Of a stretch of DNA of 63,275 nucleotides, positions 1-63,275 are shown one piece after another. A program made the position numbers and the translations under genes. This stretch comes from an uncultured Anaeromyxobacter sp. (lineage in GTDB: Bacteria > Myxococcota > Myxococcia > Myxococcales > Anaeromyxobacteraceae). Under the pieces are notes generated by a model. That model was not told the DNA's origin, did not search any database, and saw only the letters and a list, made by a program, of their open reading frames with translations. The stretch spans positions 1 to 63,275 of the forward strand of contig CAIOAK010000046.1 of NCBI GenBank assembly GCA_903855945.1. The letters run 5' to 3'. Each line of letters starts with the position of its first letter. Within the stretch, counting starts at the first letter, position 1.

Positions 1-158
1 CGCATGCGCTCGTCGGGAACGATGGCGGCGTCCTCCTCGCCCTTGCGCTCGATGTCGTAGGTGTCGAAGCGGTGGCGCACCCGGTCGAGCACGTCGCCGA
101 GCTTGGCGCGGAGGTCCATGGTGGAGATGTGGTGGGAGGCATCGGCTGGCGTGCTCAT
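1..158 (-). CDS. Phd/YefM-type antitoxin, 3' part outside the window
   Basis: Only the first 52 codons are inside the window and the gene runs off the left edge. After a short leader the protein reads STMDLRAKLGDVLDRVR, which matches the N-terminal Phd/YefM pattern in which a Ser/Thr-rich lead is followed by a helix that binds the operator. This family consists of antitoxins that neutralise an RNase or Doc-type toxin and repress their own operon. The partner toxin would be expected immediately downstream, beyond position 1, and cannot be seen. An internal Met at codon 14 is an alternative start. An AbiEi remnant lies upstream on the same strand, so this corner looks like toxin-antitoxin territory. 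The family call is from motif shape only. Confidence 0.62.
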   Translation of the reverse strand, partial: MSTPADASHHISTMDLRAKLGDVLDRVRHRFDTYDIERKGEEDAAIVPDERM

Positions 159-236
159 GGTGCCATCTATAGCAACTATCATAGAGTCGCGCACATCCTC
201 CGAAGGGCTACCGGCCGCCTGGCGGCCGCTCCAACC

Positions 237-520
237 TCACGCCAGGGCCTCCAGGTAGGGCCGGAGGACCGCCGAGACCCGGTCGGCGCGGCCAGCGCGA
301 CTTCCAGGCCGACGTGCCGGCGGTACCTGAAACAGTCGGCCACGGTCTTGGACGCCCTCGATGGTCCTCGTCTCGACGCCCTGCACGAGCGCGGGGCCAC
401 TCGCGTACACGACCTCCAGCTTCGGAGCGGGATGCCCGCCGCATCGACGTCGCGCGTCCGCAGGGGGCCGGAGCCGGCCAGTCGGAGCAGTTCGGAGGTC
501 TTGGTTGCGATCGAGGACAT
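237..520 (-). pseudogene. Remnant of an AbiEi-type antitoxin (type IV toxin-antitoxin)
   Basis: Three pieces of an AbiEi-like protein survive in order. The N-terminal winged-helix start MSSIATKTSELLRLAGSG continues to 'RTRDVDAAGIP' and then breaks off. A middle piece LEVVYASGPALVQGVE is readable only in another frame. A C-terminal piece KTVADCFRYRRHVGLEVALA returns in the first frame. In intact AbiEi proteins (about 200 aa) these segments are separated by most of the winged helix and by a short VRVYSPA-like stretch; both are missing here. The gene therefore carries at least one large deletion and one frameshift. No AbiEii nucleotidyltransferase toxin follows downstream, where it belongs. The assignment rests on recalled family motifs. 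Confidence 0.6.
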
Positions 521-1107
521 GTTACAAAACGCTGGTCTACAATAGCTTTGCTGCTTGACCGAGATGCGTGGACGGCTGGGGCGAAGAACCGCCTCCAGAT
601 CACCGGAGGGGGCACGGGTGCCCGGTGATTCCGGTGATCCGGGGGCCCCACTTCCCCGGTGGTGACACACAGTGCCCACGGCAGGGTCAGCCCCGCGTAG
701 CCACGCCACCTGGTCGGATGCGCGCCGGAGGATCGCCTCCACCTCGATGCGGCTTCCGGCGCTGCGCACAGCCCGCTCGGCGAGGAGAGCGCCCGCCTGG
801 ATGAAGAGTTCGGCGCTGACAAAGGGGAGGGCAAGCGGATGTGCCCGCAGTCCGCCAGCAGTCCACGCGTCGCGTCCGGGTGCCTCACCGTGCATCGCGT
901 GCGATCCGGGAAGATCCCCCGCTCCAACGAAATCAGCACCTTGGTCAGGTCCCCCAGTCGGGCCAGAACCGGCTTGATGTCGGCGTATGACAGCCGGGTC
1001 GTGCGATCAGCAAAGGGCTTTCGCTCTCTCGAACTCAATCCGGACCTTCACGCCCGAGAACAGCCCATTTTCGCGACGAAGCTTGGCGCAGCCCCCCGTC
1101 CCGTAGA
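521..1107. other. Gene-free stretch with possible decayed coding sequence
   Basis: No intact gene could be recognised. On the minus strand one frame reads plausible protein near its upstream end (SYADIKPVLARLGDLTKVL), and a neighbouring frame then reads another protein-like piece (VSAELFIQAGALLAERA). The codons become implausible outside those pieces. This is the pattern of a frameshifted remnant, but neither piece was assigned to a family. No RNA gene or repeat was seen. Confidence 0.4.
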
Positions 1108-3480
1108 CTACCTCGCATTCCGGACGAGGCGAACGTAGTCGAGAGACCGCGACTCGCCCCCGGGGGCCCCGACGACCTTGGCGTCGAAACGCACCGCCCC
1201 TGCGCCGTGGAGGTCCCTGCCATCGCTTCCGACGGCCCGCCCGAAGGCCACGTACCAGGCGGCGAAGTACGGGTCGCGGGCCTGGGGCTTCGCGGAGGTG
1301 CTCGTCCAGTACCAGGGGTAGTCGGCCTTTCCGGCCTCGTTGGTGATGGGCGTGGAGTGGAACATCGGGTCGATGGCCGGCCCGATCCGGGCGGGGTCGG
1401 TCGCACCGGGGGAGCGCGTGTAGTCCACGATGCTCTGGAGCTCCTTCGTGCTCGGGAGGCGCCAGTCGGCGTGGCCGAGGTGGTTCGCCGCGTTCTCGAA
1501 CTGGGCGTAGGCCAGCGCGTTCTCCCAGTCCAAGCCCACGCCGCTGTCGGCCTTCTCCCACATGAGCCCCGTGGCCCGGTCGGTGATGGTGCCGTCGCCG
1601 TTGTCCTGGAGGGCGTTCACGCCGTAGCGGTCCCCGCGGACGCAGCGGACGTAGTGCGTCGGCCCCACGTCGATGGAATAGGCCTTGATGTGGCCGGTGT
1701 CGAAGTTCACGCCGAACGCCATCGCCGCGCCGACGGCCGGGTCGTTGGTGCTCTCGAGCAGCCCGGAGTACCGGGTGCTGCTCCAGGAGATCCCGTGCGT
1801 GCTCGACCCCGGATCGTGGGCGAAGTAGGACGTGTCCAGGTAGGGCCAGCCCTGGCTGGAATCCCAGATCGAATAGAGCTCCTTGATGGTGGGCAGCCGC
1901 CAGTCGGAGTAGCCGCCATGGTTGGCGGCGTTCAGGGCGGCCGGAACGGCCATGGCCGCCGTCCAGCCCTTGTTGGAAGTGTAGCCCTGCTGCCAGGTCA
2001 GCCCCGTGACCGCGTCGTGGACGGTGAGTCCGTCGGCGCTCCGGGTGTAGCTGGGCTGGGTGCCGGCGAACTGCGCGTCCTGGCCGAAGAAGGCTCCACC
2101 GGCCGCCGGGCAGGTGATCGGGGCCGAGGCGTCGTAGCAGACCGACTGCTTCGTATCGACGAGCGGGTACGAGGTGCCGCCGCGGACGAGCCGGACGAAG
2201 TTGTCGATGCGGATGGCGTCGCCCTGGGGCCCGCGGCCGTGCGGGAAGTCGGCGGGGTTGCCCACCTTCGGGTCGCTGCGCTGCGCGCCGGCCCCGTGGA
2301 CGTCGAGCCAGGCGCTGAGCGTCGGGTCCCAGGGGGCCGTCATGTAGCCCATGGCGCGCCCGAAGGCGATGTAGACGGCGGTGTCGTCGACGCCGGTGGA
2401 GGAAATGTGCGTGGTGCTCGTCCAGTAGAAGGGATAGTCGGGCTTCCCGGCCTCGTTGGTGATTCCGGTGCTGGCAAAAAGTGGGCTGATGGCCGCGGAC
2501 GCGGTGGTGTCCGGCGAGCGGGTGTAGTCCACGATGCTCTGGAGCTCCTTGGCGTTCGGGAGCCGCCAGTCGGCGTGGCCCAGGTGGTTTGCCGCGTTCC
2601 TGGTCTGGACCCAGGCGAGCGCCTCCTGCCAGTTCATCCCCGTGGCACTGTCCCCCTTCGTCCACATGAGGCCGCTGGCCCGGTCGGAGATGGTGCCGTC
2701 TCCGTTGTCCGCGAGGTCGTTCTCGCCGTAGGCTGCGCCCCGGACGCACCGCACGAAGAAGGTCTTCTCCGCCCCACCCGCCATGGTCAGGCCGTAGCCC
2801 TTGATCCGCCCGTCTGCGAAGTTCACGCCGAACAGGGTTGAATCTCCCAACATGGTCGTGCTCACGTACAGCGTAGTGGAGGCGAACTGGGCATCGATGA
2901 TCCGCTCGCCGGCTGCGGTATCGCCGTAGCCGAAGTCGAAATAGGCGCGGTCGATGAAGGGGATCAACGTGGCAGGGTCACTGCCCGGGCCGACGTCGGT
3001 GCCCGAGAAGTTCATGAGCGAGTAGAGCTCCTTGATGGTGGGCAGGCGCCAGTCGGCGTAGCCGCCGTACCTGGCGGCGTTCAGGACCGCGGGCCGGGCC
3101 CTGGCCTGGGCAAGGGTCATCTTGTCGAGCGAATCGATCTTGCCGTCGCCGTTCGTGTCCGGGCTCTTCTGCCACGTGAGGCCGGTGACGTCGTCGAGGA
3201 CGGTGAGGCCGTCGGCGCTCCTCGCGAAGCTGGGTCGGTTCCCGGAAAACTGGGCGTCCTGGCCGTAGAAGGGCTGCCCGGCGACCGGCGGCGCGATCTC
3301 GCCGAGCGCGTCGAAGGTCTTCACCTGGCCGGTGTCGACGACCAGGAAGGGCTGGGGCGAGGAGGAGGGCGTGGACGCGTCGGAGCTGGAACTCGTGCTG
3401 CCGCAGCCGGCCAGGGCGACTACGGCCAGGGTGGCGAGAAGCGGGCGAAGTGCGGTGCGGCGGTCGGACGGCGGGGGCAT
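1108..3480 (-). CDS. DUF1566 (Lcl C-terminal-like) lipoprotein with duplicated halves
   Basis: A 790-aa exported lipoprotein. The N-terminus has basic residues, a hydrophobic stretch and a LAGC lipobox around residue 26, followed by a Ser-rich linker typical of surface lipoproteins. The rest carries four DUF1566-type modules, each marked by 'GLTWQ' or 'GLMW' and then 'DWRLPTIKEL' or 'DWRLPNAKEL'. They alternate as A-B-A-B: A modules have GGY-[AS]-DWRLPTIKELYS and B modules have NHLGHADWRLP-xx-KELQSIVDYTRSP. The family is a C-type-lectin-like fold of unknown ligand, common on cell surfaces. The start is fixed by GAGGAG seven bases upstream of ATG. It faces the ECF sigma operon across about 220 bp. 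Confidence 0.85.
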   Translation of the reverse strand: MPPPSDRRTALRPLLATLAVVALAGCGSTSSSSDASTPSSSPQPFLVVDTGQVKTFDALGEIAPPVAGQPFYGQDAQFSGNRPSFARSADGLTVLDDVTGLTWQKSPDTNGDGKIDSLDKMTLAQARARPAVLNAARYGGYADWRLPTIKELYSLMNFSGTDVGPGSDPATLIPFIDRAYFDFGYGDTAAGERIIDAQFASTTLYVSTTMLGDSTLFGVNFADGRIKGYGLTMAGGAEKTFFVRCVRGAAYGENDLADNGDGTISDRASGLMWTKGDSATGMNWQEALAWVQTRNAANHLGHADWRLPNAKELQSIVDYTRSPDTTASAAISPLFASTGITNEAGKPDYPFYWTSTTHISSTGVDDTAVYIAFGRAMGYMTAPWDPTLSAWLDVHGAGAQRSDPKVGNPADFPHGRGPQGDAIRIDNFVRLVRGGTSYPLVDTKQSVCYDASAPITCPAAGGAFFGQDAQFAGTQPSYTRSADGLTVHDAVTGLTWQQGYTSNKGWTAAMAVPAALNAANHGGYSDWRLPTIKELYSIWDSSQGWPYLDTSYFAHDPGSSTHGISWSSTRYSGLLESTNDPAVGAAMAFGVNFDTGHIKAYSIDVGPTHYVRCVRGDRYGVNALQDNGDGTITDRATGLMWEKADSGVGLDWENALAYAQFENAANHLGHADWRLPSTKELQSIVDYTRSPGATDPARIGPAIDPMFHSTPITNEAGKADYPWYWTSTSAKPQARDPYFAAWYVAFGRAVGSDGRDLHGAGAVRFDAKVVGAPGGESRSLDYVRLVRNAR
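1420..3090 (-). repeat. About 1.1-kb tandem duplication inside the DUF1566 gene
   Basis: DNA around 1420-1495 and 2522-2597 is nearly identical (TCCACGATGCTCTGGAGCTC followed by a similar 50 bases). The segments at about 1877-1940 and 3027-3090 also match closely. The two offsets, about 1.10 and 1.15 kb, are consistent with a single in-frame duplication of a two-module unit with later small indels. Confidence 0.75.
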
Positions 3481-3492
3481 CAGGACTCTCCT

Positions 3493-3571
3493 CGAACGGT
3501 TCGTGAGCCCGGTAGGTCCCGGAGCGCGCCAAACCGTTAGCCGCGTTCGCCGCCGGCGGTCGTCTAACGGT
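3493..3571. promoter_or_regulatory. Inverted repeats between the DUF1566 gene and the ECF sigma operon
   Basis: The divergent intergenic region holds a compact palindrome CGAACGGTTCG (3493-3503) and a perfect 8-bp inverted repeat ACCGTTAG (3533-3540) / CTAACGGT (3564-3571). They share an AACGGTT-like core. This could be an operator or an ECF promoter element used in both directions. The role is inferred from position only. Confidence 0.4.
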
Positions 3572-3700
3572 CGAAGGCCTTCACGTACCTACCTGCCACC
3601 GATGACGCCTTCGTCTGCGACCGCCTGCCGTGGCCCCCTGCTCGTCCCATTTGGGGCCTGGGCTAACACTCGGCGCTCGCCCGGGCTCTCCTCTGACCAG

Positions 3701-4255
3701 GTGAACGCGGAGCCCTCCGACGGCGACCTCGTGGTCCGGGCACGGCGCGGCGACGAGCCGGCCATGGAGGCGCTCGCCCACCGCTACCTGCGCGCCAGCT
3801 ACGCCGTGGCCCTGTCCGTGCTGCGCCATCCGGCCGACGCGGAGGACGTCTCGCAGGAGGCCCTGCTCACGGCGCTTCGCTGCCTCGACCAGTGCCGCGA
3901 CCCTGCCCGCTTCGCGGCGTGGCTCTTCCAGAGCGTCCGCCACAGGGCGCTCAAGCAGATCACCCACCGCCGGATCCGCGCCCGCCACGCCGACGAGGTG
4001 GAGCGGGGGGCCGTGGTGGAGGCCGACGGCGAGCGGGTGGTCCTGCGCCACCGCCTCCTAACGGCCCTGGAACTGCTCACGCCGACCCAGCGTGAGGTGG
4101 TGCTGCTCCACGACCTGGAGGGCTGGACCCACCCCGAGATCGCAACTGCGCTCGAGGTCTCCGAGGTGATGTCGCGCCAGCACCTCTTCGTCGCCCGCCG
4201 CGCCATGCGCGAGCACCTCGCCCACCCGTCCACGGAGGACAGCGAAAATGGATGA
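3701..4255 (+). CDS. ECF-family RNA polymerase sigma factor
   Basis: A 184-aa sigma70-family protein of the extracytoplasmic function group. Region 2 begins at 'DGDLVVRARRGDEPAMEAL' and includes HPADAEDVSQEALL, the core-binding and -10 recognition helices. Region 4 is 'LTPTQREVVLLHDLEGWTHP' with a helix-turn-helix that recognises the -35 element. The GTG at 3701 starts right at the region 2 boundary and is preferred, although an in-frame ATG at 3602 would add 33 residues. The stop overlaps the next gene by 8 bp, so it is translationally coupled to a membrane anti-sigma-like protein and a periplasmic sensor-like protein. That layout implies envelope-stress or metal-responsive control, probably including autoregulation. 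Confidence 0.85.
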   Translation: MNAEPSDGDLVVRARRGDEPAMEALAHRYLRASYAVALSVLRHPADAEDVSQEALLTALRCLDQCRDPARFAAWLFQSVRHRALKQITHRRIRARHADEVERGAVVEADGERVVLRHRLLTALELLTPTQREVVLLHDLEGWTHPEIATALEVSEVMSRQHLFVARRAMREHLAHPSTEDSENG

Positions 4256-4586
4256 CCAGCGCCTCGACCTCTCCTCGCTCGACCGCCACGCCGATCCGGC
4301 GCGCTACCGTCAACGGGTGAGCGCCCTGGCCGCCGCTGCGCTGGCGCCCGCGCCACATCCCCTCCTCACGCAGTTCGTGACCTGGGGGCGCGTCGCCGCG
4401 GCGGTGGGTGCGGTGCTGGCGGTGGTGACCTGGGCGGTGCCGCGAACGACGACTCCCGGTTCACCGCCGGTAGCCTCCTCCCGACAGGTGGACCCGGTGT
4501 TCCAGGTGGCCGCCTGGGCCCGGGCGGGCGCCATCCCCGGCGACGCCAATCTGCTCGCCTTCGCAGGAGTGTCCGATGCCCGCTGA
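4248..4586 (+). CDS. Small single-pass membrane protein, probable anti-sigma factor
   Basis: A 112-aa protein with a cytoplasmic N-terminus of about 50 residues, one membrane segment (VAAAVGAVLAVVTWAV) and a short periplasmic tail. It overlaps the upstream ECF sigma gene by 8 bp and the downstream sensor gene by 11 bp. Position, size and topology match anti-sigma factors of the CnrY or small zinc-less type, which hold the sigma factor at the membrane. No ZAS zinc motif (H-x3-C-x2-C) is present. Function is inferred from operon context; sequence alone would only support 'membrane protein'. Confidence 0.6.
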   Translation: MDDQRLDLSSLDRHADPARYRQRVSALAAAALAPAPHPLLTQFVTWGRVAAAVGAVLAVVTWAVPRTTTPGSPPVASSRQVDPVFQVAAWARAGAIPGDANLLAFAGVSDAR

Positions 4587-4989
4587 AACCTCCACCCGGA
4601 CCCTCCGTCTCTGGACCGGCCTCGTCGTGGTCGCCATCTTCCTCGTTGGCGCAGCCACCGGCGCCGGCGCGACCCACTGGTTCCGCCCAGGCGGGCCGTT
4701 CGGGCCTCCGGGCCACGGCGCTTCCGCCTTCCCGCCTCCGGGAGCCCCCCTCCCACCCGAACTGGCGAGTCTCGACCTCTCGCCCGAGCAGGAGAGGACC
4801 GCCCGGGCCCTGATGGAGAAGCACCGCCCCGAGATGGAGGGAGTCCTCCGGGAGACCTTCCCCAGGTTCGTGGCCATCGTCCGGCAGTTCGAGGCGGAGC
4901 TGCGCCCCTGCCTCACCGAGGCGCAGGCGAGGAAGCTGGACGCCCGCGGTCCGCCGCCGGGACCGCCGCCAGGACCGCCGCCTCGATGA
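4576..4989 (+). CDS. Periplasmic metal/stress sensor of the CnrX/Spy-like type
   Basis: A 137-aa membrane-anchored protein. Residues about 12-32 form a hydrophobic anchor (LVVVAIFLVGAATGAGA). A Pro/Gly-rich stretch is followed by a charged helical domain with LSPEQERTARALMEKHRPEM and later LTEAQARKLD, the hairpin layout of the heavy-metal sensor / LTxxQ (Spy, ZraP, CnrX) group. The tail is a GPPPGPPPGPPPR proline repeat. In the CnrYXH system CnrX senses metal in the periplasm and releases the sigma factor through CnrY. The same sigma, anti-sigma, sensor set is present here, so the same logic is inferred. The inducing ligand cannot be read from the sequence. Confidence 0.68.
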   Translation: MPAETSTRTLRLWTGLVVVAIFLVGAATGAGATHWFRPGGPFGPPGHGASAFPPPGAPLPPELASLDLSPEQERTARALMEKHRPEMEGVLRETFPRFVAIVRQFEAELRPCLTEAQARKLDARGPPPGPPPGPPPR

Positions 4990-5001
4990 ACGGGGGTCCG
5001 G

Positions 5002-5409
5002 CTACCGCCGGAAGCCGCCGCCGCCGCCCCCGAGGCCCGGGGGCATGCCGCCACCACCGAGCACGCCCGGGTCCTGCCCGGGGACGATGATCGACGAGGC
5101 CTGCTGGCGTCGCAGTTCCTGGAGTTGCTGGATGGTGCGCTCGACGCCCGCCTTGGCGGCGGCGCCGTAGGCCGCCACGGCCGCAGACAGGTTCGGCGCG
5201 TCGATCTCGAAGGAGACCGGAAGCGGCCCCATCTGCGTCACGATCTGGGCCTCGCCGATGAAGACGGTCATCCGCCCCAGGTCGGTGGCGCCTTCGGAGG
5301 TGATCGGGATGAGCGCACGGATCGTCCCGATCTTGCGGTCGGTGTACATCTCCTCGCGGTAGAGCGAGGCAGGGTCCATCTGGATGTCCATCTCGGGCAT
5401 GTCGGCCAT
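5002..5409 (-). CDS. Conserved-looking hypothetical protein with Gly-rich tail
   Basis: A 135-aa soluble protein without signal peptide or membrane segment. It opens MADMPEMDIQMDPASLYREE and has an extended, strand-rich middle (GTIRALIPITSEG, TVFIGEAQIVTQMGPLPVSF), one helix (GVERTIQQLQELRRQQASS) and a short tail of glycines (GGGGMPPGLGGGGGGFRR). It resembles a myxobacterial family annotated only as 'cytoplasmic protein', recalled from memory, with no known reaction. The start was chosen at the ATG before the ADMPEM segment, because upstream in-frame sequence belongs to the opposite-strand shadow. It lies just downstream of the hydrolase gene on the same strand and could be co-transcribed with it. 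Confidence 0.6.
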   Translation of the reverse strand: MADMPEMDIQMDPASLYREEMYTDRKIGTIRALIPITSEGATDLGRMTVFIGEAQIVTQMGPLPVSFEIDAPNLSAAVAAYGAAAKAGVERTIQQLQELRRQQASSIIVPGQDPGVLGGGGMPPGLGGGGGGFRR

Positions 5410-5426
5410 GGTGGGCTCCGGAGATA

Positions 5427-6224
5427 TCACGGGGGAAGGGTGCGGAGGAATCGGGCTGCGAGTCGCGTCGCCTCGTCGGCGGCGCGGGGGCTGGAATGGG
5501 GGGAGTGGGAGGCGTCGATCCAGGCGATGCGCCCGTCGCGCAGGACGGTCCGGGCCGCCTCGATCTCCCCCGGCTCGGTTCGCGGGTCGCGCGTTCCGTG
5601 CAGGAACAGGACCGGGCAGGCGATCTCGCCGAGACGGCCGTCGTAGACGTCGCCCCCCTCCGCCTGGCCTCGCTCGATGATCCGGAGCCAGGCGCGCGCC
5701 CCCTCGCCGACGATCTCCCGCCAGCGCGGGTCGCCGTGGTCGCGCCGGAGCGCATCGACCACCTGGGGACCGAAGGTTTCCGGGTTCCGGTCCGCGGTCC
5801 GGAAGAAGTCGATGGAGGCGACCTTGGCCCGGAAGAAGTGGACCGCCTCGAGCACCACCCCGCGGACCCGCTGCGGGGCCAGCACGGCCATCCAGGCCGC
5901 GATCACGGCGCCGTCGCTGTGGCCCCAGAGTGCCGCCCGCTCGATCCCGAGCGCGTCCATCACGGCGAGGGTCTCCTGCGCGTACTCCTGGTGATAACCG
6001 TCGCGGAGGGTGCCGAGCGCCGGCGACCGCCCGTACCCCACCCGGTCGGGGGCGACGATCCGGAACTCGTCGCCGAGGGCGGCGAGTTGCCGATCGAACG
6101 GGTAGGCCTCCCAGCCCCATCCGCTGTGGAGGACCACGAGGGGGTCGCCCTGACCCGACTCCCGGACGTGGATCGGGGACGGTTTCCCGGGTAGCAGGGG
6201 CGATTCGACCTCGACGAAGGGCAT
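5427..6224 (-). CDS. Alpha/beta-fold hydrolase
   Basis: A 265-aa cytoplasmic alpha/beta hydrolase. An oxyanion-hole region (VVLHSGWGWEAYPFDRQLAA) precedes the 'DRVGYGRSP' segment. The nucleophile elbow is GHSDG, with Ser as nucleophile (G-x-S-x-G). The acid is in FLHGTRDPRTEPGE and the catalytic His in DASHSPHSS, giving a complete Ser-Asp-His triad. The substrate is not predictable; the family includes esterases, haloalkane dehalogenases and C-C hydrolases. The ATG at 6224 has a GGAG 14 bases upstream; an in-frame ATG at 6257 would add 11 residues. It is divergent from the glycosyltransferase gene across about 90 bp. Confidence 0.82.
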   Translation of the reverse strand: MPFVEVESPLLPGKPSPIHVRESGQGDPLVVLHSGWGWEAYPFDRQLAALGDEFRIVAPDRVGYGRSPALGTLRDGYHQEYAQETLAVMDALGIERAALWGHSDGAVIAAWMAVLAPQRVRGVVLEAVHFFRAKVASIDFFRTADRNPETFGPQVVDALRRDHGDPRWREIVGEGARAWLRIIERGQAEGGDVYDGRLGEIACPVLFLHGTRDPRTEPGEIEAARTVLRDGRIAWIDASHSPHSSPRAADEATRLAARFLRTLPP

Positions 6225-6317
6225 CCGGCCACGGTCTCCGTTTTCCCGGGCGGCCATCGGGCCGCACCCGACCCATGTAACCCGGAAGCGGCCCGCTGAC
6301 ACGGTTAGACTTGGGGT

Positions 6318-7388
6318 GTGCGCATCCTCTACGGCGTGGTCGGCGAGGGAATGGGGCATGCCATCCGGTCCCGGGTGGTGCTCGACGAGCTCTCGCGACG
6401 CCACCAGGTGGAGGTGGTGGTATCGGGTCGCGCCCACGACTACCTGAAGGCGATCGAGTCGGACCGGCTGGGGGTGAATCACATCTGGGGGCTCACGCTG
6501 GTCTACGAGGACAACCGGGTCCGCAACTTCCGGACGGTCCTGGCCAACCTGAAGGGGGCGCTCGTGTCCGGCGGCTGGCCGGAGAACATCCGGGCCTTCT
6601 TCGACCTGGCGGAACGCTTCCGACCCGACGTGGTGGTGAGCGACTTCGAGTCCTGGAGCTACCTGTTCGCCCGGATGAACGGGATCCCGGTGATCTCCAT
6701 CGACAACCAGCAGATCGTCGCTCGCTGCGACCTGCCACCGGAGGTCACCGCCGGTCACGAGGCGGAGGCCCAGCTCACGCGCGGGATCGTGAAGGCCAAG
6801 CTGCCCGGCTGCCTCCACTACCTGGTGACCACCTTCTTCTATCCACCCGTAGTGAAACAGAGGACGACGCTCGTGCCCCCCATCCTGCGCCCGGAGGTGC
6901 TCTCGGCACGGCCGGACACCGGCGAGCACCTGCTCGTGTACCAGACCTCCACGAGCGACGCGGCCCTGCTGGAACGGCTGCGGGCCACCGGCGTGGAGTG
7001 CCGGATCTACGGCGTGCGGCGCGGGATCCAGGAGGAGGAGCGGGACGGGTCGCTGCGCTTCCGACCCTTCTCCGACGTCGGGTTCATCGACGATCTCCGC
7101 ACGGCCCGGGGCGTGGTGGCGAACGGCGGGTTCACGCTGCTCGGGGAGGCGGTCTACCTTCATCGCCCCGTCCTCTCCGTCCCGGTGGCCATGCAGTTCG
7201 AGCAGGTGCTGAACGCGCGATATCTCATGAAGGAGGGCTACGGGATGGCCGCCGAGGCCGTGACCCAGGAAGCCCTGGGGGCCTTCCTGGACCGGATCCC
7301 GGAATTCGGGCGGAACCTGGAGGGCTACCGGCAGGACGGCAACCGGGTGCTCTTCTCGAAGCTCGATGAGCTCTTCGAGGCCCTCTGA
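6318..7388 (+). CDS. MJ1255-type glycosyltransferase
   Basis: A 356-aa GT-B-like glycosyltransferase of the MJ1255/VV2487 group. The N-terminus MRILYGVVGEGMGHAIRS holds the Gly-rich loop and the G-H-A motif used to bind sugar and nucleotide. The C-terminal domain has the donor-binding stretch NGGFTLLGEAVYLHRPVLSV, including a conserved Gly and Glu, as in MurG- and UGT-like proteins. No membrane segment is present, so it acts in the cytoplasm, probably on a membrane or soluble acceptor. The GTG start at 6318 begins exactly at the first beta strand. It is a single gene followed by a strong hairpin. The acceptor is unknown. Confidence 0.8.
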   Translation: MRILYGVVGEGMGHAIRSRVVLDELSRRHQVEVVVSGRAHDYLKAIESDRLGVNHIWGLTLVYEDNRVRNFRTVLANLKGALVSGGWPENIRAFFDLAERFRPDVVVSDFESWSYLFARMNGIPVISIDNQQIVARCDLPPEVTAGHEAEAQLTRGIVKAKLPGCLHYLVTTFFYPPVVKQRTTLVPPILRPEVLSARPDTGEHLLVYQTSTSDAALLERLRATGVECRIYGVRRGIQEEERDGSLRFRPFSDVGFIDDLRTARGVVANGGFTLLGEAVYLHRPVLSVPVAMQFEQVLNARYLMKEGYGMAAEAVTQEALGAFLDRIPEFGRNLEGYRQDGNRVLFSKLDELFEAL

Positions 7389-7394
7389 AAAAGC

Positions 7395-7428
7395 GCGACC
7401 CCGGACGTTCCGAGAACGCCGGGGTCGC
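7395..7428 (+). terminator. Strong hairpin after the glycosyltransferase gene
   Basis: A 10-bp GC stem (GCGACCCCGG / CCGGGGTCGC) is extended by a second 5-bp stem (CGTTC / GAACG) with a 3-base loop and one bulged A. No T-run follows on the plus strand. On the minus strand the stem is followed by GCTTTTTC, so it would work best for minus-strand transcription. Confidence 0.55.
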
Positions 7429-7536
7429 AGCACGGCCGGAGGGGGGGTGGCCGCGCGGTCTTCTTAGAATGCAGGAGGCCTGCCAAAAATAAGATGCTGT
7501 AACATGATGAATTTACTGGTTATGCCTTTTCGAGCC

Positions 7537-7560
7537 CCCTGGGTCAAGAAAGCCCCAGGG
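7537..7560. other. Short hairpin in the 7389-7692 gap
   Basis: CCCTGGG (7537-7543) pairs with CCCAGGG (7554-7560). The rest of the roughly 300-base gap holds an AT-richer patch near 7470-7530 and no recognised gene or RNA. Confidence 0.3.
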
Positions 7561-7692
7561 TTTCGTAGCCCGACTCAGGGCAGGGGCTGATAGCGGGAGA
7601 TACCCAGATTGGTCGCCGAGCGACCTTGCCACACGCGCCAGCCCTGCTACGGTCTGCGCCGGACCGTCGTGGGACGGTGGCGGGAGGCGTCG

Positions 7693-7905
7693 ATGGGCGT
7701 AGGAGCAATGGCGATGGACAGTGGCGAGGCCGTTTTCGTCCTGGTCGATGCAGTGATCCGGCAGTACGGGATCCACCCCAGCGAGCAGGTTCGGTCGTTG
7801 CTCGCGGCGGCCGCGGAACAGAGGATGAAGGAGCGCGGCGAGGAATTCGCCGTCGCGGTGCCGCGCGCCATGGCGGCGCTCGTCCCCGCGGCGCGCCGAC
7901 GCTGA
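7693..7905 (+). CDS. Small hypothetical protein
   Basis: A 70-aa protein (start MGVGAMAMDSGEAV). It is helical and charged towards the end (EQVRSLLAAAAEQRMKERGE), with no Cys motif, signal peptide or membrane segment. ATG 7693 has GGGAGG five bases upstream; an in-frame ATG at 7714 with its own GGAG eight bases upstream would give 63 residues. Good ribosome sites and normal codon use favour a real gene. The family is not recognised. It stands alone between a hairpin-rich gap and a convergent chalcone-isomerase-like gene. Confidence 0.5.
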   Translation: MGVGAMAMDSGEAVFVLVDAVIRQYGIHPSEQVRSLLAAAAEQRMKERGEEFAVAVPRAMAALVPAARRR

Positions 7906-7929
7906 CCCGGCGCCCCCGCGGGGGCCCGC

Positions 7930-8496
7930 TCACTTCGCGCCGAGCAGCGCGGCCTTCAGATCCTCGAGGCCGCCGTCCGTCGGCTTCGGCCCGAGCCAGA
8001 TGCGGAAGAGCGCGTCGGCGAAGTCCTTGCCCTCGATGGTGATGGCCTTGTCGCCCTCGACGCCCACCGTCGTCCCCTGGCCCGGCAGGTAGCTCACCGC
8101 GAGCACCTGCTTCTCCTTGAACTCGGCCGGGAAGGAGTTCTCCACCTGCTTCAGTCGGGGCGCCAGCGCAGCCGCCTGGTTCGGGGAGTTGGCGGCGATC
8201 CCGTCCCGGAAGGCGTTCAGCATGGTGTCCTTGTCGACGTTGCGGAGCATCGTGATCCGCAGGAGCTTCGGCGCGTCCGCGGCCACGATGGCCGCCGCGT
8301 CGCCGGAGCGCTGGGTGACGTAGAGCGCGCCCACGTACACCTTGATGGCGAGGAAACTCTTCGTTCGCAGGCCGGCGCCGTTCAGGGCGAGCGTCTTCCC
8401 GTCCAGGGTGGCGGTATCCGCCACGTTGACTCCGGCGATCTCGAGGGCCGAGGCGGGAAGGGCGGCGAAAAGGAGCGCGGCGACGAGGCTTCGCAT
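7930..8496 (-). CDS. Exported chalcone isomerase-like protein
   Basis: A 188-aa protein of the bacterial chalcone isomerase-like family, a fold shared with plant chalcone and fatty-acid-binding isomerases. It opens with a signal peptide (MRSLVAALLFAALPASA) and then EIAGVNVADTATLDGKTL. The family pattern continues with 'LNGAGLRTKSFLAIKVYVGA' and 'LYVTQRS', and ends LFRIWLGPKPTDGGLEDLKA, the usual C-terminal segment. Most bacterial members lack the plant catalytic residues, and their ligand (perhaps a fatty acid) is unknown. GGAGG lies five bases before ATG. It is divergent from the bactofilin-like gene by 46 bp. Confidence 0.82.
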   Translation of the reverse strand: MRSLVAALLFAALPASALEIAGVNVADTATLDGKTLALNGAGLRTKSFLAIKVYVGALYVTQRSGDAAAIVAADAPKLLRITMLRNVDKDTMLNAFRDGIAANSPNQAAALAPRLKQVENSFPAEFKEKQVLAVSYLPGQGTTVGVEGDKAITIEGKDFADALFRIWLGPKPTDGGLEDLKAALLGAK

Positions 8497-8542
8497 GTGT
8501 ACCTCCGGCGAGGGGTGACCCCACACGATAGGATGACCGGGC

Positions 8543-9697
8543 ATGAAGAGCCAGATCCGGCACCTGCTCGCCGCGCTGCTGCTCCTCGCGCCCGGGGCGG
8601 TCCCGGCGCAGGAGGTCGGTGAACTGCTCGTGAAGAAGGGCGTCCTCGCCGGCGACCAGTACCTGGCCGGGGGCACGGTGGACGTGCACGGCAAGGTGGA
8701 GGGGGACCTCACCATGGGGGCCCTCCAGGCGGGGCTCGACGGCGTCGTCACCGGCGATCTCAACGCCGCCGGGCTCGACGTCCACGTGGGCGGGATCGTC
8801 GGCGACGACGTGCGGGTACTCGGCGGACGGGTGGTGGTGCAGGGATGGGTGGGGGACGCGCTGCTCGCGGGGGGCGGAGAGATCACGCTCTCGAAGGGGA
8901 CGCGGGTCGGCGGCAACGCCATGCTGGCCGGCCGGCGCATCGTCGACCGGGGCGACGTGGCCGGGACCCTCGATGCCGCCGGCTCCTACGTGGAGATCGA
9001 CGGGGACGTGGACGGGGTCGCGCGCATCCGGTCCGACGACGTGGTGATCGGTCCGAAGGCGCGGCTCCGCGGCGACCTGGTCGTGCGCGGTGCCAACCCG
9101 CCCCGGATCGCCGAGGGAGCCCGCATCGCGGGGAAGGTGACGCTGGAACCGGCCGTGCCGGCCACGGCGCGCGCGCGGGTGGTCGATGCGGCCCGGGCCG
9201 GGCTGCTCCAGATGGGGATGCTGCTCCTCGCCTGGGCCTGGATGGCGGTCGCCCCCGGGCTGGCGCGGGATGCCGCAGCCATCGAGTGGCGCCGCGCCGG
9301 GCTCGCCGAGTTCGTGGGGATCGCCGCCCTCGCCGGTCTGCCGATCGCCGCCGGACTCCTCGCCATCACCCTCGTCGGCATCCCGGTCGCGCTGGGTGTC
9401 GCGGCGGCGTGGACGCTCCTCGTGCTCGCGGGCTACTCCTCGAGCGCCATCTGCCTCGGCGACTGGCTGCGCGCGCGCGCACGCCGCGGGGCTGGTGCGC
9501 CCAGCCTGGGGGCCCGGCTTCTCTGGACGATGATCGCCCTGCTGCTGCTCCGCGCCGGTGCGGCGCTCCCCTGGGTGGGATGGGTCGTGACCGTGGGTGC
9601 GGCGGCTGCCGGTGCGGGCGCGGTGGCGCGCGCCGCGCGGATGGCCCACACGCGTGCGCGCCTCAGCCGTGCACCGCCCGACCCAGCCGGCGCATGA
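8543..9697 (+). CDS. Bactofilin-like repeat domain fused to a polytopic membrane domain
   Basis: A 384-aa protein. A signal peptide (LLAALLLLAPGAVPAQ) is followed by about 180 residues of short beta repeats rich in G-D-V/L patterns (GKVEGDLTMGA, GIVGDDVRVLGGRVVVQGWV), the right-handed beta-helix signature of bactofilin/polymer-forming proteins. From about residue 215 there are four or five membrane segments (LLQMGMLLLAWAWMAVA, IAALAGLPIAAGLLAITLVG, ALLLLRAGAALPWVGWVVTV). Cytosolic bactofilins make filaments; here the signal peptide places the beta helix outside the cytoplasm, so a surface or periplasmic scaffold role is inferred. The 3' end overlaps the convergent aldo/keto reductase gene by 35 bp. 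Confidence 0.72.
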   Translation: MKSQIRHLLAALLLLAPGAVPAQEVGELLVKKGVLAGDQYLAGGTVDVHGKVEGDLTMGALQAGLDGVVTGDLNAAGLDVHVGGIVGDDVRVLGGRVVVQGWVGDALLAGGGEITLSKGTRVGGNAMLAGRRIVDRGDVAGTLDAAGSYVEIDGDVDGVARIRSDDVVIGPKARLRGDLVVRGANPPRIAEGARIAGKVTLEPAVPATARARVVDAARAGLLQMGMLLLAWAWMAVAPGLARDAAAIEWRRAGLAEFVGIAALAGLPIAAGLLAITLVGIPVALGVAAAWTLLVLAGYSSSAICLGDWLRARARRGAGAPSLGARLLWTMIALLLLRAGAALPWVGWVVTVGAAAAGAGAVARAARMAHTRARLSRAPPDPAGA

Positions 9698-10172
9698 AGT
9701 CCATCTCCCCCTCGTCGAGAGGGCCCCGGGCGACGGCGGCCAGGTTCTCGCGCAGCCGCGCCAGCACCTCGACGTGGGCCTCCCCGAGGGACGACGAGAC
9801 GCCGAGCCAGTAGAGCTGCACCACGTCCAGGTAGTCGGTGCCGAGCAGGCGGAGCGCCGCCTCGACCCGCTTGCGGATCGAACCCGCGAACCAGCCGAAG
9901 GTGGGGCCGGTGGCGACCACGTATCGCTCCCGCTCCCGGGCGAGCGCGTCGCGGAGCGGACGGACGAGCCGGCGGGCGGTGGGATTCCAGAAGACGTAGT
10001 TCATCTCGCCGTCGAGGGCCTCTCGGATGCCGCGCTCGTCGAGCCCGTGCGACACGGAGAGCCCGAGCCGGCATACCCGCTTGCCGAGCGCCGGCACGAG
10101 CCGATGCAGGAAGTCGGCCGCCGGCGGCGGCCTCCCCGGAGGTGTATCTTCAAGGATCATGACCGCCGCCAT
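9663..10172 (-). CDS. Aldo/keto reductase-like protein lacking its central region
   Basis: 169 aa against about 280-300 aa for the family. The N-terminal half matches the AKR barrel: KRVCRLGLSVSHGLDERG, then ALDGEMNYVFW, a strand with VVATGPTFGWF and RLLGTDYLDVVQLYWLG. After VLARLRE the sequence jumps to AVARGPLDEGEMDFMRRLG, the usual last 25 residues of the family. About 120 residues of the barrel, including the cofactor-binding strands, are missing without loss of frame. It is therefore probably non-functional as a reductase or has a new role. ATG 10172 has AGGAGG six bases upstream and overlaps the divergent peptidase start by 14 bp. Confidence 0.68.
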   Translation of the reverse strand: MAAVMILEDTPPGRPPPAADFLHRLVPALGKRVCRLGLSVSHGLDERGIREALDGEMNYVFWNPTARRLVRPLRDALARERERYVVATGPTFGWFAGSIRKRVEAALRLLGTDYLDVVQLYWLGVSSSLGEAHVEVLARLRENLAAVARGPLDEGEMDFMRRLGRAVHG

Positions 10173-11799
10173 TCTCGCCCTCCTGCTCGCCGGGGCAAGC
10201 CCCGATCCGACGGCCGAGGCGCTCCTCCGGGACGCGGCGCCGGGTCTCGCAGCGGTGAGCCCGCTCGCCCTCTCGGCCGGAACGCGGTTCCTGGCCTCGG
10301 ATCTCCTGGAGGGGCGAGGCACCGGAACGCGCGGCCACGAGATCGCGGCGCTCTGGGTCTCGACGCAGATGCAGTCCCTGGGGCTCGAGCCCGCCGCCGG
10401 GGAGGGGCGCTGGGAGCAGGTGGTGCCGCTCCGCGCCTGGGTGGTGGATCAGGAGTCGTCGTCGCTCCTCGTGCACGGGCCGGGGCGGCCGCCCATCCGG
10501 CTCCTGCGCGGGAAGGATTTCGTGGCCCTCGGCGACGGGGAGCTCTTCGAGGCCGAGCTCGATGGCGCGCTCACCTTCGTGGGGTACGGGATCTCGGCGC
10601 CGGAGTACGGATACGACGATCTCCGCGGTGTAGACCTGAAGGGGAAGATCGCCGTCGTCCTGCACGGCGCCCCCTCCTCCGACCGCCCCAGCTTCTTCCC
10701 GCCGGCGCCCCGGGCCACCTACGCGAGCGCCGACGACAAGATGCGGAGGCTCGCCGCGCGGGGTGCAGCCGGCGTGATCTTCGCCTACACGCCGGAGATG
10801 GAGCGCTCCTACGCCTCCTGGGAGGCCTTCTCCCGGTCGCGGCGCAGTGAGCAGATGGCCTGGACCGAGGGGCCGGTGCTGGGGGAGCGGATCTCCGGGC
10901 TGGCGGTCCGCGCGCTGGTCTCCTGGCAGGGTTTCGGGAAGATCGTCGAGGCGGCCGGGGTGCCCGGCGGCGCCCGGGGGATCCTGGAACGGGCGGAGCA
11001 GAACCGGCTCGCCCCCCAGGACTGGCCGCTCAAGGCGGCCATGAAGACCGTCTCCGAGCTCCGGCCGGCGCGGTCGTCCAACGTGCTCGGGATCCTGCGT
11101 GGATCCGATCCGGTGCTGGCCCGGGAGACGGTGGTCGTCACCGCCCACCTCGACCATCTGGGGATCGGCGAGCCGGTGGACGGCGACGCCATCTACAACG
11201 GGGCTGCCGACAACGCCGTCGGCGTCGCGGTGATGCTCGAGGTGGCCCGCGCCCTCGCCGCGCAGCCTCGCCGCCCGGCCCGCTCGGTGCTCTTCGCCGC
11301 CGTCACCGGGGAGGAGAAGGGGCTGCTCGGGTCCCATTACCTGGCGGTCCATCCGGTCGTGGAGCCTGGCGGGATCGTGGCCGACCTCAACGTGGACGGG
11401 GCCCCCACGGCATCCCCGCTCGAGAATGCGGTCGCACGCGGCGCCGAGCACTCCTCGCTGGGCGGAGCAGTCCGCCGTGCCGCCGACGCCCTCCAGATCT
11501 CGCTGGTGCCCGATCCGGTGCCCGGGGCAGCGGTCTTCGTGCGTTCGGACCAGTGGAGCTTCGTCCGGGTCGGCATTCCTTCACTGTACGTGACGCCGGG
11601 TCCGGCCCGGGACGGCGACCGCGCCCACACGCCCAGGGACGAGTGGAATCCCGCCTGGCTCTGGGGGGAGACGGCGCGCTTCGCCCGGCTCCAGTTCCTC
11701 CTGGCCTGGGTCGTGGCGGGCGCGGGGGAGCGCCCCGCATGGAATCCAGGGGACTACTTCGAGCGGTACGTGCGCCCGGCGCGACCCTCGGCCCGGTAG
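10159..11799 (+). CDS. M28-family zinc peptidase with PA insert
   Basis: A 546-aa secreted aminopeptidase-like protein. A short signal sequence (MTAAILALLLAGASP) is followed by a PA-type region around residues 130-280 (FVGYGISAPEYGYDD, KGKIAVVLHGAP, AARGAAGVIFAY). The M28 catalytic domain has VVVTAHLDHLGIG (zinc His and Asp), YNGAADNAVG (bridging Asp), AVTGEEKGLLGS (catalytic Glu and metal Glu), LNVDGAP and a final SFVRVGIPSLYV region. All expected zinc ligands appear. It probably removes N-terminal residues from peptides in the periplasm or outside. The ATG at 10159 puts the signal peptide first; its SD is weak (AAGG close by, GGAGG 16 bases away). Confidence 0.85.
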   Translation: MTAAILALLLAGASPDPTAEALLRDAAPGLAAVSPLALSAGTRFLASDLLEGRGTGTRGHEIAALWVSTQMQSLGLEPAAGEGRWEQVVPLRAWVVDQESSSLLVHGPGRPPIRLLRGKDFVALGDGELFEAELDGALTFVGYGISAPEYGYDDLRGVDLKGKIAVVLHGAPSSDRPSFFPPAPRATYASADDKMRRLAARGAAGVIFAYTPEMERSYASWEAFSRSRRSEQMAWTEGPVLGERISGLAVRALVSWQGFGKIVEAAGVPGGARGILERAEQNRLAPQDWPLKAAMKTVSELRPARSSNVLGILRGSDPVLARETVVVTAHLDHLGIGEPVDGDAIYNGAADNAVGVAVMLEVARALAAQPRRPARSVLFAAVTGEEKGLLGSHYLAVHPVVEPGGIVADLNVDGAPTASPLENAVARGAEHSSLGGAVRRAADALQISLVPDPVPGAAVFVRSDQWSFVRVGIPSLYVTPGPARDGDRAHTPRDEWNPAWLWGETARFARLQFLLAWVVAGAGERPAWNPGDYFERYVRPARPSAR

Positions 11800-11818
11800 T
11801 CTGCGCCCCCGGTCGGCG

Positions 11819-12250
11819 TCAGCTTCGAGGCTCCAGCGCCACGTCGGTCCGTCGGATGGTCGCGCGCTCGATGTGGCGGGCCAGCGGCCGGTCGTTCTTC
11901 TCCATGTGGAAGCGGATCCACTGCGGGAGCCTCCCGCAGGCCCACTCGAGAACGCGTGGGGTGATGCCGGCGGCCCGGATCTCCAGAGCCGAGGCGTGCA
12001 GGTCCTGGAGGAAGAGGTCGTGGGCCGTCCGGTGCGCCACCCGGTCGGGGTAGGACGTGCGGTCCATCCACTCGTCCTCCTGGGCGAAGTGGAACGCGGT
12101 GGTCTCGAGGAGCTCGTCGAGGAGGTTGGCGGCCTTCTTCGCGTTCCGGGATCGCGCGGCCACGGCCAGCTCCTCGGCCCGGGCGACCATCTCGCGGTGG
12201 GGGGAGTCCATCTCCGGCATGTCGAGGATGGGTCCTCGGAAGCTCGTCAT
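11819..12250 (-). CDS. Bacteriohemerythrin
   Basis: A 143-aa non-heme di-iron oxygen-binding protein. The full hemerythrin ligand set is visible: His18 (SPHRE), His54 and Glu58 (FHFAQEDEWM), His73 and His77 (HRTAH), and His115 and Asp120 (HMEKND). Length and spacing are normal for single-domain bacteriohemerythrins, which carry or sense O2 or protect oxygen-sensitive enzymes. Its ATG overlaps the TGA of the upstream FAD oxidoreductase gene (ATGA), so the two are translationally coupled; supply or sensing of O2 for that enzyme is an inference. No fused signalling domain is present. Confidence 0.88.
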   Translation of the reverse strand: MTSFRGPILDMPEMDSPHREMVARAEELAVAARSRNAKKAANLLDELLETTAFHFAQEDEWMDRTSYPDRVAHRTAHDLFLQDLHASALEIRAAGITPRVLEWACGRLPQWIRFHMEKNDRPLARHIERATIRRTDVALEPRS

Positions 12251-13839
12251 TTGGTCTCCTTCAGGATCGCAGCGAAGGTGTTCTCCTTCAAGATCGCCGA
12301 TGCGCAGAGCACCGCCCCGGACAGCGCGCCGGCGAGGCCGCTCGTGGCGGCGTCGGCTCCGGTCAGGAAGAGGCCGGGGAGGGGGGCGCGGACGGGCAGC
12401 CTGGCCTCGAAGCGGCGCGGCGTGGCCTCGAGGCCGTAGACCTCGCCGTGCGGATGCGCGGCGAAGGTCCGGGTGGAGAGCGGGGTCGAGAGTTCCGCGA
12501 TCTCCACGCGCCCCCGGATGGCCGGGAGGCGCGCCTCCACGATGGCGAGCAGGCGGGCCCGGAGCCGCTCCTTCATCTCCTCGTACTCCGGCCCGCGGTG
12601 GCCCCAGCGGGTGCCTTCCCATCGGGCGAACGGGGCGTAGGGCCCCATGGTGACCGCCTCCAGGGTGGTCTTGCCCGGGAATCGATCGAGGAAGGTGGGG
12701 TCCTTCGCGGACGGGAAGGAGAGGAAGACGACCGGGAACGGGGTCTCGGGGTCCCGGGCGAACCGGGCGAAGCTGCCGTCCGGGTCGGCGTCCGGGTAGA
12801 GCCACAGGTTCGTGCCGGAGAGTCCGAGTTCGCTCGCGGTGCCGCGCACCCCGACGTAGAGGGAGAGGTGGGCGGGGGAGGGACCGATCCCGCTCAGCGA
12901 GGGGAAGCGCTCGCGCCACTCGGGCGGCACGAGCCGCCCCACCGTGAGGGCCCAGCCGGCGTCGCTCACCACGATGGGCGCCCGCACCACCTGGCCACCC
13001 GCGATCCGCACGCCCGCCACCCGGCCGTCCTCCACGACCACCTGCTCCACGTCGGCGGCCACCGCCACGTGTCCGCCCGCGCCCTCGACCACCGGGAGGA
13101 GGGTGGCCGCGATCCGGCTCGAGCCGCCCACCGGGTAGGCGGCGCCGTTCAGATAGTGGTGGGCGACGAGTGCGTGGTTGCCAAAGCTGGAAAGCGACGG
13201 GGGGAGGCCGTAGTCGCCGTACTGTCCGGCGAGAACCGCGCGGAGCACCGGATCCCGCACGTGGGACGCGATGACCTCGCCGGTGGTGCGGCGGGCGTGG
13301 TGGAGGAACCCGCGCCGCATCGCCCCGCCGAGCAGCGAGGCCACCCAGGGAGGGAGGACCCTGGACGCGAAGTACGGTCCCGCGGATCGGGCGCAGGCCT
13401 TCACCTGGGTGACGTAGGCCGCGATGCCCTTCCGCTCGGACGGGAACGCGGCCGCGAGCCCGTCCACGAATCGCTGCTCGCCGGCCACCAGGTCGAACTC
13501 CCGGTCGCCGATCACGATGCGGTCGTAGACGTCGGGCATCGGCGCCCAGCGGAGCTGGCCGTCGGTCACGTAGTCGAAGAGCCTGCCGACCGCTCCGCCC
13601 CGGCCGGTCCCGCCGCCGACGTAGTGGACCCCCACGTCCCACTCGAAGCCATCCCGTTCGAAGGTGTGGGTGAATCCACCGGCGGTGTAATGGCGCTCGA
13701 GGACGAGCACGCGCAGGCCGCGTCGGCGCGCCAGGATGGCGGCCGCGCCGAGGCCGCCGATGCCGGAGCCGACGACGATGGCGTCGTAGGGGCCGTTGAC
13801 GGGGCGCTGCGGCCAGGAGGTTCCGATGCGGTTTGCCAG
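12247..13839 (-). CDS. Phytoene-desaturase/CrtISO-like FAD oxidoreductase
   Basis: About 530 aa. The Rossmann motif VVGSGIGGLGAAAILARR and 'VLERHYTAGGFTHTF' near the start match the carotenoid isomerase / retinol saturase / phytoene desaturase group. The end 'LFLTGADAATSGLAGALSGA' is the second FAD-binding segment of the same family. The substrate is probably a polyene or other hydrophobic lipid, but neighbours give no carotenoid pathway. No ATG or GTG lies near the Rossmann start. A CTG at 13839 with GGAG seven bases upstream is the best-placed start, and a TTG at 13899 is the alternative. The stop overlaps the hemerythrin start by 4 bp. Confidence 0.78.
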   Translation of the reverse strand: MANRIGTSWPQRPVNGPYDAIVVGSGIGGLGAAAILARRRGLRVLVLERHYTAGGFTHTFERDGFEWDVGVHYVGGGTGRGGAVGRLFDYVTDGQLRWAPMPDVYDRIVIGDREFDLVAGEQRFVDGLAAAFPSERKGIAAYVTQVKACARSAGPYFASRVLPPWVASLLGGAMRRGFLHHARRTTGEVIASHVRDPVLRAVLAGQYGDYGLPPSLSSFGNHALVAHHYLNGAAYPVGGSSRIAATLLPVVEGAGGHVAVAADVEQVVVEDGRVAGVRIAGGQVVRAPIVVSDAGWALTVGRLVPPEWRERFPSLSGIGPSPAHLSLYVGVRGTASELGLSGTNLWLYPDADPDGSFARFARDPETPFPVVFLSFPSAKDPTFLDRFPGKTTLEAVTMGPYAPFARWEGTRWGHRGPEYEEMKERLRARLLAIVEARLPAIRGRVEIAELSTPLSTRTFAAHPHGEVYGLEATPRRFEARLPVRAPLPGLFLTGADAATSGLAGALSGAVLCASAILKENTFAAILKETK

Positions 13840-13956
13840 GATCGTTCTCCACCCGGGAGCGTAGTGAATTCCGGCCAGGAGCGGCGCCCTTTCTTCCAAC
13901 TCCTTCGGGGGATGCCCTGGCCCGAACCCCGGCTCCAGGGGTAAGAGTCGCCACCC

Positions 13957-15435
13957 TTGGCCCGCGGACCCGACGACCCCCTCCACGAGCGGGAGGCTTG
14001 CCTCGCCGCCCTGGTCCGCCTCGCCGCGGTGGACGGGCGGGATGCGGCCGAGGAGGAGGTCGTCGCCGAGGTCGCGAGCCGGCTCGGGCTGGGTCCGGAT
14101 GCCCGCAGCGAGGCCCGCCGACGCGCCGCCGACCGCTCCGTGACCACCGAGGCCCTCGTGGGCGCCGTCCGGGACCCCGGCTTGCGGACCGGACTGCTCC
14201 ACGACGCCTACCGGGTCGCCGCCGCCAGCGGCCACGTCAGCCCCGCGGAGCTCGAGGAACTGGTCCGGCTGGCGAGCGTGCTGGGCGTTGCGCCTCCCCT
14301 CCCGGCTGCGCGCGCGGCGACCGGCGCCGGGCAGGGTCCGCGTGCGGTGCTGCGCCACGCCGACGACGGCCACTCCGAGCTCGACGCCTCCGAGTTCGCC
14401 GACGAGATCGCGGCGGCCGCCGACGTGGCCGCGCTGGTCCGCCTCGCCCACGGCATCGGCGACCTGGGGAGGGACATGGTGGACGCGGGCGTCTCGGCGT
14501 CGCGGGTCACGCGGACGGTCTCCGCGCTCTCCGACGCGGTGTCGGAGCGGGGCATCCAGATCGTGTTCGCGGGGGAGTCGCTCGCGGGGGTAGACCTCTG
14601 CTGGCTCTCCTTCGGGAGCGAGGGGCGGCGGGAGCAGACCCTCTGCACCGACCAGGACAACGGGCTCGCCTTCTCGCCCGGGCCGGGGGACGACGTGGAG
14701 GTGCTGCGCAACCGGCTGGTGGCGATTTCACGCAAAGTGAATGAGGCACTCGCCGCCTGCGGCTTCCCCCTCTGCCGGGGAGGCGTGATGGCGGGGAACC
14801 CCGCCTGCTGCCTCACGATCGGGGAGTGGCGGGATCGCTTCCGCTCCTGGATCGAGGTGCCCACGCCCCAGGCGCTCCTCGCCGCCACCATCCACTTCGA
14901 CTTCCGTCCCATCCACGGGAACGCATCGCTGGCCGACGCGATGCGGGACGACCTCACCCGGATCGCCCCGCGCCACCGGGGCTTCCTCTCCCTGCTGGTC
15001 CGGAACGCGCTCGAGCGCCGACCGCCGCTCGGACTCTTCCGGGACTTCGCCGTGGAGGGATCGGGCGCGCATGCCGGAACGGTGGATCTGAAGATCGGTG
15101 CGGCGGCCCTCTTCGTGGACGCCGGACGGATCTTCGCCCTGGCGGTGGGGGAGGGGGCCCCGGGCACGGAGGAGCGGATGCGCCTCGCGGCCGGGATCGT
15201 CGGCGCGGACCGGCGGGAGGCGGAGGGATGGATCGAGGCCTTCCACTTCGTGCAGGTGCTCCGCCTGCGCCACCAGCTCGAGCAGGGGCGCAACGGCGAG
15301 GCCCCGCACAACCGGATCGACCCCCACGCCCTCAACCCGCTCGAGCGCCGCTTCTTCCGCGAGTCGCTGCGGATCGCGTCCGAGATCCAGCAGCGGATGG
15401 CGCGCGTCCTGGGCGAGGAAGCCGGCGGGTTCTGA
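13957..15435 (+). CDS. DUF294 nucleotidyltransferase-like protein with TerB-like N-terminus
   Basis: A 492-aa cytoplasmic protein. Residues about 10-120 form a TerB/DjlA-like helical domain (CLAALVRLAAVDGRDAAEEE). A helical linker precedes the nucleotidyltransferase-like core LSFGSEGRREQTLCTDQDNG, which keeps the Gly-Ser and the Asp-x-Asp metal site (TDQDN) of the GlnD/DUF294 group. The DUF294 C-terminal helical domain ends it (NPLERRFFRESLRIASEIQQ). Classical members have CBS or cNMP domains at the N-terminus; here a TerB-like domain takes that place. The reaction, perhaps protein or small-molecule nucleotidylylation, is unproven. The start is TTG at 13957 with a weak purine-rich SD. Confidence 0.78.
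   Translation: MARGPDDPLHEREACLAALVRLAAVDGRDAAEEEVVAEVASRLGLGPDARSEARRRAADRSVTTEALVGAVRDPGLRTGLLHDAYRVAAASGHVSPAELEELVRLASVLGVAPPLPAARAATGAGQGPRAVLRHADDGHSELDASEFADEIAAAADVAALVRLAHGIGDLGRDMVDAGVSASRVTRTVSALSDAVSERGIQIVFAGESLAGVDLCWLSFGSEGRREQTLCTDQDNGLAFSPGPGDDVEVLRNRLVAISRKVNEALAACGFPLCRGGVMAGNPACCLTIGEWRDRFRSWIEVPTPQALLAATIHFDFRPIHGNASLADAMRDDLTRIAPRHRGFLSLLVRNALERRPPLGLFRDFAVEGSGAHAGTVDLKIGAAALFVDAGRIFALAVGEGAPGTEERMRLAAGIVGADRREAEGWIEAFHFVQVLRLRHQLEQGRNGEAPHNRIDPHALNPLERRFFRESLRIASEIQQRMARVLGEEAGGF
14727..14741. repeat. TTCAC-N5-GTGAA palindrome, copy 1
   Basis: Exact copy (spacer GCAAA) inside the DUF294 gene. It is read in frame as Ser(TCA)-Arg-Lys-Val(GTG)-Asn(AAT), using two codons that are rare in this G+C-rich DNA. 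Confidence 0.7.
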
Positions 15436-15509
15436 CGAAACCGTTTTTGATCGCCCCTCACTGTCGGTAATCGAGTCTTGACCGATCGCTCCGGTTAAGA
15501 ATCTGGAAG

Positions 15510-15530
15510 TTCACTAGCCGTGAATTTCAC
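15510..15530. repeat. TTCAC-N5-GTGAA palindrome, copy 2, with stacked GTGAATTTCAC
   Basis: Exact copy (15510-15524, spacer TAGCC), the only intergenic one, about 27 bp before the cupredoxin start codon. Its right half also forms an abutting palindrome GTGAATTTCAC (15520-15530), so two palindromes share one half-site. In this position it could act as an operator. Confidence 0.7.
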
Positions 15531-15550
15531 CGAATGGTGCAAGGAGAACC

Positions 15551-15994
15551 ATGAACTCGCGAAACGGCCTCCGGTCCCTCGTCGTGTCCCTGTCCCTCGC
15601 CGCGCTGGCCGGCTGCGGCTCGACCCCCGCAACCAGCGGCCCGCCCGGCTACTACGTCACGGTCGGTACGCTGTCGTTCAGCCCGACCAACCTGACGGCC
15701 CCGTCGGGCGCCACCGTCACGGTGGTCAACGCCTCCGCGACCGATCACTCGGTGACCCAGCAGGCCGGGGTGGATCTGTTCGTCCTGGGGGCGCCGGCCG
15801 GGATCACCCCCGCGGACACCGGTCTCTTCCACGGCGGCACGAGGACCTTCACGCTGCCCACCGGGCTGCCGGATGGCACGGTGCTCCTCTACTACTGCCG
15901 GAACCACACCAGCATGATGGCCCCGTCCACCCTGACCATCACCATCACCGCGGCGGCCCCTCCCACGTCCGGCGGAGGCGTCTCCGGGTACTGA
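15551..15994 (+). CDS. Plastocyanin-like blue copper lipoprotein
   Basis: A 147-aa exported protein. The signal peptide ends in a lipobox LAGC around residue 22, so it should be lipid-anchored in the envelope. The cupredoxin core has a strand start 'FSPTNLTAPSGATVTVVN', a first copper His in ATDHSVT, and the C-terminal cluster CRNHTSMM that gives Cys, His and Met ligands. All four type-1 copper ligands are present, indicating a one-electron carrier or copper-binding protein. AAGGAG lies six bases before ATG. It stands alone, with palindromic DNA just upstream that may control it. The electron partner is unknown. Confidence 0.86.
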   Translation: MNSRNGLRSLVVSLSLAALAGCGSTPATSGPPGYYVTVGTLSFSPTNLTAPSGATVTVVNASATDHSVTQQAGVDLFVLGAPAGITPADTGLFHGGTRTFTLPTGLPDGTVLLYYCRNHTSMMAPSTLTITITAAAPPTSGGGVSGY

Positions 15995-16007
15995 TCGGGG
16001 CGAGGCA

Positions 16008-16409
16008 CTATCCGGGGTCCGGCCGGTGCGTCATCGCGACCGAGTTCATGCAGAAGCGCTGCCCGGTGGGCGGCGGGCCGTCCGGGAAGACGTGCCCGAG
16101 GTGACCGTCGCACCGGGCGCAGCGCACCTCGGTCCGGATCATCCCGTGCGACCGATCGACGATCGTGGTCAACGCCTCCGGCCCGACCGGCGCGGTGAAG
16201 GAGGGCCAGCCGGTCCCCGATTCGAACTTGGATCCGGACCGGAAGAGCGGGTTTCCGCATCCGGCGCACTCGTAGGTGCCCGGCGTGTGGGTGGCCACGA
16301 AGCAGCCCGCGAACGGCCTCTCGGTGCCGTGGCCGCGGAGCACCGCGTACGCCTCGGGGGAGAGGCGGGCCCGCCACTCCGCGTCGGTCAGCTGAAGCTT
16401 GTCCATCAT
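16008..16409 (-). CDS. msrB: Peptide methionine-(R)-S-oxide reductase MsrB
   Basis: A 133-aa enzyme that reduces the R form of methionine sulfoxide in proteins with thioredoxin. Family landmarks are present: [18 protein letters not shown], two zinc CxxC motifs (CAGC and CARC), SGTGWPSF for substrate binding, and the catalytic Cys in RFCMNS. There is no signal peptide, so it is cytoplasmic. Length is typical for a single-domain MsrB; no MsrA is fused. Two adjacent ATG codons start the gene. It is convergent with the cupredoxin gene, 13 bp apart, and divergent from the TerB-like gene. Confidence 0.95.
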
Positions 16410-16458
16410 GGCGCCGATCTAAACGGCGGTCCCCCGCCCCGCACGGTAGGATTGCCCC

Positions 16459-16983
16459 ATGTCCCTGCTCGAATGGCTCGGGCTCGCCCCCGAGACCCCG
16501 CGCAACCCCGAGGCCGAGATCGTGCACCGGATCTCCGCGCAGCTCGACTCCATGGATCCGGCCGACGCGCGCCACCTCTCCCTCTTCGCCTTCCTCCTCG
16601 CCCGGGTCGCCAACGTGGACTTCGTGGTGGAGCCGGCGGAGGTGGCGGAGATGGAGCGGCTCGTCGCCACCCACGGCGGGCTCGACGCGTCGCAGGCTGC
16701 GATGGTGGTCGAGATCGCGAAGGCCACCCAGCGCATGCTCGGCCCCACCCACAATTTCGTGGCCACCCGGGAGCTGCGCGACGCGGCCACGTTCGAGCAG
16801 AAGATCGGGCTGCTCCAGTGCCTCTTCGCGGTGGCGGCCGCCGACGGGGTCATCACCGGCGACGAGGAGGAGGAGATCCGGAAGATCTCCCGGGGCCTCC
16901 TGCTCCCGGACGGCGACTACCTGGCCGTGCGCGCCGGCTTCGCCTCGAAGCGATCGGTGCTCCAGTCGAGGGACGGCGGATAG
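16459..16983 (+). CDS. TerB-family protein
   Basis: A 174-aa all-helical cytoplasmic protein of the TerB / DjlA N-terminal type. The repeated acidic pattern LLARVANVDFVVEPAEVAEM and VAAADGVITGDEEEEIRKIS matches TerB helices that carry metal-binding acidic residues. TerB proteins belong to tellurite and phage-resistance gene sets, but no other ter gene is nearby, so its role here is open. The ATG follows a short AT-containing leader; stop TAG at 16981-16983 comes four bases before the convergent lipoprotein gene. Confidence 0.78.
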   Translation: MSLLEWLGLAPETPRNPEAEIVHRISAQLDSMDPADARHLSLFAFLLARVANVDFVVEPAEVAEMERLVATHGGLDASQAAMVVEIAKATQRMLGPTHNFVATRELRDAATFEQKIGLLQCLFAVAAADGVITGDEEEEIRKISRGLLLPDGDYLAVRAGFASKRSVLQSRDGG

Positions 16984-16987
16984 GTCG

Positions 16988-17551
16988 TCACGGCCGGAAG
17001 GGGAACTCCCGGCACGCCCCGCCCGACTCGCAGTAGGAGCAGTTGTTCACGGCCCAGGTGCCTGGGGCCGCGCCGTCGGGCTGGACCAGGAACACCACGA
17101 ACGCACCGCCCTTCGTCGCGGTGGCCCAGGTCCACTCGAGCACGCGGCAGGTGAAGGGACCGCTGCCGCCGCGACCGCCGCAGGTGGCGATCCGGTCGTT
17201 CTCCGGCGTCCCCATGTAGGGCATGACGGCCCACTGGCTCGAGCCCACCGAGCCGGAGCAGAGGTTGCCGAAGTAGTCGAGCTGCTCCTTGTGCACCTTG
17301 AGGTAGGCGGCGTCGGCCCGGGCGCAGTCCTGCGCCGCACCCTTCATCGGCGTGGGATGGCAGGCCGGCCAGGCCTCGGCAGCCTCCTTCTCGACCACGA
17401 ACCACTTCTTCACGTTCTCGCAAGGCTTCCAGTCGGTGCAGGCGGCCGACTGGGGCGGCGGGATCCAGGAGGGAGGGGGGAGGGGAGGCGGGCCGGATGC
17501 GCAGCCGAGCCCGGCGAGGAGCGGCACGACGAGCGCGAGGCGGGTCTTCAC
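16988..17551 (-). CDS. Hypothetical Cys-rich lipoprotein
   Basis: A 187-aa envelope lipoprotein of unknown function. The N-terminus MKTRLALVVPLLAGLGCASG has a basic start, a hydrophobic core and a lipobox with Cys17, then a Pro-rich spacer (PPPLPPPSWIPPP). The mature part has about 11 Cys residues, spaced as CTDWKPC, CSGSVG, TCGGRG, TCRV and CSYCESGGAC, suggesting disulphide bonds in the periplasm. Start GTG 17551 places the signal peptide correctly; GGAG is 14 bases upstream. No family was recognised. Confidence 0.65.
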   Translation of the reverse strand: MKTRLALVVPLLAGLGCASGPPPLPPPSWIPPPQSAACTDWKPCENVKKWFVVEKEAAEAWPACHPTPMKGAAQDCARADAAYLKVHKEQLDYFGNLCSGSVGSSQWAVMPYMGTPENDRIATCGGRGGSGPFTCRVLEWTWATATKGGAFVVFLVQPDGAAPGTWAVNNCSYCESGGACREFPFRP

Positions 17552-17673
17552 CGGGCAACGATACTCCACACGTGTGCCGAGCAGCCCGCTCGAAAAAGTG
17601 TACCGGTCCCGAACGGTCGCACGGGGCATGCCGCATGCATGATCGATTTCATGAGTCTTCAACAGGAGAACGT

Positions 17674-18150
17674 ATGCACGCCCAGGCCTCTCAGTTCCTC
17701 CGCACCGCAGCCCGCGTGGAGTTGCAGGCGGAGGAGATCTACACCGTGATGGCGGAGACCTTCTTCCGCTCGGCCGTCCTCCGCGACACGTTCGTCCGGC
17801 TCGCCTCGGAGGAGAGGCAGCACGCGATGCGCCTGCGGTTGCTCGAGCGGCACCAGTCCCACCTGCCCTGGTCGCCGGCGACCCTCAAGAAGATGACCGC
17901 ATCCCTCGCCGAGATGTCGGACGCCCTGGCGGTGATTCGCAAGGAACTGGCCTCCGCCACGGCCCGGCGCGACCCGTACGCGATGCTCCGGCGGCTTGGG
18001 GAGGTGGAGCAGCGTTTCTCCCTGGTGCATGCCGAGGAGGCTGCTGCCGAAGGCGACCCGGGGGTTCGCGAGCTCTTCGCCGCGTTGGCTCGCCAGGACG
18101 CGGAGCACGGGCGGTTCATCGCCTGGGCGAAGTCGAAGGCGGCCGCGTAG
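17674..18150 (+). CDS. Ferritin-like/rubrerythrin-like di-iron helical protein
   Basis: A 158-aa four-helix protein. Helix 1 has ARVELQAEEIYTVMAETF and helix 2 has VRLASEERQHAMRLRLLE, giving E..E plus EExxH iron ligands. Later helices have SLVHAEEAAAEGDPG and ARQDAEHGRFIAW, supplying a second Glu set and a final ExxH-like pair. This is the rubrerythrin/ferritin-like layout without the rubredoxin domain, so a role in peroxide or oxygen handling or iron binding is likely. AGGAGA lies before the ATG at 17674. It stands alone between the convergent lipoprotein and a degenerate Cys-rich gene. Confidence 0.75.
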   Translation: MHAQASQFLRTAARVELQAEEIYTVMAETFFRSAVLRDTFVRLASEERQHAMRLRLLERHQSHLPWSPATLKKMTASLAEMSDALAVIRKELASATARRDPYAMLRRLGEVEQRFSLVHAEEAAAEGDPGVRELFAALARQDAEHGRFIAWAKSKAAA

Positions 18151-18252
18151 CGGAAGGCTGAAGGATGCCACGGGAACCGGCGCCTGGCACGGGGCCCGAC
18201 CGCGACCTCCACGCTCTACGCCGGTCCGGTCACGGTCTCGAGGTCGGAGACG

Positions 18253-18619
18253 ATGAAGGCCATCGCCATTGCCACCGGCTACCTCGACAGCGCCGTGGGG
18301 TCGGCTGCCTACGTCGAACGGCAGCTGCGACATCCCGGGCGATTACCACGTCTGCATCATGTACAGCTCGGGCATCACGGCGAGCCAGCCGAAGACGGCC
18401 TGCGAGGGAAGCTTGAAGGGAACCTATTCGTCCTCCATCTGCACGGACATCGGGCGCGTCGGCCGATGCGGCCTGGGCTTCACGGAGGCCTCGGGCGGGG
18501 GCTGGGAGTCGCTCGCGACGTACACGGACACGCCCGGCAATGAACGGCAACGGAGAGCCGATTGCTACGGAACCATCGGCCAGCAGGACATCGCGTCGGT
18601 GCTCTGGATCAGTGGCTGA
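18253..18619 (+). pseudogene. Frameshifted small Cys-rich secreted protein
   Basis: One frame reads a start resembling a signal peptide, MKAIAIATGYLDSAVGSAAYV. The following frame then reads SNGSCDIPGDYHVCIMYSSG, continuing with CEGSLKGTYSSSICTDIGRV and GRCGLGF, to a stop at 18617-18619. The second part resembles small Cys-rich secreted proteins with a C-x-Y-x(n)-C-x3-G-T-x5-C pattern seen in myxobacteria (recalled from memory). A single frameshift near 18310-18325 would join them. Either the gene is broken or this base call is wrong. Alternatively a TTG at 18269 opens the second frame alone, but that leaves no signal peptide. Confidence 0.5.
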
Positions 18620-18636
18620 TGGCGCCCGCGCCGGTC

Positions 18637-18671
18637 AAAGAAAAGCCCCACCGGCCAGCAGCCGGTGGGGC
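18637..18671 (-). terminator. Rho-independent terminator after tRNA-Arg
   Basis: On the minus strand GCCCCACCGG and CCGGTGGGGC form a perfect 10-bp stem with a 7-base loop, followed directly by TTTTCTTT. It lies 12 bases beyond the tRNA 3' end and is the clearest intrinsic terminator in the window. Confidence 0.9.
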
Positions 18672-18682
18672 CTCGGAGAGAC

Positions 18683-18759
18683 TGGCGCGCGGTACAGGAT
18701 TCGAACCTGTGGCCCTCAGCTCCGGAGGCTGATGCTCTATCCAGCTGAGCTAACCGCGC
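18683..18759 (-). tRNA. tRNA-Arg (anticodon CCG)
   Basis: A complete cloverleaf reads on the minus strand. The acceptor stem is GCGCGGT / ACCGCGC, the D arm has AGCTCAGCTGGATAGAGC, the anticodon loop CTCCGGA lies within the stem TCAGC/GCTGA, and the T arm holds GGTTCGAATCC. The anticodon CCG decodes the Arg codon CGG, which is common in this DNA. The 3' CCA is encoded. A strong terminator follows, so it is a single-gene transcript. Confidence 0.96.
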
Positions 18760-18822
18760 GAACGCTCGCGTATCTATTGCAGGGGCGTGCGAAAGGCAAG
18801 GAGCATCCCCCGACCCGCCGGA

Positions 18823-20277
18823 TCACGGGCAGGGGCGCGCGCGAGCGGCGGGGCTCGACGTCCGGAGCCACGCCAGGGTCGCGTCGCGGAGCCGGAGATC
18901 GCCGCGCACGGTGAGGGCGCCCGGGGGCAGGCGCGCGAGCACCCGGCGCAGCCCGTCACCGCCCACCGCCAGGAACTCGTTCATCGCCACGGTGTAGGTC
19001 TTCCCCGGGTCGAGCGGGACTCCGGCGCAGGTGCGGGCCGCCTCGCCGTCGAAGAGGAGCCCCGCCACCTGGGGCGCCTCGTGGCGGAAGCCGGACAGCG
19101 CGCGGAGCGCCGCGAGCAGGTCGGCCCCGGTCATGCGGATCACCGCGAGCCCGTCGTCGAAGGGCATCGCCTCGTAGAGCTGGCCGTAGCGGAGGTCGCC
19201 CGCCGGCAGGGATGTCCGGAGCGCCCCGGCGTTCACGAGGCCGAACTCGGCCCCCATGGCCGATCGGGCCGCCTGCGCAGCGGCCGCGCCCAGCGGCGAG
19301 ACCCGGTCGCGGCTTCGACCCAGCGGTCGGTCGAGGTGGACGCCCACGGGGCGGCGCAGCTCCGCCTCGGTCTGGGCCATCCAGGGAGCGATCGCCGCGG
19401 TCACCTTCGGGTCGGCGAAGGCGTCGCCGCCGGCGCCGTCCCCCGGGCGGATGGCGAGGTGGAACCCGGCCGGCTCCCCCCGGCAGAGGGTGACCCATCC
19501 CACCGACGCCCCGTGGGGCGCCCCCTGGACGAGGGCCACGCCGTTGACGCGGTGGGAGAGGAGGCCGTGAGTGTGGCCGCCCACGAGCGCGTCCACGAGA
19601 CCGGGGGGCAGGGCCCGCGCCAGCCGGAAGAGCTCGGCCTTCGGATCGCAGCTGGAGAGGTCGTCCGGCGATGCGGCCTCCCGGCAACTGCCGCCGGCGT
19701 GGACGAGCCCCACCACGATCTCGGCGCCCCGGGCGCGCAGGTCGCGGGCCTGCCGCTCGGCCTCCGGCTCGAGCTTGCCGAAGCGGAGCCCCGCGGCGTT
19801 GGCCGGCATCGTCTGCTTCGGGGTGGAAGGGGTGGCGAGTCCGAAGACGCCGACCACCGGGCCGCCGGGCAGGCGAAACAGGCGGCTCGGCGCCAGGCCC
19901 GGCCAGGCGGGCATCTGGCCGGTGCGGGCGTCGCGGAGGTTGGCGGCCAGGGTGGGGTAGGGGGCCGCGGCGATGCGCCGGCGGGCCGCCTCCTGTCCGA
20001 AGTCGAGGTCGTGGTTTCCGAGCGCGGCCGCATTCACTCCCAGTGAAATGAGGCCCGCCACCACCGCATCCCCCCGGGAGAGCGACGCCTGCAGGGTCCC
20101 CTGGGCCGAGTCTCCTGCGTCGAGGAGGAGGGCGGGCCCGCGGGCGCGGACCGGAGCGATGGCGCCGCCGATGCCGGGGAGCGCGTCGATGCGCCCGTGC
20201 AGGTCGGACAGGGAGAGGATCTCCACGCACGAAGCGCCGGCCGAGAGGGAGAGGGCGAGGACTGTGGCGAGGAGCAT
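18823..20277 (-). CDS. Periplasmic 5'-nucleotidase/bifunctional metallophosphatase
   Basis: A 484-aa UshA/5'-nucleotidase-family protein. After a signal peptide (MLLATVLALSLSAGAS) the metallophosphatase domain has SLSDLHGRID, LLLDAGDSAQG, ALGNHDLDFG and GGHTHG, which supply the Asp, His and Asn ligands of the two-metal site. The 5'-nucleotidase C-terminal domain has the 'GLVNAGALRTSLPAGDLRYG' type segment and FDDGLAVIRMTGADLL. It should release phosphate and nucleosides from nucleotides outside the cytoplasm. It diverges from the cytochrome operon, and a FNR-like box lies between them. The gene carries one copy of the TTCAC-N5-GTGAA palindrome. Confidence 0.9.
   Translation of the reverse strand: MLLATVLALSLSAGASCVEILSLSDLHGRIDALPGIGGAIAPVRARGPALLLDAGDSAQGTLQASLSRGDAVVAGLISLGVNAAALGNHDLDFGQEAARRRIAAAPYPTLAANLRDARTGQMPAWPGLAPSRLFRLPGGPVVGVFGLATPSTPKQTMPANAAGLRFGKLEPEAERQARDLRARGAEIVVGLVHAGGSCREAASPDDLSSCDPKAELFRLARALPPGLVDALVGGHTHGLLSHRVNGVALVQGAPHGASVGWVTLCRGEPAGFHLAIRPGDGAGGDAFADPKVTAAIAPWMAQTEAELRRPVGVHLDRPLGRSRDRVSPLGAAAAQAARSAMGAEFGLVNAGALRTSLPAGDLRYGQLYEAMPFDDGLAVIRMTGADLLAALRALSGFRHEAPQVAGLLFDGEAARTCAGVPLDPGKTYTVAMNEFLAVGGDGLRRVLARLPPGALTVRGDLRLRDATLAWLRTSSPAARARPCP
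20033..20047. repeat. TTCAC-N5-GTGAA palindrome, copy 3
   Basis: Exact copy (spacer TCCCA) inside the nucleotidase gene. Here it is the longer form TTCACT-N3-AGTGAA. On the coding (minus) strand it reads Ser(TCA)-Leu-Gly-Val(GTG)-Asn(AAT), the same codon phase as copies 1 and 4. Confidence 0.7.
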
Positions 20278-20319
20278 TGCGACCCGGTGACTCTATCAGG
20301 GGCCCGGAGGCGTCCCCGG

Positions 20320-20333
20320 TTGATCTGGATCAG
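20320..20333. promoter_or_regulatory. Candidate FNR/CRP-family binding site
   Basis: TTGAT-CTGG-ATCAG matches the FNR consensus TTGAT-N4-ATCAA at 9 of 10 fixed positions. It lies between the divergent nucleotidase start (20277) and the cytochrome operon start (20419). A -10-like AATGAT at 20361-20366 would put the box about 45 bases upstream of a plus-strand transcript start. Oxygen- or redox-dependent control of the electron transfer operon is inferred. Confidence 0.5.
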
Positions 20334-20418
20334 GCGCAGGTACGATTTGACGCAAGGCGAAATGATCCGGCGCCTCCGTTTGTGCTCCCTTCCGTCGAAA
20401 CCGGTTGGAGGTGCGGCG

Positions 20419-20733
20419 TTGGGTGTTCGTCTCGAACGGCTCGTCCAGATCATGAGGTCGGGCCTCAAGGTGGAGAAGCTCCCGCCGCCGCCCCTCTCCG
20501 ATCCCGCTCCCACAAGGCGGTCCGGGCTCCGCTCGATCTTCGCCGCCGAAACCCTGCCCGAGACCCCCCCCGCGCCGCCCCGGTCCCACGCTTCCCTGTT
20601 CTCGGTGCTCTTCGCCCGGGAGTCCCTGCCACTCGATCCGGAGCGCCCCCAAGTGCACCGCAACTGGCTCGCCTTCCTGTTCGCCCCCGAACGCCTCGAC
20701 CCGCCCGGTGGCTCCGGGCCGGAGGTCCGCTGA
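20419..20733 (+). CDS. Small protein with three F-A-x-E-x-L repeats, first gene of the cytochrome operon
   Basis: A 104-aa soluble protein without Cys or membrane segments. It has three copies of a short motif separated by Pro/Arg-rich linkers: SIFAAETLPE, SVLFARESLPLD and FLFAPERLDPP. The general form is [IL]F-A-x-E-x-L-x-P. The TTG at 20419 has GGAGG seven bases upstream and is preferred; an in-frame ATG at 20362 would add 19 residues but lies in the likely promoter. The stop TGA abuts the cytochrome ATG. The family is not recognised; the repeats suggest binding of several identical surfaces, for example during assembly of the electron transfer complex. Confidence 0.55.
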   Translation: MGVRLERLVQIMRSGLKVEKLPPPPLSDPAPTRRSGLRSIFAAETLPETPPAPPRSHASLFSVLFARESLPLDPERPQVHRNWLAFLFAPERLDPPGGSGPEVR

Positions 20734-21198
20734 ATGGATCACGCAAGGCACGTCTTCCGCATCGTTCTCCTGGTCGCGATCATCCTCGCCGTCGTGCTCC
20801 TGGCGCGCGGCTTCCTGGTGCCGAAGAGCTACGGGCTCTACGGGCGCTATCGCGGAGCCAGCGTGGCCGAGCAGATGAACCTGCGCCCGCCGATGCACGC
20901 CGGCGCCGCAGCTTGCGCCGACTGCCATGAAGACCAGGCCAAGAAGCGCACCGCCGGCGCCCACAAGAACGTGAGCTGCGAGATCTGCCACGGTCCGCTG
21001 GGCGCCCACGTGAAGGCCGACGGCTCGGTGGTGAAGCCCCCCATCGACCGCTCCTTCACGCTCTGCGCGCGCTGCCACCGCAAGATCGAGGGGCGCCCCG
21101 CGAAGTTCCCGCAGGTGGTGCTCGACCAGCACGTGAACGGGCCGGTCGAGGGCAAGGTCTGCCTGCAGTGCCACGATCCGCACTCGCCCAAGCCCTGA
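20734..21198 (+). CDS. Membrane-anchored tetraheme cytochrome c (CbcS-like)
   Basis: 154 aa. Residues 8-29 are one uncleaved membrane anchor (VLLVAIILAVVLLARGFLV). The periplasmic part has four CxxCH heme sites at residues 61-65, 82-86, 111-115 and 143-147 (CADCH, CEICH, CARCH, CLQCH) and extra His residues for bis-His ligation. Next come a Tat-exported Fe-S protein and a NrfD membrane protein. That order matches Cbc4 (CbcS-CbcT-CbcU) of Geobacter, which moves electrons between the quinone pool and periplasmic carriers. The equivalence is inferred from layout. ATG directly follows the upstream stop. Confidence 0.85.
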   Translation: MDHARHVFRIVLLVAIILAVVLLARGFLVPKSYGLYGRYRGASVAEQMNLRPPMHAGAAACADCHEDQAKKRTAGAHKNVSCEICHGPLGAHVKADGSVVKPPIDRSFTLCARCHRKIEGRPAKFPQVVLDQHVNGPVEGKVCLQCHDPHSPKP

Positions 21199-21209
21199 GA
21201 GAGGACACC

Positions 21210-22004
21210 ATGAGCGACTGTCACGACGGGTGCAACGGAAGCCGCCGGGAGTTCCTCTCCGGCACCCTCAAGCTGGCCGGCGGCGCAGTGGTCACCGTCA
21301 TCGGAGGGGCGGCGCTCGCCTCCTCCGGTGGCTCCGACGGCGCCGAGGCCTCCCACCCGGGCGGCGGCGAGTACGACTGGAACGAGCACCTCTGGGCCTA
21401 CCTGGTGGACACCACGAAGTGCATCGGCTGCGGCTCCTGCGTGCGGGCCTGCAAGGCCGAGAACGAGGTGCCGGACGGCTTCTTCCGCACCTGGATCGAG
21501 CGCTACGTGGTGGGCATGAACGACAGCCACGTCGACTCCCCGAGCGGCGGCATGGACGGCTTCCCCCCGGTGCAGGTGGGCTTCGCCGCCACCAAGTCCT
21601 TCTTCGTCCCCAAGATCTGCAACCACTGCCGCGCCACCCCGTGCACGCAGGTGTGCCCGGTGGGTGCCTCCTACCGGACCAAGGACGGCGCCGTCCTCGT
21701 GGACAGCGACAGCTGCATCGGCTGCGGGTACTGCGTGCAGGCCTGCCCGTACGGAAGCCGCTTCATCCACCCGGCCACGCACACCGCCTCGAAGTGCACC
21801 TGGTGCTACCACCGCATCACCAAGGGGCTGAAGCCCGCCTGCGTCACCGTCTGCCCCACCCAGGCGCGCCAGTTCGGCGATCTGAAGAAGGAGGGCGACC
21901 CGGTGCGCGGGACCATCGAGCACGAACGCGTCCAGATCCTGCAGGGACACCTGCTCACCGAGCCGCAGTGCTACTACACGAACCTCGACAAGGAGGTCCG
22001 GTGA
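21210..22004 (+). CDS. Tat-exported 4Fe-4S ferredoxin subunit (CbcT/HybA/PsrB-like)
   Basis: 264 aa. The N-terminus carries a Tat signal, SRREFLSG, with Arg12-Arg13 followed by a hydrophobic helix. Four Cys clusters for [4Fe-4S] centres follow: CIGCGSCVRACK, CNHCRATPCTQVCP, CIGCGYCVQACP and a CTWC...CVTVCP set. This is the DmsB/PsrB/NrfC pattern of a periplasmic electron wire that docks on a NrfD-type subunit. It lies between the tetraheme cytochrome and the NrfD gene, and its TGA shares a base with the next ATG. No molybdopterin catalytic subunit is nearby, so it should pass electrons between quinol and the cytochrome. Confidence 0.9.
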   Translation: MSDCHDGCNGSRREFLSGTLKLAGGAVVTVIGGAALASSGGSDGAEASHPGGGEYDWNEHLWAYLVDTTKCIGCGSCVRACKAENEVPDGFFRTWIERYVVGMNDSHVDSPSGGMDGFPPVQVGFAATKSFFVPKICNHCRATPCTQVCPVGASYRTKDGAVLVDSDSCIGCGYCVQACPYGSRFIHPATHTASKCTWCYHRITKGLKPACVTVCPTQARQFGDLKKEGDPVRGTIEHERVQILQGHLLTEPQCYYTNLDKEVR

Positions 22005-23224
22005 TGCCCGAGATCAGCGGATTCGCCTTCCCGAACGACATCCACGTCACGTGGAGCCTGATGATCGTCATGTACCCGTACATCACCGGGTTCGTGGCCG
22101 GCTCCTTCATCGTGACGTCGCTCTACCACCTCTTCGGCCGCCAGGAGTTCAAACCCGTGGCCCGGCTCGCCATGGCGACGTCGTTCGCCTTCCTCCTGGT
22201 GGCGTCGCTGCCGCTCCAGCTGCACCTGGGGCAGCCGCAGCGCGGGCCGTACGTCATCATCACCCCCAACTTCACCTCGGCCATGGCCGGCTTCGGCATC
22301 CTCTACTCCTTCTACATGCTGGTGCTCGTGCTCGAGCTCTGGTTCGTCTGGCGGCAGGAGATCATCGACCGCGCCCGACGAAGCCGCGGATTCAAGCGCA
22401 CCTTCTACGCCACGCTGGCGCTCGGCACCTACGACACCTCGCCCGAGGCGGTGGAGATCGACCACAAGGCCATCATGATCCTGGCCGGGATCGGCCTCCC
22501 GGCGGCCTGCATGCTCCACGGCTACGTGGGCTTCATCTTCGGCGCCATCAAGGCCAACCCCTGGTGGTCCACCCCGCTCATGCCGGTGATCTTCCTTCTG
22601 TCGGCGGCGGTCTCCGGCATCGCGCTGCTCATCATCATCTACCAGGTCTTCGCGAAGCTCGACCGCCGCCCCGTGGTCGCCACCTGCGTCCAGGCGCTCG
22701 CCAGCTGGCTCTGGTTCTTCCTCATCCTCACCATCACGCTCGAGGAGCTCGAGCTCATCGTGATGGCCTACGAGAAGTCGGAGTCCTGGCTCATCATCTC
22801 GGAGCTCCTCACCACCCGGCTCTCCTTCTCCTACGTGACGATGCAGATGATCGTGGGCGGCCTCATCCCGTTCATCCTGCTCGCGGTGGTGGTCCTCATG
22901 AACCGCTACCTGCACGAGAAGGTTCGCAACACGCTGGCCACGGTGGCGGCGTTCCTCACGCTGATCCAGGTGTTCGCCATGCGCTGGAACATCGTGATCG
23001 GCGGGCAGCTCCTCTCCAAGTCGCTGCGCGGACTCCGCTCCCCCTACGAGCCGGAGATCTTCGGGCGCGAGGGTGTGCTCATGGCCATCGCCCTCTTCGT
23101 GGCCCCCTTCGTCATCCTCTGGATCTTCGACCGGGTGCTCGGCATCGAGGAGCCCGAGGGAGGCGCGGACCATCCGCCGGCCGCTCCGACCGCAGGGCAG
23201 GCCGCGGCCGGCCACGCGCCGTGA
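22004..23224 (+). CDS. NrfD/PsrC-type quinone-interacting membrane subunit (CbcU-like)
   Basis: 406 aa with about nine or ten membrane helices from residue 12 on (WSLMIVMYPYITGFVAGSF, LAMATSFAFLLVASLPL, FGILYSFYMLVLVLELWFV, and others). NrfD family members bind quinol and hand electrons to a periplasmic Fe-S subunit, here the preceding gene; some also move protons. The H-x-x-x-x-P-x-R-like loop 'PLQLHLGQPQRG' after the second helix is typical. The tail is Ala/Pro-rich and cytoplasmic. The stop overlaps the next gene by 4 bp (GTGA), so translation is coupled to a large DUF2339-like protein. Confidence 0.88.
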   Translation: MPEISGFAFPNDIHVTWSLMIVMYPYITGFVAGSFIVTSLYHLFGRQEFKPVARLAMATSFAFLLVASLPLQLHLGQPQRGPYVIITPNFTSAMAGFGILYSFYMLVLVLELWFVWRQEIIDRARRSRGFKRTFYATLALGTYDTSPEAVEIDHKAIMILAGIGLPAACMLHGYVGFIFGAIKANPWWSTPLMPVIFLLSAAVSGIALLIIIYQVFAKLDRRPVVATCVQALASWLWFFLILTITLEELELIVMAYEKSESWLIISELLTTRLSFSYVTMQMIVGGLIPFILLAVVVLMNRYLHEKVRNTLATVAAFLTLIQVFAMRWNIVIGGQLLSKSLRGLRSPYEPEIFGREGVLMAIALFVAPFVILWIFDRVLGIEEPEGGADHPPAAPTAGQAAAGHAP

Positions 23225-24987
23225 CGTCGGACGCGCCTCCGGGAGAGCCCGGCACGGGGGAGGGGATGGTGGACACGGCCTTGCTCGCGGCGCGTCTCGC
23301 CGATCTGGCGGACGTGGTGGCGCGGCTGGAGAGCCGGGTGGCTTCGCTGGAGCAGGCGGGGCCGCAGCGCCGCTCGGCCGCGCAGGCTGCGCTGAACCGG
23401 TCGGCCGCCCCGTACCGTCCGTCCGCCTCCAAGGAAGGGACCTTCGACGCGGCGCAGGCCACCCGCATCCTCTCGCTCGGTGGCCGGTCGTTCCTGGTCC
23501 TCGCGGGCGCCTTCATCCTCCGGGCCGTCACCGACTCCGGCACCATCCCGGCCTGGGCGGGCGTGGGGCTCGGCTTCCTCTACGCCGGCGTCTGGATGTT
23601 CATGGCCGATCGGGCCGGGAAGGCCGGCCAGCAGCTCTCGGCCGGCTTCCACGCCGTCCTGGTGGTGATGATCGGATTCCCGCTTCTCTACGAGGCCACC
23701 AGCCGCTTCCGGCTCTTCTCGCCGGCCGGCGCGGCGGCGGTGCTCGCGGCGCTGACCGCGGCCGCGCTGCTCCTGGCCACGCGGCGGATGCTGCCGTCGC
23801 TCGCCTGGGTGGTCTCGCTGGGCGGCATCGTGACCGCGCTCGCCCTGATGCAGAAGGCGAACGGACAGCTCGTCCCGGGCGCTCTCTACCTCGTGCTGCT
23901 CGGCGTGGCGGCCCTCTGGATCGGTTACGTCCGCGACTGGACGGGGCTCCGCTGGCCCACGGCCCTCGTCGCCGACCTGGTGGTGCTGCTCGTCGCCGTG
24001 CCGGCCGCCAAGGAGGGCGCCGCCGGCGCGCTGCTCGTCCAGACCACCCTCGTGGCGCTCTTCCTGGGCAGCTTCGCGACCCGCACGATCTACCTGGGGC
24101 GCAAGGTGGTGCCCTTCGAGATGATCCAGACCGCCGCCGTCATCGGCGTGGGCATCGGCGGCACGGTCTGGGTGGCCGTGCGCTCGGGCATGGGGCAGGC
24201 GGGCTTCGGCGTGATGGCGCTCCTCACCGGCGTGGCTGCCTACGGGCTGGCCTTCGCCTTCGTGGAGCAGCGCCAGAAGATCCGGGAGAACTTCTACTTC
24301 TACACGTCGGTCGCGATCGTCTTCGTCCTCGCCGGGACGGCCCTCGTCCTCGCCGAGCCGGCCCGGTCGCTGGCCTGGGGCGTGCTCGCGGTCGGCATGG
24401 GGTTCCTCTCGTCCCGCAAGTCGAGCCGGACCCTGGCGGTCCACGCGGCGGCCTACGGGCTCGCCGCCGCCTTCGGGAGCGGGCTCGTGCCGCACTCGGT
24501 GGGTGCCCTCTTCTTCGGGGGCAGCGTCGACTGGCGCACGAGCGCCGGGACCCTCGCGGTGCTCGTCGCGCTGGCCGTGAGCGCGGCGCTCGCCGACAGG
24601 GTCCCCCGCTCGAGCCTCCTCGAGCGCGTTTCCCCCACGCTCGTGGACGTCGCGATCGCGCTCGGCATCGCCGGGACGCTCGTCGCGTGGCTGGCGCCCC
24701 TCGCGGCCGGCGGTGGGCCGGCGGCGCTCGCCACTCTGAGGACGGTCGTGCTCGTCGTGGTGGCGCTGGCCGCGGCCGCGCTCGGCCGGCGGGAACTCCA
24801 CGCGGAGGTGGCCTGGCTCGCCTACCCGCTGCTCGCCTTCACGGGGCTGAAGATGCTCCTCGAGGACCTGAAGCACGGACGCCCGGCCACGCTGGTGCTC
24901 GCGTTCGCCTGCTACGGCCTCGCGCTCATCCTGGTCCCGCGGATCCGGGCGCGGGGTGTTGCGGCCGCGAAACCGGAAGGCTCGTAA
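23221..24987 (+). CDS. DUF2339-like polytopic membrane protein
   Basis: 588 aa. The first 80 residues are soluble, with a short coiled coil (ADLADVVARLESRVASLEQA). The rest has about 14-16 membrane helices, nearly all Ala/Leu/Val, ending in 'LVLAFACYGLALILVPRIR'. The layout (short coiled coil, then many helices with conserved 'LKMLLEDL' before the last pair) fits the DUF2339/YccA-like group, whose function is unknown. GTG 23221 overlaps the NrfD stop, so it probably belongs to the same operon. A later in-frame start near 23266 is possible. Confidence 0.65.
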   Translation: MTSDAPPGEPGTGEGMVDTALLAARLADLADVVARLESRVASLEQAGPQRRSAAQAALNRSAAPYRPSASKEGTFDAAQATRILSLGGRSFLVLAGAFILRAVTDSGTIPAWAGVGLGFLYAGVWMFMADRAGKAGQQLSAGFHAVLVVMIGFPLLYEATSRFRLFSPAGAAAVLAALTAAALLLATRRMLPSLAWVVSLGGIVTALALMQKANGQLVPGALYLVLLGVAALWIGYVRDWTGLRWPTALVADLVVLLVAVPAAKEGAAGALLVQTTLVALFLGSFATRTIYLGRKVVPFEMIQTAAVIGVGIGGTVWVAVRSGMGQAGFGVMALLTGVAAYGLAFAFVEQRQKIRENFYFYTSVAIVFVLAGTALVLAEPARSLAWGVLAVGMGFLSSRKSSRTLAVHAAAYGLAAAFGSGLVPHSVGALFFGGSVDWRTSAGTLAVLVALAVSAALADRVPRSSLLERVSPTLVDVAIALGIAGTLVAWLAPLAAGGGPAALATLRTVVLVVVALAAAALGRRELHAEVAWLAYPLLAFTGLKMLLEDLKHGRPATLVLAFACYGLALILVPRIRARGVAAAKPEGS

Positions 24988-25088
24988 GGTACCGGATGCA
25001 GGGGTCCAGTTTGCCCGAGTCCCTCGTACGTGGTACGTCGAGGAGTCGATCCGGGTGCAGTTTCGACCGGAACGGCGGGGGTTAGCCG

Positions 25089-25733
25089 ATGCCTACGAGA
25101 GCAATCGCCATCGAGGACGACGAGGCCGTATCCCGCCTGATCGCCCAGGTGCTGACGGCGCACGGGTTCGAGATGTGCGGTACCGCGGCCACCGGCGAGG
25201 AGGGCATCGCGCTCGCGAAGCGCGAGGTGCCCGACGTCGCGCTGGTCGACCTGGGCCTTCCCAGGATGAGCGGGGAAGACGTGATCGCCGCCATCCGCCG
25301 GGAAGTCCCGAAGACCCAGTGCATCGCGCTCACGGCGGTCGACATCCCGGCCCGGGTGCTCGGCGCGCTTCGCGCCGGGGCGGCCGGCTACATCTTGAAG
25401 CCCTTCCACGCGGGGGAGCTGGCCCGTGCGGTCGAGGAGGTCCTCCGGGGCGACTCGGCCCCCATCAGCCCCCGCGCGGCCAAGGTGCTCCTCTCCGAGC
25501 TTCGCGGCGACGCGCCGGACCAGCGGAACCACGGCCCGCCCCTCTCCAAGCGGGAGCGGGAGGTCCTCGAGTTGCTCGTCCACGGCCACACCTACGCCGA
25601 CGTGGCCACCGCGCTCGGGATCGCAGAGGGCACCGTTCAGACCTACGTGAAGCGGATCTACGAGAAGATGGACGTCTCCACGAAGGCCGAGGCCGCGCTC
25701 CTCGCCGTCGCCCGCGGCCTGGTGAGGCCGTAG
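25089..25733 (+). CDS. NarL/FixJ-type response regulator
   Basis: A 214-aa two-domain transcription regulator. The receiver domain has the acidic pocket (IEDDE), a phosphoacceptor Asp in ALVDLGLP, a Thr switch (ALTAVD) and the conserved Lys in YILKPF. The C-terminal LuxR-type HTH reads PLSKREREVLELLVHGHTYA to VQTYVKRIYEKM. No histidine kinase gene is adjacent, so it is an orphan within this window. It lies about 100 bp after the DUF2339-like gene. A GGCCGGCC pair forms a possible hairpin after its stop, before the next promoter. Confidence 0.9.
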   Translation: MPTRAIAIEDDEAVSRLIAQVLTAHGFEMCGTAATGEEGIALAKREVPDVALVDLGLPRMSGEDVIAAIRREVPKTQCIALTAVDIPARVLGALRAGAAGYILKPFHAGELARAVEEVLRGDSAPISPRAAKVLLSELRGDAPDQRNHGPPLSKREREVLELLVHGHTYADVATALGIAEGTVQTYVKRIYEKMDVSTKAEAALLAVARGLVRP

Positions 25734-25762
25734 CGGGCGGGCCGGCCGCAGGGCCGGCCACC

Positions 25763-25790
25763 TTGACTTGCAGGGGTCGGTCCCTATAAT
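25763..25790 (+). promoter_or_regulatory. Near-consensus sigma70 promoter of the yceD-rpmF-fab block
   Basis: TTGACT (25763-25768), a 16-base spacer and a perfect TATAAT (25785-25790). Transcription should begin near 25797, so the ATG at 25789 within the -10 box cannot be the start of yceD. This is the best-matching housekeeping promoter in the window. Confidence 0.85.
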
Positions 25791-25821
25791 GGACCGCTTT
25801 TCGCCTCCCGGAACTGCGCAA

Positions 25822-26385
25822 ATGCGCGTGAACATTGACGAAATCAAGGACTCTGGCCTCGAACGGACCTGGGGTGTTCCCCTCGCCCGTCTCGAAGAAG
25901 CCCTCCGAGGCGACCGCGCCGGCTATCAGGCCGTCGGTCCGGCCCAGGTCGCGGTGCGTCTCGAGCGGTTCGGCACGCGGGTCCAGATCCACGGGTCCAC
26001 CGCGCTCGAACTCACGGCGCCCTGCGGTCGTTGCCTCGTCGCGACCCGCATGCGCCTTCCCGTCGAGTTCGACCTCTCCCTCGTCCCGGAGAAGGAGGTC
26101 GCCGAGGCCGAGGGGGCCGCCGGCGAGACCGGCGACGACCAGGCCGAGGGGAGTTTCACTCCCCGTCAAGTGGACGAAGAGACCTACCGAGGCAAGGTGA
26201 TCGACCTCGATCCCTTCGTCGAGGAGCAGATCGCGCTGGCGCTTCCGTCGTACCCGGTCTGCCAGGACGGGTGCAAGGGGCTTTGCCCCGTGTGCGGCCA
26301 GAACCAGAACGAGAAGACGTGCGGCTGCGACCGCTCCGTTCCCGACCCGCGCTGGGCCGGGCTGGAGAAGTTCCGGCAGTCGTAG
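25822..26385 (+). CDS. yceD: YceD/DUF177 family protein
   Basis: 187 aa. The N-terminal half (MRVNIDEIKDSGLERTW, then a basic and beta-rich stretch) leads to CGRCL and a 'DLDPFVEEQIALALPSYPVC' segment. The end has CKGLCPVCGQNQNEKTCGC, the Cys-rich tail of bacterial YceD/DUF177, which probably binds zinc. The family is linked to 23S rRNA accumulation and always sits before rpmF, as here (31 bp gap). The start was set at ATG 25822 because the upstream ATG lies in the promoter's -10 box. It heads the long lipid and riboflavin operon. Confidence 0.9.
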   Translation: MRVNIDEIKDSGLERTWGVPLARLEEALRGDRAGYQAVGPAQVAVRLERFGTRVQIHGSTALELTAPCGRCLVATRMRLPVEFDLSLVPEKEVAEAEGAAGETGDDQAEGSFTPRQVDEETYRGKVIDLDPFVEEQIALALPSYPVCQDGCKGLCPVCGQNQNEKTCGCDRSVPDPRWAGLEKFRQS

Positions 26386-26416
26386 TACCGAGACTCATTC
26401 ACAAGGAGCGAACACC

Positions 26417-26596
26417 GTGGGCGTTCCCAAGAAGCGGACCAGCAGCATGCGGCGCAACCGTCGGCGCGCCGCCAACTTCAAGATCAAGCCGGCCAACGTG
26501 ACCCTCTGCCCGAAGTGCAAGGAGCCGGTGATGTCGCACCGGGTCTGCGCTGCGTGCGGGTTCTACAAGGATCAGCAGGTCACCGGGGGCGCATAG
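26417..26596 (+). CDS. rpmF: Ribosomal protein bL32
   Basis: 59 aa, starting at GTG with AAGGAG ten bases upstream. The sequence opens MGVPKKRTSSMRRNRRRA, as in all bL32 proteins. Two CxxC pairs (CPKC and CAAC) make it the zinc-binding C+ form, so it is not a zinc-free paralogue. It lies between yceD and plsX, the order common to many Gram-negative bacteria. Confidence 0.95.
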   Translation: MGVPKKRTSSMRRNRRRAANFKIKPANVTLCPKCKEPVMSHRVCAACGFYKDQQVTGGA

Positions 26597-26602
26597 GGCC
26601 CG

Positions 26603-27679
26603 ATGGCCCAGGGCATCGCGCCGGTCGCTTTGGATGCCATGGGGGGCGATCACGCCCCCGTCGCCGTCGTGCAGGGCGCGATTGACGCAGCGCGCAAGGG
26701 CCAGGCGGTCATCCTCGTCGGCCCCGAGGAGCGGGTGCGCGCCGAGCTCGATCGGCAGAAGGCCAGCTGGAACCTCCCGGTGCAGGTGCGCCACGCCCCC
26801 GAGGTGGTGGGCATGGAGGAGCACCCGGGCCAGGCGATGCGCCGGAAGAGGCAGAACTCGATCCGGATCGCGCTCGAGCTCGTGCGGGACGGAGAGGCCT
26901 CCGCCGCCGTCAGCGCCGGCAACAGCGGAGCCGTGATGGCCGGCGCCATGATGGTGCTCGGCTGCTCCGGTGCGGTGCTCCGCCCCGCCATCCTCTCCGT
27001 GCTTCCCGCCGCGAAGGGGAGGCCGGTGATGCTCGACGCCGGGGCCAACGTGGACTGCAAGCCGGTCCACCTGGTCCAGTTCGCCCTCATGGGCGAGGTC
27101 TACTCGCGGCGCGTGCTCGGCGTCGCGCGCCCCCGGGTGGCGATCCTCGCGAACGGCGAGGAGCTGAGCAAGGGCACTGCGCTCACCCGCGCGGCGGCCG
27201 CGGCGCTCGGCCGCTCGGGGCTGCGCTTCCAGGGCTACTGCGAGGGACGCGACCTGCTCGCCGGAGAGGTGGACGTGGTGGTCACCGACGGGTTCACGGG
27301 CAACGTCGCCTTGAAGACCATGGAGGGGACCGCGCAGGCGCTCGCCGTGATGATGAAGGAGGCGCTCCACCGCACCCTTCCTGCCCGGCTGGGCGGTGCG
27401 CTCGTGAAGGCCGCCATCGACGAGATCCGGCGCCGGGTAGACTGGCGGGAGATCGGTGGCGCGCCCCTGCTCGGCGTGGGCGGGGTGGCGCTCATCGCGC
27501 ACGGCGCCTCCGACCGGCGGGCGGTGGCGAACGCGGTGGCACGGGCCGCCGACGGCGCGCGGGCCAGCTGCACCGTGGAGATCGGAGAGGCGGCCGCCCA
27601 GGCGGAGGCGCTCCTCGAAGAGGCGCGGGACGACGTGGACGGAATGGTGGCGCGGCGCCGCCGCGCCACCGACACCTGA
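26603..27679 (+). CDS. plsX: Phosphate acyltransferase PlsX
   Basis: 358 aa. It converts acyl-ACP and phosphate to acyl-phosphate, the donor for PlsY in phospholipid synthesis. The N-terminal signature is ALDAMGGDHAPVAVV, and SAGNSGAVMAGAMM and DAGANVDCKP are further family landmarks. It is a peripheral cytoplasmic enzyme. The ATG comes six bases after the rpmF stop. It is followed by fabH 12 bp on, linking phospholipid and fatty acid starts. Confidence 0.96.
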   Translation: MAQGIAPVALDAMGGDHAPVAVVQGAIDAARKGQAVILVGPEERVRAELDRQKASWNLPVQVRHAPEVVGMEEHPGQAMRRKRQNSIRIALELVRDGEASAAVSAGNSGAVMAGAMMVLGCSGAVLRPAILSVLPAAKGRPVMLDAGANVDCKPVHLVQFALMGEVYSRRVLGVARPRVAILANGEELSKGTALTRAAAAALGRSGLRFQGYCEGRDLLAGEVDVVVTDGFTGNVALKTMEGTAQALAVMMKEALHRTLPARLGGALVKAAIDEIRRRVDWREIGGAPLLGVGGVALIAHGASDRRAVANAVARAADGARASCTVEIGEAAAQAEALLEEARDDVDGMVARRRRATDT

Positions 27680-27691
27680 AAGGCGGAGAAG

Positions 27692-28672
27692 ATGCGATCG
27701 CTCATCGTCGGGACGGGCAGCTACGCGCCGGAGAGGGTTGTCACCAACAAGGAGATGGAGAAGCTCGTCGCCACGACCGACGAGTGGATCGTCGAGCGCA
27801 CCGGGATCCGGGAGCGCCACTACGCCGCCGACAACGAGGCCACGAGCGACATGGCCCTCAAGGCGTCCCAGAAGGCGCTCAAGATGGCCGGCGTCCGTCC
27901 GGAGGACGTGGACCTCATCGTGGTCGGAACCATCACCCCCGACATGCCCTTCCCGTCGGCGGCGGCCATGCTCCAGTGCCACCTCCACAACAAGAAGGCC
28001 TTCGCCTTCGACGTGTCGGCGGCCTGCGCCGGTTCCCTCTACGCACTCTCCGTCGCGGATCGCTACATCGCGACGGGGGTCTGCCGGGCGGCGCTCGTGG
28101 TGGGGGCCGAGGTGCTCACCCGGGTCACCGACTGGTCCGATCGGAACACCTGCATCCTCTTCGGGGACGGGGCCGGAGCCATGGTGCTCGTGCCAACGCC
28201 CGACCCGAATCGCGGCCTGCTCTCCACGCACCTTCACACCGACGGCTCGATGTGGCAGATGCTGAACATGCCGGGTGGCGGGTCGCGCCAGCCGGTGAGC
28301 CAGAAGGTGGTGGACGAGAACCTGGCCACCATCAAGATGCAGGGGCGCGAGGTGTACAAGGTTGCGGTCCGGGCCCTCGAGGAGGTCTCCCGGGAGGCGC
28401 TGGCCGCGAACGGGCTCCAGCCCAAGGACGTGACCTGGGTCATCGCCCACCAGGCCAACAAGCGCATCCTCGACTCGACCCTCGACCGTCTGGGCATCCC
28501 CGCCGAGAAGTGCTGGATGAACCTGGAGAAATATGGCAACACCTCGTCGGCAAGCGTGCCCACCACCCTCGACGAGGCCAATCGCGCCGGCTGGTTCAAG
28601 CCGGGCGACCTGATCCTCATGATGGCCATCGGTGGCGGCATGGCCTGGGGTAGTGCGCTGGTTCGCTGGTAG
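27692..28672 (+). CDS. fabH: 3-oxoacyl-ACP synthase III FabH
   Basis: 326 aa. It condenses acetyl-CoA (or another short acyl-CoA) with malonyl-ACP to start fatty acid synthesis. The active-site Cys is in FDVSAACAGS, the His in VIAHQANKRI and the Asn in KYGNTSSASVP, so the triad is complete. The start MRSLIVGTGSYAPERVVTNK is standard. The SD is GGCGGAGAAG before ATG. It lies in the order plsX-fabH-fabD-fabG-acpP-fabF. Primer choice (straight or branched) cannot be told from the sequence. Confidence 0.97.
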   Translation: MRSLIVGTGSYAPERVVTNKEMEKLVATTDEWIVERTGIRERHYAADNEATSDMALKASQKALKMAGVRPEDVDLIVVGTITPDMPFPSAAAMLQCHLHNKKAFAFDVSAACAGSLYALSVADRYIATGVCRAALVVGAEVLTRVTDWSDRNTCILFGDGAGAMVLVPTPDPNRGLLSTHLHTDGSMWQMLNMPGGGSRQPVSQKVVDENLATIKMQGREVYKVAVRALEEVSREALAANGLQPKDVTWVIAHQANKRILDSTLDRLGIPAEKCWMNLEKYGNTSSASVPTTLDEANRAGWFKPGDLILMMAIGGGMAWGSALVRW

Positions 28673-28681
28673 GAGGACTCC

Positions 28682-29629
28682 TTGTCGAAGCTGGCATTCA
28701 TCTTTCCCGGGCAGGGCTCCCAGGCTTCGGGCATGGGCAAGGGGCTGTACGACTCCTTCCCCGAGGCGCGCGCGGTCTTCGACGCCGTCGATGCGGTACT
28801 CGGGGAGAAGCTCTCCACCCTCTGCTTCGAGGGGCCGGACGAGGCGCTGAAGCTCACCGCCAACACCCAGCCCTGCATCCTCGCGGTGTCGGCGGCCGCC
28901 GCCGCGGTCCTCGCCGCGCGTGGCATCCGGCCCGACCTCGTGGCCGGCCACTCCCTCGGCGAGTACTCGGCGCTCGTCGGCGCCGGGGCGGTATCCGCCG
29001 CCGACGCTGCCCGGGCCGTTCGAGCCCGGGGCACCTTCATGCAGGAGGCCGTCCCGGCCGGCCAGGGGGCCATGTCGGCGGTTCTCGGCCTCGAGCCCGA
29101 GCGGGTCCGGGCCATCTGCGAGTCGGTCCAGGCGGCCACCGGCAAGGTGGTCTCGCCGGCCAACTACAACGAACCCAACCAGACGGTCATCGCCGGCGAG
29201 GCCGGTGCGGTGGCCGAGGCGGGCCTCCGGCTCAAGGAGGCCGGCGCCAAGCGGGTCCTGCCCCTCCCCGTGAGCGCCCCCTTCCACTGCGCCCTCATGG
29301 CGCCCGTGAAGGCGCGGCTCGAGCCGGTGCTCGGCGCGCTGGCCTGGTCGCAGCCGGCCGTCCCGGTGGTGACCAACGTGGAGGCCAAGGCCAACCGGGA
29401 GACGGGCCGCATCGTCCCGCTGCTGGTCGAGCAGGTGACCGCGCCGGTCCGATGGGTCGAGATCGTCCAGGAACTCGCCCGGCTGGGCGTGACGCGGGTC
29501 GTCGAGGTAGGCCCCGGAACGGTACTGGGGGGTCTTGTGCGGCGAATCGAGAAGGGTGTCGAGGTACACTCCGTCTCCGACCCCGCCTCGCTCGAGAAGA
29601 CCCTCGCCGCCATCGGAGCCAGCCCGTGA
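28682..29629 (+). CDS. fabD: Malonyl-CoA:ACP transacylase FabD
   Basis: 315 aa. It transfers malonyl from CoA to ACP. The start [17 protein letters not shown] carries the oxyanion Gln, and [11 protein letters not shown] has the catalytic Ser; the partner His is in the PFHCALM loop. It uses TTG at 28682 as start, with GGAGGA a few bases upstream. The stop overlaps fabG by 4 bp (GTGA), which suggests coupled translation. Confidence 0.96.
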
Positions 29630-30375
29630 CCGCCTTCGCCGGGAAGACCGCCCTCGTCACCGGAGCCTCGCGCGGCATCGGCCGGGCCATCGCCGTGGCG
29701 CTCGCACGCGGGGGAGCGCGTCTCGCGCTCAACTACGCGGGCAACCAGGCGGCCGCCGAGGAGTCGCTCCGGCTCGTGCGGGAAGCCGGCTCGCCCGAGG
29801 CGCGCCTCTTCCCGTTCGACGTGGCCGATCCGGCGGCGGCCGCGAAGGCGGTAGACGAGGTGGTGGCCACCATGGGCGGCCTGCACATCCTCGTGAACAA
29901 CGCCGGGATCGCGCTCGACCAGCTCGTCATGCGCATCAAGGACGAGGACTGGCAGCGGCAGCTCGACGTGAACCTCTCCGGCGCCTTCCACCTCATCCGG
30001 GCGGCCACCCGCCCCATGATGAAGGCCCGCGGCGGGTCCATCGTGAACCTCACCTCGGTGGTGGGCGAGATGGGCAACGCCGGGCAGGCCGGCTACGCGG
30101 CCACCAAGGCCGGGCTCATCGGCCTCACCAAGTCGGTGGCCCGGGAGCTGGCGTCGCGAAACGTGCGTGTGAACGCGGTCTCCCCGGGGTACATCGACAC
30201 CGACATGACCGCCTCCCTCCCCGATTCGGCCAAGCAGAAGATGGCCGAGATGATCCCGCTCGGCCGTCTCGGCCGGGTCGAGGACGTGGCCGCCGCGGTG
30301 GCGTGGCTTTGCAGCGACCAGGCGTCGTACGTGACCGGAGAGGTGCTCCGGGTGAACGGCGGCATGCACATGTAG
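29626..30375 (+). CDS. fabG: 3-oxoacyl-ACP reductase FabG
   Basis: 249 aa, short-chain dehydrogenase. It reduces 3-oxoacyl-ACP with NADPH in each elongation round. The cofactor loop is [12 protein letters not shown], the structural motif is NNAG, and the active site is a Ser in LTSVVGE plus YAATKAG (Tyr-x3-Lys). The C-terminal end '[14 protein letters not shown]' is typical of true FabG. GTG 29626 overlaps the fabD stop. acpP follows after 60 bp containing a duplicated TTTCAACCACAGG just before the acpP SD. Confidence 0.96.
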
Positions 30376-30435
30376 GCGCGGGGCGCTCCCGCGAGACGTT
30401 TCAACCACAGGTTTCAACCACAGGAGGAAGCATCG

Positions 30436-30678
30436 ATGACGACGGGCAACGTGGAGCAGAAGGTCAAGGGCATCATCGCCGAGCAGCTCGGGGTGGCCGA
30501 GGACGAGATCAAGACCACCTCCAGCTTCATCGAGGATCTGGGCGCCGACTCCCTCGACATCGTCGAGCTGGTCATGGCCATGGAGGAGGAGTTCGAGGTC
30601 GAGATCCCCGACGAGGAGGCCGAGAACATCAAGAGCGTCCAGGACGCCATCAACTACATCAACACCCACAAGAAGTAG
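30436..30678 (+). CDS. acpP: Acyl carrier protein
   Basis: 80 aa, acidic. It carries growing acyl chains on a phosphopantetheine attached to the Ser in [12 protein letters not shown]. Helix 3 ends [17 protein letters not shown] as in the housekeeping ACP. CAGGAGGAAGC lies just before ATG, a strong SD that fits high expression. It sits between fabG and fabF. Confidence 0.98.
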
Positions 30679-30764
30679 CCGCGGGAGCCTCGGCCGCGAC
30701 CGCCTCCCGGCCCGCCGGGTCGTGGGAGGGGTCCGCGCCGGCCCGTGAGACGAGAGGAGATCGG

Positions 30765-32006
30765 ATGTCCAGGCGTCGCGTGGTCGTCACCGGGCTGGGC
30801 GTGGTCTGCCCGGTAGGCATCGGAGTGGAGGAGAGCTGGCAGGCCCTCGTCGCGGGAAAGAGCGGCGTGGGGCTGACCACCCACTTCGACGCCACGACCT
30901 TCCCCACCAAGATCTCCGGGGAGGTGAAGGGGTTCGACGCCGAGAAGTTCATGGACCGCAAGGAGGTCCGGCGAAACGACCGCTTCATCCAGTTCGCCAT
31001 GGCCGCTGCCCAGATGGCCGTGGAGGACTCCGGCATCGACTTCGGGAAGGTGAACCTCGACCGGGCCGGGGCCATCGTGGGATCGGGCATGGGCGGCCTC
31101 GCCACCATCGAGGACACCCACCAGACCCTCATGGAACGGGGCGTCCGCAAGGTGAGCCCGTTCTTCATCCCGGCCATCATCATCAACCTCGCGCCGGGGC
31201 AGATGGCGCTGCGCTGGGGACTCAAGGGTCCGAACTACTCGCCGGTGTCGGCCTGCGCCACGGGCAACCACTCCATCGGCGACGCGCTCATGCTCATCGA
31301 GCGCGGCATGGCCGACGTGATGCTCGCAGGCGGCTGCGAGGCCACGCTGACGCCGCTGGGGCTCGCGGGGTTCTGCGCGGCGCGCGCCATGTCGGAGCGC
31401 AACGACGCCCCCGAGAAGGCGAGCCGGCCGTTCGACAAGGGGCGCGACGGCTTCGTGGCCGCCGAGGGCGCCGGCATCCTCCTGCTCGAGGAGTACGAGC
31501 ACGCCCGCGCGCGCGGCGCGCGCATCCTCGCGGAGGTGTGCGGGTACGGCGCCAGCTGCGACGCCAACCACGTGACCTCGCCGGCGCCGGAGGGGGAGGG
31601 CGGCCAGCGGGCCATGCGCATGGCCCTCGCCGACGCGGGGCTCCGCCCCGAGCAGGTGGGCTACGTGAACACCCACGGCACCTCCACGCCCCAGGGCGAC
31701 ATCGCCGAGTGCCAGGCCATCCGCAGGGTCTTCGGCGACTGGTCCGACAGCGGGCTCGTCATCTCCTCCACCAAGTCGATGACCGGACACATGCTCGGCG
31801 CGGCCGGTGGGGCGGAGGCGGTCTTCTCGGTCCTCGCGCTCAGCCGCGGCGTGGTTCCGCCCACCATCAACGTGGAGGAGCAGGATCCCGAGTGCCGCCT
31901 CGACGTGGTCCCCAACGTGGCGCGGGAGGCGAAGCTCGAGGCGGTCCTGTCCAACAGCTTCGGATTCGGCGGGACGAACGCGGTCATCGCCTTCCGGAAG
32001 GTCTAG
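30765..32006 (+). CDS. fabF: 3-oxoacyl-ACP synthase II FabF
   Basis: 413 aa. It elongates acyl-ACP with malonyl-ACP. Catalytic residues are Cys in [14 protein letters not shown], His in [11 protein letters not shown] and His in [13 protein letters not shown], with the GFGGTNA glycine loop at the end. The start [20 protein letters not shown] is standard; AGGAGA precedes ATG. It is followed nine bases later by rpiB. Confidence 0.97.
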
Positions 32007-32015
32007 GGGACGCCC

Positions 32016-32459
32016 ATGGCCGACCGCATCGTCTTCGGCTCGGACCACGCGGGGCTCGCCCTGCGGGCCGAGGCGGTTCGGGTGGCGCGCGAGGCCGGCT
32101 TCGAGGTCGAGGACCTGGGCCCCTTCGCCCCGGCCAGCGTCGATTATCCCGACTACGCCGCGCGCGTCGGCCAGGCCGTCGCCGGGGGGCGGGCGCGGCT
32201 CGGGGTGCTCGTCTGCGGGACCGGCATCGGCATGTCCATCGCCGCCAACAAGGTGAAGGGCGTGCGCGCGGCCCACTGCACCACCGAGTACGAGGCCCGC
32301 ATGACCCGCGCCCACAACGACGCCAACGTGCTCTGCCTGGGAGAGCGGGTGGTCGGGCTGGGGCTCGGCGCCGCGATCGTCGCCGCCTTCCTCTCCCAGC
32401 CCTTCGAGGGTGGCCGTCACCAGCGCCGGGTGGACCAGATCACGGCCCTCGACCGCTGA
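32016..32459 (+). CDS. rpiB: Ribose-5-phosphate isomerase B
   Basis: 147 aa. It interconverts ribose-5-phosphate and ribulose-5-phosphate, the latter being a riboflavin precursor used by RibB encoded downstream. Motifs are FGSDHAGLAL, the catalytic Cys in LVCGTGIGMSIAANK, and HNDANVLCLGERV. It is a cytoplasmic RpiB-type enzyme, unrelated to RpiA. It lies between fabF and glyA, as in other members of this lineage. Confidence 0.95.
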   Translation: MADRIVFGSDHAGLALRAEAVRVAREAGFEVEDLGPFAPASVDYPDYAARVGQAVAGGRARLGVLVCGTGIGMSIAANKVKGVRAAHCTTEYEARMTRAHNDANVLCLGERVVGLGLGAAIVAAFLSQPFEGGRHQRRVDQITALDR

Positions 32460-32501
32460 GCCCTGCCGCGGTATGCAGTCCCCCTTCCAGAGGAGCGACC
32501 C

Positions 32502-33755
32502 ATGATGCCCACCCAGCGCCTCTCCGAGGCCGATCCCGAGATCGCGCGGCTCGTCCGCGAGGAGACCCGCCGGCAGGCCGAGGGGCTCGAGCTCATCGCC
32601 AGCGAGAACTTCGTCTCCCCGGCGGTGCTCGAGGCCACGGGCTCCGCGCTGACGAACAAGTACGCCGAGGGCTACCCGGGGAAGCGCTACTACGGCGGCT
32701 GCGAGGTGGTCGATCAGGTCGAGCAGCTCGCCATCGACCGGGCCAGGCGGCTCTTCGGGGCCGACCACGCGAACGTCCAGCCCCACTCCGGTTCGCAGGC
32801 CAACATGGCGGCCTACTTCGCGCTGGCCCAGCCGGGCGACACGATCCTCGCCATGAGCCTCAACTTCGGCGGCCACCTCACCCACGGCTCGCCGGTGAAC
32901 TTCTCCGGGCGCCTCTTCAAGGTCATCCCGTACGGCCTGCGCCAGTCGGACGAGACCATCGACCTCGACGAGGTCCGGCGGCTCGCGCGGGAGCACAGGC
33001 CGCGCGTCCTCGTGGTGGGTGCGAGCGCCTATCCCCGCACGCTCCACTTCGACCGCTTCGCCGAGATCGCCCGGGAGGTCGGAGCGGCGATGATGGTGGA
33101 CATGGCCCACATCGCCGGGCTCGTGGCGGCCGGGCTCCACCCGAGCCCCGTCCCCCACGCCGACATCGTCACCAGCACCACCCACAAGACGCTCCGCGGC
33201 CCCCGCAGCGGCCTCATCCTCTGCCGCGAACCCCACGCCAAGGGCGTGAACAGCCAGATCTTCCCGGGCATCCAGGGCGGGCCGCTCGAGCACGTCGTGG
33301 CGGCCAAGGCGGTGGCCTTCCTCGAGGCGCTCCAGCCCTCCTTCCGCGCCTACCAGCAACAGGTCCTCGACAACGCCCGGGCGCTCGCCGAGGGGCTGGT
33401 CGCGGCCGGGCTGCGGCTCGTCTCGGGCGGCACCGACAACCACCTCATGCTCGTGGACCTCCGGCCCAAGAAGCTGACCGGCAAGATCGCCGAGGAGGCG
33501 CTCGGGAAGGCCGGCATCACGGTGAACAAGAACATGATCCCCTGGGACCCCGAGAAGCCCTTCGTCACCTCCGGCATCCGCGTCGGGACCCCGGCCCTCA
33601 CCACGCGCGGGATGGCGGTCGCCGAGATGCGGCAGGTCGCCTCGCTCATCGGCCGCGTCCTCGACGCCCCGGCCGACGACGTCTCGCTCGCCCGCGTGAA
33701 GGGCGAGGTCCACGAGCTCACCCGACAGTTCCCCCTCTACCCCGACCGGATCTGA
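32502..33755 (+). CDS. glyA: Serine hydroxymethyltransferase
   Basis: 417 aa, PLP enzyme. It interconverts serine and glycine while making 5,10-methylene-tetrahydrofolate. The PLP Lys is in [15 protein letters not shown]; the substrate/THF loop [16 protein letters not shown] and '[17 protein letters not shown]' are both intact. GAGGAG lies before the start, with two adjacent Met codons. It is followed 24 bp on by nrdR. No glycine riboswitch is visible in its 42-bp leader. Confidence 0.97.
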
Positions 33756-33779
33756 AGGCCGGCTTCCCCCCGCCCCGGC

Positions 33780-34235
33780 ATGCGCTGTCCCTTCTGTGGC
33801 CACCTCGAGGACCGGGTCGTCGATTCGCGCGAGGCCCAGGACGGGCAGGCGACGCGGCGGCGGCGTGAGTGCCTGGGGTGCGAACGGCGCTTCACCACCT
33901 ACGAGCGGGTCGAGGAGAGCCTTCCGGCGCTGGTGAAGAAGGACGGCCGGCGGGAGAACTTCGACCGGCGCAAGGTGGTGGAGGGGATCCGGCGCGCCTG
34001 CCAGAAGCGCCCCGTCTCCCAGGAGCGGGTCGAGGAGATGGCCACCCAGGTGGAGCGGCGCCTCCAGGAGACCGGCGAGAAGGAGATCCGGGCGAGCGCC
34101 GTGGGGGAGTTCGTCATGGAGTTGCTCCGGGCCGAGGACCCGGTGGCCTACGTCCGCTTCGCCTCGGTCTACCGCGACTTCCGCGACGTCGGGGAGTTCA
34201 CGGCGGCGGTCGAGGGGCTGAAGGAGAAGGCGTGA
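33780..34235 (+). CDS. nrdR: Transcriptional repressor NrdR
   Basis: 151 aa. It represses ribonucleotide reductase genes in response to ATP/dATP. The N-terminal zinc ribbon is MRCPFCGH with a second CLGCERRF pair; the ATP-cone follows ([20 protein letters not shown] and the 'SVYRDFRDV' segment). No NrdR box pair was identified next to nearby genes. Its stop overlaps ribD by 4 bp (GTGA), the common nrdR-ribD coupling. Confidence 0.96.
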
Positions 34236-35350
34236 GCCCCCCGGTCGATCACGAGAGGTACATGCGCCTCGCGCTCCGCGAGGCACGGCGCGGGCTGGGC
34301 CGGACCAGTCCCAACCCGGCCGTCGGCGCGGTGCTCGTGAAGGACGGGAAGGTGGTCGGTCGCGGGCATCACGCTCGAGCCGGCGCGCCCCACGCCGAGG
34401 TCGCCGCCATCCGGGCCGCCGGCGCCCGGGCCCGGGGGGCCGACCTGTACACCACCCTCGAACCCTGCGACCACTTCGGGCGGACGCCCCCCTGCAGCCT
34501 CGCCATCCTGGAGGCCGGCGTGCGCCGCATCTTCTCCGGCTCGGGCGACCCCAACCCGCGGGTGAACGGCCGCGGTCTCCGGCGGCTCCGCCGGGCCGGT
34601 GTCGAGGTCCGGACCGGCGTGCTGCGCGAGGGCTGCGACGCGCTCAACGAGACCTGGTTCCGCTTCATCACCACCGGGCGGCCCCACGTGACCCTCAAGG
34701 TGGCGTCCACCCTCGACGGGCGCATCGCCACCGCCGGGGGGGATTCACGCTGGGTGACGGGACCCGAGGCGCGGGCGCTCGTGCACCGGCTCCGCGACGC
34801 CTCCGACGCCGTGATGGTGGGCGCAGGCACCGCCCGGGCGGACGATCCGCGCCTCACCGCGCGCCTGCCCGGCGGGCGCGGCCGCGACCCGCTCCGCGTG
34901 GTCCTCGACTCGCGCCTCTCCCTTCCGGCCAGCCTGCGCCTCTTCCGGCAGCGCTCGACGGCCCCCACGATCGTGGCCCACGTGGCCGGCGATCCACCGG
35001 CCCGGCCGGGGCGCGGGGTGGAGTACCTGCGCTGCCGGGCCCGGCGCGGCCGGGTGGACCTCCCGGATCTGCTCGAGAAGCTGGGCGGGCGCGGGGTCAC
35101 GTCGCTCCTCGTCGAGGGGGGCGCCGAGGTGGCGTCGGCCCTCCTGGCCGCCGGGCTGGTCGACCGCCTGATCCTCTTCCTGGCGCCGAAGGTCGCCGGC
35201 GGCGGGCGGAGCTGGCTCGAGGGCTCCGGCCCGGCCCGGATGCGGGACGCCCTGTCGATCCGCGATCTCGAGGTGCAGCGGGTGGGCGACGACCTGATGC
35301 TCACCGGCCGGCCGGTCCCGAAAGGTGATCGAACCCCCCGGGTGGACTAG
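34232..35350 (+). CDS. ribD: Bifunctional riboflavin deaminase/reductase RibD
   Basis: 372 aa. The N-terminal deaminase has [14 protein letters not shown] and [12 protein letters not shown], providing the zinc ligands (His and two Cys) and the catalytic Glu. The C-terminal reductase begins [20 protein letters not shown] and has a [25 protein letters not shown] region. Together they perform the second and third steps after GTP cyclohydrolase II. GTG 34232 overlaps nrdR. ribE follows 12 bp on. No FMN riboswitch is seen in this block. Confidence 0.95.
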
Positions 35351-35362
35351 GATCGAGGATCG

Positions 35363-36016
35363 ATGTTCACCGGACTGATCAGCGACGTGGGCGTGGTGGA
35401 GCGGCTCGAGCCGCGGGGCGGGGGCGCGCGCATCACGATCCGCCCCGGAACGATCCCGGTGGACGAGCTCGAGCTCGGCGAGAGCGTGGCCTGCAACGGC
35501 ACGTGCCTCACCGTCGTGGAGCGGGGTGGAGGGCGGATGTCCTTCGACGCGGTTCCGGAGACGCTCGCCCGGACCACGCTGGGAAGCTGGCGTCCGGGCT
35601 CCCGGGTAAATCTGGAGCGTGCGCTGCGCCTCTCCGACCGGCTGGGCGGGCACCTCGTCCAGGGTCACGTGGACGCGGTCGGCCGCGTGCTCGCCCGGGT
35701 GGCCGAGGGGCAGGGCGCCCGGCTCACCATCTCGCTTCCGCCGGCCGTCGCACCGCTCGTGGCCGAGAAGGGCTCCATCGCCGTGGACGGGGTCTCCCTG
35801 ACGGTGGCCCACGCCGGTCGCGACCGCTTCGAGGTGGCGCTCATCCCGGAGACGCTCACCCGCACCATCCTGGGGGACGCCGCGCCGGGCACCCCGGTCA
35901 ACCTGGAGGCCGACGTCGTGGCCCGCCACGTGGCCAGGCTCCACGAGTTCGGCGGGTCGTCCGGCGTCACGGAGGGTTCGTTGAAGGACTGGGGATACGG
36001 CGGGGGGGCGCGATGA
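35363..36016 (+). CDS. ribE: Riboflavin synthase, alpha subunit
   Basis: 217 aa. It dismutates two 6,7-dimethyl-8-ribityllumazine molecules to riboflavin. Two lumazine-binding repeats are clear: [15 protein letters not shown] with NGTCLTV and [10 protein letters not shown], then VDGVSLTV and the '[11 protein letters not shown]' helix. It functions as a trimer with RibH, encoded three genes later. The stop overlaps ribBA by 4 bp (ATGA). Confidence 0.95.
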
Positions 36017-37296
36017 CGACCCACTCCGAGCACGCCCTGGAGCGGATCGAGGCGGCCATGGAGGCGTTGCGCCGCGGCAAGATGATCATCCTCGTGGACG
36101 ACGAGGACCGGGAGAACGAGGGCGACCTGTGCATCGCGGCCGAGAAGGTCACGCCCGCGGCGGTGAACTTCATGGCCCGGCACGGACGCGGGCTCATCTG
36201 CCTCGCCATGACCGACGAGAAGGCCCGTTCGCTCGACCTCCCGCTCATGGTGCCGGAGGGGCAGAACGGCTCCAGCTTCGGCACCGCCTTCACGATCTCG
36301 GTGGAGGCGGCCCGCGGCGTCACCACCGGCATCAGCGCGAAGGACAGGGCCCACACCATCCTCACGGCGGCGGCGGCCGGGGCGAAGCCGGCGGACCTCG
36401 TGCGCCCCGGACACGTCTTCCCGCTGCGCGCCCGGCCGGGTGGGGTGCTCGTGCGGGCCGGGCAGACCGAGGGCTCGGTCGATCTGGCGCGCCTCGCCGG
36501 CCTCTCGCCGGCCGCGGTCATCTGCGAGATCATGAACGACGACGGCACGATGTCGCGCATGCCCGAGCTGGAGGAGATGGCCCGGGAGCACGACCTGCCC
36601 ATCGCCTCGGTCGCCGACCTCATCTACTACCGGATGACGCGCGACTCGCTGGTGCGCCGCGCCGCCCAGGCACCGCTGCCCACCGGCTATGGCAAGTTCA
36701 GCGCGGTGGCCTACGAGAACGACGTGGACAAGAACCAGCACGTCGCGCTCGTGATGGGCACCTGGAAGCGGGGCGAGCCGGTCCTCGTCCGGGTTCACTC
36801 CAAGTGTCTAACGGGCGACGTCTTCGGCAGCGACCGCTGCGACTGCGGCCCCCAGCTCCACGCCGCCCTGCGCCAGATCGCGCAGGCGGGGAAGGGGGTG
36901 CTCGTCTACCTCGATCAGGAGGGGCGCGGCATCGGGCTCGTGAACAAGCTGAAGGCCTACAACCTCCAGGATCAGGGGCTCGACACCGCCGAGGCCAACG
37001 TGAAGCTCGGCTTCAAGCCCGATCTCCGCGACTATGGCATCGGGGCCCAGATCCTGCGGGACCTGGGCGTCGGGAAGATGCGCCTGCTCACGAACAACCC
37101 CAAGAAGATCGTGGGGCTCGAGGGGTATGGTCTCGAGGTGGTGGAGCGCGTGCCCATCGAGACGCCACCGTCCCGGACGAATCGCGCCTATCTGACGACC
37201 AAGCGGGACAAGATGGGGCACCTGCTCACGCTGGCGCCTGCACCGCGGAAGGCGGGGAAGCCCGCGAGTCGCAGGAAAAAGGGAGGAAAGCCATGA
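36013..37296 (+). CDS. ribBA: Bifunctional DHBP synthase/GTP cyclohydrolase II
   Basis: 427 aa. The RibB half has [13 protein letters not shown] and the acid/His loop '[15 protein letters not shown]', making dihydroxybutanone phosphate from ribulose-5-phosphate. The RibA half has the zinc Cys set [17 protein letters not shown] and [14 protein letters not shown] for GTP opening. Both active sites look complete. The C-terminus is a short Lys/Gly/Arg-rich tail ([15 protein letters not shown]). It overlaps ribE and ribH at both ends, so the four rib genes are tightly coupled. Confidence 0.95.
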
Positions 37297-37766
37297 AGGT
37301 ATTCGAGGGGAACCTGGTCGGCGAGGGGCTCACGTTCGCCATCGTCGTGTCGCGCTTCAACTCGCTCGTCACCGAGCAACTCCTCTCCGGCGCGGTGGAT
37401 GCGCTGCGGAGGCACGGGGTGGCCGAGGGAGGGGTGGAGGTCTTCCGCTGTACCGGGACCTTCGAGATCCCGGCGGTCCTGCGACGGGTGGCCCGCACCG
37501 GCCGCTACGACGCGGTGGTGGCGCTCGGCGCCGTCATCCGCGGCGGAACGCCCCACTTCGAGTACGTGGCCAGCGAGGTCTCGAAGGGGGTGGCCCAGGT
37601 CTCCATGGAGGCCGACTGCGCGGTGGCCTTCGGCGTGCTCACCTGCGACACGATGGAGCAGGCGCTGGAGCGGGCCGGCGTGAAGGGCGGCAACAAGGGC
37701 GCCGAGGCAGCCGTGGCCGCCATCGAGCAGGCCAACCTCTTCCGGGCCCTCGCCGGCGGGAAGTAG
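37293..37766 (+). CDS. ribH: 6,7-dimethyl-8-ribityllumazine synthase
   Basis: 157 aa. It condenses aminoribitylaminouracil with dihydroxybutanone phosphate. Landmarks are [20 protein letters not shown], the PGTFE-like 'CTGTFEIP', [17 protein letters not shown] with the catalytic His, and [11 protein letters not shown]. The SD GGGAGGAAAGCC lies within the end of ribBA, and ATG overlaps its stop. nusB follows ten bases later. Confidence 0.96.
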
Positions 37767-37776
37767 CCGGAGACCC

Positions 37777-38220
37777 ATGACCCATACCCGCCGCACCAAG
37801 GCCCGCGAGCGCGCCCTCCAGGCGCTCTACCAGATCGACGTGGCCGCCACCGATCTCGACGAGGCGCTGGCCCGATTCTGGCCCAGCTTCGAGCCGGTGG
37901 AACGGGAGGTGCGCGACGGGACCGAGGAACTGGTCCGCGGCGTGGCGGCCCACCGCATCGAGATCGACGAGGTCATCGAGAAGGTCTCCACGAACTGGCG
38001 CATGGACCGGATGGCCAAGGTCGATCGGAACGTGCTCCGGCTCGCGGTCTTCGAGCTGCGCTGGCGCACCGACGTGCCGGTGAAGGTCTGCATCAACGAG
38101 GCCATCGAGCTGGGCAAGAAGTACGGGAGCGAGAGCTCGGCCGCCTTCGTCAACGGGGTGCTCGATCGCATCGCGTCCGGCCTGCCCGAGGGTCGGCGCG
38201 GGGACGGTCCCGGCCGGTGA
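37777..38220 (+). CDS. nusB: Transcription antitermination factor NusB
   Basis: 147 aa, all helical. It binds boxA RNA with NusE (S10) in rRNA antitermination. The pattern [20 protein letters not shown] at the start, [13 protein letters not shown] in the middle and '[19 protein letters not shown]' at the end are diagnostic. It follows ribH, the standard position. The stop overlaps the next gene by 4 bp (GTGA). Confidence 0.96.
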
Positions 38221-38753
38221 GGCTCCGCCTCGAGCTCTGCGACCTCTCGCTCGCGTCGCTCGACGGGCTGGAGGTGGACACCCTGGCCGCCTTCGTGGGG
38301 TCGGAGCGGCCACTCGTGGGCCTCCCCGCGCTCCTCGACTGGCGCCTGGCCGGCGCCGTCTCCCGCTCCATCCTCGACGGCACGGTGACGCCGGAGCACG
38401 GCGAGGCCCTGCTGCTCCCCACCGGAGGGCGGCTGCTCGCCGGTCGCGTGCTCGTCTTCGGGCTCTCCGACCCGTCGCCCCGGACGGTGGCGCTCGCGGT
38501 GCGCCACGCCTGCGAGGCGCTGCGGCGTGCCGGGGGGAAGGCGGTGGGGATCTCCCTCCCCGCGGGGGGGTCCCAGGCCGCCGCCGCCCGCGCCTGGGTC
38601 GAGGCGTCGGCCTCGGCCGGATTCGCCCGGCAGGTGCTCCTGTGCGACATCCGGGGGCCGCTCGCCCCCACGCTGGAGGCAGCCGCCCGGGATCTCGGCG
38701 TCGCCGCCGACGTGGTGCGGGTGGCCGCGCGGGCCGAATCGCCTACGGGGTGA
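38217..38753 (+). CDS. Stand-alone protein resembling the N-terminal domain of leucyl aminopeptidase (M17)
   Basis: 178 aa. The pattern [38 protein letters not shown] and a following helix match the macro-like N-terminal domain of PepA/M17 enzymes. The M17 catalytic domain (zinc ligands and Lys/Arg) is absent, and the protein ends at about domain size. In PepA this domain contributes to DNA binding and hexamer packing; a catalytic role is excluded here. GTG 38217 overlaps nusB, so it is the last gene of the block. Its 3' end overlaps convergent asnS by 11 bp. Confidence 0.65.
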
Positions 38754-40095
38754 TCCGCTCCGTCATGCGGGCGAACGGGATGGTCTCCCGGACGTGGTGC
38801 AGCCCGCAGATCCAGGCCACGCACCGCTCCACGCCCATGCCGAACCCGGCGTGCGGCACCGTCCCGTAGCGGCGCAGGTCGAGGTACCACTCGAAAGCCT
38901 CGCGCGGGAGCTGGTGGTGCGCGATGGCCTTCTCGAGCGTCTCGAGGTCGTCCTCGCGCTGGCCGCCGCCGATGATCTCGCCGTAGCCCTCGGGCGCGAG
39001 CACGTCGCAGCCGAGCGCCACGCTGGGGTCCTGCGCGTCCTTCTTGAAGTAGAAGGCCTTCATGGCGGCGGGGTAGCGGTGCACCATCACCGGCCGGTCG
39101 TAGGCGCTCGCCACCAGCGTCTCCTCGTCGCCGCCGATGTCGTCGCCCCAGGTCATCATGGGCGGGAGCTTCGCGACCTCCTCGGGGGGGAGCGCCGCGC
39201 GCTGCGCCTCCTGGGCGCGCCGGATCACCTCGACGGCCTCCGTGTAGGGGATGCGCGGGAAGGGGGGCTGCACCGCGTCGAGCTTCGACACGTCCCGTTC
39301 GAGCACCCGGGAGAGCTCGTCCCGGTGCTTCGCGAGCGCCGTCTGGACCACGAAGGAGACGAACTCCTCCATGAGGCGCATGTCCCCTTCCAGGTCGAGC
39401 CAGGCCACCTCCGGCTCCACCATCCAGAACTCGGTGAGGTGGCGGCGGGTCTTCGACTTCTCCGCCCGGAAGGTGGGGCCGAAGGAGTAGACCTTGCCGA
39501 GCGCCATGGCCGCGGCTTCCATGTAGAGCTGGTTCGACTGGGTGAGGTAGGCCTTGCCGAGGTCGAAGTAGGGCACCTCGAAGAGGGTGCTCGTGCCCTC
39601 GCAGGCGTTGGGCGTGAAGATGGGGCCGTCCACCAGCGTGAATCCGCGCTGGTCGAAGAAGTCGCGGATGGCCTTCTCCACCGTGTGGCGCACCCGCAGG
39701 ATCACGTTCTGCCGCGGCGAGCGGAGCCAGAGGTGGCGCTGCTCCATCAGGAAGGCGACGCCGTGCTCCTTGTGGCCGAGGGGGTACTCCCGGGCCGGGC
39801 GGGCGTGGACGGCCAGCGACCGGACGTCGATCTCGAATCCGATGGGGGAGCGCGGCTCCTTCTTCACGAGGCCGGTGACGGCGAGCGACGTCTCCTGCGG
39901 AAGGTGGTCGGCCTCGGTGAAGGCCTCCGGGGTCACGTTGCCCTTGAAGACCACGCACTGGACGGTGCCGGTTCCGTCGCGCACCTGCAGGAAGTGGAGC
40001 TTCCCCGACGAGCGGCGGCCGTGGAGCCAGCCGTGGAGGGTGACCTCCTTGCCCTCGTGCAAGGCGATGTCGGCGACGTAGACGTTCTCGGCCAT
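38743..40095 (-). CDS. asnS: Asparaginyl-tRNA synthetase
   Basis: 450 aa, class IIb. It charges tRNA-Asn. The OB-fold anticodon domain comes first ([20 protein letters not shown]). Motif 2 is [20 protein letters not shown], which distinguishes AsnRS from AspRS, and motif 3 is [20 protein letters not shown] lies nine bases before ATG. A -10 element TATATT faces this gene from the shared promoter region with leuS. A direct AsnRS route means a tRNA-dependent amidation route is not needed for Asn. Confidence 0.96.
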
Positions 40096-40121
40096 CCGTG
40101 GACCTCCGGGTCGAAGGAGGC

Positions 40122-40189
40122 GCGCAATATACCGCGGAGCCGGCGGGAACGCGCAGGTGCAAAAACCCCGTCCCGCGGTAATATCGCGC
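40122..40189. promoter_or_regulatory. Mirrored divergent promoters of asnS and leuS
   Basis: The minus-strand sequence CCGCGGTATATTGCGC (complement of 40122-40137) and the plus-strand CCGCGGTAATATCGCGC (40173-40189) are near copies facing outward. Each contains a -10-like element (TATATT for asnS, TAATAT for leuS) directly after CCGCGG. For leuS, transcription would start around 40191, only about five bases before ATG. Coordinated control of the two synthetases is inferred. Confidence 0.6.
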
Positions 40190-40195
40190 ACTTCC

Positions 40196-42697
40196 ATGGC
40201 ATCCATGAACGAGCGATACGAGCCCAGGTCCATCGAGCCGCGCTGGCAGAAGCGCTGGGAGGAGGCGGGCGTCTTCCAGGCCGGCCGCCGCCCCGGCGCG
40301 GAGAAGCGCTTCGTCCTCGAGATGTTCCCCTATCCGTCGGGCGCCATGCACATGGGGCACGCCCGGGTCTACACCATCGGCGACGCGCTGGCCCGGCTGC
40401 TCCGCATGCGGGGCTACGACGTGCTGCACCCCATGGGCTTCGACGCGCTCGGGCTCCCCGCCGAGAACGCGGCGCTGAAGGACGGCCGCCACCCCGCCGA
40501 GCGCACCCGCGAGAACATCGTGGCCTTCCGCCGCGACATGCAGCGGGCCGGATTCGCCTTCGACTGGGCGCGCGAGTTCGCCACCTGCGACCCGGAGTAC
40601 TACCGCTGGAACCAGTGGTTCTTCCTCCGCATGCTGGAGAAGGGGATCGTCTACCGGCGGCAGGGCAAGGCCAACTGGTGCACCGGCTGCCAGACCGTCA
40701 TCGCCAACGAGCAGGTGGTGGACGACAACCTCTGCGAGCGCTGCAGCTCGCCGGTGCTGGAGAAGGTGATCCCGGAGTGGGCCTTCCGCATCACCGACTA
40801 CGCCGACGACCTGCTGGCCGGCCTCGACCGGCTCACCGAGTGGCCCGAGCGCATCACCACCATGCAGCGCAACTGGATCGGCCGCAGCGAGGGGGCCGAG
40901 GTCGATTTCGCGGTGGAGGGCTCCGGCGAGAAGATCCGGGTCTTCACCACCCGCGTGGACACCATCTTCGGCTGCACCTACGTGGTGCTCGCCCCCGAGC
41001 ACCCGCTCACCGCCCGGCTCACCACGCCGGAGCGGAGCGCCGAGGTGCAGGCCTTCGTGGATCGCATGGCGACTACCGACGCCGAGGCCCGCACCGGCGA
41101 GGACGCGCCCAAGGAGGGAGCCTTCACGGGCGCCTTCGCCCTGAACCCGTTCTCCGGCGAGCGCGTGCCGGTCTGGATCGCCAACTTCGTGCTGGCCGGA
41201 TACGGCACCGGCGCGGTGATGAGCGTCCCCGCCCACGACCAGCGCGACTTCGAGTTCGCCCGGAAGTACGAGCTCCCGGTCCGGGTCGTCATCCAGCCCG
41301 CCGCCGGCACGCCGATTCCCGCCGGGGACCTGCTCGAGAAGGCCTTCACCGAAGACGGCGTGCTCGACGCCTCCGGACCCTTCACCGGCCTCGGCAGCGC
41401 CGAGGCGCGCAGGCGCATGTCGGCGCTCGCGAAGGAGAAGGGCTTCGGCGAGCTCGCGGTGAAGTACCACCTGCGCGACTGGGGCTTCAGCCGGCAGCGC
41501 TACTGGGGGACCCCCATCCCCATCGTCTACTGCCCCGACCACGGAGCGGTGGGCGTGCGCGATTCCGACCTCCCGGTGCTGCTCCCCGCCGAGGCCATCA
41601 TCACCGGCACCGGGGAGCCGCCGCTCGCGAAGGTCCCGTCCTTCGTGAACACGACCTGCCCCACCTGCGGCAAGCCGGCGCGGCGCGAGACCGAGACGAT
41701 GGACACCTTCGTGGACTCGTCCTGGTACTACGCCCGCTACCTGTCGCCGCGGGACGCGGAGCGCCCGTTCGCGCAGGACGCGGCGCGCCGCTGGCTGCCG
41801 GTGGACGTCTACGTCGGCGGCCCCGAGCACGCCGTGATGCACCTGCTCTACTTCCGGTTCTGGCACCGGGTGATGGAGCAGCTCGGGCTGGTGTTCGAGA
41901 AGGAGCCGGTGAAGCGGCTCGTCACCCAGGGCATCGTGAACGGCCCGGACGGACGCAAGATGTCGAAGCGCTGGGGCAACGTCGTGCAGCCCGGCCCCAT
42001 CGTCGACCGCTTCGGCGCCGACACGATGCGCATGTTCATGCTCTTCGCGGCCCCGCCCGAGAAGGACATCGACTGGTCCGACGAGCAGGTGGAGGGGATG
42101 TTCCGCTTCCTCTCCCGCGTCTGGCGCATCTTCCACGCGCGACAGGCGAGCTTCGCGCCCCCGGACCGGGCGATCGAGGACGCGGTCGGGCCGTTCCTCG
42201 AGCTGCGACGGAAGACCCACCGCACCATCCAGCGGGTCACGGACGGGCTCGAGGGGGACCTCAAGTTCAACACCGCCATCGCCGCGCTGATGGAGCTCGT
42301 GAACGAGCTCTACGCACTCGAGCCGGTGACCGATGCCGACCACGCCGCGGTGCGGGAGGCGCTGCTCGCCGTGGCCACGATGCTCTCGCCCTTCGCCCCC
42401 CACGTCGCGGAGGAGCTCTGGCACGAGCTGCTCGGACCCGCGGTGCGCGATCAGCTGCTCGCCGAGGCGCCCTGGCCCTCCTTCGACCAGGCGCTCGTGG
42501 CCGCCGACGTGGTGAGCGTGGCCGTCCAGGTGAACGGGAAGCTGCGCGGCGAGGTCCGGGTTCCGGTCGCCGCCGGCGAGGCGGAGGTCCGGGCGTTCGC
42601 CGAGCAGGAGGAGCGCGTGAAGGCGCACCTGGCCGGCAAGACCATCCGCAAGGTGATCTTCGTCCCGAAGCGGCTCATCAACTTCGTGGTCGCATGA
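40196..42697 (+). CDS. leuS: Leucyl-tRNA synthetase
   Basis: 833 aa, class Ia. It charges tRNA-Leu. The HIGH motif is in [20 protein letters not shown] and the KMSKS loop reads KMSKRWGN, with Arg in place of the last Ser. A zinc knuckle (CTGCQTV and CERC), the CP1 editing domain (about residues 220-410, with VVIQPAAG and AHDQRDF segments) and the anticodon domain are present. The first ATG (40196) lies about five bases after the predicted transcription start and lacks a ribosome site, so translation may be nearly leaderless; an in-frame ATG at 40205 is the alternative. The stop overlaps lptE. Confidence 0.96.
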
Positions 42698-43176
42698 GAC
42701 GCGCCGGGCTCACGGTGGCGCTCCTGGCACTCGCCTCGGCGGCGGGTTGCGGGTACACCGTGGGCGCCGGCTCGAACCGCCTGCCCTCCGGGGCAGGCGC
42801 GGTCTTCGTCGCCCCGCTCGACAACCGCACCGGAGACGCCGAGGCCGGGGCGCTGGTGGCCGCGGCGCTGCGCGGGGAGCTCGCCCGACGCGGCGCGGCT
42901 GGAGGGGAGGGTGCCTCCGCCCGGATCGAGGGGGTCGTCACACGCTCCGTGTCGTCGCCGCTCACGACCCAGAGCGCGACCTGGCGCCTCACCTTCGAGG
43001 TGGAGGCGCGCCTCGTCGTGGACGGCAAGGAAGCCGCCCGGATGAACGTGCACCGGGAGGTGGACTACCTGGGCGAGGTGGACGCGATCGCCACCGAGGG
43101 ACGGCGCAGACTTGCCGTCCGGCGGGCGGCGGACGAGACGGGCCGCGAGATCGCGGAGCGTCTCGAGGCGCCGTAG
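42694..43176 (+). CDS. lptE: LPS-assembly lipoprotein LptE
   Basis: A 160-aa outer membrane lipoprotein. Signal and lipobox: LALASAAGCGYTVG, with Cys at about residue 19 followed by the family's GYxxG start. 'FVAPLDNRT' and the beta strands thereafter match LptE, the plug of the LptD barrel that inserts LPS. ATG overlaps the leuS stop, the standard leuS-lptE link. Its presence supports an LPS-bearing outer membrane. Confidence 0.85.
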   Translation: MRRAGLTVALLALASAAGCGYTVGAGSNRLPSGAGAVFVAPLDNRTGDAEAGALVAAALRGELARRGAAGGEGASARIEGVVTRSVSSPLTTQSATWRLTFEVEARLVVDGKEAARMNVHREVDYLGEVDAIATEGRRRLAVRRAADETGREIAERLEAP

Positions 43177-43185
43177 GGAAGGCGG

Positions 43186-43458
43186 CTACTTCGCCGGCGC
43201 GGTCTTCGCGACGGCCTTGGCGAGGCGCGAGATCTTCCGCGAGGCGGTGTTGCGGTGAACCACGCCCTTCGACGAGGCCTGGTCGATGACCCGGGCGGCG
43301 ACCTTGAAGGCCTCCTGGGCGACCGCCGCCTCGCCCTGCTCGAGCGATTCCCGGACCTTCCGGACTGCGCTCTTGACGCGGGTGCGAACGCCCTGGTTGC
43401 GGGCTCGGCGCTTCTGGGACTGGCGATTGCGCTTCTCGGCCGACGGGGTGTTTGCCAA
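43186..43458 (-). CDS. rpsT: Ribosomal protein bS20
   Basis: 90 aa, Lys/Arg-rich. The start ANTPSAEKRNRQSQKRRARN is typical of bS20, and 'KGVVHRNTASRKISRLAKAV' is the conserved C-terminal helix that contacts 16S rRNA. It begins at TTG (43458) with GGGAG eight bases upstream. Many rpsT genes use non-ATG starts as part of autoregulation, which may also apply here. It is convergent with lptE, nine bases apart. Confidence 0.95.
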   Translation of the reverse strand: MANTPSAEKRNRQSQKRRARNQGVRTRVKSAVRKVRESLEQGEAAVAQEAFKVAARVIDQASSKGVVHRNTASRKISRLAKAVAKTAPAK

Positions 43459-43494
43459 GTGTGCTTCTCCCTTGGGGGTTCTCGAAAGACGCGG

Positions 43495-43523
43495 TTTTTA
43501 CCGCCCGGCCCGCCCCCCGTCAA
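43495..43523 (-). promoter_or_regulatory. Promoter of rpsT
   Basis: On the minus strand TTGACG (43523-43518), a 17-base spacer and TAAAAA (43500-43495). Transcription would start near 43488, about 30 bases before the TTG start codon. Confidence 0.65.
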
Positions 43524-43796
43524 GGGGCATGGCGGAGAGGGCCGATCGGACGACACGGTGAGTTATCCACTTCCGAATAAATTGAAACGAGAAATGACCC
43601 GCACGGGGCGTGCCCTGTACAGGCAGGCGGCGAGCGACAGCTTCAAGTACCTGAATTTACTAGAGTGATGAAGATTGTGAAACTCGGGGACGCTGTGTCG
43701 TGGAGGTGACGGGAGACGAAAACCCCTGTGACTGGGTGAGTTTGTCCACGTACTTTCCACGAAGAGCAAAAGTCCGGCGCAAACATTGAAAAGCTC
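43524..43796. other. AT-richer intergenic island with DnaA-box-like sites
   Basis: This gap between rpsT and mazG is visibly less G+C-rich than its surroundings. It holds TTATCCAC (43563-43570), TTGTCCACG (43742-43750) and TTTCCACG (43754-43761), all in one orientation and one or two bases off DnaA-box consensus, plus a 10-bp palindrome CCTGTACAGG (43614-43623). No gene was found. dnaA, dnaN and rnpA are not nearby, so replication origin status is not supported beyond these sites. Confidence 0.4.
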
Positions 43797-44633
43797 TTAG
43801 GTTTTATCGGAGGAGCACTTCGCCTCGTCCCAGAGCCGGTCCATCTGCCCGAGGGTCGCCTCTCCGTGGGGAGTGCCCTGGCGACGAAGCCCTTCCTCCA
43901 CGTGGTGGAAGCGGGAGATGAACTTCGCGATCGTTCCCCGGAGCGCATCCTCCGGTGGCACGCCGAGCTTCCGGGCCAGGTTCGCGGTGGCGAAGAGCAG
44001 GTCCCCGATCTCCTCCTCCACCCGGCTGCGGTCCCCCGACTCGATGGCCTCGTCCACCTCGGAGAGTTCCTCCGCCACCTTGGCCCGGGCCCCCGCCGCG
44101 TCGGGCCAGTCGAAGCCGATCCGGCTCGCCTTCTCTGCGAGTCGCTCGGCCCGGGCGAGCGCCGGCATCTCCCTCGGCACCCCCTCCAGGACGCTCTTCC
44201 CGCGCCCTTTGGCCTCGTTCTCCTTCCGCTTCAGGGCGGCCCACTGCTTCAGCACCCCGTCGGCATCCCGCACGTCGGGCGCCGTGGGGCCGGGCCGGTC
44301 GTCGGCCTCGCGTGCCCCGTCCCCGAAGACGTGCGGGTGGCGCGACAGGAGCTTCTCCGAGATGGCGTCGGCGACCCCCGCGAAGTCGAAGCGCCCCTCC
44401 TCCTCGGCGAGGCGCGCCTGGAACACGATCTGCAGGAGCAGGTCACCGAGTTCCTCCCGGTGCGCCTCCGGGTCCCCCGCGTCGATCGCCTCGAGGACCT
44501 CGTAGGTCTCCTCGAGGACGTAGGGACGGAGCGTGGCGAGTGTCTGCTCGCGGTCCCACGGGCAGCCGTCCGGCCCGCGGAGGCGGGCCATGATCGCGAC
44601 GAGGCGCTCCACTGCGGATGCGGTCCGGCTCAT
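43797..44633 (-). CDS. mazG: Nucleoside triphosphate pyrophosphohydrolase MazG
   Basis: 278 aa with two tandem MazG domains. It hydrolyses (d)NTPs to monophosphates and pyrophosphate. Domain 1 has PWDREQTLATLRPY and EETYEVLEAI then EELGDLLLQIVFQ (the EExxE and ExxD magnesium sites). Domain 2 has FDWPDAAGARAKVAEELSEV and EEIGDLLFATANLARKLGV. Both sites look intact. It starts at ATG 44633, divergent from the TPR protein by about 50 bp. Confidence 0.94.
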   Translation of the reverse strand: MSRTASAVERLVAIMARLRGPDGCPWDREQTLATLRPYVLEETYEVLEAIDAGDPEAHREELGDLLLQIVFQARLAEEEGRFDFAGVADAISEKLLSRHPHVFGDGAREADDRPGPTAPDVRDADGVLKQWAALKRKENEAKGRGKSVLEGVPREMPALARAERLAEKASRIGFDWPDAAGARAKVAEELSEVDEAIESGDRSRVEEEIGDLLFATANLARKLGVPPEDALRGTIAKFISRFHHVEEGLRRQGTPHGEATLGQMDRLWDEAKCSSDKT

Positions 44634-44680
44634 CGCCGGGTTCTAGCCCGGAATCCCCCGTGCTAGCATCGGAATCTCAC

Positions 44681-46735
44681 GTGAGGATCAAAGCGTTCGC
44701 CGCGGTCACCTGGCTTCTCCTCCTCGGGCCGTTCCCAGCCGGGGGGCAGGTCCACGCCCCCTCGCTCGTGGAGGGCGAGCTGCCCGCCGAGGAGCCGAAG
44801 GCGACGAACCCGAAGGGGGTCGAGCCGCTCCCTCCGGCCGCCACGGCGGTGCCCGCGACCACCCCGATCCCTCCCGGTGCGACCTCCGGCGTGTCGATCA
44901 CCGCCGATGATCTCCGGAGGCTGCAGCGCCCCCTCGAGCCGGTCCGCATCCCGGCCTCCCGCATCGACGAGATCGGCCGGGCGCGCCGCAAGGCCCTCCA
45001 GGAGCAGGACGGTCCGGCAGCCCGGGAGGCTTCGCGCGCGCTCCGCGACGCGATGCGGGCTCTCGGGATCGCGAGCCTGCCCTGGCACGCCGTCGCCGAG
45101 GTGCGCGAGAGCGAGCGTTCACTCAGAGTGAATGCGGTGGACGAAGCCATCGAGCACGCGCTCCTGGCGACCGAGCTCGCGTCGGATCTCCCCGAACCCT
45201 GGTTCGCGCTGGCCCGGGCGCGTCTCGCCGCCGACCCGACCCGTCCCGGGCCCGCCCTGGGCGCGGCGTGGGTGGGATTCCGCGCGGCCTACCGGGATCC
45301 CCATGTGGCCCGCGCGCTGCTCGGTGACCTGGCCGTGGCCGGCCTGGCCGCCCTGTTCGGCGCCGCCGCGCTCACCATCGGGCTGCTCTTCCTCTCTCGC
45401 CTCCGCCTCTTCCTGCACGACTTCGAGCACCTGCCCATCGTCCGCTCGGGCACGCCCTGGCAGGGAACGGTGGTCGCGCTCGCACTCCTCGCCCTCCCGG
45501 TCGTGCTGCGGCTCGGCCCCTTTGCCATCCTCTGCACGGCCGCCCTCGCGGCGTGGGCCTACCTGTCCCGCCCCGAACGGCTCACCGTGACCGTCGCGCT
45601 CCTCGCGCTCCTCGCGATGCCCTGGCTGGCGGGGGAGGCGGCGCGGGCCACCGCCTGGCAGGGGACGCTCGCCGACCCGGTCCACGAGATGGAGGTGGGA
45701 TGGCCGACGCCCGAGTTCGTGGCGGCCCTGAAGGTGCGGGGGGAGCGCGAGCGGCTCCCGTCCATGGCCCTGCTCGCGATCGGGCGATGGCACAAGAGGC
45801 AGGGGGACCTGGCCGAGGCGAGGCGCTGGTACGAGGCGGCGCTCGTCGCCGACCCCCGTTCCGCGGCCGCGCAGGTGGACCTGGGCAACGTCCTCTTCCT
45901 GCAGGACGACCTCGCGGGTGCGCGGACGGCCTACCTCGCGGCCATCGAGCGGGGGGGCGATCTCTCCACCGTCGCCGCCGCGCAGTACGACCTCTCCAAG
46001 CTCTACCTGCGCCTCGCCGCCGTCGGGCAGAGTTCCGAGGCCCGGCGCAAGGCCCAGATGGCCGACCCCGCGTACCTGGCCCGGTACGGTTCCGACGACG
46101 ACTTCCGCGCCAACGCGTGGCTGGTGGACGCGCTTCCGCCGATGGAGGCCCTGGCCGCCCTCGCCGAGCGCGACCCGGCCCACAGGGAGGTCGGGGAAGC
46201 CGTGCTCCACCGGGTGGCCGGACCCCTGGCGCGGTGGGGGTGGCCGTGGTTGCCGCTCGGGATGATCGGATCCCTCTGGCTGCTCGGGCTGCTCTTCCAG
46301 CGCCTCTCCCCCGCGGCGGCGTGCGATCGGTGCGGTCGGCCCGCCTGCCGTCGCTGCGACCCCGGTGCCGGGACGAACTGCGGCCAGTGCGTCAACGTCT
46401 ACCTCCGACCGGACGCGGTGGACGGGCGGGACCGCACTCGGAAGGAGGCCCAGGTGAGGCGCCACGCCCGGATCCGGCGGTGGACGGAGCGGGTGCTCGC
46501 GATCCTGGGAGGAGGGGCCGGGAACGTCGTGGGGGGGCGCCCGATCTCCGGCTTCGTGGTCCTCCTCCTGCTCCTCTTCCTCGGTACGCTCGCCTTCGCC
46601 TGGCACGGGATCGTCCCGATGCCGTTGCCGTCGCCGTTCGCCGCCGGGCTCCGGCTGGCGCTCGCGGTCCCCCTCTTCCTCGTCGTGTACGCCATCGCCG
46701 TGCGCGATGCCTTCCGTCGGACCCGGCCGGAGTGA
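44681..46735 (+). CDS. TPR-containing polytopic membrane protein with zinc ribbon
   Basis: 684 aa. Signal or first membrane segment: FAAVTWLLLLGPFPAGGQ. A helical periplasmic part follows, then four membrane helices (about residues 215-330, such as VAGLAALFGAAALTIGLLFL). A TPR-like region (RWHKRQGDLAEARRWYEAAL and QVDLGNVLFLQDDLAGARTA) comes next. The end has a zinc-ribbon-like Cys cluster (CDRCGRPACRRCDPG, then CGQC) and two more membrane helices. No catalytic motif is seen; similar proteins in myxobacteria are of unknown function. GTG 44681 is chosen as it opens the signal sequence. The DUF4388 gene starts four bases after its stop. Confidence 0.65.
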   Translation: MRIKAFAAVTWLLLLGPFPAGGQVHAPSLVEGELPAEEPKATNPKGVEPLPPAATAVPATTPIPPGATSGVSITADDLRRLQRPLEPVRIPASRIDEIGRARRKALQEQDGPAAREASRALRDAMRALGIASLPWHAVAEVRESERSLRVNAVDEAIEHALLATELASDLPEPWFALARARLAADPTRPGPALGAAWVGFRAAYRDPHVARALLGDLAVAGLAALFGAAALTIGLLFLSRLRLFLHDFEHLPIVRSGTPWQGTVVALALLALPVVLRLGPFAILCTAALAAWAYLSRPERLTVTVALLALLAMPWLAGEAARATAWQGTLADPVHEMEVGWPTPEFVAALKVRGERERLPSMALLAIGRWHKRQGDLAEARRWYEAALVADPRSAAAQVDLGNVLFLQDDLAGARTAYLAAIERGGDLSTVAAAQYDLSKLYLRLAAVGQSSEARRKAQMADPAYLARYGSDDDFRANAWLVDALPPMEALAALAERDPAHREVGEAVLHRVAGPLARWGWPWLPLGMIGSLWLLGLLFQRLSPAAACDRCGRPACRRCDPGAGTNCGQCVNVYLRPDAVDGRDRTRKEAQVRRHARIRRWTERVLAILGGGAGNVVGGRPISGFVVLLLLLFLGTLAFAWHGIVPMPLPSPFAAGLRLALAVPLFLVVYAIAVRDAFRRTRPE
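45118..45132. repeat. TTCAC-N5-GTGAA palindrome, copy 4
   Basis: Exact copy (spacer TCAGA) in the TPR membrane gene, in the longer form TTCACT-N3-AGTGAA. It reads Ser(TCA)-Leu-Arg(AGA)-Val(GTG)-Asn(AAT); TCA, AGA and AAT are all rare codons here. Confidence 0.7.
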
Positions 46736-46739
46736 GCCC

Positions 46740-47840
46740 ATGGCCCTGACCGGCACGCTCCAGGATTTCGGGATCGCGGAGATCCTCCAGCTCATCGGCC
46801 AGCAGTCGAAGAGTGGCGTCCTCCACGTCGAGGCGCGCGCCGAGGAGATCCACGTCGCCATGTCGAACGGGTCGGTGGTGAGCGCCGAGTACGCGGGCCG
46901 GAGGGCCCGCGATCGCCTCGGGAGCCTGCTCGTGCGCGCGGAGCTCATCGCCCCGGGGCAGCTGGAGAAGGCGCTCGCGCTCCAGAAGAGGACGCTGCGC
47001 CGGCTGGGAGACGTCCTCGTCGAGATGGGTGCGGTGACGCAGGAGCAGCTCCGGGAGACGACCGCGCTCCAGACTTCCCAGACCCTCTACCGGCTCTTCG
47101 AGTGGAAGACCGGGAGCTACCACTTCGAGCCCCGCGACGTCACGTTCGATCCCGAGACCGTGACCCCGATGCGCTGCGAGTCGGTGCTCCTCGAGGGGTA
47201 CCGGATCCTCGACGAGTGGCCGATGGTGCGGCGCAAGATCACCTCGCCCGAGATGACCTTCGACCGGCTCCAGGAGCTCGAGACTCCCGGCGCGCTCGGG
47301 CGCAGCGAGTGGCGGGTGTACAGGCTGGCCGTGCCCGGGGCCACGGTGGAGCGGATCACCGATCGATCCAGGCTCGGCGAGTTCGAGACGGCCAAGGCCC
47401 TCTTCAACCTGGTGAACCTCGCGGTCCTGCGCGCGGTGGCGCCGCCGCCGCGGTCGGCGACCCAGGGAGTCGAGGCCTACGCCCGGGGATGGCGGGACCG
47501 GCTCCGGCGCGGGGCGGCGGGCGTGCTGGCCACCGCCGTGATCGGCATCGGGCTGGCGGCGCTCCTCCTCGTCGCCACCGGGCGAGGCGCATCCGGCGCA
47601 CCGGCAACGCAACCCCTCGACGACAACCGGCTGGAGCGGTTCGTCTCCCGCTACCAGGTGGAGCGGATCCGGGCCGCGCTCGAGGTGTACCGGGTCGAGA
47701 ACGGGGTCTATCCCGCCACCCTGGATGCGCTCGTCGATGCCGGGCTGGCCCGGCCGCGCGACCTCCGTTATCCGTGGAGCCAGCACCACGCCTACCGGCG
47801 CCAGGGGGAAGGCTACCTCCTCGCGCCCCCGCTGGAATGA
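46740..47840 (+). CDS. DUF4388 protein with membrane helix and pseudopilin-like C-terminus
   Basis: 366 aa. The N-terminal DUF4388 (PATAN-like) domain opens MALTGTLQDFGIAEILQLIG and is linked to gliding and signalling proteins in Myxococcota. A second helical region (ELIAPGQLEKALALQKRTLR) and a winged-helix-like part follow. A membrane segment (GVLATAVIGIGLAALLLVAT) leads to a C-terminal part RIRAALEVYRVENGVYPATL to 'RDLRYPWSQHHAYRR', which resembles the globular domain of GspG-type pseudopilins. The signalling domain is cytoplasmic and the pilin-like part outside. Function is not known. It follows the TPR protein by four bases. Confidence 0.72.
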   Translation: MALTGTLQDFGIAEILQLIGQQSKSGVLHVEARAEEIHVAMSNGSVVSAEYAGRRARDRLGSLLVRAELIAPGQLEKALALQKRTLRRLGDVLVEMGAVTQEQLRETTALQTSQTLYRLFEWKTGSYHFEPRDVTFDPETVTPMRCESVLLEGYRILDEWPMVRRKITSPEMTFDRLQELETPGALGRSEWRVYRLAVPGATVERITDRSRLGEFETAKALFNLVNLAVLRAVAPPPRSATQGVEAYARGWRDRLRRGAAGVLATAVIGIGLAALLLVATGRGASGAPATQPLDDNRLERFVSRYQVERIRAALEVYRVENGVYPATLDALVDAGLARPRDLRYPWSQHHAYRRQGEGYLLAPPLE

Positions 47841-47866
47841 TGGGCCCGCCGGCCCGAGGAGGAAGA

Positions 47867-48847
<981 letters not shown>

Positions 48848-48886
48848 CCGCGGGCCGAGCCCTGCGCTTGCCAACCGCCCGCCCGG

Positions 48887-51184
48887 GTGCCACCCTCCGC
48901 CCTCGTGGATCCAGAGAGCGACCCGCGCCTCGTCGTGCGCTCCACGCTCCGTCACCCGGAGCGCCTGGCCGTGGTCCTCCTGCTCGCCGTGGCGACCGTC
49001 GCCACGGCCATCCTCGCGGTCCCGGGTCCGCTTCCCGAGATGCCGGGGGAGGAGGCGCTCGGGCAGCCCGCCCCGACCACCATCCGGGCCACCCGCGACC
49101 TGGCCGTTCCCGACGAGGACGGGACGCGGCGCCGTCGCGAGGAAGCCGCGGGGGAGGAGCCGCGCGTCTTCGACCACGACCAGGGGGCCGCGGCCGAGGT
49201 GGGGGCCCGCATCCACGGGGCGTTCCAGCTCATGCGGACCACGGAGGCCGCCTGGCGCGCCCAGCGCGGGCCGGCCCGGAAGGAGACCCGCGCCGATGCG
49301 GCCGATCTCCGCCGCGCCTACGCCGCGCACCGGCACGATTTCGCCTCGCGCCTCCAGCTCTGGGTGGACGATCCGAGCTTCACCGCCCTCTCCGACGCCC
49401 GGTTCGGGGAAGGGGTGGAGTGGAACCTCCTCGGCCTCACGCGGGTCGGGCTGGCCAGGCCGCTCGTGGCGGATCGCTCGCTGCTCGCCGTCGATCGGGA
49501 GCGGGGCATCCGGATCCGGGAGGTGGGGAGCGGCTCGGCGCGCTCCGAGCAGGTGGTCCGGAACCTCGACGGCATCGACGATCTGGCCGCCGCCGGATCG
49601 GCCATCGAGGCGGGCGCCGCCGCGCTGCCCCACCTCTCGCCGGCGCTGCGCACCGCCCTCGCCAGCATCGCGATCGACCTCGTCGGCCCCTCGCTCGTGC
49701 TCTCCCAGGCCGAGACCGAGCGCCGCCGGGCCGTGGCCGCTTCCGCCGTCGCGCCCGTGGTGATCCCCCTCCGGCGCGGTGACGTGATCGTCCGCGCCGG
49801 CGAGCGTCTGGAGCGGCGCCACCTCTCCCTGCTCTCGGGGATGGAGGCCGAGACGCGCCTCTTCGATCGGGCCGCCATGCGGGTGGGCGCGGGCGTGCTC
49901 GTCGCCGTGACGCTCATCGTCCTCTGGGCGGCGGCGGCCCGGCTGGGAGGGCACATCCGCCCACGGCGGCGCGGCGCGCTCCTTCTCGTGCTCCTCTTCC
50001 TCGCCATGCTCGGTGCCGCCGCGGCGGGGGTGGCTGCGGCCGATCACCTCCGGGAGGTCGTTCGCCCCCTGGGCGCGGAGGCCTTCACCCTGCTCGTGCC
50101 GGTGCCCGCGGGCGCGGCGCTCGCGGCCATGCTCCTGTCGCCGGCCGCGGGCGTGCTGCTCGCCATCGCCGTGGGTTCGGCCGTGGGGCTCCTCGGCGCA
50201 CCGTCGGCGGTGATGGGCGTGCAGGTGACGCTGGCCTCGGTGGCCGCGGCGCTGCTCCTCGCGCGCGTGCAGCGGCGCCGGTACGTCTGGCGTGCCGGGC
50301 TCGCCGTGGGGGCGCTCCAGGTGCTCCTGGTGGCGGCAGGCTGGCTCTTCGCAGGCCGGGCCCGGCTCGAGGTTCCCCCGCTCGACCTCGCCGCCGCGCT
50401 CGGCGCCGCGTTCCTCTCCGGCGCCCTGCTCCTCCCGCTCGCGGTGGTGATCCTGGCGCCGCTCCTGGAGCGCGCCCTGGGGCTGGCGACCGATCTCCGC
50501 CTGCGCGACCTCGCCAGCCTGAACCATCCCGCCCTGAAGGAGCTCATCGTGCAGGCCCCCGGCACCTGGCACCACTCGGTGGTGGCGGGCACGCTCGCCG
50601 AGGCGGGTGCGCAGGCGGTCGGTGCCGACGCGCTGCTCGCCCGGGTCGGGGCCCACTTCCACGACCTCGGGAAGGGGTCCGATCCGGCCGCCTTCCCGGA
50701 GAACACCCGCGGGGAGAACCGGCTCGCCGAGCTCCCGCCCGAGGAGGCGACGGAGCGGGTCCGGCGCCACGTGGAGGTCGGCGTGGCCGCGGCCCGGCGC
50801 TGGAAGCTGCCCCGGGCGGTCGTGGACATCGTCCAGCAGCACCACGGAACCCGGCTCGTCTCGTCGTCGGTCCGCTACCCGGGGCCGCGGCCGCGAAGCC
50901 GCGAGGCCGGGCTCGTGCTGATCGCCGACGCCTGCGAGACCTCCGCACGGGAGGCCACCGAGACCTCCCCGGAGCGGTTCCTCCAGCTCGTCCGCCGCCG
51001 CATCGCCGAGGCCGTCGAGGAGGGTCAGCTCGACGAGAGCGAGTTCACCATCGGCGATCTCGACGCCGTCGCCCGGGCCATGGCCGCCGCCCTCCACTCC
51101 GTGTACCGCTCCCGTTCCGCGGGGCTCTCCCAGCCACCGTCGCCCGCCGACCGGGGCCTTCCGCTCCAGCTCGTCCGTCCGTGA
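48887..51184 (+). CDS. 7TM-HD phosphodiesterase, PgpH-like (c-di-AMP)
   Basis: 765 aa. An N-terminal membrane helix (LAVVLLLAVATVATAILAV) is followed by a periplasmic 7TMR-HDED domain of about 300 residues, then seven membrane helices and a cytoplasmic HD domain. HD motifs are LIVQAPGTWHHSVVAGTLAE, AHFHDLGKGSDPAAF and VDIVQQHHGTRLV, giving the bimetal His/Asp set. PgpH enzymes break down cyclic di-AMP. No DacA cyclase is in the window. GTG 48887 is the chosen start; GTG 48905 would also serve. The stop overlaps ybeY by 4 bp. Confidence 0.88.
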   Translation: MPPSALVDPESDPRLVVRSTLRHPERLAVVLLLAVATVATAILAVPGPLPEMPGEEALGQPAPTTIRATRDLAVPDEDGTRRRREEAAGEEPRVFDHDQGAAAEVGARIHGAFQLMRTTEAAWRAQRGPARKETRADAADLRRAYAAHRHDFASRLQLWVDDPSFTALSDARFGEGVEWNLLGLTRVGLARPLVADRSLLAVDRERGIRIREVGSGSARSEQVVRNLDGIDDLAAAGSAIEAGAAALPHLSPALRTALASIAIDLVGPSLVLSQAETERRRAVAASAVAPVVIPLRRGDVIVRAGERLERRHLSLLSGMEAETRLFDRAAMRVGAGVLVAVTLIVLWAAAARLGGHIRPRRRGALLLVLLFLAMLGAAAAGVAAADHLREVVRPLGAEAFTLLVPVPAGAALAAMLLSPAAGVLLAIAVGSAVGLLGAPSAVMGVQVTLASVAAALLLARVQRRRYVWRAGLAVGALQVLLVAAGWLFAGRARLEVPPLDLAAALGAAFLSGALLLPLAVVILAPLLERALGLATDLRLRDLASLNHPALKELIVQAPGTWHHSVVAGTLAEAGAQAVGADALLARVGAHFHDLGKGSDPAAFPENTRGENRLAELPPEEATERVRRHVEVGVAAARRWKLPRAVVDIVQQHHGTRLVSSSVRYPGPRPRSREAGLVLIADACETSAREATETSPERFLQLVRRRIAEAVEEGQLDESEFTIGDLDAVARAMAAALHSVYRSRSAGLSQPPSPADRGLPLQLVRP

Positions 51185-51639
51185 CCGTCGAGATCCGCTG
51201 CGAGCATCCGTCCGGGGGAGCGGTGGTGCGGCGCGTGCGCGCCCGCATCGGCTCCATGCTGGCCGTGCTCGGCCGCCCGGAGGCGGGGGTGTCGGTGCTC
51301 CTGACCACCGACGGCCGGATCCGCACCCTCAACCGGCGCTGGCGGAAGGTCGACCACGCCACCGACGTCCTCTCCTTCCCGGCCGACGATCCGGCGGGGA
51401 GCGGACCGTACCTCGGCGACCTGGCGGTGTGCCTCGACGTGGCGGCGCGCCGGGCGCCGCGGGGCGGGCGCACGCTCGGTGAGGAGGTCGATCGCTACGT
51501 GGCGCACGGCCTCCTCCACCTGCTCGGCCACGACCACGACCGCCCCGGCCGGGCGCGCGAGATGGCCCGCATCGAGGCCCTGCTCCTCGGGAGCGACGGG
51601 ATGGTGGCCGGCGCGCGGGGGAAGGGGAGCGTCCGATGA
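51181..51639 (+). CDS. ybeY: Endoribonuclease YbeY
   Basis: 152 aa. A zinc-dependent RNase for 16S rRNA 3' end maturation and ribosome quality control. The zinc site is VAHGLLHLLGHDHDRPGR (H-x3-H-x5-H), and 'DHATDVLSFP' is the other conserved element. GTG 51181 overlaps the pgpH stop and the stop overlaps lnt, so all three are coupled. A diacylglycerol kinase gene, which often follows ybeY elsewhere, is absent. Confidence 0.95.
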   Translation: MTVEIRCEHPSGGAVVRRVRARIGSMLAVLGRPEAGVSVLLTTDGRIRTLNRRWRKVDHATDVLSFPADDPAGSGPYLGDLAVCLDVAARRAPRGGRTLGEEVDRYVAHGLLHLLGHDHDRPGRAREMARIEALLLGSDGMVAGARGKGSVR

Positions 51640-53300
51640 GGGCACGGGCCGGACGATTCGCGCTCGCCGCGCTGGGTGGGGTTCTCGAGGCCCTGGCGCT
51701 CCCGCTGGTGGTGCCGGGGCTCGGGCTGCGCCAGGTCGATCCGGCCGGCTTCCTGGAGCTCCTCGGTTGGGTGGGGCTCGTGCCCGCGCTCCTCGCCCTG
51801 GGACGGGCGAGCGGAGCGCTGGAGGCGGCGCTCCTCGGACTCACCGCCGGCGCAGCGGCCTTCTACGTCACCATCTACTGGGTGAGCCACGCCATGACCG
51901 CGTTCGGCGGCCTCTCCCAGGGGGTGGCCTTCGTCGGGCTCACCGCGCTCGTCCTCTACATGGCAGCCCACTGGGCCGGGGCCTTCTGGGGATCCTTCGT
52001 CATCCGCCGCCGCACCGGCTGGCCGCTCTGGGCGCACCTCCCGGTGGTCTGGGTCGCCACCGAGTTCTCGCGCAACTACCTCTTCACCGGCTTTCCCTGG
52101 GGCAACCTGGGCTACACCCAGGTGCGCAACGGCCCGGTGGCGCAGCTCGCGGCGCTGGGGGGCGTGTACGCGGTGGCCGGTCTCGTCCTGCTCGTGAACT
52201 GCGTCGCGGCGGCCTGGTGGACCCGCCTGCGCGCCGGATCGGCGGTGCCCCGCCCCTGGAAGGGGACGGCGGTGGCCGCGGTGCTCCTCGCCGCCACGCT
52301 GGCCCACGGCGCCTGGCGCCTCGCGTCGGTGCGGCGGGAGATGGCGAGTTCACCGTGGGTGAAAATCGGCCTGGTCCAGGCCAACGTGAGTCAGGAGGTG
52401 AAGAACCAGGGCCCGCGCCACGCACAGCGGATCGTCGGGCGGATGTGGCCGCTCACGGAGGAGGCCGATCGGCAGGGAGCCGCGCTGGTGGCCTGGCCGG
52501 AGGCCTCCTGGCCCCTCGCGCTGCCGCCCGACCTCCGGAACCTGAGAGCGGCGGCGCCCGACCTCCCGCCGCTCCGGCAGGCCCACCTGCTGCTGGGCGC
52601 CACCACCCTGAAGTGGATCGTCGGGCCGGACGGGCGCGTGCCCCAGGTGGAGAACTCGGCCTTCCTGCTCGATCCCTCGCTGGAGGTCGAGGATCGCTAC
52701 GTGAAGCACCACCTCGTCCCGTATGGCGAGTACGTTCCGCTCCGCGAGTGGCTGCCCTTCCTGCGATCGGTCGTGCCCGCGATGGCGCCCGTCGCGGCGG
52801 GTGGGAAGCTCGCCCCCATGCACTTCGAGAGCGGGGGGCGCAGCTACTCCTTCGCCCCGATGATCTGCTTCGACGCCATCTTCCCGGAGGTGGCCCGCAC
52901 CTTCGCCCTCCAGGGCGTCGACTTCCTCGTGAACCCCACCAACGACGCCTGGTACGGATACTCCTCGGGCCCCTACCAGTTCCTGGCCATCGTGCGCATG
53001 CGGGCCATCGAGACCGGCCGATCGGTGGCCCGCCCGGCCTACGCCGGGGTGAGCGCCCTCATCCTCCCCACCGGCGAGGTGCTGCCGGGCGCCCTGGAGG
53101 TGGGACCGGTCGACCGGGCGCTCGCCCCCGATCCCGACGAGCCGCCGCGGCTGCTCGTCGGCGAGCTGCCCGTCTTGCGGGGTCGCACGCCGTACACTAG
53201 ATTCGGCGACCTGTTCGCGTGGGGCTGCGGGATCGCGTCGGCCCTCATGCTGGGCGCGGCGTTCCTTCGCCGGCCCGCCCGCACCCAGGAAGGTAGCTGA
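51636..53300 (+). CDS. lnt: Apolipoprotein N-acyltransferase
   Basis: 554 aa inner-membrane enzyme. It adds the third acyl chain to lipoproteins. About six N-terminal helices precede a nitrilase-fold domain with the catalytic Glu in VAWPEASWPLA, Lys in HHLVPYGEYVPLREW and Cys in FAPMICFDAIFPEV. It can process the several lipobox proteins seen here. ATG overlaps ybeY. One TTCAC-N5-GTGAA palindrome lies inside the gene. Confidence 0.93.
   Translation: MRARAGRFALAALGGVLEALALPLVVPGLGLRQVDPAGFLELLGWVGLVPALLALGRASGALEAALLGLTAGAAAFYVTIYWVSHAMTAFGGLSQGVAFVGLTALVLYMAAHWAGAFWGSFVIRRRTGWPLWAHLPVVWVATEFSRNYLFTGFPWGNLGYTQVRNGPVAQLAALGGVYAVAGLVLLVNCVAAAWWTRLRAGSAVPRPWKGTAVAAVLLAATLAHGAWRLASVRREMASSPWVKIGLVQANVSQEVKNQGPRHAQRIVGRMWPLTEEADRQGAALVAWPEASWPLALPPDLRNLRAAAPDLPPLRQAHLLLGATTLKWIVGPDGRVPQVENSAFLLDPSLEVEDRYVKHHLVPYGEYVPLREWLPFLRSVVPAMAPVAAGGKLAPMHFESGGRSYSFAPMICFDAIFPEVARTFALQGVDFLVNPTNDAWYGYSSGPYQFLAIVRMRAIETGRSVARPAYAGVSALILPTGEVLPGALEVGPVDRALAPDPDEPPRLLVGELPVLRGRTPYTRFGDLFAWGCGIASALMLGAAFLRRPARTQEGS
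52349..52363. repeat. TTCAC-N5-GTGAA palindrome, copy 5
   Basis: Exact copy (spacer CGTGG) inside lnt. It reads Ser(TCA)-Pro-Trp-Val(GTG)-Lys(AAA), again in the TCA/GTG phase. Confidence 0.7.
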
Positions 53301-53305
53301 CCGCC

Positions 53306-54425
53306 ATGCCGTCCCAGACCGCCGCACGCCTCGACGAGATCTCCGCCCGCCTCGAGGCGCTCCGGGGGTCTCTTTGACGTAGAGCGGAAGCGTTCCCGCA
53401 TCGCCGAGATCTCCCGCCTCTCCGAGGACCCCGGATTCTGGGGGGAGAACCAGAAGGCCCAGGCGCTCCTGAAGGAGAAGGCCCAGCTCGAGGGGACCAC
53501 CTCCGAGTTCGACCGGGCCTTCGGCGCGCTGCAGGACGGCCGGGCCCTCGACGAGCTGGCCGAGGAGGCCGGTGACGAGGCCACCCGCGGCGAGGCCGCC
53601 GCGCACGTGGACGAGGTGGATCGACTCGTGAAGACCCTCGAGTTCCGGCGCATGCTGTCGGGGGCGCACGACCACGCCAACGCCATCGTCGAGGTGAAGA
53701 GCGGCGCCGGCGGCGTCGATGCCATGGACTGGGCGGCCATGCTCTACCGGATGTACATGCGCTACTGCGAGCGGAAGGGCTGGGAGGTCGAGCCGGCCGA
53801 CATGGTGGCCGGCGAGGAGGCCGGCATCTCCACGGGCTCCTTCATCGCCCGGGGACCCTGGGCCTACGGTTTCCTGAAGGCCGAGCAGGGCGTGCACCGC
53901 CTGGTCCGCATCAGCCCGTTCGACGGCAACGCCCGCCGCCAGACCAGCTTCGCCGCGGTGGACGTCACCCCGGAGATCGACGACGACATCGTCATCGACA
54001 TCCAGGAGGCCGACGTGCGCATCGACACCTACCGGTCCTCCGGCGCCGGCGGCCAGAAGGTGAACAAGACCGACTCGGCCGTCCGCCTCACCCACATCCC
54101 CACCGGGATCGTGGTCGCGGTCCAGAACGAGCGCAGCCAGCAGAAGAACCGGGGCGTGGCCTGGAAGATCCTCCGCTCCCGCCTCTACGATCTGGAGGAG
54201 CGGAAACGGCAGGCGCAGCGGGACGCCGACGAGGCCCTGAAGAAGGACATCGACTTCGGCTCGCAGATCCGCAGCTACGTCCTGCAGCCCTACCGGATGG
54301 TGAAGGATCTCCGCACCGGGGTCGAGACCGGCAAGGTGGACGACGTGCTCGACGGGGAGATCGAGGGGTTCATCACGCCCTACCTGCTCGGCGTCCGGCG
54401 CACCGACCGGATCGTGGACGACTGA
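53306..54425 (+). CDS. prfB: Peptide chain release factor 2 with programmed +1 frameshift
   Basis: 372 aa after frameshifting. The first 23 codons end at CTT (53372-53374), followed by in-frame TGA (53375-53377); a +1 slip resumes at GAC (53376). RF2 recognises UGA, so it regulates its own synthesis. The GGQ loop for peptide release is in [11 protein letters not shown] and the SPF codon-recognition motif is in RISPFDGNA. Both parts are of normal length, so this is one functional gene, not a broken one. It follows lnt by five bases. Confidence 0.97.
53363..53378 (+). promoter_or_regulatory. prfB recoding site
   Basis: CGGGGGT, an internal SD-like element, lies just ahead of the slippery CTT and the TGA-C stop context. 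This is the canonical RF2 frameshift site. Confidence 0.95.
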
Positions 54426-54433
54426 CTCCCCGG

Positions 54434-55369
54434 CTACGTCGGCCCGTGGATGATGGGAAGGCGCGCCTGGAAGAACCGCTCCACCGCGTCCACCACCCAT
54501 CCCGGCATCCCGCTGAGCCGCACGCCGCAGCCGCCCGGCTGTCGTCCGGTGGTCGCCGACTTGGGCCGCTGGAAGACCACCACCCCGTCGAGGTCGATCT
54601 TCCGGCCGTCGGCGAGCCCCAGGCGGAGCTGCACCGGGGTACCGACCGGTGGGGGCATCGAGGTGGCGATGAAGACGCCCCCCGAGTCGATGCGGCGTGT
54701 CGCCCCCACGTAGAAGTTGTGCTCCGACACCAGGCTGACGGCGACCTCGACCCGGGTGTTGGCCATGGGCGGACGGGGCCGCACCTCCACGAGCTCCTCG
54801 TCGATGAGCGACATGAGGTCCGGTGGCGGCCGGGCGGAGGGGCGCGAGGGCAACTCGTCCGGGTCGGCGAGGGTCGGCAGGGCGATGGCCGGCCCCCGGG
54901 GGAGGGGGGCTGCGACGGGAGGCGGCGGGGGAGGAGGCGGGGGTGCAGGAGGCGGCGGGGCGGGCTGGGGCGCCGTGACCGGTCGGGGTCGAACCGGGCC
55001 GGGGTCGGAGAGCGTGGCCGGGCGCGCCAGGAGGTCGGCGCGGGAAATCGCCCTCTCGGCGCCGGCCACGGCGGCGAGCGGCCCCACCACCTCGCGCGAC
55101 GGGGCCACCATGAAGACGCGGACGCCGTCCCGGGCCGCGCCCTGGGAGGCGGTGAGCGCCGAGCCCCAGGAGGCGTCGGGCGCCGCCGGGAGCAGGAGAA
55201 CCACGAGCGACGGGGCGACGGCCTGGAGGAGCAACTCCAGATCGCCGGGACCGGGCGCGGTGTAGAGCAGCCAGCCCGCCGACGGGGCGTGGGCGTGGAG
55301 GACCGCCAGGAGCTCCGCATCGGAGCCCACGACGAGGATGCGCGCGGGGGTGGCCGCGGCCGGGATCAC
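54434..55369 (-). CDS. Receiver-like plus PilZ-domain protein with polyproline linker
   Basis: 311 aa. Residues 1-115 fold like a receiver (ARILVVGSDAELLAVLHAHA), but the expected phosphoacceptor Asp loop is not convincing. A linker follows with nine prolines in a row after APPPPA. The C-terminal 100 residues match the TIGR02266-type PilZ domain common in Myxococcota (RVEVAVSLVSEHNFYVGATR, then SGGVFIATSMPPPVGTPVQL). The RxxxR/DxSxxG c-di-GMP motif is incomplete, so nucleotide binding is uncertain. GTG 55369 overlaps the PilT-like gene's stop by 4 bp. Confidence 0.75.
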   Translation of the reverse strand: MIPAAATPARILVVGSDAELLAVLHAHAPSAGWLLYTAPGPGDLELLLQAVAPSLVVLLLPAAPDASWGSALTASQGAARDGVRVFMVAPSREVVGPLAAVAGAERAISRADLLARPATLSDPGPVRPRPVTAPQPAPPPPAPPPPPPPPPVAAPLPRGPAIALPTLADPDELPSRPSARPPPDLMSLIDEELVEVRPRPPMANTRVEVAVSLVSEHNFYVGATRRIDSGGVFIATSMPPPVGTPVQLRLGLADGRKIDLDGVVVFQRPKSATTGRQPGGCGVRLSGMPGWVVDAVERFFQARLPIIHGPT

Positions 55370-56481
55370 GCCGGGCGGCCCCCCGATTCGATGAGCACGC
55401 GCCGCTCCAGGTCGGCGCGGTTCGTGGCGTTGCCGAGCGCCGTGTCGAGCGAGATCCGTCCGTCCTCGTGCAGCCGGTAGAGGTACTGATCGAAGGAGTG
55501 CATCCCCAGGTCGGCGCCCGCGGTCTCCATGTAGGGCTTCAGGTCCTTGATGCGGTTCGCGTCGCGGATCATCTCGCGCACCGTGGAGGTCGCGAGAAGC
55601 GCCTCGACGGCCGGGATGAGCCCCGCGGCATCGGCACGCAGGAGCAGCCGCAGCGCGATGACCGCCTGGAGGTTGTCGGCCAGCCGCGCCCGGACCGTCT
55701 CCTGCTCGTCGGCGGGGAAGAGCCCCACGAGCCGTCCCATGGAGCGGGGAACGTCCGGCGTGTGGAGCGAGGTGATGACGAGGTGACCGGTCTCCGCTGC
55801 CTTGAGGCAGATGTCGGCCGACTCCCGGTCGCGCAGCTCGCCCACCATGAGGATGTCCGGGTCCTGGCGCAGCGCCGCCCGCAGCGCATCGGAGTAGCTC
55901 GCGGTGTCGGTGCCGACCTCGCGCTGGATGACGAGCCCCCGCCCCGAGGAGAAGATGAACTCGATGGGGTCCTCCACCGTCACCACGTGGAGCCGCTCCT
56001 GCTGGATGATCTGGTGGATGATGGCCGCGATGGTGGTGGACTTGCCGTTCCCGGTGGCGCCGCTCACCACCACGAGGCCGCGCCGCGCCTCCGCGACCGT
56101 GGAGACCACCGGGGGAAGGTTCAGTGCGGCGAAGTCGGGGATGGCGAAGGGGATGGTGCGCATCACCGCGCCCCAGCTGCCGCGCTGCTTGAATACGCTG
56201 GCCCGGAAGCGGGAGACTCCGGGGAGGGAATAGCTCCGGTCCACCTCGCGGAAGTCGAGCGGGCCGAACCCGGAGCCGGGTGCCTGCAGGACGAAGTTCG
56301 CGATGGCCTCGGTGTCCATGTGGGTGAGCGGCGGCACCTTGGCCGCGAGCAGCTCACCGAAGACCCGATAGGTGGGTGGGTAACCCACCTCGAAATGCAC
56401 GTCGCTTGCCTGCCGCTTGACCGCGAGCTGCAGGAAGGAGTGGAACATCTCCTCGCTCAGGGGACCCTGGGACGGTTCCAT
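55366..56481 (-). CDS. PilT/PilU-like type IV pilus retraction ATPase
   Basis: 371 aa. Hexameric ATPase for pilus retraction. The start has SFLQLAVKRQASDVHFEVGY, the Walker A is SGATGNGKSTTIAA (Asn in place of the usual Ser), the Asp box is VTVEDPIEF, Walker B is LRQDPDILMVGELRD, and the His box is GHLVITSLHTPD. The AIRNLIRE retraction motif of classical PilT is replaced by STVREMIRD. It is coupled to a PilZ protein and faces a MoxR-like gene, with no pilin genes nearby, so it may be a paralogue of the main PilT. Confidence 0.88.
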   Translation of the reverse strand: MEPSQGPLSEEMFHSFLQLAVKRQASDVHFEVGYPPTYRVFGELLAAKVPPLTHMDTEAIANFVLQAPGSGFGPLDFREVDRSYSLPGVSRFRASVFKQRGSWGAVMRTIPFAIPDFAALNLPPVVSTVAEARRGLVVVSGATGNGKSTTIAAIIHQIIQQERLHVVTVEDPIEFIFSSGRGLVIQREVGTDTASYSDALRAALRQDPDILMVGELRDRESADICLKAAETGHLVITSLHTPDVPRSMGRLVGLFPADEQETVRARLADNLQAVIALRLLLRADAAGLIPAVEALLATSTVREMIRDANRIKDLKPYMETAGADLGMHSFDQYLYRLHEDGRISLDTALGNATNRADLERRVLIESGGRPA

Positions 56482-56541
56482 GCCGCCCACTCTAGCCCGC
56501 GAAGGGTGGCGGGGGAATCGGACGTGTGGTTGCATGTCCTC

Positions 56542-57468
56542 ATGCTCGCGTCCGTAGAGGAGTGCGCGAAGGGCCTGGAAGCGCAGGGCTACCTCCCATC
56601 GCGCGAGATCGCCACGTCGGTGTTCCTGGCCGAGCGGCTGGAGAAGCCGCTGCTCGTGGAGGGTCCGGCCGGGGTGGGGAAGACCGAGCTCGCCGTGGCG
56701 CTCGCCGCCGCCGCCGGCCGCCGGTTCCTCCGGCTCCAGTGCTACGAGGGGCTCGACGAGGCCAAGGCGGTCTACGAGTGGGAGTACGGCAAGCAGCTCC
56801 TCTACACCCAGATGCTGAAGGAGCGCATCGGGGACACGCTCGCGGGGGCGCGCACGCTCTCCGAGGCAGCCGATCGGCTCGACGCCGAGGGGAACGTCTT
56901 CTTCAGCGAGCGGTTCCTCCTCCCGCGTCCCGTGCTCCAGGCCGTGCTCTCCGACGTGCCGGCGCTGCTCCTCGTTGACGAGATCGACAAGGCCGATCCC
57001 GAGTTCGAGGCCTTCCTGCTCGAGGTCCTGGCCGACCACGCGGTGACCGTTCCGGAGCTGGGGACGCTGCGGGCGCGCTTCCCCCCGCGGGTCGTCCTCA
57101 CCTCCAACGCCACCCGGGAGCTCTCGGACGCGCTGCGGCGCCGCTGCCTGCACCTCTTCATCGACTTCCCGTCCCAGGAGCGGGAGCTCGCCATCGTCCG
57201 TTCCCGCGTCCCGGGCGTCCCCGAGGAGCTGGCCCGCCAGACCGTGGCGGCGGTGGCGGTGCTCCGGGCCATGGACCTCAAGAAGGCCCCCTCCATCTCG
57301 GAGACCCTCGACTGGATCCGCTCCCTGGTGATCCTGCAGGCCCACGTGCTCGACGGGGCGATCGTCTCGGAGACGCTGAACGTCCTCCTGAAGCACGAGG
57401 CCGACCTGGCCGCGGCCCGGCCGCGCGCCGACGAGATCGCCCGGGGCGTCGTCCCGGCGAGGCGGTAG
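56542..57468 (+). CDS. MoxR-family AAA+ ATPase
   Basis: 308 aa. Walker A is LLVEGPAGVGKTELAVALA, Walker B is ALLLVDEIDKADPEFEAFLL and sensor 1 is VVLTSNATRELSDALRR, with a second Arg (RRRCLHLFIDFP) as finger. MoxR ATPases act as chaperones for metal insertion or complex assembly, usually with a VWA-domain partner, which is not found here. The N-terminus 'GYLPSREIATSVFLAERL' is typical. The ATG start at 56542 is used; a GTG at 56524 with GGGGGA upstream is possible. Confidence 0.88.
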   Translation: MLASVEECAKGLEAQGYLPSREIATSVFLAERLEKPLLVEGPAGVGKTELAVALAAAAGRRFLRLQCYEGLDEAKAVYEWEYGKQLLYTQMLKERIGDTLAGARTLSEAADRLDAEGNVFFSERFLLPRPVLQAVLSDVPALLLVDEIDKADPEFEAFLLEVLADHAVTVPELGTLRARFPPRVVLTSNATRELSDALRRRCLHLFIDFPSQERELAIVRSRVPGVPEELARQTVAAVAVLRAMDLKKAPSISETLDWIRSLVILQAHVLDGAIVSETLNVLLKHEADLAAARPRADEIARGVVPARR

Positions 57469-57472
57469 CCGG

Positions 57473-58216
57473 GTGACCGGCCCCGGAATCCTGCGCGCCC
57501 GGATCCTGGCGGGGCTCCGGCATGGGTTCACTACGCGTGAAGGTGGCGCCTCGCTCGGGCGGCACGAGAGCCTGAACCTCTCCCCCACGGTCGGAGACGA
57601 CCCGGCGCACGTCCGGGAGAACTGGGAACGGCTGCGGGCCGCCACCGGTCTCGCCTTCGCCCGGGTTCGGCAGGTGCACGGGTGTCGGGTGGTGGAGGCG
57701 TCGGCCGGCGCCGATCCCGCGGAGGAGGCCGACGCGGTGAGCACCTCTGTGGCCGGCGTCGCCGCCTGCGTCTCGGTGGCCGATTGCGTCCCGCTGCTCC
57801 TCGCCGACCCCCGGAGCGGCGCGGTCGCCGCCGTGCACGCCGGCTGGCGGGGGACGATGGACGGGATCGCCTCCGCCGGGGTCCGGGCGCTCGTCGAGCG
57901 GCACGGGGCGCGTCCGGGTGACCTGCTCGCCGCGGTGGGTCCGGGCATCGGCCCGTGCTGCTTCGAGGTCTCCCGCGACCTCGCCATCCGCTTCCGGGAC
58001 GGGGTGGACCGGACGGCCGCGGTCGCGCGGGAGAGGGGCTCCCGCGTCGACCTCTGGCGGGCCAACGAGCTCCTCCTCCGGCGCGCAGGGATGGGCCGGA
58101 ACCGGATCGAGCTCCTGGGGCGCTGCACCTCCTGCGAGGAGCGGGTCTTCTTCTCCCATCGCCGGGACGAGGGCGTCACGGGGCGCCAGGTGGCCTTCAT
58201 CGCCGCCGTTTCTTGA
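57473..58216 (+). CDS. pgeF: Peptidoglycan editing factor PgeF (laccase domain, YfiH)
   Basis: 247 aa. Members of this family remove wrongly placed amino acids from peptidoglycan precursors or act as copper/zinc oxidases. Metal ligands: RQVHGCRVVEA, ADCVPLLLADP, AAVHAGWRGTMDG and VGPGIGPCCFEV. The His/Cys set is intact. GTG 57473 starts four bases after the MoxR stop, so they are co-transcribed. A palindrome copy (57527-57541) lies near its start. Confidence 0.92.
   Translation: MTGPGILRARILAGLRHGFTTREGGASLGRHESLNLSPTVGDDPAHVRENWERLRAATGLAFARVRQVHGCRVVEASAGADPAEEADAVSTSVAGVAACVSVADCVPLLLADPRSGAVAAVHAGWRGTMDGIASAGVRALVERHGARPGDLLAAVGPGIGPCCFEVSRDLAIRFRDGVDRTAAVARERGSRVDLWRANELLLRRAGMGRNRIELLGRCTSCEERVFFSHRRDEGVTGRQVAFIAAVS
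57527..57541. repeat. TTCAC-N5-GTGAA palindrome, copy 6
   Basis: Exact copy (spacer TACGC) inside pgeF, but in a different codon phase (Phe-Thr-Thr-Arg-Glu) from the other coding copies. Confidence 0.7.
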
Positions 58217-58251
58217 CTGCGGCGCCTGGCCACCTGAGAATTCTCCAAGAA

Positions 58252-58686
58252 TTGTCCTGTTCAGCCGCCAGAGCCGCTGCTGCGGCCCTCCTTTCCCTGT
58301 CCGCCTGCGCGACGGGCGGTGGTCCGGCACAGCAGGACATCTCCTCGCTCCGGACCGAGGTCCGCACGCTCCAGCGTCAGAACGAGGAACTGGCGAGGCG
58401 GCTGGAGGCCTTGAACACGCAGGTGGACCTCCTCCAGGCACGGGCACCCCAGGCCGCTTCGCCGGCGCCCGTCACGCCCGCGCCCGCGCCCGGAAAGGTG
58501 GCTGCCACGCCCTCCGATCCCGGCTCGCTCGTCCCCGCCGGACTCGCGGTGGTGCGACTCGAGGACACGGGGACCCCGAAGGCTCCCCCCAGGAAGAGCT
58601 CGACCAAGGCGCGCACGACCCCGCCGCCGGTGCCGACGACCACGCCCATCGTGGATCCGCAGTCGCAGCAAGGAGCAACGCCATGA
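58252..58686 (+). CDS. Small lipoprotein with coiled coil and Pro/Thr-rich tail
   Basis: 144 aa. Signal and lipobox LSLSAC near residue 19, then a coiled coil (DISSLRTEVRTLQRQNEELA) and a Pro/Ala/Thr-rich region reaching into the envelope. No enzymatic motif. It resembles the YbgF/CpoB-type coiled coil without its TPR domain. The TTG at 58252 gives a compact signal peptide; a TTG at 58213 overlapping pgeF would add 13 residues. The stop overlaps the LysM gene by 4 bp, suggesting a joint envelope function. Confidence 0.6.
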   Translation: MSCSAARAAAAALLSLSACATGGGPAQQDISSLRTEVRTLQRQNEELARRLEALNTQVDLLQARAPQAASPAPVTPAPAPGKVAATPSDPGSLVPAGLAVVRLEDTGTPKAPPRKSSTKARTTPPPVPTTTPIVDPQSQQGATP

Positions 58687-59804
58687 CCCGCCGGATCGTC
58701 GCCCTCCTCGCAGCGGTCGCCCCGTGGCTCGCGCTCCCCCAGGCGGTACCGGGAGACGACGCCCCCCGGAACCACGTGATCCAGCCCGGCGACACGCTCT
58801 GGGACCTGTCGGGGAAGTACCTCGACAGCCCCTGGTTCTGGCCCAAGCTCTGGTCCTTCAACCCGCAGATCGAGAATCCCCACTGGATCTACCCGGGCAA
58901 GGAGATCTTGCTCGGTCCGGCCGGCGCCCAGACCCCGGCGCAACTCACCGTGGACGTCGAGGACGTGATCCCGCCCACCGAGCTCGGAGACCTGAGCCGC
59001 GGGCAGCTCGGCCCCGGACAGGTGCTCGATGCGGCCGATGCGGTCACGGTCGGCGGCGCGTACCCGATCGGTGGCGTCCGTCCCAGGGGTCCGGCCGTCC
59101 TCCGGAACAGCTTCGTGACGGCGACCCAGCTCGAGGCGTCCGGCAGCGTGGTCGCCGCCTACGAGGAGAAGATGATCCTCACCGCCGGCGACCGGATCTA
59201 CGGCAAGTTCCGGGACCCCGACTCCGTGAAGGTGGGAGACCGGTACTCGGTCTACCGGACCGAGGGACGGATCACCCACCCGGAGACGGGTCGGGAGGTC
59301 GGCTGGAAGACGGTGATCCTGGGGACGGCCCGGGTGACGGCCGTCGAGCCGGGGAGGGCCGCCTCTCTCGTCATCACCTACGTGAACGACGGCATCGAGC
59401 GCGGAGATCTCATCGGCCCGGCGGTGGAGCAGGCCCGGCGCCCCCTCTTCGTGCGCCCCAATCGCTCCTCCGTCGACGGATACGTCATCGGCGTCCAGCC
59501 CTCCATCGTCACCGGCGCGTCCGAGTACAACATCGTCTACCTCGACAAGGGGAAGGAGGATGGCGTGGACGTCGGCAACACCTTCGAGGTGGTCCGCTCC
59601 GGCGACCCGCTCACCGAGCCGGTGGACCGCCCCCTCAACACGCCCGGGCTCCCCCGGGAGGTCATCGGCCAGCTCGTGGTCTTCGACTCGCAGGAGCGGG
59701 CGTCGAGCGCCTACGTGCGCCGGTCGGTCGCCGAGCTGCTCGTGGGCGACCACGTCGAGATGCGCCCCTCCGACGAACCTGCGCCCGTGAAACAAGGGGG
59801 TTAG
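58683..59804 (+). CDS. LysM-domain peptidoglycan-binding protein
   Basis: 373 aa secreted protein. Signal peptide (MTRRIVALLAAVAPWLAL) then one LysM domain (HVIQPGDTLWDLSGKYL, then WPKLWSFNPQIENPHWIYPG), which binds glycan of peptidoglycan. The C-terminal part is beta-rich (GDRIYGKFRDPDSVKVGDRY, VVRSGDPL) with no lytic active-site residues. It resembles the LysM proteins placed before dprA in Deltaproteobacteria, which are of unknown detail. ATG overlaps the lipoprotein stop. Confidence 0.85.
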   Translation: MTRRIVALLAAVAPWLALPQAVPGDDAPRNHVIQPGDTLWDLSGKYLDSPWFWPKLWSFNPQIENPHWIYPGKEILLGPAGAQTPAQLTVDVEDVIPPTELGDLSRGQLGPGQVLDAADAVTVGGAYPIGGVRPRGPAVLRNSFVTATQLEASGSVVAAYEEKMILTAGDRIYGKFRDPDSVKVGDRYSVYRTEGRITHPETGREVGWKTVILGTARVTAVEPGRAASLVITYVNDGIERGDLIGPAVEQARRPLFVRPNRSSVDGYVIGVQPSIVTGASEYNIVYLDKGKEDGVDVGNTFEVVRSGDPLTEPVDRPLNTPGLPREVIGQLVVFDSQERASSAYVRRSVAELLVGDHVEMRPSDEPAPVKQGG

Positions 59805-59839
59805 GCGGTTTTTCGGGCACGCCCCGCCAGGGGTGTCGC

Positions 59840-59868
59840 TTGACCTGCCCCACCCTGGGCCGTATATG
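59840..59868 (+). promoter_or_regulatory. Promoter of dprA with very short leader
   Basis: TTGACC (59840-59845), 17-base spacer and TATATG (59863-59868). The predicted start near 59875 lies only about four bases before the dprA ATG (59879), so the transcript may be nearly leaderless. Confidence 0.6.
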
Positions 59869-59878
59869 ACCCCGCCTC

Positions 59879-60765
59879 ATGTGGGGTGCTCGCACCATCC
59901 GTCGAGGCGAGGAGGGATGGCCCCAGGCCCTCGACTCCTTGCGCGACTGTCCAGAATTCCTCAGGGTTCGCGGGAATTTGCCGCAACCAGGGGAGCGGAT
60001 CGTGGCCGTGGTCGGGTCCCGCGTCGCCGGTTCGGACGGTCTCGAGCAGGCCCGCGAGGTGGGGAAGGCGATCGCCCGGGCGGGTGGCTGGTTGGTGTCG
60101 GGTGGGGCCGTCGGTGTGGATGCAGCGTCCCACACGGGCTGCCTCGAAGGCGGCGGCCGGACGCTGGTCGTGCTGGGCGGCGGGCTCGACCACCTCTACC
60201 CGGCGGAGAACCGGGAACTGTTCGCCCGCGTCGTCGAGTCGGGTGGTGGGCTGGTGTCGGAGGTGGAGGACGGGCAGCGGGCGGCGACGTGGAGCTTCCC
60301 GAAGCGAAACCGGATCGTGGCGGCGCTGGGTGAGGCCACCGTGGTGGTCCGGGCCGGGCAGGGGAGCGGAGCGCTCCTCACGGCGGGGCACGCCGCACGC
60401 CTGGGACAGCGGGTCCTCGTCGCGGGTGGAGTGCCCGGCGCCGAGGGCGAGGGATTGAGGGAACTGGTCGCGGCCGGAGCCACGGAGTTCGACACCGTGG
60501 AGGAGTTGCTCGCCGCGCTCGGGTTGGAATCGGCGACGAGGGCGAGTGCCGCGGTCGTGGATCCGGGAAGCGTGGGCGGGGAGGCGGCAGCGCTCCTCGG
60601 TGCGCTCGACCGGGAGCCGCGAGGAGCCGACGAGGTTGCGCACCGGACCGGCCTCCTGCCGGGCGCGGTGCTGGCGGGACTGATGGAGCTCGAGCTGCTC
60701 GGGCTCGTGGAGCGGAGGCCTGGGCGCGGGTTCGCCCGGCGCGAGAACGGGCCTCGGGGAGCGTG

Positions 60766-60766
<1 letters not shown>
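59879..60766 (+). CDS. dprA: DNA processing protein DprA
   Basis: 295 aa. It binds incoming single-stranded DNA and loads RecA during natural transformation. Rossmann-like core: VVGSRVAGSDGLEQAREVGK, SGGAVGVDAASHTGCLEG, VVLGGGLDHLYPAEN, ATWSFPKRNRIVAALGE and the GSGALLTAGHAARLG loop. The C-terminal winged helix is ADEVAHRTGLLPGAVLAGLM. The N-terminal SAM domain found in pneumococcal DprA is absent. The stop overlaps topA, a pairing seen in many genomes. Its start shows no SD. Confidence 0.9.
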
Positions 60767-63180
<2,414 letters not shown>

Positions 63181-63216
63181 TTAATTCGGGATCTTAGGGG
63201 TGCGCTGTGCGCGCTG

Positions 63217-63232
63217 GGGACTGCACGGTCCC
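63217..63232 (+). terminator. Weak hairpin after topA
   Basis: GGGAC / GTCCC with a 6-base loop lies 37 bases after the topA stop and is followed by TTGAATGG, not a clean T-run. The remaining bases to the window end show no gene. Confidence 0.3.
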
Positions 63233-63275
63233 TTGAATGGCTGTCAAGGAGCGTTCTGCTCTATTAGGTATTCTC

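Follow-up and report, generated by a model that had tools for sequence, protein, structure and literature searches.

Operon layout and core genes

Five genes running in one direction (+) occupy positions 20419-24987 of the window, by which we mean the whole stretch of 63,275 nucleotides analysed. They form an operon in the order REP, CYT, FES, NRFD and a DUF2339-like gene; the earlier note had proposed such an operon, and all of its genes are present and co-directional:

20419..20733, +: REP, a 104-aa repeat protein with a TTG start and four putative docking-motif units, of a family restricted to one NrfD clade
20734..21198, +: CYT, a membrane-anchored tetraheme cytochrome of the c3/c7 type, CbcS-like (Pfam, four CxxCH, tail motif)
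21210..22004, +: FES, a Tat-exported Fe-S protein with 16 cluster cysteines, CbcT/PsrB-like (Pfam Fer4_11; PDB 2vpw_B, E 5.7e-48)
22004..23224, +: NRFD, an NrfD/PsrC-type membrane subunit with the quinol site, CbcU-like (PF03916, E 5.2e-38; NrfD tree)
23221..24987, +: DUF2339-like protein, a polytopic membrane protein with an N-terminal coiled coil, an optional partner

REP starts at the TTG at 20419, seven bases 3' of a GGAGG ribosome site. The ATG of CYT (20734) directly follows the REP stop, with a gap of 0, the NRFD start overlaps the FES stop by one base, and the DUF2339-like ORF starts with a GTG at 23221 that overlaps the NrfD stop. A search for a sigma-70-like promoter for the operon found none, and terminator-like sites at the operon are not clearly more numerous than in shuffled sequences.

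CYT matches the Pfam families Cytochrom_c3_2/Paired_CXXCH and has four CxxCH motifs, hence four c hemes, the number looked for in a CbcSTU cytochrome. FES opens with the twin-arginine start SRREFLSG, and its 16 cysteines fall into four groups of four, which suffices for four 4Fe-4S clusters. The order c cytochrome, Fe-S protein, NrfD/b-type subunit is also seen in relatives' loci, and the likening of the tetraheme cytochrome, Fe-S protein and NrfD to the CbcSTU gene order, made when the operon was first noted, held up. The NCBIfam equivalog cut-offs were missed for NrfC (149.8 bits against 377.6) and NrfD (50.6 against 347.6), for the DsrO and DsrP of DsrMKJOP (149.6 against 200 and 32.1 against 350), and for TtrB of tetrathionate reductase (180.4 against 416). 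Since all of these equivalogs are missed widely, CbcSTU-like is the most fitting name for the core, judged by gene order and composition; it is of a known kind. A quinol:cytochrome c role appears to fit its parts.

REP is a family of evenly spaced repeats

REP had first been read as carrying three F-A-x-E-x-L repeats. The repeats are there, but their number is higher: a position matrix from all relatives gives four units, of which a matrix from other phyla alone recovers three.

20446..20484, +: REP unit 1, residues 10-22, Glu19; diverged, matrix score 13.1 with all relatives, missed with the other-phyla matrix
20521..20559, +: REP unit 2, residues 35-47, Glu44; matrix score 22.1
20593..20631, +: REP unit 3, residues 59-71, Glu68; matrix score 22.0
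20662..20700, +: REP unit 4, residues 82-94, Glu91; terminal form W-L-x-F-L-F-x-P-E-x-L-D, matrix score 26.2

When the window protein was shuffled, at most two units were obtained in 2000 trials. As a DNA pattern, FAxExL is found four times in the window, three of them within REP (shuffle mean 0.3).

Across 34 homologues the matrix identified 149 units, with 2-8 units per protein, whereas shuffled proteins gave a mean of 1.7 and a maximum of 5. The consensus, [GS][FLW]LRWL[FL][AS]PExLP, reads as a small residue, Phe/Leu/Trp, Leu, Arg, Trp, Leu, Phe/Leu, Ala/Ser, Pro, Glu/Asp, any residue, Leu and Pro. Conservation among the 149 units reaches 95% for the Glu/Asp and 83% for the Leu after the next residue. 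The typical period is 24-25 residues, and 109 of 115 intervals measure 23-28 residues; linkers within one REP protein, however, are only 17% identical (motifs 40%), so that the spacing is maintained while the linker sequence is not. In the REPs of Phycisphaerae (L084, L085, L089, L093, L150), several units read E-x-C-P instead of E-x-L-P, with a Cys-Pro pair that we take to resemble the haem regulatory motif.

We found neither a signal peptide nor a membrane segment in REP, and no homologue has a 19-residue window above 1.6 on the Kyte-Doolittle scale. The AlphaFold model (pTM 0.21) has no fold, with short helices at three places only. Within the genus the protein evolves fairly fast (dN/dS 0.35-0.58 in six pairs), dN being lower than dS in all six; in the same pairs the motifs do not evolve clearly slower than the linkers.

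The best Pfam match of the window REP has an E-value of 0.15, and NCBIfam returned none at E 1. Eight homologues gave no NCBIfam match at E 0.1 and a single Pfam match at 0.056, far under cut-off, and the sequence search of the PDB found no relative. In the literature on NrfD/CbcU/CbcS, repeat or scaffold proteins and respiratory complexes, none of the papers that our searches listed describes REP, as judged by title and start of abstract, and our searches found none linking DUF2339 with NrfD; most subscription papers lay outside the scope of both. We thus found REP to be a family without a Pfam or NCBIfam model, and it would be the new part here, as a dedicated repeat protein of a CbcSTU-like complex.

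REP accompanies a single NrfD clade

A protein with REP units is also encoded in the ORF before CYT in 18 genomes of the window's family, that is, in all those where the region was read. With a REP profile we also found it upstream of CYT in Hydrogenedentota, Spirochaetes, Phycisphaerae, other Planctomycetota, Holophagae, Sulfomarinibacter and others. This search covered the 80 best-scoring of 583 loci that an NrfD alignment had picked up in named genomes, a set that more distant NrfD modules lie outside. In one Planctomycetota locus (L088), REP is about 3 kb upstream and another cytochrome lies between. NrfD-type quinol dehydrogenases lacking a catalytic partner were met in many phyla. In five loci (L208, L095, L104, L121, L137), a second Fe-S/NrfD pair adjoins the first.

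All 34 REP-linked NrfDs fall into one clade of 37 (support 0.999) in a tree of 97 NrfD sequences, from which L076-L079 were left out as duplicates of L057, L060, L064 and L066. REP is present in 34 of 35 assessable modules inside this clade versus 0 of 54 outside, the modules with upstream DNA cut off (two inside, six outside) being counted as not assessable. The one exception inside the clade is L087, whose ORFs, when read, included no REP. Profile scores separate cleanly: all REPs score at E 3.3e-13 or better, and the next best match is at 0.16.

At least 25 of 885 genomes of Myxococcota, Planctomycetota and Acidobacteriota carry REP (at least 19 of 195, 3 of 294 and 3 of 396, respectively). 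These counts are lower bounds, since at most 10-25 first-look candidates were scored per genome; the Myxococcota set includes the window's own genome, and the other two sets each include a centre chosen for having REP. All 25 REPs adjoin the module, although in G813 the one module gene within reach was CYT. The link survives rearrangement: the REP of G246 lies 3' of NrfD on the opposite strand. A further 15 genomes, from other lineages, gave 24 REP matches, which in each genome fall together at a single place. At the thresholds used, no second REP site was found in the 885 scanned genomes or in the 15 others. The earlier note had suggested a phylogenetic profile of REP with the three-gene core, and in the genomes scanned no REP turned up away from the module.

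The DUF2339-like protein is recurrent but optional

The same note had named the fifth gene a DUF2339 protein overlapping the NrfD stop. The overlap stands, but the family match is that of a distant relative: the window protein scores 20.4 bits (E 2.5e-4) against PF10101 (DUF2339), over the membrane region and below the Pfam cut-off of 33.6. A relative in L086, 39% identical to it, passes PF10101 at 38.6 bits, and a fragment in L091 scores 26.6 bits. Foldseek gave no match to its fold at E 0.001, and structure alignment with VIA-align returned generic helical repeats (best Z 13.8, rmsd 4.5, 176 aligned residues, a designed protein). Sequence searches yielded mainly coiled-coil matches to the N-terminus.

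Of the 34 REP modules, 21 have the gene nearby, as do 3 of 60 modules from outside the clade. Its place varies: it lies after NrfD in most members of the window's family, before REP in L091 and in L065 and L067, whose genomes belong to the same genus, and upstream in divergent orientation in L090, L098 and G882. For a gene present about once per genome, it is linked to the module far above chance, in three arrangements. A seeming NrfD-DUF2339 fusion in L068 was ruled out, as a stop codon lies between the two. The flanking DNA covered holds no DUF2339-like gene in 13 of the 34 REP modules, two of which end at a contig edge. In the class as a whole, 25 of 147 genomes have the gene; eight of these 25 have no NrfD of this kind (E 1e-30), and in G029 it is about 43 kb away from the module. 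Five copies without an NrfD module or far from one have differing neighbours: for four of them, these are a response regulator, OmpA and MurJ, a GIY-YIG protein, and proteins of no Pfam family. The fifth (L195) is flanked by a multiheme cytochrome on either side; its genome, G086, has no NrfD of this kind at E 1e-30.

Occurrence of either extra gene away from the module had been put forward as evidence against their belonging to it. REP was not found away from the module in the genomes scanned, whereas the DUF2339-like gene occurs alone and is missing from 13 of 34 REP modules in the DNA covered, which rules it out as an obligate partner. It is a recurrent, optional partner or neighbour of the module.

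Where REP may act

We predicted NrfD topology from hydropathy and the mean Lys+Arg content per loop over 97 sequences, with no structure behind it. On this prediction, 12 of the 16 residues that REP-linked NrfDs conserve and that two other groups seldom have lie on the cytoplasmic side (Fisher p 0.001). When the full REP clade is set against all the rest, 10 of 16 special residues are cytoplasmic, for a background of 135 of 383 (35%). Among REP-less clades, the ten with at least 10 sequences have cytoplasmic shares of 0-0.38, except one with only 2 positions, and when all clades of 8-45 sequences are treated alike the REP-less shares are 0-0.44, again apart from one with two positions. Subclades within the REP clade show a weaker bias (0.34-0.63). 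The main REP-clade residues are R126, R128, R132, Q214, V297, R308, N309 (present in all REP-linked sequences) and T310. Two predicted loops are putative docking surfaces:

22343..22477, +: NrfD loop, residues 114-158, predicted cytoplasmic; R126, R128 and R132 are REP-clade-specific; proposed docking surface
22892..22948, +: NrfD loop, residues 297-315, predicted cytoplasmic; V297, R308, N309 and T310 are REP-clade-specific; proposed docking surface

A motif in the cytoplasmic tail of CYT, [KR]Hhx[RK], occurs in 34 of 34 REP-linked cytochromes versus 8 of 54 REP-less ones. At a 0.85/0.35 threshold, only 1 of 154 positions in CYT and 8 of 264 in FES are REP-clade-specific, so there is no strong sign of a periplasmic interface. 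In L077 (1190-1831, +), one ORF joins REP, minus its last unit, to the cytoplasmic end of the CYT anchor; this fusion comes from a single contig with coverage 2.2. These sequence patterns point to an action of REP at the cytoplasmic face. The NrfD residues may also merely mark descent, as one clade amounts to one event.

A proposed multivalent cytoplasmic partner for a quinol dehydrogenase

The reading we favour, to which we give a probability of about 0.5, is that the core works as a quinol:cytochrome c oxidoreductase and that REP, a multivalent protein with evenly spaced repeats, grips it on its cytoplasmic face and holds or clusters the complexes. NrfD would take electrons from menaquinol, a direction of flow that we infer from the families involved; the periplasmic FES would relay them to the anchored tetraheme CYT, which would hand them on to other periplasmic multiheme cytochromes. 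REP would be a dedicated, cytoplasmic and mostly unfolded partner, in which each unit of 24-25 residues provides one short amphipathic docking motif (GFLRWLFxPExLP) for the cytoplasmic face of NrfD. The dock would probably be formed by NrfD loops 114-158 and 297-315, possibly with the [KR]Hhx[RK] tail of CYT, and the acidic residue of the motif may pair with the clade-specific arginines of NrfD. As REP has 2-8 units at a fixed distance, it would most likely line up several complexes, held side by side by a ruler-like linker. Since REP has many motifs and the complex presumably one NrfD, a partner other than NrfD is possible. The DUF2339-like protein would be an optional membrane partner.

The most specific version of this reading is tentative: REP would be a molecular ruler, a disordered chain that docks onto NrfD through motifs set 24-25 residues apart and arranges 2-8 quinol dehydrogenases in short strings or clusters on the membrane's inner face. 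Repeat number would then set string length, and respiratory complexes in several phyla would have a dedicated multivalent organiser. REP, a small protein that marks one clade of NrfD dehydrogenases without a catalytic partner, gives a handle on how that clade is organised; the membrane side, the interface residues and the number of units are all sharply predicted.

Conserved neighbours that would point to an electron acceptor were sought in the REP loci examined, and no single partner emerged. Large multiheme cytochromes adjoin four Phycisphaerae modules (L085, L089, L093, L150) and the Planctomycetota module L088; the L080 module adjoins cytochrome c assembly genes, and other loci have TonB receptors or RHS proteins. 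In the window, a 5'-nucleotidase/UshA-SoxB-like metallophosphoesterase (18823-20277, -) is divergent from REP and is kept in three other genomes of the genus, a rubrerythrin-like protein is encoded at 17668-18150 (+), and a NarL-like response regulator (25089-25733, +) lies just 3' of the operon; both genus members covered there have a 95-96% identical protein in this position.

Is a lasting, multivalent grip the only role compatible with these data? The alternative that fares best, though we consider it unlikely, is that REP is an assembly factor absent from the finished complex, its motifs keeping a transient hold, from the cytoplasmic side, on newly inserted NrfD or cytochrome before the Fe-S subunit is added after its Tat export. 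REP is small, cytoplasmic-looking and clade-specific, it is encoded first in the operon and translated just before CYT, and the cytoplasmic bias of the NrfD residues fits equally well. However, a chaperone has no need of 2-8 regularly spaced units in an array, and closely related REP-less modules manage without REP. Even if REP were only an assembly subunit, the family would provide a reliable annotation marker for this module.

Amphipathic units (mean moment 0.448 versus 0.376 in shuffles) rich in Trp, Leu and Phe would also suit a peripheral membrane protein that surrounds the complex at the membrane surface and shapes or marks the membrane, with no specific protein partner. This is rather improbable: 95% of units keep the acidic residue, net charge varies from -16 to +13 across homologues, and a family tied so strictly to one NrfD clade should have a specific partner. 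Less probable again is a regulator or inhibitor that reports on or tunes the quinol dehydrogenase from the cytoplasm, for example via the NarL-like response regulator encoded next to the operon here and in two other members of the genus, as REP has no sensor domain and the response regulator gene is absent from the loci of other genera examined. Finally, REP might serve the DUF2339-like protein, the two forming a separate membrane unit beside the oxidoreductase; both genes share the operon and often lie close together elsewhere, but their distribution makes this very unlikely, with REP modules lacking the gene in the DNA covered (two Spirochaetes, five Phycisphaerae loci and L088) and DUF2339 occurring without REP.

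Comparison with known systems

CbcSTU (Cbc4) of Geobacter sulfurreducens comprises a tetraheme c cytochrome, an Fe-S subunit and an NrfD/b-type subunit, with no catalytic subunit, according to the parts of PMC11434368 and PMC10989804 consulted. The window core shares its gene order and its absence of a catalytic oxidoreductase subunit, a likeness drawn from order and composition and not from Geobacter sequences. The same parts of PMC11434368 and PMC10989804 name three subunits and neither a repeat protein nor a DUF2339 protein, whereas the window operon has REP and a DUF2339-like gene.

By sequence, FES is closest to PDB 2vpw_B, named NRFC PROTEIN, and NRFD shares the family PF03916 with the PsrB/PsrC and NrfC/NrfD systems. 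However, no PsrA or NrfA catalytic gene is found among the five genes of the operon, and its proteins score far below the NrfC/NrfD cut-offs. Likewise, the window's fifth protein resembles PF10101 proteins through a weak match over the membrane region, below the cut-off that its L086 relative passes.

For REP itself, the closest comparison may be one of working principle, not of sequence relation. EPYC1, which acts on Rubisco, and the FAM21 tail, which acts on retromer, are multivalent motif-array linkers, made of an unfolded chain with a short repeated motif and free linkers. Their partners are not integral membrane respiratory complexes, and the spacing in REP is very regular. Should REP indeed cluster complexes, these linkers would have a counterpart in bacterial respiration.
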